Part shown: one piece after another, positions 1-35,195 of the stretch
Layout: the number at the start of each line of letters is the position of its first letter
Position numbering within the stretch: position 1 is the stretch's first letter
Source: Comamonadaceae bacterium CD01
GTDB taxonomy: Bacteria > Pseudomonadota > Gammaproteobacteria > Burkholderiales > Burkholderiaceae_C
DNA length: 35,195 nt
Direction: 5' to 3'
Assembly (NCBI GenBank): GCA_002894305.1
Contig: PGEI01000025.1
Location: 1-35,195, forward strand
Notes under the pieces: generated by a model
Told to the model about the DNA's origin: nothing
Databases searched by the model: none
What the model saw: only the letters and a program-made list of their open reading frames with translations
Position numbers and translations under genes: made by a program

Positions 1-35
1 GCGCCTTGCCCTGGGCGCGAATCCATCGCTTTCAT
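1..35 (-). CDS. Possible divergent gene, 5' end only
   Basis: An ATG on the minus strand at 35 is preceded by a good Shine-Dalgarno (AGAGGA, 3-4 bases before ACA-ATG) and reads MKAMDSRPGQG before leaving the window. A second in-frame ATG lies at 26. The fragment is too short to recognise. It would be divergent from argG and separated from it by about 210 bases. It is called only because of the ribosome binding site, and it could be chance. Confidence 0.3.
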   Translation of the reverse strand, partial: MKAMDSRPGQG

Positions 36-172
36 TGTGTTCCTCTACTCCCAGGTTGCCGTACTAGCCGAGCGTCCGCTGCCTGCCGCCCCGCTGCATC
101 CGGGCAGACTGCGGCGAGCACCGGGCAGCTGCGCTGCTCTCACCGTCCGCGCAAGGCCGGCGGGCAGGCCAC

Positions 173-1591
<1,419 letters not shown>

Positions 1592-1600
1592 GCATCAAAT

Positions 1601-1646
1601 CGGCCTCCAGCGCTTGCCAGTCAAGCGTTGGCAGCTATCAAAAATA
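1601..1646. repeat. Dispersed palindromic repeat, copy 1 (AGCGCTT / AGCTATCAAAA type)
   Basis: CCAGCGCTTG (1607-1616) pairs with CAAGCGTTGG (1622-1631) with one mismatch, followed by AGCTATCAAAAATA (1633-1646). The same layout recurs at 21006-21090 and 30462-30496, always between genes and next to a terminator. Confidence 0.65.
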
Positions 1647-1647
1647 T

Positions 1648-1680
1648 AACCGCCCTATGCGCAAGCAGGGCGGTTTTTTT
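1648..1680. terminator. Bidirectional terminator between argG and queC
   Basis: AACCGCCCT (1648-1656) pairs perfectly with AGGGCGGTT (1667-1675) around a 10-base loop, followed by a T run on the plus strand. On the minus strand the same stem holds the queC stop codon (1655-1657), so the last queC codons form one arm. The A-rich flank at 1640-1649 becomes a T-rich tail for queC. Confidence 0.85.
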
Positions 1681-2362
1681 CCGTCCACTGCGCCCATCCC
1701 CTGGCGCGCAATTCGCACGCCGGGCATGCGCCGCAGCCGTAGCCCCAGGGGTGCAGGCGCTCGCGCTGGCCCAGGTAGCAGGTGTGGGAATCGCGCCGGA
1801 CCAGCTCGACCAATGCGCTGCCGCCCAGTTCGTGGGCCAGCGCCCAGGTGGCGGCCTTGTCGAGCCACATGAGCGGCGTCTCCAGCGTCAGCGGCCGGTC
1901 GATCCCCAGGCTCAGCGCCACCTGCAGGGCCTTGAGCGTGTTGTCGCGGCAGTCGGGATAGCCCGAGTAGTCGGTCTGCGACATGCCGCCCACCAGCACG
2001 TCCAGCCCGCGCCGGTAGGCCAGCGCCGCGGCCAGCGTGAAGAACAGCAGGTTGCGCCCCGGCACGAAAGTGTTGGGCAGGCCGTCGGCCTGCAGGGCGA
2101 TGGCCACGTCCTCGGTCATGGCGCTGCCGCCCAGCTGCGCCAGCACGTCGACGTTCAGCAGATGGTCGTCGCCGAGCTGTCCCGGCCACGGCATGGCCCG
2201 CATCCCCTCGCGCAGCCGCGCGCGGCAGTCCAGCTCCACGCGGTGGCGCTGGCCGTAGTCGAAGCCGAGCGTCTCCACGTACGGATAGCGCGCCAGCGCC
2301 CAGGCCAGGCAGGTGGCCGAATCCTGGCCGCCGGACAGCAGCACCAGGGCGCGCCGGCTCAT
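1655..2362 (-). CDS. queC: 7-cyano-7-deazaguanine (preQ0) synthase
   Basis: QueC converts 7-carboxy-7-deazaguanine, ammonia and ATP into preQ0, the precursor of queuosine in tRNA. The product has 235 residues (E. coli 231). The PP-loop LLSGGQDS is at residues 8-15. Four zinc-ligand cysteines lie at 195, 210, 213 and 216 in the C-terminal GCGACPAC region. The start is fixed by an ATGA overlap with the stop of yhhQ (2359-2362), which implies translational coupling. The stop codon lies within the argG/queC terminator stem. Confidence 0.95.
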
Positions 2363-3024
2363 GCGGCCGCAGGCGCGGGCGGCGTGCGCATGGCGCGCAC
2401 GATGGCCGCCAGCGCCACGCCGTAGGCGGGAACGAACAGCAGCAGGCTCACGGCCAGCTTGATGACGTAGTCCACCCAGGCGATCTCCACCCAGTGCGCG
2501 GCCATGAAGGCGTTGGGGCTGCGCCAGAAGGCGATGGAGAAGAACGCCGCCGTGTCCAGCGCCTGCCCGAACACCGAGGCCGCCGCGGGCGCCAGCCACC
2601 ACGCGCGGCTTTGCTGGCGGATGCGGTCGAACACCTGGATGTCCAGCAGCTGCCCGAGCACGTAGGCCGCGAAGCTGGCGAAGGCGATGCGGAACACGAA
2701 GGTGTTGAATTCGCCCAGGGCATCCCAGCCGTTGAAGCGCCCCTCATGGAACAGCACGCCCACCACATACGACGCCAGCAGCGCCGGCAGCATGGCGCGG
2801 GTGATGACGCGGCGCGCCGGCGCCTTGCCGATCAGCCGCACCGTGAGGTCGGTGGCCAGGAAGATGAACGGGAAGCTGAACGCCCCCCAGGTGCTGTGAA
2901 AGCCCAGCAGGGTGATGGGCAGCTGCACCAGGTAGTTGCTGGCGATGACGATGGCGATGTGAAGCGCCACCAGCAGGGAGAGGTAAAGGGGCACGCGCGA
3001 CGGCGGTGCCTGAAGCGATGTCAT
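2359..3024 (-). CDS. yhhQ: Queuosine precursor transporter (YhhQ family)
   Basis: This 221-residue polytopic membrane protein of the YhhQ/COG1738 family takes up preQ0 or preQ1. Hydrophobic segments begin near residues 12, 42, 70 and 108, with more towards the C-terminus. Conserved family stretches include [31 protein letters not shown] and [16 protein letters not shown]. It is the first gene of a two-gene operon with queC (ATGA overlap), which supports the queuosine role. The ATG at 3024 has an AAGGA ribosome site 8-12 bases upstream. A 160-base self-complementary leader ends eight bases before that site, suggesting control at translation or early elongation. Confidence 0.93.
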
Positions 3025-3041
3025 GGCAGTCCTTTTTGAAT

Positions 3042-3226
3042 GGAACCTCTGCAATGCCTGGAGCGGAAAGCACGCGCTGCGGATCGGGATGGGATGCGAG
3101 GCGCAGGCCGCAGCGGTGGCCGGAGCCACCGCGAGGACTTGCAACGAAGCAGACCGCCCGAGTCCGCAGATGCGTGCGGCGCTACAGGTGTTGCAGAGGT
3201 TCCTCGATGGGGGCGAGGGAACCCAT
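3042..3226 (-). promoter_or_regulatory. Structured 5' leader of yhhQ-queC (candidate riboswitch or rod-shaped RNA)
   Basis: Nested complementary blocks fold this region into a rod: 3042-3054 with 3191-3203 (13 perfect pairs), 3057-3060 with 3185-3188, 3062-3065 with 3080-adjacent partner 3180-3183, 3070-3075 with 3172-3177, 3078-3083 with 3163-3168, and 3084-3088 with 3157-3161. An 8-bp hairpin at 3113-3132 with a four-base loop caps the rod. The arm at 3198-3206 can instead pair with 3214-3223 (nine pairs, one bulge), so two structures compete. The rod ends eight bases before the yhhQ ribosome site. It does not match the preQ1-I or TPP consensus that I know. Confidence 0.6.
3182..3226 (-). 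CDS. Possible 14-codon leader peptide upstream of yhhQ
   Basis: On the minus strand, ATG at 3226 opens a short frame, MGSLAPIEEPLQHL, ending in TAG at 3182-3184. It spans both arms that form the alternative hairpin (3198-3223), so its translation would alter the leader fold. There is no convincing Shine-Dalgarno. It may be chance; it is listed because of its position. Confidence 0.2.
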   Translation of the reverse strand: MGSLAPIEEPLQHL

Positions 3227-3249
3227 GTTGGCGGTATTGCCGGGGCGCG

Positions 3250-3255
3250 ATTGTA
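3250..3255 (-). promoter_or_regulatory. Candidate -10 for yhhQ-queC
   Basis: The minus-strand hexamer TACAAT, followed by CG, is close to the sigma-70 consensus. Transcription would start near 3243, giving a leader of about 220 bases. The -35 region is weak. Confidence 0.45.
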
Positions 3256-3296
3256 GGCGCGTTTGCCATGCGCCTCTGGACGGCGCCCGCGCAGGC

Positions 3297-4283
3297 TCAA
3301 TTTTCGAGCGTGATGTGGGCCTTGCGCGAAATCGCGCCGTACACCGAGATGTCGCTTTCGATGAGCGCCTGGAATTGCGCGGGCGTGCTGCCCACGGGGC
3401 CAAAGCCCATGCCCTGCAGGCGCGCATGCAGCTCCGGGCTGCGCACCGCCTTGGCGACCTCGGCGGACATGCGCTCCACCACCTCCCTGGGCGTCCCCGC
3501 CGGCGCCATCAGGCCGATCCAGGAGCTCTGCACGATGTCCGGGAAGCCGGATTCGGCCATGGTCGGCACGTCCGGGGCGCAGTCGCAGCGCCGGGGCAGG
3601 CTGACGGCCAGCACCTTGAGCTTGCCAGCCTTGACGTGAGGCATGCCGCCGCTGGCGGGATCGAAGAAGTAGTCCACCAAGCCGGCCATCAGGTCGGGCA
3701 TGGCCTTGGCGCTGCCGGTATAGCCGACATGCACGGCCTTGAGGTCGGCGGACAGGGAAAACATGGCCCCCAGCAAATGGCCCGTGGACCCGGGCCCGGT
3801 GGAGGCGTAGCTGGGCTGCTTGCCGCGTGCCCAGGCCACGAACTCCGCCACGCTGTTCGCCGGCGTGGCAGGGCTGGCGAACAGGAACAGGGGAATGTTC
3901 ACCATATGGCTCACGGCCGCCAGGTCGGTGGCCTTGTAGGGCAGGTTCTTGGCCAGCACCTGGTTGGTGGTGTACGCGGCCGGCACCACGCCGAAGGTGT
4001 AGCCGTCGGGCGCGGAACGCGCCAGCGCGGCGGTGGACACCGTGGTATTGGCGCCAGGCTTGTTCTCGACGACAACCGCCTGGCCCAGCGACTTGGCGGT
4101 GATCTCCATCAGCATGCGCGTGACGGTATCCACGGGGCCACCGGCCGCATACGGCACCAGCACCTTGACCGGCTTGGCCGGCCACTCGCCGGCCCACGCG
4201 GCGCCGCACAGCAGCGCTGCCATGGCCGCGCCCGCGAAAAGAGAAATGCCAGCGCGACGGCCGCGCAACGCACGATGACCCAT
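3297..4283 (-). CDS. Tripartite tricarboxylate transporter receptor (Bug family)
   Basis: This 328-residue periplasmic solute-binding protein has a signal peptide (cleavage probably after AWA near residue 31). Bug signatures follow: PVKVLVPYAAGGPVDTVTR, VVENKPGANTTV and PDGYTFGVV. No TctA/TctB membrane genes are in the window, so it either feeds partners elsewhere or acts as a sensor. It is the last gene of the minus-strand catabolic operon. It starts two bases after the acyl-CoA ligase stop codon, and its ribosome site AGGAGAT lies in the end of that gene. The ligand is probably the carboxylate substrate of the operon (inference). Confidence 0.9.
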   Translation of the reverse strand: MGHRALRGRRAGISLFAGAAMAALLCGAAWAGEWPAKPVKVLVPYAAGGPVDTVTRMLMEITAKSLGQAVVVENKPGANTTVSTAALARSAPDGYTFGVVPAAYTTNQVLAKNLPYKATDLAAVSHMVNIPLFLFASPATPANSVAEFVAWARGKQPSYASTGPGSTGHLLGAMFSLSADLKAVHVGYTGSAKAMPDLMAGLVDYFFDPASGGMPHVKAGKLKVLAVSLPRRCDCAPDVPTMAESGFPDIVQSSWIGLMAPAGTPREVVERMSAEVAKAVRSPELHARLQGMGFGPVGSTPAQFQALIESDISVYGAISRKAHITLEN

Positions 4284-4285
4284 GG

Positions 4286-5854
4286 TTATCTCCTCACGTC
4301 TTCATTGGAAATTCCGCCCGCCAGGCCTGCGGGCGCAGAACTGGCCGTGGCACCCGGCTGGCGCGCCAGCTCGTCGCGCAGCACGCGCTTGAGCACCTTG
4401 CCCGACGGGTTGCGCGGCAACGCCTCGCGCAGCTCCAGCTGCTTAGGCGTTTTGAATCCGCCCAGCCGGCCGGCGCAGTGCGCGCGCAGTTCGTCCAGCG
4501 TCAGGCCTGTGCCGGGGCGGAGCACCACCACGGCCGCGACACGCTCGCCCCAGCGCGCGTCGGGCACGCCGATCACAGCGGCCTCGGCCACCTGCGGCAG
4601 CTGGTGCAGCACGCGCTCGACCTCGGACGAGGCGATGTTCTCGCCGCCGCTGATGATCATGTCCTTCTTGCGGTCGGTGAGATACAGAAAGCCTTCCGCG
4701 TCCAGGTACCCGACGTCGCCGGTACGGAACCAGTCGCCAAAAAAGCTCGCCCGGGTCTTGGCCTCGTCGCGCCAATAGCCACGCGTCACCTTGGGGCCGC
4801 GCAGGCAGATCTCGCCTTCGCTGCCCGGCGGCAGCTGCTGCCCGGCATCGTCCATGATGGCCAGCTGGACATGGGCCAGGGCGCGCCCGGTGGAGCCGAT
4901 CTTTTCGAGCTCGCGCCCGGCCTCCATCAGGGTGTCGCCCGAGCACGATTCGGTCAGGCCGTAGGCGTCGATGTAGCGGGCCCGGCGGAAAACGCCGGAG
5001 AACTCGCGGATGCGCTCCTCCGGCGTGCGCTCACCGCCGCCGATGACCCACTTCAGGCTGTCGAGCGCATGTGCCGAGCGCGCCGGGCTGGACAGGCAGC
5101 GGTTGAGCATGACCGGAGCCATCCAGGCCCCCGTGACCTGCTCGCGCTCGATCAGGGCCAACGCCCGCTCGGCATCGAAATCGCGCTCCAGCACCAGCGC
5201 GCCGCCGGCCAGCCACAGGGCCACGCCCGGCAGGTCGTAGGCGCCCACGTGGTACAGCGGCCCGACCACCAGCAGCCTGTCGTCGCGGCCGATGCCGAGC
5301 GCCGTGATGTGGTCCAGGCACTTCCAGGCCATGTTGCCGTAGGTATGCATCACCCCCTTGGGGCGGTCGGTCGTGCCGCTGGTGTACATCAGGCGGTACA
5401 GCGTGCCGGGGGTCGCGGCGTGGGGCGCGCTCGCCTGCGGCACGGCCTGCGGGTACAGCAGGCGGCTGTCGCCCTGCGCGGCGGCGTCCACCGGCACCGC
5501 GGCCAGGCCGGCCGGCACGCTCGCCTGCAGCTCTTCGTCCACGAACAGCAGCTTCACGCCCGCATGGCCGGCGATGTAGCCGACCTCCTCCGCCCCCAGC
5601 CGGTAGTTCACAGGCAGCAGCACGGCCCCCACATGGGCGACGGCCAGCGACAGTTCCAGGAACGCGGCGCTGTTCTTCATCAGCAAGGCGACCACGTCGC
5701 CAGCCGCCACGCCTTGCGCCTGCAGCATCGCGGCGGCATGCGCCACCCGCTGCTGCAGGTGCGCGTACGTCAGGCGCTGCCCCCCATACACGAGGGCCAG
5801 GCGTTCGGGCTGCGTGCGCGCCCACCAGGCGACGCTGGAAGTCACTGAAACCAT
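4286..5854 (-). CDS. AMP-forming acyl-CoA ligase (ANL superfamily)
   Basis: This 522-residue enzyme activates a carboxylic acid through an acyl-adenylate to its CoA thioester. The P-loop MYTSGTTDRPKG is at residues 156-167. A YGLTES motif is near 298, the hinge TDRKKDMIISGGENI is near 405, and the catalytic lysine in PSGK is near residue 486. The substrate cannot be read from sequence. Sitting with two acyl-CoA dehydrogenases and two MaoC proteins, it probably makes the first CoA ester of the pathway. A Bug receptor gene follows at once; a 160-base spacer with a palindromic repeat precedes it. Confidence 0.92.
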   Translation of the reverse strand: MVSVTSSVAWWARTQPERLALVYGGQRLTYAHLQQRVAHAAAMLQAQGVAAGDVVALLMKNSAAFLELSLAVAHVGAVLLPVNYRLGAEEVGYIAGHAGVKLLFVDEELQASVPAGLAAVPVDAAAQGDSRLLYPQAVPQASAPHAATPGTLYRLMYTSGTTDRPKGVMHTYGNMAWKCLDHITALGIGRDDRLLVVGPLYHVGAYDLPGVALWLAGGALVLERDFDAERALALIEREQVTGAWMAPVMLNRCLSSPARSAHALDSLKWVIGGGERTPEERIREFSGVFRRARYIDAYGLTESCSGDTLMEAGRELEKIGSTGRALAHVQLAIMDDAGQQLPPGSEGEICLRGPKVTRGYWRDEAKTRASFFGDWFRTGDVGYLDAEGFLYLTDRKKDMIISGGENIASSEVERVLHQLPQVAEAAVIGVPDARWGERVAAVVVLRPGTGLTLDELRAHCAGRLGGFKTPKQLELREALPRNPSGKVLKRVLRDELARQPGATASSAPAGLAGGISNEDVRR

Positions 5855-5925
5855 GGGAATTTCCTTCTCAGTTATCCATAGCGTTGCGCGCTACCCGCAT
5901 CGCATGAAACTGGCGCACCCCAAGC

Positions 5926-6006
5926 CAGGGCCGCCGTGCAAGGGCCGCCCCGCCGCACGGGCGGCGTCCCCCTTCCAGGGGGAAGACGCGAAGCGGCTCA
6001 GGGGGT
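5926..6006. repeat. REP-like palindromic element
   Basis: This intergenic stretch contains nested inverted repeats: GCCGCCC (5944-5950) against GGGCGGC (5959-5965), and CCCCCT (5968-5973) against AGGGGG (5977-5982), followed by GACGCGAAGCGGCTCAGGGGG. From memory, similar GC-rich blocks are common between genes in Comamonadaceae. It separates two genes of the operon and could act as a partial terminator or an RNA-stabilising structure. Confidence 0.5.
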
Positions 6007-6014
6007 GTTTCATT

Positions 6015-7187
6015 TCAGTAGCCCCTGGGCATCTTCAGCTCGTGGTTGGCCACGTAGTTCAGCAGCATCTCTTCGGAAACCGGCGCGAAGCGGAACAGGC
6101 GGCAGTCGCGCCACAGGCGCTCCACATGGAACTCCTTGGCATAGCCCATGCCGCCCATGGTCTGCATGGCGCGCTCGGTGGCGCGGGCCACGGCCTGGGC
6201 GGCGATCAGCTTGGCCGCGTTCGCCTCGTTGCTGTAGGGCAGGCCCATGTCGAAGTTGGTCGCGGCCTTGTAGTTCAGCAGGCGCGCGGACTGCACCTCC
6301 ACATGGCACTGCGCCAGCGGAAACTGCAGGCCCTGGTAGGCGCTGATGGGGCGCTCGCCGAACACCTTGCGGTCGTTGGCATAGTCCACGGCCAGCTTGA
6401 TGGCCAGTTCGCCCGTTCCGACCAGGCCCGCCGTGGTCACCATGCGCTCGGTGTTGAGCACGTCGAGCAGTTCGCGCCAGCCCTTGTGCAAGGTGCCGAT
6501 GAGCTCGTCGGGCTCCACGCGCACGTCGTCGAAGAACACGCTGCTCGAATCCAGCGTGCAGGTGCCCAGCTTGTCGATGGGGGTGTGGGTCAGGCCTGCG
6601 CGCCGCACGTCGATCATGAACATGCTCAGGCCGTCGGTGCGGGACTCGGCGTCCTGCAGCTTCTTGGTGCGGGCAATCACGAGCATCTTGTCGGCCGACT
6701 CCACGCCGGTGATCCAGATCTTGCGGCCGTTCAGGCGCCAGCCGTCCCCGTCGGCGCTGGCGAAGGTCTTGATCTCCAGCGTGTTGGTGCCGGCGTCGGG
6801 CTCGGTCAGCGCCATGCAGAAGTTCATCTCGCCGCTGATGATCCTGGGCAGCAGCTCCCGCTTCATTTTCTCGTTGCCGAAGCGCGAGATCGACACGCCG
6901 CCGAAGATCGGGTTGATCATGAACAACTGGCCCACGGTGGAGCCGCCGCCGGTGGCCGACAGGGCTTCGACGATCAGCGTCATCTCCATCATGCCCAGGC
7001 CGCTGCCGCCATGCTCCTCGGGCAGGGCGACGCCGGCCAGGCCGGCCTCGCACACGGCCTTCCAGTACGTCTTGGGGAAGGCCTTGTCGGCGTCGTGCCT
7101 GCGCCAGTATTCCAAGCCGAAGCGCTCGCCGATCTGGCGGGCGGTCTCGATCATCATGCGCTGTTCATCGTTGAGTCGGAAGTCCAT
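6015..7187 (-). CDS. Acyl-CoA dehydrogenase (first of two)
   Basis: This 390-residue flavoprotein introduces an alpha-beta double bond in an acyl-CoA. The fold is clear from MALTEPDAGTNT (FAD/substrate loop), GRKIWITG, and the C-terminal TMGGMGYAKEFHVERLWRD. The usual catalytic glutamate site near the C-terminus (GEGTSE in the paralogue at 16153-17301) reads APVSEE here, so proline sits where glutamate is expected. A glutamate in LNTERMV lies where isovaleryl- and long-chain enzymes keep their base, so activity is plausible. The gene sits between a Bug receptor and the acyl-CoA ligase. Confidence 0.9.
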   Translation of the reverse strand: MDFRLNDEQRMMIETARQIGERFGLEYWRRHDADKAFPKTYWKAVCEAGLAGVALPEEHGGSGLGMMEMTLIVEALSATGGGSTVGQLFMINPIFGGVSISRFGNEKMKRELLPRIISGEMNFCMALTEPDAGTNTLEIKTFASADGDGWRLNGRKIWITGVESADKMLVIARTKKLQDAESRTDGLSMFMIDVRRAGLTHTPIDKLGTCTLDSSSVFFDDVRVEPDELIGTLHKGWRELLDVLNTERMVTTAGLVGTGELAIKLAVDYANDRKVFGERPISAYQGLQFPLAQCHVEVQSARLLNYKAATNFDMGLPYSNEANAAKLIAAQAVARATERAMQTMGGMGYAKEFHVERLWRDCRLFRFAPVSEEMLLNYVANHELKMPRGY

Positions 7188-7250
7188 GGTGCTTGTCTCT
7201 CTCTTCGGTAGGTGCCCGGGCGCTGGCGCGGCGATCGCGCCGGGCGGGAT

Positions 7251-8228
7251 TTACTCGGGCTGGATGCCGGCGCTCTTGGCCAGCGCCTTCCAGTGCGCGA
7301 TGTCCTGCACCAGGAACTGCTGGGACTGGGCGGGGGTGTCGCCGACGGGCTCCAGCCCCTCGCTGCTCAGCCACTTGCGCATCTCGGGCGATTCCAGGAT
7401 AGCGACCACCTCTTTGTTCAGGCGCTCCACCGTGGCGGCCGGGGTCTTGGCCGGCACGTACAGGCCGTACCAGACGGCGGCGTCGAAGCCCGGCACCCCC
7501 GCCTCGGCCACGGTCGGCATGCCGGGCCACAGGTCGGAGCGCCGGGCCGTGGTCAGGGCCAGGGCCTTCATCTTTCCGGCCTCGGCATACTTCCTGGCGG
7601 TGGACAGCGGGTCGATGACCATCTGCACCTCGTTGCCCATCAGGGCCGTCAGCGCGGCGCTCGCGCCCTTGTAGGGCACATGGGTGAGCGGCGCCTTGGC
7701 GGCCGCCTTGAAGTACTCGGAGGCGAAATGGACCGACGTCCCCATGCCCGGCGTCCCGAAGTTCACCTTGCCGGGGTTGGCCTTGGCATAGGCCACCAGC
7801 TCGCCCACGTTCTTCACGGGCAGGTCGTTGCTCACCAGCAGCGCGAACGGGCCGCGCACCACGGTGGTCACGGCCGCCAGGTCGCGCGTGACGTCGTAGG
7901 GCAGCCTGGCCTTGATGGCCGGTTCGGTGGCGATGGCGCCGCTGTGCAGCAACAGGGTACTGCCGTCGGCATCCGCGCGCACCGTGGCCTCGGTGCCGAT
8001 GGCGCCGCCGGCGCCGGCCTTGTTGTCCACGATCACCTGGCGCCCCAGGCGTTCACCGAGCTGCTGGGCCAGCTTGCGCCCCAGGATGTCGGACGTGCCG
8101 CCGGCCGAGTACGGCACGATGATGCGCATCTGCTTGGACGCGGGAATATCCTGGGCGTGCGCCGGTGCGGCCCACAGCGCGACGGCGGCGGCCACCACGC
8201 CCATGCTCTTGCTGAAAAAAGTGCTCAT
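7251..8228 (-). CDS. Tripartite tricarboxylate transporter receptor (second Bug protein)
   Basis: This 325-residue periplasmic binding protein has a clear signal peptide (MSTFFSKSMGVV to AHA, residues 1-25). Bug motifs are MRIIVPYSAGGTSDILGR, VIVDNKAGAGGAIG and HVPYKGASAALTALMG. It is more typical in sequence than the other Bug protein in this operon, so the two are ancient paralogues rather than a recent duplication. It follows lpdA after 93 bases and precedes an acyl-CoA dehydrogenase gene. No TctAB partner is visible. The ligand is unknown. Confidence 0.92.
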   Translation of the reverse strand: MSTFFSKSMGVVAAAVALWAAPAHAQDIPASKQMRIIVPYSAGGTSDILGRKLAQQLGERLGRQVIVDNKAGAGGAIGTEATVRADADGSTLLLHSGAIATEPAIKARLPYDVTRDLAAVTTVVRGPFALLVSNDLPVKNVGELVAYAKANPGKVNFGTPGMGTSVHFASEYFKAAAKAPLTHVPYKGASAALTALMGNEVQMVIDPLSTARKYAEAGKMKALALTTARRSDLWPGMPTVAEAGVPGFDAAVWYGLYVPAKTPAATVERLNKEVVAILESPEMRKWLSSEGLEPVGDTPAQSQQFLVQDIAHWKALAKSAGIQPE

Positions 8229-8321
8229 GCTTGTCTCCTGCTTCGATGTGATGCGGCACCGGGTGCGATGGCACCTCTAGTCGTGCGCTTTCCCTGAAAA
8301 AAACTCCGTCCCTGCTCAGAC

Positions 8322-9725
8322 TCAGATGTGCAAGGCCCTTCCGTAAGCCGCCAGCACGGCTTCGTGCATGGCCTCGCTCAAGGTGGGATGCGGGAACACG
8401 GTCTCCATCAGTTCGGCTTCCGTGGTTTCCAGCGTCGCCGCCAGCGTGTAGCCGTGCACCAGCTCGGTCGCCTCCGGGCCCACCAGGTGGGCGCCCAGCA
8501 GTTCTCCGGTGGCGGCATCGAACACGGTCTTGACGAAGCCGGCGGCCTCGTCGATGGCGATGGCCTTGCCGTTGCCCTCCAGCGGGAACCTGCCCACGCG
8601 CACCTCCCCGCCGCGCTGGCGCGCCTGCGCCTCGGTCAGGCCCACGCCGGCGCTTTGCGGATGGCCGTACACGCAGGCCGGGATGGGTGCGCGGTGCTGC
8701 GCCCCCTGGCGCAGGCCGGCGATGTGCTCCACGCAGGCGATGGCCTCATGGCTCGCCTTGTGCGCCAGCATGGGGGCGCCGGTGACGTCGCCGATGGCAT
8801 GGATGCCGGGCTCGGCCGTCGCGCCCCAGTCTGCAACCCGGATCAGGCCTTGCTCCACGGCGACGCGTGTCCGCTCCAGCCCCAGGCCATCGACATTGCC
8901 GGCCAGGCCCACCGCCACCAGCACGCGCTCGGCCTGCAGCTGCTGCGCCGCCCCGCCCTGCTCCACCGTCAGGTGCACGCCGTCCGCCCGCACCTGCCCC
9001 TGCTGCAAACGGGCGCCGACCAGGAAGCGCACACCGTCCCTGGCCATGGCCTGCTGCACAAAGGCGCTCACCTCCTCGTCGCTGGCCGGCAGCACGCGCG
9101 GCGCGGCCTCGACCACGGTCACCTCGGTGCCCAGCGCGGCATAGAAGCTGGCGAACTCCATGCCGATGGCCCCGGCCCCCACCACCGCCAGCGAGCGGGG
9201 CAGCGACCGCGCGGACAGCGCGTCGCGGTAGCTCCACACGCGGTCGCCGTCGAACGGCAGCATGGGCAGCTCGCGCGCCCGCGCGCCGGTGGCGACGATG
9301 GTGCGGGCCGCCCGCAGCAGCTGCGGCCGGCCCTGGGCGCCGGCGACCCGCACCTGCCCCGCGGCCGGGATGCTGGCCGTGCCCATGAACACGCCGACGC
9401 CGGCTTTCCCGAGCAGGTGGGCCACGCCACGGTTGAGCCGCTGCGAGACCTGGCGCGAGCGCGCCACCAGCTTGCCGAAGTCCACCTCGGGCGCGGACAC
9501 GGTGATGCCCAGGGCCCCGGCGTGGCGGATCCGGCGCAGGGTGTCGGCGGCATGCAGCAGCGCCTTGGTGGGAATGCAGCCCCAGTTCAGGCAGATGCCG
9601 CCCAGGCTCTCGCGCTCCACCAGCGCGGTGCGCAGGCCCAATTGCGCGGCACGCAGCGCGGCCACGTAGCCGCCGGGGCCGCCGCCGATGACGACAACGT
9701 CGAAGTCCTGTGTCTGCGCAGCCAT
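8322..9725 (-). CDS. lpdA: Dihydrolipoamide dehydrogenase (E3)
   Basis: E3 reoxidises the dihydrolipoyl group of E2 with NAD+. The product has 467 residues. The FAD site GGGPGG is at 14-19, the redox disulfide C45-LNWG-C50, and the NAD site VVGAGAIGMEFASFYAALG is near residue 175. The C-terminal active-site HPTLSE has its histidine at 446. The start ATG shares one base with the E2 stop (TGATG), showing coupling. This E3 belongs to the E1-E2-E3 set at 9725-13684. The second dehydrogenase locus of the window has no E3 and might share it. Confidence 0.93.
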   Translation of the reverse strand: MAAQTQDFDVVVIGGGPGGYVAALRAAQLGLRTALVERESLGGICLNWGCIPTKALLHAADTLRRIRHAGALGITVSAPEVDFGKLVARSRQVSQRLNRGVAHLLGKAGVGVFMGTASIPAAGQVRVAGAQGRPQLLRAARTIVATGARARELPMLPFDGDRVWSYRDALSARSLPRSLAVVGAGAIGMEFASFYAALGTEVTVVEAAPRVLPASDEEVSAFVQQAMARDGVRFLVGARLQQGQVRADGVHLTVEQGGAAQQLQAERVLVAVGLAGNVDGLGLERTRVAVEQGLIRVADWGATAEPGIHAIGDVTGAPMLAHKASHEAIACVEHIAGLRQGAQHRAPIPACVYGHPQSAGVGLTEAQARQRGGEVRVGRFPLEGNGKAIAIDEAAGFVKTVFDAATGELLGAHLVGPEATELVHGYTLAATLETTEAELMETVFPHPTLSEAMHEAVLAAYGRALHI

Positions 9726-10897
9726 CACGTCACCAGCAGTCCCATGGGTTGCGACAGGGCCTGCACCACCTGCTTGAGGAACCTCAGACCGGTGACGCCA
9801 TCGAGCACGCGGTGGTCGGCGGACAGCACCATGCCCATCTCGCGGCGGATCTCGGGCTGGCCGTTCGCGCCGGGGCGGAACACCTCGCGGATGCTGCCGA
9901 CGCCCAGGATCATCGACTGGCCCGGGTTGATGATGGAGGCCATGTAGGTCACGTCGTGCATGCCGGCGTTGGAGACGGTGATCGCCCCGCCCTGCATCTC
10001 GGCGGCGCTCAGGCGGCCGGCCTGGGCGCGGGCGATCAGCTCGCCCGCCTGCTGCGCAATGCCGCCCAGCGACTGCCGGCCAACGTCGCGCAGCACGGGC
10101 ACCAGCAGGCCCTTGCCGGTGTCCACGGCCATGCCCACGTCGGAATGCGCCAGGCTCAGGATGCCCTCGTCCGTCCACACGCGGTTGACTTCCGGCATGG
10201 CCTGCAGCGCCTGGCCCACGGCTGCCAGCACGAAGTGGTTCAGGGTCAGCCTGCGGTGCGACTGCGCGGCATTGATCTGGGCGCGCAAGGCCAGCACGGC
10301 GCTCATCTCGGCCTCCACCGACAGGTAGAAGTGCGGCACCTGCTGCTTGGCCGCCGTCAGGCGCTGCGCCACGGTCTGTTCCAGCGGGGTCGGCGCGCGC
10401 AGCGTGCCCTGCGCGGCACTCGCCGGCGCCACCGCAGCCGGCGCGGGCCCCGGCCCGGCCTGCGCCTTGGCGAGCACGTCCCTGGCGCGGATGCGGCCGC
10501 GCGGGCCGGAACCCGCGACCGCGGCCAGGTCCACGCCCTGCCGGGCCGCCAGGCGGCGGGCCAGCGGGGTGACGGGAATGCGCGCGCCGCCCGCAGCGCC
10601 GGCAGGCACGGCCGCGGGCTGCGCGCGGACGGCGGCAGCCGGCGCGGCTTCGCCGGCCTGGCCGTCGTCCCAGTAGCCGATCACCGTGCCGCAGGGCAGG
10701 GTCTGTCCGGCCTGGGCGATGGCCTCCAGCAGCACGCCGTCGGCTTCGGCGCCGATCTCATTGGCGGCCTTCTCCGACTCGATGACGAACAGCCCCTGGC
10801 CCGCCTTGAAGGCTTCGCCGGGCTGGACCATCCATTCGACCAGGACGCCCTCGGACATGGTCAATCCGAGCTTGGGCACCAGAAGTTCGCGGCGCAT
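9725..10897 (-). CDS. Dihydrolipoamide acyltransferase (E2), full length
   Basis: This 390-residue E2 of a 2-oxoacid or acetoin dehydrogenase complex has three parts. The lipoyl domain is at 1-75, with the lipoyl lysine K43 in ESEKA. An Ala/Pro linker and a peripheral-subunit-binding domain lie near 106-142. The catalytic domain runs from about 165 to 390, with the active site DHRVLDG (H362, D366). It starts three bases after the enoyl-CoA hydratase stop and overlaps lpdA by one base. It transfers the acyl group made by E1 to CoA. The acyl specificity is unknown. Confidence 0.92.
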
Positions 10898-10900
10898 GGC

Positions 10901-11692
10901 TCACGCCCCGGTGAACTGGGCCGGGCGCTTTTCCAGGAAGGCGCTGCAGCCTTCGTGGGCGTCGCGGCTGTCGAGCACCAGGCCGATCATGGCCTGCTCG
11001 TGCGCCAGCGCCGCGCCCAGCGGCATCTCGGCGCCGTCGCGCACGGCGCGCTTGAGCAGCTTGAGCGTGAGCGGCGACTTCTGGGCGATCTGGCCGGCCA
11101 GGGCCATGGCCTCCTGCATCAGCTGCGCGCGCGGCACGGCGCGGTTGCACAGGCCGAGCTCGACGGCCTGCGCGGCGGTGATCTGGGCGCCGGTGAACAT
11201 GAGCTCCTTGGCGCGGCAAAGCGGCACCTGGCGGATGAGGCGCTGCGAGCCGCCGGCGCCCGGGAACAGGCCCAGGGTGATCTCGGGCAGGCCCAGCCTG
11301 GCCTCTTCGGCCACCAGGCGGATGTCCAGCGTCAGCAGCAGCTCGGTGCCCCCGCCCAGGGCCCAGCCGTTGATGGCGCCGATGGTGGGCTTGTCCGACA
11401 CCTCGAAGCGGCGGAACACGCGGTGGATCACCTCGGCGAATTCCTCGTAGTGACGCAGGCCCTGGCGGCTGTTCAGGTCGGCGATGTCGCCCCCGGCCAC
11501 GAAGGCCTTGTCGCCGGCGCCGGTGATCAGGATCACGCGCACGCCGTCGTCGCGCTCCAGCTCGGTGAGCGCGGCTTCCAGCGCCAGCAGCGTGGGGGTG
11601 TCCAGGGCATTGAGGGTTTTCGGACGATTGATGGTCAGCACGCCCACGGCGCCCTGGCGCTCGCACAGGATAGGGTTCAGTTCTTCGGACAT
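10901..11692 (-). CDS. Enoyl-CoA hydratase/isomerase (crotonase family)
   Basis: This 263-residue crotonase-fold enzyme has the oxyanion-hole segments AFVAGGDI and GWALGGGTE. Both catalytic glutamates of classical hydratases are present (E117 in GGGTE, E137 in LPEITLG). It therefore probably adds water across a 2-enoyl-CoA. The gene is inserted between E1 beta and E2 of the dehydrogenase complex, which is unusual and ties the complex to the CoA-ester pathway. It is separated from E1 beta by 25 bases and from E2 by three. Confidence 0.92.
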   Translation of the reverse strand: MSEELNPILCERQGAVGVLTINRPKTLNALDTPTLLALEAALTELERDDGVRVILITGAGDKAFVAGGDIADLNSRQGLRHYEEFAEVIHRVFRRFEVSDKPTIGAINGWALGGGTELLLTLDIRLVAEEARLGLPEITLGLFPGAGGSQRLIRQVPLCRAKELMFTGAQITAAQAVELGLCNRAVPRAQLMQEAMALAGQIAQKSPLTLKLLKRAVRDGAEMPLGAALAHEQAMIGLVLDSRDAHEGCSAFLEKRPAQFTGA

Positions 11693-11717
11693 TCGGGGTC
11701 TCCTTCGGTCTTTCTTC

Positions 11718-12698
11718 TCAGGCCAGCGTCTTGCGCACGGCGTCGATCACACGCTCCGCGGTGACCACGTAGCCTTTTTCCAGCGAGCTGGCGAATGGCG
11801 CGGGCATGAACGGCGCCGCCACGCGCAGCACGGGCGCGTCCAGCTCGTCGAAGCCTTCGTCGGCGATGGTGGCGACGATCTCCGCGCCCACGCCGAAGGA
11901 CTGCACCGCCTCGTGCACCACCACGGCGCGGTGGGTGCGCGACAGCGATTCCAGAACGGCGGCCTTGTCCCAGGGCTGGATGCTGCGCAGATCGATCACC
12001 TCCACCTCCACGCCATCCTTGGCCAGTTGCTCGGCAGCCTGCAGGCATGTGGAAACGGTGGCGCCATAGGTCACCAGCGTCGCGTCGCGGCCCGCGCGGG
12101 CAATCCGTGCCTGGCCGATGCGGGCGCCCTGCGCGGTATCCACCGGCCCCTTGCTTGCGTACATGCCCTTGTGCTCGATGAACATCACCGGATCGGGGTC
12201 GGCGATGGCGGCGCGCAGCAGGCTGTAGGCGTCCTGCGGCGTCGCCGGGCACACCACCTTCAGGCCCGGGACGTGGGCCAGCCATGCCTCCAGGCACTGC
12301 GAATGCTGGGGGCCGGCCGAAAGGCCGCCGCCATGGGGCGTGCGCAGGACCATGGGCACGGAGCCCTGGCCGCCGAACATGTAGCGGGCCTTGGCGGCCT
12401 GGTTCACCAGCGCGTCCATGGACAGGGTGATGAAGTCCATGAACATGATTTCCACCACCGGCTTCAGCCCGGTCAGGGCCATGCCCACGGCCGCCGAGGC
12501 GATGGCCGATTCGGAAATCGGCGTGTCGATGACGCGCTCGGCGCCAAAGGCGTCGAGCAGCCCCCGCGTGGCCTTGAACGCGCCGCCGGCATGGGCCACG
12601 TCCTCGCCCATCACCACCACGGAGGGGTCCTGCTCCATGCTGTCGCGCAGGGCCTGGGCGACCGCGTTCACATAACGCATTTCAGTGGCGATGGTCAT
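11718..12698 (-). CDS. 2-oxoacid/acetoin dehydrogenase E1 component, beta subunit
   Basis: This 326-residue transketolase-like beta subunit pairs with E1 alpha to bind thiamine diphosphate. Family features are MGEDVAHAGGAFKAT, RVIDTPISESAIASAAVGMA, GPQHSQCLEAW and VEVIDLRSIQPWD. Its ATG overlaps the stop of E1 alpha (ATGA, 12695-12698), so the two are made in equal amounts. The sequence does not decide between branched-chain oxoacid, pyruvate and acetoin as substrate. Confidence 0.92.
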   Translation of the reverse strand: MTIATEMRYVNAVAQALRDSMEQDPSVVVMGEDVAHAGGAFKATRGLLDAFGAERVIDTPISESAIASAAVGMALTGLKPVVEIMFMDFITLSMDALVNQAAKARYMFGGQGSVPMVLRTPHGGGLSAGPQHSQCLEAWLAHVPGLKVVCPATPQDAYSLLRAAIADPDPVMFIEHKGMYASKGPVDTAQGARIGQARIARAGRDATLVTYGATVSTCLQAAEQLAKDGVEVEVIDLRSIQPWDKAAVLESLSRTHRAVVVHEAVQSFGVGAEIVATIADEGFDELDAPVLRVAAPFMPAPFASSLEKGYVVTAERVIDAVRKTLA

Positions 12699-13684
12699 TG
12701 GGCAACCTCCTGCACGGTCTGGGTGTAGACGTCCTGGATGGCGCGCTCCAGCGTGGGCAGCGCGTCGGCGCGCGCGGCCTCCACCGCGGCATCGACCTGC
12801 GCGGCGACCGCCTGGTCGATGCCGGCGGTGTCCACGCCCATGGCCTGCAGCCGGGCGCCTGCGGCGGCCAGGGGGTCGTGCGCGTGCACCGCCTCCAGCT
12901 CGCCGGCATCGCGGTACTTTTGCGCGTCGCCCTCGAAGTGGCCGCGCACGCGGGTGGTCATGCACTCGAGCACGAAGGGGCCGTTGCCCGCGCGCAGCCG
13001 GGCGCCTGCCTGCTCGGCCGCGTCGGCCACGGCCAGCACGTCGTTGCCGTCCACGCCGGCGTAGCCGACGCCGAATGCGGCGGCCAGTTTTTCCAGCCGG
13101 GCGGCGAACTGGCGCGCCGTGGGGGAGAACTCGGACCAGCCGTTGTTCTCGCACACGAGCAGCAGCGGGCATTTCCACAACGCAGCCATGTTCAGCGTCT
13201 CGTGCAGCACGCCCTCGGCCATGGCGCCGTCGCCGAAGAAAGCCACGGCCACGCCGCCGGTCTTGCGCGCCTGGTGCGCCAGCGCGCTGCCCAGGGCGAT
13301 CGGGATGCCGGCACCCACGATGCCATTGGCACCCAGGATGCCCAGGCCCAGGTCCGCCACGTGCATGGAGCCCCCGCGGCCCTTGCACAGGCCGCCTTCG
13401 CGGCCCATGATTTCCTTCATGAAGCCGTTCACGTCCATGCCGCGGGCCAGCACGTGGCCGTGCCCCCGGTGGGTGGTGGCGAGCGAATCCTGCGGCCGCA
13501 ATGCGCTGGCGACGCCGGCGGCCACGGCTTCCTGGCCGATGCTCAGGTGGATGAAGCCCGGCACTTCGCCGTTGGCGAACAGGCGCGTCAAGGCCATTTC
13601 CACGTGGCGGATCAGGCTCATGGTTCGATAAAGCGCCTGCAGGCGCTGGGGCGCGGCCGCCCCTCGGTGCTTACTGGTACTCAT
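12695..13684 (-). CDS. 2-oxoacid/acetoin dehydrogenase E1 component, alpha subunit
   Basis: This 329-residue thiamine diphosphate-dependent subunit carries the GDG...NN cofactor motif at residues 151-181 and the conserved KGRGGSMH segment at 101-108. Its length resembles AcoA-type E1 alpha subunits. It decarboxylates or cleaves an alpha-keto substrate and passes the acyl group to E2. It lies 61 bases downstream of the MaoC gene, with a small hairpin in between. A paralogue occurs at 29050-30057, so the window holds two E1 sets. Confidence 0.92.
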   Translation of the reverse strand: MSTSKHRGAAAPQRLQALYRTMSLIRHVEMALTRLFANGEVPGFIHLSIGQEAVAAGVASALRPQDSLATTHRGHGHVLARGMDVNGFMKEIMGREGGLCKGRGGSMHVADLGLGILGANGIVGAGIPIALGSALAHQARKTGGVAVAFFGDGAMAEGVLHETLNMAALWKCPLLLVCENNGWSEFSPTARQFAARLEKLAAAFGVGYAGVDGNDVLAVADAAEQAGARLRAGNGPFVLECMTTRVRGHFEGDAQKYRDAGELEAVHAHDPLAAAGARLQAMGVDTAGIDQAVAAQVDAAVEAARADALPTLERAIQDVYTQTVQEVAQ

Positions 13685-13701
13685 TGGGTAACCTCCGTGC
13701 T

Positions 13702-13717
13702 TCGCACTGCGGTGCGA
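13702..13717 (-). promoter_or_regulatory. Small intergenic hairpin before E1 alpha
   Basis: TCGCAC (13702-13707) pairs with GTGCGA (13712-13717) over a four-base loop in the 61-base gap between the MaoC gene and E1 alpha. There is no T tract. It could be an mRNA processing or stabilising hairpin within the operon. Confidence 0.3.
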
Positions 13718-13745
13718 GCCCTCTTCGGAACGGCCGGGCGGGGGC

Positions 13746-14153
13746 TCATGCCATGTCTCCTCGTGCGGCAGGGCTGCCGGCGCCCAGGGCGACGGTGCCG
13801 ACGATGCGGTCGCTGCCGTCCTGGCCGCGCACCCAGATGTCGTAATGGCCCGGCGCGGCCTCGCTGGGTTGGCCGCCGGCCGTGACCACGTCGCCGATGT
13901 GGACGGGTTTGATGAAGCGCACCTGCAGGTCCAGGTCGGCCAGGGCCTGGGCGCCGAAATTGCGCTGCAGGCATTGCCAGACGAGGCACAGCGACAGGGT
14001 GCCGTGCGCGATGGGGCGGCCCATCGGGGTCGTGGCGGCGAATTGCGCGTCGACGTGGATGGGGTTGAAGTCGTCTGTCAGCTCGGCATAGGACCAGACG
14101 ATCTCTTCGGTGACGGCCAGGCTGGCGGTCTGCAGTGCGGTGGCGGTGTTCAT
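13746..14153 (-). CDS. MaoC-like enoyl-CoA hydratase, catalytic type
   Basis: This 135-residue hot-dog-fold protein keeps the R-hydratase active-site pattern D28-F-N-P-I-H33, followed by GRPIAHG. It should hydrate a 2-enoyl-CoA. It follows a second, degenerate MaoC gene after 16 bases. In actinobacterial steroid side-chain operons an active and an inactive MaoC subunit form one hydratase (ChsH1 with the N-terminal half of ChsH2). The same pairing is inferred here. Confidence 0.88.
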   Translation of the reverse strand: MNTATALQTASLAVTEEIVWSYAELTDDFNPIHVDAQFAATTPMGRPIAHGTLSLCLVWQCLQRNFGAQALADLDLQVRFIKPVHIGDVVTAGGQPSEAAPGHYDIWVRGQDGSDRIVGTVALGAGSPAARGDMA

Positions 14154-14169
14154 GGCCGGTGCTCCTGGT

Positions 14170-14577
14170 TCATGCCGCCCAGATCAGGCTGATCACGCCA
14201 TCGAACAGGGGGCGCCCCCCCTGGCCCGTGCCGTGCACCCGCAGGTCAACGTAGCGGCGCTCGCGGCGCATCTCCTTGTGCGCGCAATGCACGGTCACGC
14301 GGATGGCCTCGCCGCACTGCGGCAGGCCGCGCATGCGCAGCTGCTGCCGGGCGTGCACGTTGCCTGGCGGGCGCGGCGTGACCGCGTGCAGGTAGGCGCG
14401 CATCATGTTGACCACGGCCATGCTGGCGCTCTCCGCCGCGTCATTGGCGCCGTCCCCGGGCTGGTGGCCGAAGATGGCCTGCCAGCGCCGGGCCTGCTGC
14501 GCGTCGTAGACCTCGACGCGCTCGCCCATCAGGGCGCCGGGCTGGAAGTCCTCGAACAGGATGGGGGCGGCGCTCAT
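14170..14577 (-). CDS. MaoC-like protein without the catalytic motif
   Basis: This 135-residue protein resembles the N-terminal MaoC-like domain of ChsH2-type hydratases (EDFQPG start, then YDAQQARRWQAIFG). The D-x-N-P-x-H active-site motif is absent; the equivalent region reads FGHQPGDGAND. It is therefore probably a structural partner of the catalytic MaoC encoded next (13746-14153). Its start overlaps the DUF35 gene stop (ATGA at 14574-14577). In ChsH2 these two domains are one polypeptide; here they are separate, coupled genes. Confidence 0.8.
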   Translation of the reverse strand: MSAAPILFEDFQPGALMGERVEVYDAQQARRWQAIFGHQPGDGANDAAESASMAVVNMMRAYLHAVTPRPPGNVHARQQLRMRGLPQCGEAIRVTVHCAHKEMRRERRYVDLRVHGTGQGGRPLFDGVISLIWAA

Positions 14578-14993
14578 GCTGCGGCCTCCACGACGGCTTC
14601 GACCACGGGCAGGGCCATGCCATGCACGTCCTGGAAACCGATGCGCACGCGGGCGCCGATCGCCAGGCCGCCGCGGCAATGCGGCAGCGCATTGGCCATG
14701 ACGCGAAAGCCCTCATCCATGTCCACGATGGCGATCACGTAGGGCACCATGTCCTTGAAGGCGGGCAGTGGGGCACGGTGCACGGTGGTGAACGTCAGGA
14801 GCGTGCCGGTGCGACGGGAATCCTTCCAGTCCAGCCGGCTGCTCTGGCATCGTTCGCAGAGGCTGCGGGGAATGCGCTGCACGTGGCCGCAGCCGGCGCA
14901 GCACTGGTAGCGCAAGGCGCCGGCGGCCGCGCCGTCCCAGTAAGCCCGGGTCTGCGCATTGGGGCGGGGCAAGGGGTAGCTGGTCATCGTCAT
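14574..14993 (-). CDS. DUF35 Zn-ribbon and OB-fold protein
   Basis: This 139-residue protein has a rubredoxin-like zinc ribbon with C32-x2-C35 and C46-x2-C49, then an OB-fold (GTLLTFTTVHRAP...YVIAIVDMDEGFRVMA). DUF35 proteins bind thiolase-superfamily partners. In cholesterol degradation the DUF35 domain of ChsH2 is required by the Ltp2 aldolase. The gene begins one base after the thiolase-like gene stop. A second in-frame ATG at 14987 is possible. It is probably the obligate partner of the adjacent aldolase. Confidence 0.9.
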   Translation of the reverse strand: MTMTSYPLPRPNAQTRAYWDGAAAGALRYQCCAGCGHVQRIPRSLCERCQSSRLDWKDSRRTGTLLTFTTVHRAPLPAFKDMVPYVIAIVDMDEGFRVMANALPHCRGGLAIGARVRIGFQDVHGMALPVVEAVVEAAA

Positions 14994-14994
14994 G

Positions 14995-16146
14995 TCAAAC
15001 TCCCAGCACCAGGGAACAGTGGGCGGACAGGATGCCGCCGTCGCCATGCACGAAGGCCAGCCTGGCGTGCGGCACCTGGCGGGCTTCGGCCCTGCCGCGC
15101 AGCTGGTGCACGGCCTCCACCGCATGGAACATGCCGCCGGCGGCGCCCGAGTGCGCATACGACATCAGGCCCCCATGGGTGTTGCAGGGCAGCCTGCCGC
15201 CCAGGCCCAGCTCGCCCGCCGCGGCTGCGATGCCGGCCTGGCCGCGCTCGAAGAAGCCTATGGACTCCAGCTCCACCGCCAGGGTGATGGTGAAGGAGTC
15301 GTAGATCTGGGCCACGTCGATGTCGCCGGCCGTCACGCCGGCGCGGGCGAAGGCCGTGGCGGACGAAGCCTTGCAGCCAAAGTCCACCAGGCTGGGGGCG
15401 GCCACGATGTGCTCATGCGTGTGGCCCTGTCCGGCGCCCAGGATCTCGACCGCCTTGCCACGCGTGTCGCGGGCCGCGGCGCGGCTGCTGACGACGAGCG
15501 CCGCGCCGCCATCGGAGATCAGGCAGCAGTCCAGCATGTGCAGCGGGTCGGCGATCATGCGGGAGTTCAGCACCTGCTCCACCGTGATGGGCTCGCGCTT
15601 GTGGGCCTTGGGATGCCGGCCCGCATGGCGGCGGTGCTCGACGGCAATCGCCGCCAGCTGTTCGGACGTCACGCCATATTGGTGCATGTAGTGCCTGGCC
15701 ACCAGCGCATAGGAGGCCGGCACGCTGATGCCGAACGGGCGCTCGAACTGCGGGTGGCCCACTTCGGACAAGGCCGCCACGGCACCGTCGCGCGACATGC
15801 CGGTGAGCCGGTTGTCGCCCGCCACCACCAGCACGTGGCGGCACTGGCCGCTGGCGACCAGCGCCGCCGCCTGCATCACCATGATGCAGGCGCTGGCGCC
15901 GCCGGCCTGGATGGCCAGGCAGGTGCCGGGGTGTATGCCCAGGTATTCGCAGAACACCGAGGCCAGCATCAGGTGCGGCTCGGTGAAGGAGTACGCGCAC
16001 AGCACGCCATCGATGTCGGAGAGCTGGAGGCCCGCATCGGCCACCGCGCCCATCGCCGCCTCGGCGTGCAGCCCCATGCAGCTGCTGCCCGGCAGCTCGC
16101 CGACGGCCGTGTCGCAGGCCCCCGTGATGAATGCATCCATCGTCAT
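14995..16146 (-). CDS. Thiolase-superfamily lipid-transfer type protein, probable retro-aldolase
   Basis: This 383-residue protein has the two-domain thiolase fold but lacks the nucleophilic cysteine: the CASG motif reads GASA at residues 83-86. The GHP motif becomes AHS (H332), preceded by Y330 in GGLMSYAHSGAAGG. This pattern fits Ltp2-like aldolases, which cleave beta-hydroxyacyl-CoA esters by retro-aldol chemistry rather than thiolysis and need a DUF35 partner. The DUF35 gene follows after one base. The expected reaction is a tertiary 3-hydroxyacyl-CoA giving a ketone plus a shorter acyl-CoA (inference). The older label is acetyl-CoA acetyltransferase. Confidence 0.85.
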   Translation of the reverse strand: MTMDAFITGACDTAVGELPGSSCMGLHAEAAMGAVADAGLQLSDIDGVLCAYSFTEPHLMLASVFCEYLGIHPGTCLAIQAGGASACIMVMQAAALVASGQCRHVLVVAGDNRLTGMSRDGAVAALSEVGHPQFERPFGISVPASYALVARHYMHQYGVTSEQLAAIAVEHRRHAGRHPKAHKREPITVEQVLNSRMIADPLHMLDCCLISDGGAALVVSSRAAARDTRGKAVEILGAGQGHTHEHIVAAPSLVDFGCKASSATAFARAGVTAGDIDVAQIYDSFTITLAVELESIGFFERGQAGIAAAAGELGLGGRLPCNTHGGLMSYAHSGAAGGMFHAVEAVHQLRGRAEARQVPHARLAFVHGDGGILSAHCSLVLGV

Positions 16147-16152
16147 GGCTGC

Positions 16153-17301
16153 TCAGGGCTTGAAGCCCAGGTCGCGCGCGATGATGTTGCGCTGGATGTC
16201 GCTGGTGCCTTCGCCGATCACGTAGACAAAGGCATCGCGGTGGATGCGGCCCACCGGGTACTCGCGCATGATGCCGGCGCCGCCATGGATGCGGATGGCC
16301 TGCTCGCTCACCTTCAGGGCGGTTTCGGTGGCGATCAGCTTCACCTTGGCGGCGGTGGCCGCGTCCAGCCGGCCCTGGTCGACCAGCCAGGCGCCGTAGT
16401 ACACCATCCAGCGCGCGGCCTCGATGTCGGCGGCCATGTCGGCCAGCCTGTGGGCCACGGCCTGATAGTCGCCGATGCGCTTGCCGGCCACGATGCGGTC
16501 GTCGGCGAAAGCCTTCGCCGCATCGAACGCGGCGCGGGCCATGCCCAGCGCGTTGGCGGCCACGCCGACGCGGTTCTCGCTCAGGCACTCCAGCAGCAGC
16601 GGGTAGGTGCCCGTGCGCTCCCCGACCAGGCAATCGTCGGGCACGAAGGCATCCTCGATGTGGATCAGCGCGGTCTCGGAGCCGCGGATGCCTTCCTTGC
16701 GCAGCTTGTGGATGTCGAAGCCCTTGTGCGGCAGCTCGACGATGAACAGGCTGATGGCATCGGGCTTGAGCTGCGGCGACGTGCGCGCTGCCACCATCAG
16801 GAAGTCGGCGATGGGCGCGTTGGTGATGTAGAGCTTGCTGCCGCCGAGCTTCCAGCCGCCAGGCACTTTCTCGGCCCTGGTCTTCATGGCGCGAATGTTG
16901 GAGCCGCCATCGGGCTCGCTGAGCGCGAAGCCGGCAATCCTGTCGCCCGCCAGCGCCGGCCTGAAGAAGCGCTCCTTCTGGCTTTCGGTGCCGATCTTCC
17001 AGATGGGCCAGATCGACAGGTGCGTCTGCGCCGACCAGCTGGTGGCGAAGGCCTGGCTCATGTAGCTCAGCTCCTCGCGCACGATGCAGTCGCTGACCTT
17101 GTCCATGTCGCTGCCGCCATCGGCCGCGGGGTAGCGCACGCCCAGCAAGCCCAGCTCGCCCCAGCGCTTGAACACCTGTTTCGGAAAGTGTTCGCTTTCT
17201 TCGGCCGCCTCGACCAGCGGAGCCAGTTCTTCACGGCACAGACGGCGCACCGTGTCGCGCACCGCCTCGTGCTCGGCGGAAAAGGAGAAGTTCAGGCTCA
17301 T
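16153..17301 (-). CDS. Acyl-CoA dehydrogenase (second of two), first gene of the operon
   Basis: This 382-residue FAD enzyme has [27 protein letters not shown] and the C-terminal [16 protein letters not shown]. The catalytic glutamate is in the canonical place ([10 protein letters not shown]). It is the promoter-proximal gene of the 14-kb minus-strand operon and lies six bases before the aldolase gene. No Shine-Dalgarno is visible before the ATG at 17301; the leader is AT-rich. In igr-type operons two acyl-CoA dehydrogenase subunits form a mixed tetramer. Whether this one pairs with the protein at 6015-7187 is open. Confidence 0.93.
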
Positions 17302-17318
17302 ATGATTTTCGTAAAAAT

Positions 17319-17334
17319 ATTCTGTATCGAGAAT
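17319..17334. promoter_or_regulatory. Candidate IclR operator over the catabolic operon promoter
   Basis: ATTCT-GTATCG-AGAAT is a palindrome with five-base arms in the AT-rich divergent region. It overlaps a possible minus-strand -10 (CAGAAT at 17324-17319), spaced 16 bases from TTGTTT (17346-17341). A half site TTCTC lies at 17350-17354. The similarity to the palindrome at 17423-17436 suggests one regulator, probably the IclR protein encoded at 19652. Confidence 0.45.
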
Positions 17335-17422
17335 TTATACAAACAACAATTCTCAAAATATAGGTATTTACCCTGGTTTTTTGGAAGAAATATCCTTGTT
17401 TAATTCTTTTGTTATTTTTTTA

Positions 17423-17436
17423 TTCTCAATAGAGAA
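17423..17436. promoter_or_regulatory. Candidate IclR operator upstream of the ADP-forming synthetase
   Basis: TTCTC-AATA-GAGAA is a perfect palindrome that ends 11 bases before the ATG at 17448. It shares the TTCT/AGAA core with the site at 17319-17334. Its position over the leader fits repression. Confidence 0.45.
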
Positions 17437-17447
17437 CAGGATGCCAG

Positions 17448-19562
17448 ATGCAAGCACCAGGAAGAAGCGCCTCGGAGCGCGCCCCCCATCGCCTTGAAGC
17501 GCTGCTCAACGCGCGCAGCGTGGCCGTCATCGGAGCCAGTGCCGATCCGGCCAGGATCTCCGGCCGGCCGATTGCCTACATGCGCGCGCGCGGCTATGGC
17601 GGCGCCATCTACCCGGTGAATCCCGGGCGCACCGAAGTGCAGGGCCTGCGCTGCTATCCGAGCGTCGCGGCCATCGGCCGCCCCGTGGACCTGGCGATCA
17701 TCGGCACCGCGGCGGCCCACGTGGAAGGCGCGGTGCGCGAGGGCATCGCCGCCGGCGTCAAGGCCTTCGTGGTGTTCTCGTCGGGCTTCGCCGAACTGGA
17801 CGAAGCGGGCCGCGCCCTGCAGGCGCGCCTGACGGAGCTGGCCAGACAGCACGACGTCGCCATCGTCGGCCCCAACTGCCTCGGCGTGGCCAACAGCCGC
17901 TGCGGCCTGCTGGCCACGTTCACCACGGCGCTGGAGAGCCATGCGCTGCAGCCCGGCGGCTTCTCGTTCGTCAGCCAGAGCGGTGCTCTGGGGGCGTATT
18001 GGATGGACATCATCCTGCGCAGCGGCATTGGCTTCAGCCAGTGGATCACCACCGGGAACGAGTGCGACGTGGACGCGGCGGAAGCCATCGACTTCCTGGT
18101 CTCCGACCCGGACACGCGCGTGATCGGCCTGTACATCGAGGACATCCGGCGCATCGGCGCCTTCCGGGCCGCGCTGGAGCGGGCCGCGCGCGCCGGCAAG
18201 CCGGTGATTGCCATCAAGGCCGGCAGTTCCAGCGCCGGGGCCGCGGCGGCGGCCTCCCACACCGGCGCGCTCGCGGGCGACGACGCCCTGTACGACGTCT
18301 GCCTGCAACAGCACGGGGCGCTGCGCGTGCGCAGCCTCACCGAGATGATGGATGCCGCCCGGCTGCTGCTGCACGACGCAGCGCCGCGGGGCCCGCGCCT
18401 GGCGGTGATGACCGTCTCGGGCGGCGCGGGCGTGCTGATCGCGGATGCCTGCGAGCCGCTGGGGCTGGAGCTGCCCCGGCTCAGGCCCGAAGTGACGCAG
18501 GCCCTGGTGCCGGTGCTGCCCAGCTTCGTGCACCCCGGCAACCCGCTGGACATCACCGGCAACGTGCTGCAGGACACGCCCATGATCAGCCGCGCCATGC
18601 AGTGCCTTGCGGCCGACCGGGAGACCCACGGCATCGTGCTGTTCATCGGCATGATGCACAGCATCGCCGACGCCTTCGTGCAGGCGCTTTCGCAGGCGCG
18701 CGCCCAGGTGCACTGCCCCATCGCCGTGATCTGGGTGGGGGCCATGGAGAGCAGCATCCAGGCGCTGGAAGCTGCCGGCATCCCGGTGTTCCTGGACATC
18801 CCGCAGGCCGTGCAGGCCATGGCCCGCTGCCTGCAGATGCAGCGCGACCGCGCACGCATCGTCCAGCGTGCCGAAGCCCCCGCTGCGCCCGTGGCGGCGG
18901 ACAACGGCCAGTCCCTGCCGACGCTGTCGGAATGGGACGGCAAGCAGCTGCTTGCCGGGCAAAAGAGCGTGCACATCCCCAAGGGCTGGCTGCTCCAGGC
19001 CGGCGGCCCGCGCCCCGCGGCGGGCCTGCCCTACCCCGTCGTGGCCAAGCTCCAGTCGCCGCAGCTGCTGCACAAGAGCGATGCCGGCGGCGTGCTGCTG
19101 CGCATCCAGGACGACCGGGCGCTGCAGGAGGCCGTGGAACGCCTGTACCAGGTGGGTGCCGGGCTGGGCATCCCGATCCAGGGCGTCCTGGCGGAGCAGA
19201 TGCTGCCCTTCGACCATGAGCTGCTGCTGGGCCTGCGCCGCGACCCGCGCTTCGGCCCGGTGCTGACCCTGGCGCGCGGCGGCGTCGAAGCCGAACTGGA
19301 CCCCGACGTGGCCAGCCTGCTGCTGCCGGCGACCGTCGAGGACATCGCGCAGATGCTGGGCCGCCTGCGCTGCTTCAAGCTGCTGCAGGGCTTCCGGGGC
19401 AGGCCGGGGGTGGATGTCGCGGCATTGGCTCGCAGCATCGCCGGCCTGTGCGGATGGTTCATGGAGCAGCCGCTGCGCGAGCTGGAGATCAATCCGCTGG
19501 CCGTCAAGGGCGACCAGGCGTGGGCCCTGGATGCCCTGGTCACGCCCCTGGCTCCCGGCTGA
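17448..19562 (+). CDS. ADP-forming acyl-CoA synthetase (acetate-CoA ligase family)
   Basis: This 704-residue fused enzyme reversibly links CoA-thioester hydrolysis to ATP formation. The order is: CoA-binding domain (residues 20-135, SVAVIGAS), succinyl-CoA-ligase-like domains with the phosphohistidine H271 in SHTGALAGDDALYD, and a C-terminal ATP-grasp domain with KLQSPQLLHKSDAGGV near 535. It is divergent from the catabolic operon and shares its control region. It could release an acid product with energy gain or activate a substrate. The direction cannot be read from sequence. Confidence 0.9.
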   Translation: MQAPGRSASERAPHRLEALLNARSVAVIGASADPARISGRPIAYMRARGYGGAIYPVNPGRTEVQGLRCYPSVAAIGRPVDLAIIGTAAAHVEGAVREGIAAGVKAFVVFSSGFAELDEAGRALQARLTELARQHDVAIVGPNCLGVANSRCGLLATFTTALESHALQPGGFSFVSQSGALGAYWMDIILRSGIGFSQWITTGNECDVDAAEAIDFLVSDPDTRVIGLYIEDIRRIGAFRAALERAARAGKPVIAIKAGSSSAGAAAAASHTGALAGDDALYDVCLQQHGALRVRSLTEMMDAARLLLHDAAPRGPRLAVMTVSGGAGVLIADACEPLGLELPRLRPEVTQALVPVLPSFVHPGNPLDITGNVLQDTPMISRAMQCLAADRETHGIVLFIGMMHSIADAFVQALSQARAQVHCPIAVIWVGAMESSIQALEAAGIPVFLDIPQAVQAMARCLQMQRDRARIVQRAEAPAAPVAADNGQSLPTLSEWDGKQLLAGQKSVHIPKGWLLQAGGPRPAAGLPYPVVAKLQSPQLLHKSDAGGVLLRIQDDRALQEAVERLYQVGAGLGIPIQGVLAEQMLPFDHELLLGLRRDPRFGPVLTLARGGVEAELDPDVASLLLPATVEDIAQMLGRLRCFKLLQGFRGRPGVDVAALARSIAGLCGWFMEQPLRELEINPLAVKGDQAWALDALVTPLAPG

Positions 19563-19651
19563 CCAAGCCACGCACCAGGGTCCCGTGCCAGCTGAACGCG
19601 GCTCGTATCGCATACTTCGCCGTACCGCGCCGTTTTCACGCTTTCTCTCAC

Positions 19652-20473
19652 ATGACTGATACACCACCCCCCGACAAACTGGTGGGGGCACTGAGTTCCG
19701 GCCTTAGGGTCCTGCGTTACCTCGCCAGCTCCTCCACCCCCTTGGGGGTCACGCGCATCGCCAAGGACCTGGGCCTCAATGCCAGCACCTGCTTCAATCT
19801 GCTCAAGACCCTGGTGCATGAGCGGCTGGTGACGTTCGACGAATCCACCAAGACCTACAGCCTGGGCCTGGGCCTGGTGGAGCTGGCCAGGGGTTCCCTG
19901 GAAAAAGCCTCCTACGTGCGGATGATGCGCCCCCATCTGCAGGAGCTCGCCGAGCGCCACAACATCACCACCACGTTGTGGCAGCTCGCGCACGACGACC
20001 GGGTCGTGCTGGTGGACCTGGCGGAAAGCAGCTCGGCGCTGCGCGTCCACATGAGCATCGGCCAGCGCCTGCCCATGTACATCGCGGCCCTGGGGCGCTG
20101 CATGGCGGCCCACTCCAACCTGTCCATGACGGAAATACGCCGCAAGGTCAGCGAACTGCGCTGGGAAGACGGCCCCAGCTTCGACACCTACATGCGCGAA
20201 GTCGAGGAAGTCCGCCAGCATGGCTACGCCGTGGACCACGGCAACTACGTCAAGGGCGTGATCACCGTGTCCTCCCCGATCCTGGACTTCCAGCGGCGGC
20301 CGCTGATGGCCGTGAGCGCCGTCGGCTTCGGCACCCAGTTCTCGCAGAGATCGCTGCAGGCGCTGTGCGAAGACCTGCGGGAACGCTGCCGCGAGGCGAC
20401 GCTCGCGATCTCCGGGGGGGCCGTGCAGAAGCTGTGGGAAAGCGACACGCGGCCCCTCCCGCCCCTCCGCTGA
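19652..20473 (+). CDS. IclR-family transcriptional regulator
   Basis: This 273-residue protein has an N-terminal winged helix (LRVLRYLASSSTPLGVTRIAKDLGLN, recognition helix STCFNLLKTLV, residues 15-60) and a C-terminal effector domain (about 85-260; VDHGNYVKGVITVSSPILD). The ATG at 19652 gives the usual short N-terminal extension; upstream in-frame starts lie in the preceding gene. It follows the ADP-forming synthetase by 89 bases. It probably controls the divergent region 17302-17447, sensing a substrate or CoA-free intermediate of the operon (inference from gene position). Confidence 0.92.
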   Translation: MTDTPPPDKLVGALSSGLRVLRYLASSSTPLGVTRIAKDLGLNASTCFNLLKTLVHERLVTFDESTKTYSLGLGLVELARGSLEKASYVRMMRPHLQELAERHNITTTLWQLAHDDRVVLVDLAESSSALRVHMSIGQRLPMYIAALGRCMAAHSNLSMTEIRRKVSELRWEDGPSFDTYMREVEEVRQHGYAVDHGNYVKGVITVSSPILDFQRRPLMAVSAVGFGTQFSQRSLQALCEDLRERCREATLAISGGAVQKLWESDTRPLPPLR

Positions 20474-20553
20474 ACGGCCTGGGAACCAGGCGCTCCGGCC
20501 TGGAATCCAACCAGTTGCCGCGGCGGATCTGTGCCGAGGCAGGAGGTACAGCC

Positions 20554-20919
20554 ATGAAACAAGTCAAGCATTGGCAGGACCCGCTCAACGCATTGTTGGG
20601 CGCCTGGTTGGCCCTGTCGCCCTGGGTGCTGGGGTATCAGGACCAGATGGCCCCCATGGCCAACGGCATCGCCATCGGCCTGGCGCTGATCGCCGCGTCG
20701 CTGGGAGCCATCTTCGTCCCGCGCGCGTGGGAGGAATGGACCGAGGGCGCGCTCGGCCTGTGGATGGTCGTCTCGCCCTGGGCCCTGGGCTTCAGCATGC
20801 ACATGGACGCGATGCGCAACGCCGTGGCCTCGGGCATCGTGATCCTGGTTCTGGCCCTGTGGGTGCTGGCCACCGACAAGGACTACAGCGCGTGGATGCG
20901 TCACGGCGCAGCCCATTGA
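20554..20919 (+). CDS. SPW-repeat membrane protein
   Basis: This 121-residue integral membrane protein has four predicted helices (about 12-27, 36-54, 65-80 and 88-106) and two SPW motifs, ALSPWVLGY (21-29) and VVSPWALGF (73-81). That is the signature of the SPW repeat family (PF03779), whose function is unknown. A strong ribosome site, AGGAGG, sits seven bases before the ATG. It is downstream of the IclR gene by 80 bases and ends at a terminator. No functional link to the catabolic genes is evident. Confidence 0.85.
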   Translation: MKQVKHWQDPLNALLGAWLALSPWVLGYQDQMAPMANGIAIGLALIAASLGAIFVPRAWEEWTEGALGLWMVVSPWALGFSMHMDAMRNAVASGIVILVLALWVLATDKDYSAWMRHGAAH

Positions 20920-20936
20920 CGCCGGGCACGGCACAA

Positions 20937-21005
20937 ACCGCCTGCGGGCCAATGCCGGTCGGTTGATCGCCGAGTGGCATTGGCTGCCGGCGGTCCTTCT
21001 TTTTT
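20937..21005 (+). terminator. Rho-independent terminator after the SPW gene
   Basis: Outer arms ACCGCC (20937-20942) and GGCGGT (20989-20994) enclose perfect inner arms GCCAATGCC (20948-20956) and GGCATTGGC (20976-20984). CCTTCTTTTTT follows. Confidence 0.8.
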
Positions 21006-21092
21006 ATAGCTGCCAGCGCTCGCCAGCCATTGGTTTCAAATACTTTCATGCCGTGAATCCATACACGGCACGCGCAAGCAGCTATCAAAATA
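21001..21092. repeat. Dispersed palindromic repeat, copy 2
   Basis: ATAGCTGC (21006-21013) and GCAGCTAT (21078-21085) are perfect terminal inverted arms, followed by CAAAATA. Inside are AGCGCT (21015-21020) and a 7-bp hairpin, TGCCGTG (21049-21055) with CACGGCA (21064-21070). The AGCTATCAAAA end matches copies 1 and 3. It lies between the SPW gene terminator and the end of the AcoR-like gene. Confidence 0.65.
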
Positions 21093-21118
21093 GATGGCTT
21101 CCGCGCAGGCGCCGCACC

Positions 21119-23056
<1,938 letters not shown>

Positions 23057-23167
23057 CGTCTGTCTCCATTCGCCTCGCGCTCATCGGCCGAGGTCGGACC
23101 TGCATGGGGTGAGACGCCTGCCGCTGGCTGGCCGCGGCACCCGTTTCACACTTGCGCATGATAGTCC

Positions 23168-24052
23168 TCAGGCGCCCGCACGGGGCTCCAACATCGACCC
23201 TGAGGCCGCCTGTGCCGGTCCGGGGCTTGAAGAGACAAGGCAGGCAGTCGGCACGCCCGTTGCCGGCCCTTCCATCCACTCGGCCAGCAGCTGCACCAGC
23301 GCGGCGGGCCGGTCCGCATGCAGCCAGTGGCCGGCATCCGCCAGTTCCACGATGCGCGAGCGCGGAAACAGCCTTCGTATCGTGTTTTCATGCCGCGGCA
23401 ACACATAGTCCGAAGTCCCGCCGCGCACGAACAGGGCCTCCACGGCACTCGACGACCGCAGCAGCCCGGGCGCAAAGCCCAGCAGCTGCGGCATGGAGCC
23501 GCCTATGCCCAGCCAGTGGATGCGCCAGGCCAGATGCCCGTCCCGCCAGGCCAGGTTCTGCAGCAGCATGGCCCGCAAGCGGGCCGAGGGCACGAAGCGT
23601 TCGAGCTGCCGGTCGGCCTCTTCCCGCGAACGGGCGGCGCCCAGGTCCAGCCGCAGTGCGGCGCAGACCAGGGCCGAGAAATGGTCGTGGTAGCGGGCCG
23701 GGGCGATGTCGAGCACGGCCAGCGCCTCGGTGCGCCGCGGGTGCAGCAGCGCAAAGGCCATGGCCACCTTGCCGCCCATGCTGTGGCCGGCGACGCGGGC
23801 CCGCGCGATGCCCTGGGCATTGAGCAGCTCGCGCAGGTCCTCCGCCATTTCCTGGTAGCCCATGGCATCGGCATGCGGCGACAGGCCGTGGTTGCGCAGG
23901 TCCACCGCCAGCACGCGCGCGCGGGCCGACAGCGGCGCCGCGATGTGGTGCCACTGTGCGGCGCTGCCGAACAGGCCGTGCAGCAGCACCAGCGGCGCCC
24001 CGGTTCCGGCCGCATGGCCGGCGCCGGGGTAGTTGCGGCAGGACAGCTCCAT
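23168..24052 (-). CDS. Alpha/beta hydrolase
   Basis: This 294-residue hydrolase of the YbfF-like esterase type has the oxyanion segment LLHGLFGSA (23-31), the nucleophile elbow GHSMGG (S91), and probable acid and base D215 and H242 (ADAGHWLHADRP). The tail after residue 261 is Ala/Pro-rich and not part of the fold. It starts 13 bases after the GMC dehydrogenase stop, so it belongs to the operon. It could hydrolyse an ester or a lactone made by the dehydrogenase. The substrate is unknown. Confidence 0.88.
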   Translation of the reverse strand: MELSCRNYPGAGHAAGTGAPLVLLHGLFGSAAQWHHIAAPLSARARVLAVDLRNHGLSPHADAMGYQEMAEDLRELLNAQGIARARVAGHSMGGKVAMAFALLHPRRTEALAVLDIAPARYHDHFSALVCAALRLDLGAARSREEADRQLERFVPSARLRAMLLQNLAWRDGHLAWRIHWLGIGGSMPQLLGFAPGLLRSSSAVEALFVRGGTSDYVLPRHENTIRRLFPRSRIVELADAGHWLHADRPAALVQLLAEWMEGPATGVPTACLVSSSPGPAQAASGSMLEPRAGA

Positions 24053-24065
24053 GCCCAGCCTCCGC

Positions 24066-25646
24066 TTACAGCTCGCGCCGCTGCATGGCCCCGGCGATGT
24101 ACTCAGCCTGCCGGATCGCCAGCGCCACGATGGTCAGCGTGGGGTTGGCCGCCGAGCTGGAGGTGAACTGGCTGCCGTCCGAGATGAAGAGATTCTTCAC
24201 ATCGTGCGCCTGGCCCCATTGGTTGACCACGCCGTCGCTGGCCTTGGCGCTCATGCGGTTGGTGCCCATGTTGTGGCTGGCCGGATAGGCCGGCATGTCG
24301 ATCACGCGCGTGGCGCCCACGGCTTCGGACAGTTTGCGCCACTGCACCAGGCCGTGGGCGGTGATCCTGTCGTCGTTGGCGTGGTAGGTCTTGGTCACGA
24401 TGGGCACGGGCAGGCCGTACTGGTCCTTCTCCGTGGGGTGCAGCGTGATGGAGTTCTGCTCGCGCGCCAGGTCCTCGCCGCAGACCCAGACGCAGCTCAT
24501 GTGGTCGTACATCTCCAGGGCCGAGGTGAAGTCGCGTCCCCAGCCGCCGGGCTTCATGAACGCCGCCGTGTACGGCAGATGCAGGGCCAGGCCCTCGAGG
24601 TAGTAGCCGCCGACAAAGCCGCGCTTGGTATTCAGCGGCACCTCGTCGGCCACCACGGCCGCGATGTCGAAGCCCCGGTACATGTAGACGGGCCCCTTGT
24701 GGATGGACACCGCCGCCGCCGTGGCGTGGTTCATGTAGTTCTTGCCCACCTGCCCCGAGGAATTGGCCAGGCCGTTGGTGAACATGCTGGAGGCCGAGTT
24801 CAGCAGCAGCCGCGGCGACTCGATGGAGTTGCCCGCCACGCAGACCACGCGCGCCTTCTGCAGTTGCTTGCGGCCCTTGCTGTCCACGTAGAGCACGCCA
24901 TTGGCGCGGCCCTGCTTGTCGTGCTGGATCTGCAGCACCATGGACTCGGGGCGCAGCTCGACCTTGCCCGTCGCCTGGGCGCGCGGCACCTCGGTGTAGA
25001 GGGTGGACCACTTGGCGCCGATCTTGCAGCCCTGCATGCAGAAGCCGATCTGCTGGCAGGCGGGCCGCCCGTCATAGACCTCGCTGTTCGATGCGGCCGG
25101 GCGCACGATGTTCTTGTAGCCCACCTTGCGGGCACCGGCATCGATCACCTTGTAGTGGTTGTTGGGCGGCATGGGCGGCAGGCCGCTGGCCTTGGTGCCG
25201 GCCACGCCCATCTTCTTCTCCGCCAGCTCGTAGTACGGCTCCAGCTCGGCCAGCGTGATCGGCCAATCGAGCACGTTCGCGCCCTCAATGGCGCCGTAGG
25301 TGGTTTTGGTGTGGAAGTCGTGCTCCTGAAAGCGCAGCGCCACGCCGGACCAGTGCACCGAAGAGCCGCCCACGGTCTTACAAATCCAGGCCGGCAGGTT
25401 CGGGTAGGTCTTGGTGTGGTGCCAGCCGCCGGCCGAGATGCGCTTGTCCAGCCATGAAATCTTGTTGAACATGCCCCATTCGTCGTTCTCGAAATCGGCC
25501 TGCGTGTAGTGCTTGCCGGCCTCCAGAACCACGCATTTGACGCCGCGCTGCGCCAGCTCGTTGGCCAGCGTGCCGCCGCCCGCGCCCGAGCCGACGATGA
25601 CGACGACACTGTCGTCGTTGAGAGAGAACTTTGCCTGATCGGTCAT
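24066..25646 (-). CDS. GMC oxidoreductase with a probable iron-sulfur motif
   Basis: This 526-residue FAD-dependent alcohol or sugar dehydrogenase is of the gluconate 2-dehydrogenase large-subunit type. The FAD site GSGAGGGTLANELA starts at residue 19, and the GMC signature VGGSSVHWSG is at 92-101. The active-site segment SHNMGTNRM comes near residue 440. Cysteines C197, C203 and C207 (C-x5-C-x3-C, then KIGAK) resemble the [3Fe-4S] motif of FAD-glucose dehydrogenase catalytic subunits. The Tat small subunit gene lies 31 bases upstream. It likely acts at the periplasmic face and donates electrons to the respiratory chain. No cytochrome c subunit is present. Confidence 0.88.
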   Translation of the reverse strand: MTDQAKFSLNDDSVVVIVGSGAGGGTLANELAQRGVKCVVLEAGKHYTQADFENDEWGMFNKISWLDKRISAGGWHHTKTYPNLPAWICKTVGGSSVHWSGVALRFQEHDFHTKTTYGAIEGANVLDWPITLAELEPYYELAEKKMGVAGTKASGLPPMPPNNHYKVIDAGARKVGYKNIVRPAASNSEVYDGRPACQQIGFCMQGCKIGAKWSTLYTEVPRAQATGKVELRPESMVLQIQHDKQGRANGVLYVDSKGRKQLQKARVVCVAGNSIESPRLLLNSASSMFTNGLANSSGQVGKNYMNHATAAAVSIHKGPVYMYRGFDIAAVVADEVPLNTKRGFVGGYYLEGLALHLPYTAAFMKPGGWGRDFTSALEMYDHMSCVWVCGEDLAREQNSITLHPTEKDQYGLPVPIVTKTYHANDDRITAHGLVQWRKLSEAVGATRVIDMPAYPASHNMGTNRMSAKASDGVVNQWGQAHDVKNLFISDGSQFTSSSAANPTLTIVALAIRQAEYIAGAMQRREL

Positions 25647-25677
25647 GATGTTTGTCTCCTTGTCCTTGTGCTGGCGC

Positions 25678-26259
25678 TCAGAGCCAGTCGATGTCGTCGA
25701 AGCCGCGGTTCAGGTAGCCGCCCTTCTGCCAGGACGAGCCCTCGTAGCCAAACAGCGGCCACAGCTTCTTGTTGTTGTAGAGGCCAGTGACCAGGCCACC
25801 CTGGATCTTCTTGAAGAACGGCGTGGCCTCGATGTCCTTGAGCAGGGCCACGCGCTCGTCCTCGGTCTTCACCTCGGCATAGGGCACGCCATAGCGCTGC
25901 CTGGCGCGCTGATCCAGATCCTGCACACCCTCGCTCAGCAGCTTCTTCACGCTCTTGTCCTTCACGGCTGCGGCGTCATAGGGCAGCACGGCCTCGAGGT
26001 AGAAGCTGTCGGCCAGCTTGTCGTGCGGATAGATATCGCGCGCCATGCGCACCAGGGTCTTGCCGGTGGCCGCGCCCAGATGGCGAAAGCTCTGCTGGGC
26101 CGCCACATCCTTTGCGGCCGCAATGCCGGTCGCGGGAATGACCGCGATGCCGATGGCCCCGAGGCCGCCGCCGCGCAGAAAGCCGCGGCGCTGCAGCGTG
26201 GGCCGTCTGTCCAGCACCCGCATGGTGCCGGGGGCAAGGTCGTCGTTCAGGTTTTTCAT
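25678..26259 (-). CDS. Gluconate 2-dehydrogenase subunit 3 family protein (Tat substrate)
   Basis: This 193-residue small subunit has a twin-arginine signal (RRGFLRGGGLGAIGIAV, residues 24-40). A helical domain follows (TGKTLVRMARDIYPHDKLADSFY) with the typical C-terminal FGYEGSSWQKGGYLNRGFDDIDW. Such subunits carry the signal-less GMC catalytic subunit across the membrane by the Tat route; the GMC protein here has no signal of its own. It sits 56 bases downstream of the lipoate ligase gene and directly before the GMC gene. Confidence 0.9.
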   Translation of the reverse strand: MKNLNDDLAPGTMRVLDRRPTLQRRGFLRGGGLGAIGIAVIPATGIAAAKDVAAQQSFRHLGAATGKTLVRMARDIYPHDKLADSFYLEAVLPYDAAAVKDKSVKKLLSEGVQDLDQRARQRYGVPYAEVKTEDERVALLKDIEATPFFKKIQGGLVTGLYNNKKLWPLFGYEGSSWQKGGYLNRGFDDIDWL

Positions 26260-26315
26260 CGTCGTGTCTCCGTCGCTTTATGGGTTGTGAAATCTCAGTC
26301 GGGGCGTTCAGCGGC

Positions 26316-27029
26316 TCACATGGGGCAGGCCTCCTGTTCCAGCGCGGCCTGCAGCGCAAGCTCCAACCGCTGCGCGCATGCCTGCCCATCGAAGTGCACG
26401 GCCAGTTCGGCGGCGCTGACGGTGGTGGCCGCCAGGGTCCGGGCATCGGCCCCGTCGCGACCCAGGGCATCGCACATCAGCCGCCACGGCGACGGCTGCA
26501 ACAGCACGCCGCCAACCAAAAGCACGCCGCTGGCACGGCGCACCTGGGCCAGGCCGGCGATCTTGCGGCCCCGGGCCAGCACCTCCCAGGGGGACAGGCC
26601 GCCAAAGCAGGCCCAGTCCACCGCCATGCGCTGCGCGGGCTGCATGGCGCGCAGCGCCTCGGGCGCCAGCGCCTGCGCGTCCACGCCGCCCTGCTGCAGC
26701 ACCCGGGCAATGGCCTCGCCCAGCCAGCGGTAGCTGGCCACCAGGCCCTGGCGGGCCAGCGGATGGTCCGGCGGCAGCGCCACCGACAGGCCCAGCATCC
26801 ACGGCCCGGTCAGCACCGCGCCGCCGCCGGACTGGCGCAGCAGCACTTGCACCTGGCTGCCTGCCTGTGCCAGCAGCCGGCGCTGCGAGCAGCCGAGCAC
26901 GACGACCGGCTCCCGGTAGCGCCAGAGGCGAAAGCACGGCACCGTCACCGGCTGCGCGAGCTGCTGCTCATTCCACAGCTGTTCGCGCACGGCCTCGGGC
27001 GGCGTCAACGATGGGAGCGGTGCGGTCAT
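26316..27029 (-). CDS. Lipoate-protein ligase domain protein
   Basis: This 237-residue protein of the LplA/LipB fold has RQSGGGAV (65-72), the lipoate-binding loop, and K156 in GRKIAGLAQ, the lysine that contacts lipoyl-AMP. The C-terminal accessory domain of E. coli LplA is absent. Its ATG overlaps the stop of the E2 catalytic-domain gene (ATGA at 27026-27029). It probably attaches lipoate to the free lipoyl-domain protein encoded two genes upstream, making this a dedicated ligase. Ligase or octanoyl/amidotransferase activity cannot be separated from sequence. Confidence 0.85.
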   Translation of the reverse strand: MTAPLPSLTPPEAVREQLWNEQQLAQPVTVPCFRLWRYREPVVVLGCSQRRLLAQAGSQVQVLLRQSGGGAVLTGPWMLGLSVALPPDHPLARQGLVASYRWLGEAIARVLQQGGVDAQALAPEALRAMQPAQRMAVDWACFGGLSPWEVLARGRKIAGLAQVRRASGVLLVGGVLLQPSPWRLMCDALGRDGADARTLAATTVSAAELAVHFDGQACAQRLELALQAALEQEACPM

Positions 27030-27748
27030 GGCCTGCCCGACAGCGAATCGGGAGCTTCGAGATAGGTCTTCACGGCCCGCAGGAACTGCGCGGCCGGGTA
27101 GCCGTCGATGGCCCGGTGGTCGAACACCAGGGTCAGCGTCGTCATCGCGGCGACGCACACCTGCCCATCCCGCACCACGGCGCGTTCGCGCACGCTGCTC
27201 ACGCCCAGAATTCCCACCTGCGGCGGGTTCAGCACCGGCGTGAACCAGTCAATGCCCGTCATGCCCAAGTTGGTGACCGTGAAGGTCGCGCCCTGGTAGG
27301 CCTTGGGCGGCAGTTGGCCGGCACGGGTGCCCGTCGCCAGCTCCCGCGTTTCCTGCGCGAGCTGCGCCACGGGCTTGGTCCCGGCATCGCGGATCACCGG
27401 CACCATTAGCCCTTCGTCCAGCGCCACGGCCAGTCCCAGATGCACGGAGCTCTGGCACTCGATGACGTTGTCCTTGAGCAGCGCGTTCATGCGCGGGTGC
27501 CCGGCCAGCGCCAGCGCCGTGGCGCGCAGCACGCAGGCGGTGATGGTGGGCTTGGCCCCGCCCTGCGCCACCGGCTGCGCGCGCAGCCAGGCCTGGCAGG
27601 CCGAGACATCGACATCGACGCCCATGGCTACACGCGGCGCCTGCCAGCCCAGGGTCATGTTACGGGCGATGGCGCCGCGCAGGCCCTTGAGCGGGATGCC
27701 AGGGACGCTGGCGTTGGCAACGCCGGCTTCGGCAACGGTGATGCTCAT
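27026..27748 (-). CDS. E2 acyltransferase catalytic domain without lipoyl domain
   Basis: This 240-residue protein is only the C-terminal catalytic domain of a 2-oxoacid or acetoin dehydrogenase E2. The active site DHRAIDG is present (H211, D215), and GLRGAIARNM marks the usual domain start. There is no lipoyl domain, no Ala/Pro linker and no recognisable peripheral-subunit-binding domain. The lipoyl domain is encoded by the adjacent 81-residue protein, and the two genes overlap by ATGA (27745-27748). This looks like a functional split, because both halves are intact and translationally coupled. Confidence 0.9.
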   Translation of the reverse strand: MSITVAEAGVANASVPGIPLKGLRGAIARNMTLGWQAPRVAMGVDVDVSACQAWLRAQPVAQGGAKPTITACVLRATALALAGHPRMNALLKDNVIECQSSVHLGLAVALDEGLMVPVIRDAGTKPVAQLAQETRELATGTRAGQLPPKAYQGATFTVTNLGMTGIDWFTPVLNPPQVGILGVSSVRERAVVRDGQVCVAAMTTLTLVFDHRAIDGYPAAQFLRAVKTYLEAPDSLSGRP

Positions 27749-27990
27749 GCCAGCGTGCCCAGGCTCTGGCCGGGCTTGAAGGTGTCTTCGGCGGGCACGA
27801 GGATGGCCGCGATCACGCCATCAGCAGGCGCCAGCACCTCGTGGCTGGACTTGACCACCACCACGCTGACCACGGGCTGGCCGGCTTTGACGCTGTCGCC
27901 GACCTTGACCAGCCAGTCCTCGACCAGGGCCTCGGTGCCGGGCTCCACGTCCTGCCAGGCGTCTTGGGAAAGAATGATGTCGGTGCTCAT
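27745..27990 (-). CDS. Free-standing lipoyl-domain protein
   Basis: This 81-residue protein consists of one biotinyl/lipoyl domain (DIILSQDAWQ, then GDSVKAGQPV, then VVVVKSSHEV). The modified lysine is probably K47. The glutamate-aspartate-lysine pattern of normal E2 lipoyl domains is replaced by VVKSS, so the attachment site is atypical. It overlaps both neighbours by ATGA (27987-27990 with E1 beta, 27745-27748 with the E2 catalytic gene). It should carry the acyl group between E1 and the separate E2 core, much as GcvH does in glycine cleavage. Confidence 0.88.
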   Translation of the reverse strand: MSTDIILSQDAWQDVEPGTEALVEDWLVKVGDSVKAGQPVVSVVVVKSSHEVLAPADGVIAAILVPAEDTFKPGQSLGTLA

Positions 27991-29024
27991 GCGGATGCTC
28001 CTTGAAGTTGCGGTGCGGCCACCAGTTGCCGCGCGGCGGCGACGATGGCGTCGACCTGGGGAATAACAAACTGTTCCAGCGGACGGCTGTAGGGAATGGG
28101 CACATCGGGCACGGCCAGGCGCTTGATCGGAGCCTTGAGGCGCACGCTGTCGAGGTTCTCGGCCACCAGCGCGGCGATCTCGCCCGACAGGCCGAAGCTC
28201 AGGTAGTCCTCGTCGGCCACCAGCAGGCGGCCGGTCTTGCGTACCGACTTCAATACCGCCTCGCGGTCCAGCGGCACGATGGTGCGCAGGTCGATCACCT
28301 CGGCGTCTATGCCCGCATCGGCGAGCTTTTGCGCGGCCAGCACCGTCTTCTGCACCATTTGGCTCAGCGTGACGATGGTGAGATCGCGGCCCTCGCGCAC
28401 CACCTTGGCCTGGCCGAAGGGGATGGTGTACTGCTCCTCGGGCACTTCGTTGGTGCTGCCCTCGAAGTACGACATCCACGGCAGGCCCATGATGCCCTTG
28501 TGGTAGAGGAAGACCACCGGGTTGTCGTCGCGGATGGCCTGGGTCATCAGGCCCTTGGCGTCGTAGGCGTTGGACGGCACCACCACCTTCATGCCCGGCA
28601 TGTGGGCAAAGGTCGCGTACAGGCACTGCGAGTGCTGGGCCGCATCGTTGTAGCCGCCGCCGATGCCCGACATCAGCACCATGGGCAGCTTGATGTTGCC
28701 GCCGGCCATGTAGATGTTCTTGGCCATGTGGTTGTAGATCATGTCCATGCACACGCCGAAGAAGTCCACGAACATCAGCTCGGCGATGGGCCGCATGCCC
28801 TCGGCCGCCGCGCCGATGGCGGTGCCGATGAAGGCCGTCTCCGAGATCGGGGTGTCCATGATGCGGTCCTTGCCGTGCTTGGCCAGCAGGCCGCCGGTGG
28901 CGCCGAAGATGCCGCCGTACTTGCCGATGTCCTCGCCCATCACGAACACGTCGGGGTTGCGCTCGATTTCCTGGCCGATGGCCTCCGACACGGCCTGGGC
29001 CATGGTCAATTTGCGGGTTGTCAT
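27987..29024 (-). CDS. acoB: Acetoin/2-oxoacid dehydrogenase E1 beta subunit (second set)
   Basis: This 345-residue transketolase-like subunit has MGEDIGKYGGIFGATGG, RIMDTPISETAFIGTAIG, DAAQHSQCLYATFAHMPG and EVIDLRTIVPLDREA. The ATG at 29024 has GGAGA nine bases upstream and gives the normal MTTRKLTMAQAV start; the upstream in-frame ATG at 29114 lies in the E1 alpha gene. It forms the thiamine-dependent E1 with the preceding gene. Its sequence is distinct from the other E1 beta in the window. The acetoin label rests on the AcoR-type regulator and promoter. Confidence 0.85.
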   Translation of the reverse strand: MTTRKLTMAQAVSEAIGQEIERNPDVFVMGEDIGKYGGIFGATGGLLAKHGKDRIMDTPISETAFIGTAIGAAAEGMRPIAELMFVDFFGVCMDMIYNHMAKNIYMAGGNIKLPMVLMSGIGGGYNDAAQHSQCLYATFAHMPGMKVVVPSNAYDAKGLMTQAIRDDNPVVFLYHKGIMGLPWMSYFEGSTNEVPEEQYTIPFGQAKVVREGRDLTIVTLSQMVQKTVLAAQKLADAGIDAEVIDLRTIVPLDREAVLKSVRKTGRLLVADEDYLSFGLSGEIAALVAENLDSVRLKAPIKRLAVPDVPIPYSRPLEQFVIPQVDAIVAAARQLVAAPQLQGASA

Positions 29025-29049
29025 GCTTTGTCTCCGAAGTTCTGGGGCG

Positions 29050-30057
29050 TTAGCAGAAAACGTGCAGCAGCGCGTCCTCGGGCTTGGGGTACGGACTGCT
29101 GCGTCCGTAGTCATAGGCCTCGGTGATACGGGCGCTCACACGCTGGCGCAGGGCCTGGTCGGCCGCGTCGTCGAGCAGGCCGGCGCGGCGCAGGTGCTCG
29201 GCCAGGCGCGGGATCGGGTCGTTCTTGCGCAGCCCGGCCGTCTCACCCTTGGGGCGGTAGGTTTCGGGGTCGCCCTGGAAGTGGCCCAGGTAGCGGTCGG
29301 TCTTGACCTCGATCAGCGTCGGCCCCTCGCCACGGCGCGCACGCTCGACAGCCACGCCGGCCGCCTCGTAGACCGCGAGCGCATCGTTCTGGTCCACCAG
29401 CACGCCGGGCATGCCGTAGGCGGCGGCGCGGTCGGCATTCCAGGCCACCGAGGTGGATTCGTGCTTCTCCACCGAGATCGCGTACTTGTTGTCCTCGCAG
29501 ACGAAGAGCACCGGCAGCTTCCACAGCGCGGCCAGGTTCATCGACTCGTGAAAGGCTCCTTGGTTGGTCGCACCCTCGCCGAAAAAGGCCACGGCCACCC
29601 AGTCCTTGCCGCGCTTCTTGGCCGCCAGCGCCGCGCCGCAGGCCGGCGGCATGCTGGCACCGACGATGCCGCTGCAGCTGAACTTATGCGCTGGGTCGAA
29701 CAGGTGCATATGCCCGCCCTTGCCGCGCCCCAGTCCGGTTTCCTTGCCGAACATCTCGGCCGTCATCGGATTGAGCGGCACGCCCTTGGCGATGGCGAAG
29801 TGGTGCGGGCGGTGCGAGCCGACCACGGTATCGTCGTCATGCAGGTGGGCGCACACGCCCACCGCCACCGGCTCCTGTCCCGCGGCCAGGTGCATCTCGC
29901 CCGGCACGGGGCCAGAGCCGATGTCGAAGGCCAGGCCCTTCTGGATATGCGGCGGCAGCTTGCCTTCCATGTAGACCCGGGCCATGGTCTCTTCGTATTC
30001 CCGGATCTCGATCATCTTCTCGTACATCCACAGCTTGCGCTCGTTGCTTGGATTCAT
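29050..30057 (-). CDS. acoA: Acetoin/2-oxoacid dehydrogenase E1 alpha subunit (second set)
   Basis: This 335-residue thiamine diphosphate subunit has GLGRGKGGHMH near 108-118 and the cofactor motif GEGATNQG...DN (160-190), where GEG replaces the usual GDG. The ATG at 30057 follows GGAGA in the leader. It is the first gene of the operon, about 90 bases downstream of a -24/-12 promoter. It probably cleaves acetoin or another alpha-hydroxyketone, diketone or oxoacid. The physiological substrate is not fixed by the sequence. Confidence 0.87.
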   Translation of the reverse strand: MNPSNERKLWMYEKMIEIREYEETMARVYMEGKLPPHIQKGLAFDIGSGPVPGEMHLAAGQEPVAVGVCAHLHDDDTVVGSHRPHHFAIAKGVPLNPMTAEMFGKETGLGRGKGGHMHLFDPAHKFSCSGIVGASMPPACGAALAAKKRGKDWVAVAFFGEGATNQGAFHESMNLAALWKLPVLFVCEDNKYAISVEKHESTSVAWNADRAAAYGMPGVLVDQNDALAVYEAAGVAVERARRGEGPTLIEVKTDRYLGHFQGDPETYRPKGETAGLRKNDPIPRLAEHLRRAGLLDDAADQALRQRVSARITEAYDYGRSSPYPKPEDALLHVFC

Positions 30058-30148
30058 GGCGATGTCTCCGTCTGTCGTTGGGTACCGGCCCGCCGGATGA
30101 ACCGGCCGGGCCATGGATGAGCGCGACCGCGCCCATGCCTCTCCCAAC

Positions 30149-30163
30149 GCAAGCGGTGTGCCA
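30149..30163 (-). promoter_or_regulatory. Sigma-54 promoter of the aco-like operon
   Basis: The minus strand reads TGGCAC-ACCGC-TTGC, an exact match to the -24/-12 consensus. It points at E1 alpha (start 30057), giving a leader of about 80 bases. It agrees with the sigma-54 activator encoded at 21119-23056. Confidence 0.88.
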
Positions 30164-30283
30164 GCCGGCGCTCGGACGCCAGCGAATACGGGTAAGTCCC
30201 AGGAAATACCGGCATGCAAGGCCGGATTCCAGAGGCGCAGCCCCCCGCGCGGCCCGCAGGCCGGGGCTGCCGCGCCGCGGGGC

Positions 30284-30352
30284 ATGCGACAGATGCAGCA
30301 ACCGGATGCGACATCTGTCGCATCGGCATGCCCATGCAGCGACAGTTGTCGA
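30284..30352. promoter_or_regulatory. Three activator binding sites (UAS) upstream of the sigma-54 promoter
   Basis: The best site is ATGCGACA-TC-TGTCGCAT (30306-30323), a perfect palindrome around two bases. A weaker copy starts at 30284 (ATGCGACA-GA-TGCAGCA), and a third is GCGACA-GT-TGTCGA (30339-30352). Centres are 22 and 31 bases apart, close to whole helical turns, and lie roughly 130-185 bases upstream of the -24 element. This is the normal arrangement for an AcoR-like activator. Confidence 0.75.
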
Positions 30353-30379
30353 CCTCTGGCGGGACGGGCCGCTCAAAGC

Positions 30380-30411
30380 AAAAAAGGGAACGTATTGGCT
30401 ACGCTCCCTTT
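30380..30411 (-). terminator. Rho-independent terminator after murB
   Basis: On the minus strand, AAAGGGA and CGT pair with ACG and TCCCTTT (30383-30411, one mismatched pair), followed by a run of T. It lies about 100 bases after the murB stop, beyond repeat copy 3. Confidence 0.8.
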
Positions 30412-30440
30412 CCTGGCCAGTTCCTCTCAAGCAACTGGTT

Positions 30441-30500
30441 CTTACAGCATTTAATGCCTCAAGCGCTTACCCAGCAAGCGCTACAAGCTATCAAAACATT
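30441..30500. repeat. Dispersed palindromic repeat, copy 3
   Basis: AGCGCTT (30462-30468) and AAGCGCT (30476-30482) form a perfect 7-bp hairpin, followed by AGCTATCAAAA (30486-30496). The arrangement matches copies at 1601-1646 and 21001-21092. It lies in the murB 3' region. Confidence 0.65.
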
Positions 30501-30511
30501 AGCAAAACGGC

Positions 30512-31600
30512 TCACACCACCACCGGCTCCGGCTCCAGCCGGATGCCGAAGCGTTCGTAGACGCTGGTCTGTATCGCCTTGGCCAGCGTCATCACCTCGC
30601 CGCCGGTGACGCTGTCGTCCCGCGTGCCGCGGTTCACCAGCACCAGGGCCTGCTTGTCGTACACGCCGGCCTTGCCCACGGTTTTGCCCTTCCAGCCGCA
30701 GGCGTCTATCAGCCAGCCGGCGGCCAGCTTGATGCTGCCGTCGGGCATGGGGTAGTGCACGATCTTGGGGTCGCGCGCGATGATGTCCTGGCACTGCTCG
30801 GGCGTGACCGTGGGGTTCTTGAAGAAGCTGCCGGCGTTGCCGATCACGGCCGGGTCGGGCAGCTTGGCGCGGCGGATCTCGCACACCCAGTCGAAGATCT
30901 GCCGCGCCGTAGGCTGCGCCACGCCGGCCTCGGCGCGGCGGCGCTCCAGGTCCAGGTAGCCCAGTTCGGGCTTCCACGCCTTGGGCAGCAGGAAGCGCAC
31001 GTGGGTGATGACCGCCCGGCCCGCCAGCCCCATGCCCCTGCCCCAGTGGCCGGGCAGGCCGCCGCCCTCGTGCTCGGCCAGCGGCGCGGCGTGCTTGAAC
31101 ACCGAGTCGCGGTAGCCGAAGGCGCATTGCGCGGCGTCCAGGGTGAAGGGCCGGCCCGTGGCCAGGTCGATGGCGACGAGCGAATGGAAACGGTCCTGCA
31201 GCTCCACGCCATAGGCGCCTATGTTCTGCACCGGCGCCGCGCCCACGGTGCCGGGGATCAGCGCCAGGTTCTCCAGGCCCGGCCAGCCCTGGGCCAGGGT
31301 CCAGGCCACGGTGTCGTGCCAGACCTCGCCGGCGCCGGCCTCGACGATCCAGGCCTGGTCGGTTTCTTCCAGCAGGCGCCGGCCCTTGATTTCCATCTTC
31401 AGCACGACGGACCTCGCATCCCCCGTGAACACGATGTTGCTGCCCCCCCCGAGCACGAACAGCGGCTGGCGCGCCAGGCGATGGTCGGCCAGCAGGTCGT
31501 GCACGTCCTGCGGCGTGCGCACGCGCACCAGCGTGTGCGCGCGCGCCACGATGCCGAAGGTGTTGCAACTCTGCAGGGGGACGTTTTTCTCGACTAACAT
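30512..31600 (-). CDS. murB: UDP-N-acetylenolpyruvoylglucosamine reductase
   Basis: MurB uses NADPH and FAD to make UDP-N-acetylmuramic acid for peptidoglycan in the cytoplasm. The product has 362 residues (E. coli 342). The FAD site LGGGSNIVF is at 50-58, [17 protein letters not shown] is near 113-129, and the catalytic serine is in NAGSFFKNP near residue 272. It is the E. coli-like type I enzyme. It is divergent from yajQ. A GACAAT hexamer seven bases before the ATG suggests a leaderless or nearly leaderless mRNA. Confidence 0.96.
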
Positions 31601-31607
31601 TGCCCGG

Positions 31608-31613
31608 ATTGTC
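31608..31613 (-). promoter_or_regulatory. Candidate murB -10
   Basis: The minus-strand hexamer GACAAT ends seven bases before the murB ATG, so transcription would begin at or next to the start codon. A CCCGCC/GGCGGG hairpin (31617-31632) lies just upstream. The -35 region is poor. Confidence 0.35.
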
Positions 31614-31666
31614 GCACCCGCCTCCGGGCGGGCGCGTGTGTGTACCGGCCAGCCGAGAGTGATGCC

Positions 31667-32152
31667 ATGCCTTCTTTTGATACCGTCTGTGAAGCCAACT
31701 TCGTCGAAGTGAAAAACGCCGTGGAGAACACCGCCAAGGAGATCGGCACGCGCTTCGATTTCAAGGGCACGTCCGCCGCCATCGAGCTCAAGGACAAGGA
31801 GATCACGCTGTTCGGCGACGCCGAGTTCCAGCTGCAGCAGGTCGAGGACATCCTGCGTGGCAAGCTGACCAAGCGCAGCGTGGACGTGCGCTTTCTGGAC
31901 GTGCAAAAGCCCCAGAAGATGGGCGGCGACAAGGTCAAGCAGGTGGTGCGCGTGAGAAACGGCATCGACAGCGAGCAGGCCAAGAAGATCCAGCGCCTGA
32001 TCAAGGACAGCAAGATGAAGCTGCAGGCGGCCATCCAGGAGGACAAGGTGCGCGTCACCGGCGCCAAGCGCGACGACCTGCAGGCGGCCATGGCACTGAT
32101 CCGCAAGGAAGTGGCCGACCTGCCGCTGGGCTTCGACAACTTCCGCGACTGA
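31667..32152 (+). CDS. yajQ: YajQ family nucleotide-binding protein
   Basis: This 161-residue protein has the full YajQ pattern ([22 protein letters not shown]..., [34 protein letters not shown]), close to the E. coli length of 163. It has two ferredoxin-like domains and binds nucleotides. Some members in Xanthomonas and Pseudomonas bind cyclic di-GMP. It starts a three-gene plus-strand row with a retropepsin-like protease and a degenerate HD-GYP protein. Confidence 0.95.
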
Positions 32153-32178
32153 CCACCCCCACCCATAGCGCCGCCGCA

Positions 32179-32820
32179 ATGCGCCCGCTTCCCCCCCTTC
32201 TCTGCGCGCTGGCCCTGACGCTGCCCGTGCTGGCGCACGGCCAGAGCGTGGCGCTGGCCGGCGTGCTGGGCAGCAAGGCGCTGCTGGTCATCGACGGCGG
32301 CGCGCCGCGCGCGCTGGCCGTGGGCCAGGCGGCGTCAGGCGTCACGCTGCTGGCCGTCGGCGCCGACAGCGCCACCATCACCACCGCGGGCGGGCGCCAG
32401 ACGCTGTACCTGGGCGAGGCGCCGGTCAGCGTGGGCAGCCAGGGCGCGGGCATGCAGCGCCTGCTGCTGCACGCCGACGCGCGCGGGCACTTCACCGACG
32501 ACGGCGCGATCAACGGCCACGCGGTGCGCATGCTGGTGGATACCGGCGCGTCGGTGGTCTCGCTCGACCAGGCGCTGGCCACGCGCCTGGGCCTGCGCCT
32601 GGAGGGCGCCGAGCCGGTGCGCATGGCCACCGCCAACGGCACGGGCCAGGGCTGGCGCGTGCGGCTCGACTCGGTGCGCATCGGCGCCCTGCAACTGCGC
32701 GGCGTGGACGCCATCGTCACTGCACAGCCCATGCCCTTCGTGCTGCTGGGCAACAACTTCCTGACCCACTTCGAGATGAGCCGCAGCGGCAGCACCATGC
32801 TGCTGATGCAGCGCCCATGA
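32179..32820 (+). CDS. Retropepsin-like aspartic protease, secreted
   Basis: This 213-residue protein has a signal peptide (residues 1-22, ending AHG-QS). A C-terminal retropepsin-like domain carries the single catalytic motif DTGAS at 121-125 and ends in LLGNNFLTHFEMSRSGSTMLL. It fits the clan AA protease family found in proteobacteria (TIGR02281 type), which works as a dimer in the periplasm. The first 80 residues form a separate small beta-rich region. It follows yajQ by 26 bases and precedes the HD-like gene by seven. The substrate is unknown. Confidence 0.88.
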   Translation: MRPLPPLLCALALTLPVLAHGQSVALAGVLGSKALLVIDGGAPRALAVGQAASGVTLLAVGADSATITTAGGRQTLYLGEAPVSVGSQGAGMQRLLLHADARGHFTDDGAINGHAVRMLVDTGASVVSLDQALATRLGLRLEGAEPVRMATANGTGQGWRVRLDSVRIGALQLRGVDAIVTAQPMPFVLLGNNFLTHFEMSRSGSTMLLMQRP

Positions 32821-32827
32821 ACCGTCC

Positions 32828-33847
32828 ATGACCCCTGCAGCCCACGCCAGCGCCCCCGTTCTCGGCTTCGAGTCGGCCGACAGCGAATACGAAGACCTGC
32901 TGGGCCACTGGTCGGATCTGGAGTCGGCGCTGTCCATGGTACTGGGCCACCCGCGCCAGGTCAGCGGCTTTGCCGCCAAGGTGCAGCAGTGCGACCTGTG
33001 GCTGCAGAACCTCGTCACCCACGACACCGACGCCGCTCTGTACCTGATGTTCCAGCTGGCCGCCACGTCCATGGTCGGCTACAGCACGGCGCACGCGCTG
33101 GTGTGCGGCACGCTGTGCCATCTCCTGTCGCGCGAGCTGTCCCTGCCCGGCGCCGAGCGCGACGCGCTGGTACGCGCCGCGCTGACCATGAACATCGGCA
33201 TGACCGCGTTGCAGGACCAGCTGGCGCTGCAGCGCACGCCCCTGAGCGGCGAGCAGCGCCAAGTCATTGCGCAGCACTCGCAGGCGGGCGCGCAGCTGCT
33301 GCGCGAATGCGGCGTGAGCGACCCGCTGTGGCTGAGCGCCGTGCAGCGCCACCACGACATCGCCAGCGACGGCGGCAACCAGCCCCTGGCCGCACGCGCG
33401 CCGGCCGAGCGGCTGGCCTGGGTGCTGCTGCGCATCGACCGCTACGCCGCGATGATCAGCCCGCGCAAGTCACGCGAGGGACGCAGCGTCACCGAGTCGA
33501 TCCGCGCCATCGTCGGCCAGGACAGCGAGCGGCGCGACGAAGTGGGCATGGCGCTGGTGCGCGCCACCGGGCTGTGCCCGCCGGGCACCATGGTGCGCCT
33601 GGACAACGGTGAGGTGGCCGTGGTGCTGCGCCGCAGCGCCAAGGTCAACCACCCGATGGTCGCCGGCCTGCTGGACGCCCAGGGCAAGGAGCTGACGCTC
33701 ACCACCTTCTATCACACGGCCCTGCCCCAGCAGCCGCGCATCCAGTCGGCGCTGGCGCAGTCGGCCGTCACGGTGGAGCTCAACCACCGCACCATGGTGC
33801 GCGTGGGCATGTACGCGGCCCACCTGGGCGACATGGGCGCGCGCTGA
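32828..33847 (+). CDS. HD-GYP-like protein with a degenerate active site
   Basis: This 339-residue cytoplasmic protein resembles HD-GYP domains across about residues 80-235: H in STAHALVCGTLCHLL, the QHSQAGAQLL helix, HHD, and RIDRYAAMISPRKSR (compare DxYDAMTSxRPYR). The metal-binding HD pair is replaced by MN (ALTMNIGM), and the GYP motif is missing. Phosphodiesterase activity is therefore unlikely, and a binding or scaffold role is more plausible. The C-terminal 90 residues contain a small beta domain (GTMVRLDNGEVAVVLRR). It is the last gene of the yajQ row. Confidence 0.75.
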   Translation: MTPAAHASAPVLGFESADSEYEDLLGHWSDLESALSMVLGHPRQVSGFAAKVQQCDLWLQNLVTHDTDAALYLMFQLAATSMVGYSTAHALVCGTLCHLLSRELSLPGAERDALVRAALTMNIGMTALQDQLALQRTPLSGEQRQVIAQHSQAGAQLLRECGVSDPLWLSAVQRHHDIASDGGNQPLAARAPAERLAWVLLRIDRYAAMISPRKSREGRSVTESIRAIVGQDSERRDEVGMALVRATGLCPPGTMVRLDNGEVAVVLRRSAKVNHPMVAGLLDAQGKELTLTTFYHTALPQQPRIQSALAQSAVTVELNHRTMVRVGMYAAHLGDMGAR

Positions 33848-33866
33848 GAAGACGCCCGCCCGGCCC

Positions 33867-33883
33867 GTGCGCAACCCGCGCAC
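33867..33883. terminator. Weak hairpin between convergent genes
   Basis: GTGCGC (33867-33872) pairs with GCGCAC (33878-33883) between the HD-like gene and plsY, which converge here. There is no T tract on either side, so termination is uncertain. Confidence 0.3.
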
Positions 33884-33891
33884 GCCAGCAG

Positions 33892-34590
33892 TCACTTTCT
33901 GGATTTTTTGCGCCGGGCTCGCGCACCCGCGGCAGCCCCGGCGGGCGGCGCGGCCGCTTGCCCGCCCTTGCTGCCCAGGCGCGATTCCTTGCCCTGGATC
34001 AGCCGCTGGATGTTGAGCTTGTGGCGCCACGCCAGCAGCCCGGCCATCACCGCAATCGCCACGCCCACGCCGGCATCCACATGCCAGGCGACGCCGCCGG
34101 CCAGCAGGTAGAAGAACGGCGCGAACGCCGCCGACACCAGCGACGCGAGCGACGAATAGCGAAAAAACGCCGCGATGATGACCCAGGTCGCCAGCGTCGC
34201 CAGGCCCAGCCAGCCGCTCACGCCCAGCAGCACGCCCAGCGCCGTGGCCACGCCCTTGCCACCCTCGAAGCGAAAGAACACCGGCCACAGGTGGCCGGCG
34301 AACGCCGCCAGTCCGACCAGCGCCTGCGTGCCCTCGTGCAGCCCGTAGTCGGCGCCATACCAGCGCACCAGCACCACCGGCAGCCAGCCCTTGAAGGCGT
34401 CGAAGAGCAGCGTCACCACCGCCGCCAGCTTGGAGCCCGAGCGCAGCACATTGGTCGCCCCCGGGTTCTTGCTGCCGTAGGTGCGCGGGTCGGACAGCCC
34501 CATGGCGCGGCTGACGATGACCGCAAACGAGAGCGAGCCGAGCAGATAGGCCACGACGGTGGCGGCCAGGGACAGGACGATGGGGTTCAC
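33892..34590 (-). CDS. plsY: Glycerol-3-phosphate acyltransferase PlsY
   Basis: PlsY transfers the acyl group of acyl-phosphate to glycerol-3-phosphate at the inner membrane, the first step of phospholipid synthesis. The product has 232 residues with several membrane helices. The three family motifs are present: GSKNPGATNVLRSGSK, GHLWPVFFRFEGGKGVAT, and HKLNIQRLIQGKESRL. The start is a GTG at 34590, giving the conserved MNPIVLSLAATVVAYLLGS; no suitable ATG exists. The last 25 residues form an Ala- and Arg/Lys-rich tail beyond the usual end. It follows ybaK by 31 bases. Confidence 0.95.
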   Translation of the reverse strand: MNPIVLSLAATVVAYLLGSLSFAVIVSRAMGLSDPRTYGSKNPGATNVLRSGSKLAAVVTLLFDAFKGWLPVVLVRWYGADYGLHEGTQALVGLAAFAGHLWPVFFRFEGGKGVATALGVLLGVSGWLGLATLATWVIIAAFFRYSSLASLVSAAFAPFFYLLAGGVAWHVDAGVGVAIAVMAGLLAWRHKLNIQRLIQGKESRLGSKGGQAAAPPAGAAAGARARRKKSRK

Positions 34591-34621
34591 GGATGGGCCG
34601 GTGTGAAGCGAAACAAGCGCC

Positions 34622-35122
34622 CTATTCTGCCAGCGCGCAATGCACCGGCCGCGCGGCCAGCAGCTGCACGCACACCTGCGGGTCGATCTGCACCAGATAA
34701 CCGCGCCGCCCGCCGTTGATCGCGATGCGCGGCAGTGCCAGGATGCTCTCCTCGATGAACACCGGCATCTGTTTTTTGGTGCCGAACGGCGAAGTGCCGC
34801 CCACCAGGTAGCCGCTGTGGCGCTGCGCCGCCTCGGGCTTGCACGGCTCGATGTGCTTGGCGCCAACCTGGCGCGCCAGGTTCTTGGTCGACACCTGGCA
34901 GTCGCCATGCATCAGCACGATCAGCGGCCTGGCGTCCTGGTCCTGCATCACCAGCGTCTTGACCACCGCATGTTCATCCAGCCCCAGCTGGCGCGCAGAC
35001 TCGGCCGTGCCGCCGTGCTCGACGTAGTCGTAGGGATGCTCGGTGAACGCCACCTTGTGCGCGCGCAGCAGCTGCGTGGCGGGGGTTTCGCTGACGTGCG
35101 GGTGTCTATCTTTCCTGGACAT
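34622..35122 (-). CDS. ybaK: Cys-tRNA(Pro)/Cys-tRNA(Cys) deacylase
   Basis: This 166-residue YbaK-type trans-editing protein removes cysteine mischarged on tRNA(Pro). Family features are TPATQLLRAHKVAFTEHPYDY, VVKTLVMQ (the essential lysine) and HSGYLVGGTSPFGTKKQMPVF. The ATG at 35122 lacks a clear Shine-Dalgarno; a GTG about nine codons downstream, before SETPATQ, is an alternative start. It is probably co-transcribed with plsY. Confidence 0.93.
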   Translation of the reverse strand: MSRKDRHPHVSETPATQLLRAHKVAFTEHPYDYVEHGGTAESARQLGLDEHAVVKTLVMQDQDARPLIVLMHGDCQVSTKNLARQVGAKHIEPCKPEAAQRHSGYLVGGTSPFGTKKQMPVFIEESILALPRIAINGGRRGYLVQIDPQVCVQLLAARPVHCALAE

Positions 35123-35137
35123 ATCAAAAACAATGGC

Positions 35138-35195
35138 CGCTCCTGCTTATTGCTCCGGCCTTGTGATGTTTGAACTCGTCATCCCGGCGAAGGCC
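35138..35195. repeat. Start of a palindromic intergenic element, cut by the window end
   Basis: The last bases read CGTCATCCCGGCGAAGGCC. CCCGGC followed by GAAG and GCC suggests the left half of a hairpin of the type CCCGGC-GAAG-GCCGGG that is common between genes in many proteobacteria. The right arm lies outside the window, so this is tentative. Confidence 0.3.

Follow-up and report, generated by a model that had tools for sequence, protein, structure and literature searches.

We identified in the leader of the yhhQ-queC operon of Comamonadaceae bacterium CD01 what reads, judging from sequence, as a class I type III preQ1 riboswitch that is cut in two by a palindromic repeat and is predicted to bind its ligand. 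PreQ1 is a precursor of a tRNA modification. The leader lies in the window, the whole stretch of 35,195 nucleotides that was analysed, and the coordinates of its features are given in Table 1. The reading that we favour, with a probability of about 0.72, is that a 162-bp IS5-like MITE was inserted once in the L3 linker of a type III preQ1 switch and that the split aptamer would still be responsive to preQ1.

Table 1. Features of the yhhQ-queC leader and operon, with positions in the window and the basis of each assignment
Feature	Position	Strand	Basis
5' half of the class I type III preQ1 aptamer, AUGGGUUCCCUCGCCCCCAU	3207..3226	-	same core in the best 80 of 134 yhhQ loci and in E. coli
P1 helix	3226-3222 paired with 3211-3207	-	covariation over 96 leaders
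P2 5' strand CCU (anti-Shine-Dalgarno), partner AGG at 3033-3031	3216..3218	-	matches the E. coli structure
L3 linker, 5' piece CGA	3204..3206	-	comparison with uninterrupted relatives
Palindromic MITE-like element (rod) in the L3 linker, 162 bp, 13-bp perfect ends	3042..3203		dispersed copies, ends, flank duplications
L3 linker, 3' piece AUUC	3038..3041	-	comparison with uninterrupted relatives
3' half: poly-A and Shine-Dalgarno sequence, AAAAAGGA	3030..3037	-	AAAAAGG in 81/81 leaders and E. coli
Competing anti-aptamer hairpin (predicted), aptamer 3223-3214 with element arm 3206-3198, 9 bp, one bulge	3198..3223	-	folding energies, partition function
TACAAT, likely -10 box of the yhhQ-queC promoter (predicted)	3250..3255	-	sequence reading
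yhhQ, preQ0/preQ1 transporter gene	2359..3024	-	NCBIfam NF008406, 324.8 bits, above cut-off
yhhQ start ATG; stop TGA overlaps the queC start	3024 (start)	-	sequence reading
queC, 7-cyano-7-deazaguanine synthase gene, overlaps yhhQ	1655..2362	-	NCBIfam TIGR00364, 191.4 bits, above cut-off

The operon had been proposed from the sequence alone to couple a preQ0/preQ1 transporter gene to queC, and the protein family matches of both products bear this out (Table 1); QueC falls below the cut-off of the stricter model NF008317 (218.9 vs 378 bits). The TACAAT stretch is common to several relatives and is absent in Acidovorax sp. MR-S7. One of the nine genomes of the genus, G001, is the only one without a yhhQ match, which may reflect an assembly gap as this genome is 86% complete.

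Type III was reportedly defined in a survey by McCown and colleagues in 2014. In the window, both halves of the aptamer (3226-3207 and 3037-3030) are intact and the palindromic element, hereafter the rod, sits exactly in the L3 linker, which is 169 nt long with the element included. The 5' half reads AUGGG-UUCCCUC, which is P1 followed by UU and a pyrimidine-rich loop, as type III requires, and the specificity C is present at 3212, preceded as GCC rather than AC. The loop differs from that of the E. coli RNA by a G that replaces the L2 adenine A13 and by one extra C. The poly-A/AAGG stretch is complementary to the CCU of P2 (3218-3216), a match in complementarity alone. The earlier note on this DNA had seen no known preQ1 aptamer consensus in the leader; the aptamer is present, split around the rod. 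Its proposal of a riboswitch for a queuosine precursor stands in so far as a riboswitch-type RNA does occupy the yhhQ-queC leader, but the rod is not the aptamer.

The window shares its core with the yhhQ leader of E. coli K-12, TTGGGTTCCCTCACCCCAATGGTTAATCAAAAAGG. A structure of this type III member with preQ1 bound has been published (PMC10622847; PDB 8fza as cited in PMC11625349), and in the available text of PMC10622847 the linker GGUUAAUC is that given for the preQ1-bound type III RNA whose structure was solved, and the P2 pairs are C9-G30, C10-G29 and U11-A28. According to the same text, the E. coli L3 begins at the foot of P1, shortening it is tolerated and even beneficial, and the type III consensus, the features of which are described in the accessible part of PMC11625349 as well, permits variation in L3 length and sequence; a linker as long as that of the window is not described in the texts consulted.

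The core GGUUCCCU..CCC, followed by AAAAAGG before the start codon, was found in 80/80 yhhQ loci, which are the best 80 of 134 relatives found, and in E. coli K-12. With the window these loci make 81 leaders, all of which have the type III preQ1-I core. Seven relatives have the window's leader without the rod; in them, an invariant TGGGTTCCCTCGCCCCCAT is followed after a few bases by CAAAAAGGA, or by a sequence very similar to it, and then by the start codon. Because uninterrupted relatives and E. coli share the core, the window aptamer is read as cut in two. UUCCCU is present in 81/81 leaders and the run of C's is preceded by CG in 31/81 and by CA, AA or TA in 50/81; the G for A13 and the extra C of the window are both common in this set. 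The linker measures 5 nt in 70/81 leaders, and the four linkers longer than 8 nt are all folded. Acidovorax sp. Leaf160 (L118, also L216) has an unrelated linker of 33 nt with a hairpin of -15.7 kcal/mol, a second folded insert in L3, and in some other relatives the linker is moderately extended, unfolded and richer in A's.

Covariation of P1 was analyzed in 96 leaders, composed of the best 80 of 134, the window, E. coli and 14 of 18 further loci. L215, L217, L225 and L227 were dropped as no yhhQ was found, L221 was kept although none was found, and the leader of L216 is identical to that of L118 and probably comes from the same organism. The two outer, variable positions of P1 are paired in 96/96 and 93/96 leaders. 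The pair adjoining GGG-CCC is U-A in 93, C-G in 2 and A-U in 1 leader, and the next pair out is A-U in 87, U-A in 4, C-G in 1 and G-C in 1, with three mismatches. The pair beyond P1 is of a standard type in 21% of the 96 leaders. The observed pairing was reached in 3/5000 shuffles (8 distinct end combinations). P2 (CCU/AGG) is invariant and thus cannot be tested by covariation. Sequence, P1 covariation and gene context together identify the aptamer type. Five loci from other families of the class, outside Comamonadaceae and Alcaligenaceae (L222, L224, L226, L228 and L229), have type III leaders before yhhQ with changed P1 pairs (UC/GA, AC/GU, GA/UC, UU/AA). The aptamer pattern occurred in 1/200 genomes drawn evenly over many families of the order, with or without yhhQ; the controls for two wider searches with the pattern gave 1/399 and 2/369 genomes. 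In the text available of each source, type III is called almost exclusively gamma-proteobacterial (PMC10622847) or almost exclusively a feature of Pseudomonadota (PMC11625349), and the Comamonadaceae and Alcaligenaceae members agree with the latter statement.

An Rfam scan of the window leader gave no match, and at a permissive threshold three matches appeared with E values of 1.3 to 8.7, far below the cut-offs. The leaders of the intact relatives scanned gave no match, and RF00522 (PreQ1) exceeded its gathering cut-off of 39 bits in none of nine genomes, with two weak matches, neither of which lies at yhhQ. The E. coli K-12 yhhQ leader (L182:9100-9240), a published type III member, has no Rfam match at E <= 10 either, and for this reason the silence of Rfam is uninformative here. 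Type III leaders lie outside the reach of the PreQ1 model of Rfam, for which reason those before yhhQ stay unannotated.

The rod was described earlier as a perfect 13-bp stem (3042-3054 with 3191-3203) continued by nested stems and an apical 8-bp hairpin, and all of these are present in the sequence. Folded alone (162 nt), the minus strand, which is the mRNA strand, reaches -98.8 kcal/mol (z -9.55, 0/200 shuffles as good). The plus strand is more stable (-117.5 kcal/mol, z -11.7), as is expected of a DNA palindrome. With the leader as query against 60 genomes (the window's and relatives), matches at E <= 0.01 were obtained in at least 26, some of them weak, with at least 13 in one genome; most matches lie inside the rod and some are short and weak. 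In G001, which belongs to the same genus, one copy spans the rod from end to end. A set of 67 dispersed copies was compiled in which both flanks are complete, leaving out the three leader copies and entries with cut flanks. Terminal inverted repeats (at least 13/16 pairs) were found in 48/67 of these copies vs 1/201 shuffled controls, and a length of 161-169 bp is shared by 39 of the 48. The window copy has terminal inverted repeats of 13/13 bp. Among 24 copies whose ends are of the GGCAACGC type, the 4-bp flanks on the two sides are identical in 14; 11 of these read YTAR, the target choice of the IS5 family. No clean target duplication is seen at the window copy. The exact 13-bp end occurs in 4/35 genomes and both ends in the window genome alone, and a degenerate end pattern with two mismatches gave 93 matches in 12 genomes vs 139 for the reversed-pattern control, which is noise apart from five exact matches. 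The rod is thus, as far as sequence comparison tells, a copy of a dispersed palindromic repeat of about 161-169 bp that has the features of an IS5-like MITE.

The 2.7-Mb genome G033 holds at least 13 close copies of an element of about 161 bp (L008, L030, L044-L054), many with intact 4-bp duplications, so that it was perhaps recently mobile there. The possibility that the rod is 6S RNA, for which an Rfam check had been suggested, was rejected as the rod has no match to RF00013. The 6S RNA candidate of the window's genome is located elsewhere (G000:C111:61576-61749; 44 bits, E 2e-7, slightly below the cut-off of 46.4 bits).

The same element lies at the same place in the leaders of Acidovorax sp. 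MR-S7 (locus L091, same sequence as L178 of genome G167) and Diaphorobacter nitroreducens (L093), and it was found at yhhQ in at least 3/399 genomes of the family, the window's included (E <= 1e-30). The three leader copies group together as a clade (support 100/97) when 33 copies of the element are placed in a tree. The tree of yhhQ alone counts against a common insertion, as the carriers are not a clade in it; a clade is not rejected (p-AU 0.33). We infer that the element was inserted once and that this insertion is common to the leaders of the window, D. nitroreducens and MR-S7. The three carriers differ pairwise at 21/161, 29/158 and 40/157 positions of the element and at 37/214, 44/213 and 55/213 third codon positions of yhhQ. 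In a three-way alignment, 50/162 columns are variable in the element vs 0/31 in the aptamer (Fisher p 6.5e-5). The ribosome site, a tail of 9 nt, would be conserved regardless, and the fair figure is therefore that of the 5' half alone, in which 0/21 columns vary (p 0.0012). Over the helices of rod and aptamer, 94.6% of the paired cells are kept in the three leaders. Four double changes were found, all in the apical helix (11/500 shuffles as high), and in the end helix six pairs are each broken in one species. The longest invariant run of the element is formed by its first eight columns; of the eight columns of the last arm that pair with them, three vary among the carriers.

That both halves have remained unchanged since the insertion suggests that the riboswitch still works. 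In the mechanism that we propose, the MITE would have landed in L3, between P1 and the poly-A/Shine-Dalgarno tail, and the inserted RNA would fold to a rod with both ends meeting. The linker that faces the pseudoknot would then amount to about 3 + 4 nt plus the width of one helix, and the likely reading is that the rod is tolerated by the riboswitch because its ends close on themselves. The split aptamer is predicted to bind preQ1, upon which CCU would pair with AGG of the Shine-Dalgarno sequence and the preQ1-bound leader would shut off translation of yhhQ and, presumably, of the overlapping queC. The strongest alternative, which we hold to be unlikely, is that the element broke the riboswitch, so that preQ1 control of yhhQ-queC was lost in the carriers and the aptamer halves are relics. 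A 162-nt insert within a pseudoknot of about 35 nt, element pairings that compete with the aptamer and the general expectation that a MITE insertion is by default neutral or harmful all speak for a broken switch. It is difficult to reconcile with an aptamer that has no variable column, in the 5' half as well as overall, while the element and the third codon positions of yhhQ have diverged as given above.

The competing pairing of 3198-3206 with 3214-3223, put forward in the earlier note, does exist: the first 32 nt from the aptamer start fold in this way at -11.8 kcal/mol vs -4.6 kcal/mol for the aptamer stem alone. All energies and probabilities of this hairpin refer to nested structures, computed without ligand or pseudoknot. 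With 32 nt made, the aptamer GGG is paired with the first arm of the element in all three leaders (P 0.94 to 0.96), and it returns to the aptamer at 180-184 nt, once the last arm is made, with back-and-forth switching at 100-140 nt in two of the three leaders. Once the leader is complete, the probability of P1-like pairing is 0.85 for the window (rod intact), 0.97 for D. nitroreducens and 0.01 for MR-S7, where a fold that masks the aptamer is the minimum (-98.8 vs -96.1 kcal/mol), which counts against a working switch. It is conceivable, though doubtful, that the switch has come to include the transposon, whose first arm GAGGAACC would act as an anti-aptamer and mask GGUUCCCUC during synthesis of the rod, until strand exchange with the last arm sets GGUUCCCUC free at about nt 184. 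The GGAACC end of the element is complementary to GGTTCC of the aptamer, and GGGAACC ends are also found in copies away from yhhQ, which favours accident over function. If the masking arm were real, preQ1 could be sensed only when nearly all of the leader has been made, and a mobile element would have given rise to a natural composite riboswitch.

It is very unlikely that the conserved 5' half is another feature of yhhQ leaders, for example a short leader peptide starting AUG GGU UCC. AUG opens the core in 78/81 leaders and the loop and tail are invariant, as such a peptide might have it. The C run, however, has five C's in 40/81 leaders, four in 40/81 and three in one, and a change between four and five would shift any reading frame, on which ground the peptide was rejected; moreover, P1 covaries and the E. 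coli member binds preQ1 in the structure cited above. Least credible is the new riboswitch class of the earlier note, in which the rod itself would be the aptamer for a queuosine precursor: the stable fold adjoining a transporter and synthesis gene pair and the double changes in the apical helix point towards it, but the rod is a dispersed repeat with many copies away from yhhQ, present in just 3/81 leaders that all have the type III core, its fold is more stable on the plus strand than on the mRNA strand, and the known aptamer accounts for the gene link.

In the literature searched, which covered few subscription journals, no report was found of a MITE inserted in a natural riboswitch. MITE-made riboswitches are called conceivable in the available part of a MITE review (PMC10969869). 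A paper on a Bordetella manganese riboswitch was considered as a precedent and rejected, since its available text describes a duplication in the exporter gene and no insert in the riboswitch. The leader described here is a natural test of the modularity of a minimal pseudoknot riboswitch, in which a very small aptamer appears to carry a folded insert of 162 nt within its linker and to have been kept by selection in three species. If the favoured reading is true, L3 is a site that accommodates extra folded RNA without loss, which would be useful for engineering, and the leader is a case of a mobile element inside a regulatory RNA that did not destroy its function.

Compared to known systems, the window leader shares with the E. 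coli yhhQ switch the gene, the position at the ribosome site, P1, the UU motif, the pyrimidine loop UUCCCUC, the specificity C before the 3' strand of P1, the poly-A stretch and AAGG. It differs in L3, which holds the 162-nt element in the window and is 8 nt long in E. coli, and in the loop, with its G for A13 and one more C. The rod family has in common with IS5-like MITEs a length of about 161-169 bp, terminal inverted repeats, a stable palindromic RNA and, in copies with GGCAACGC-type ends, 4-bp flank duplications that are mostly YTAR, whereas the window copy lacks a clean duplication. MITEs are typically AT-rich, according to the part of the review available (PMC10969869), and the rod family is G+C-rich. 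In this it resembles BRE, the Betaproteobacterial repeat element, which in the accessible text of PMC3110155 is likewise G+C-rich, intergenic and found in Comamonadaceae and Alcaligenaceae; by that description, through which alone the two were compared, BRE differs from the rod in being about 90 bp long and often in tandem.
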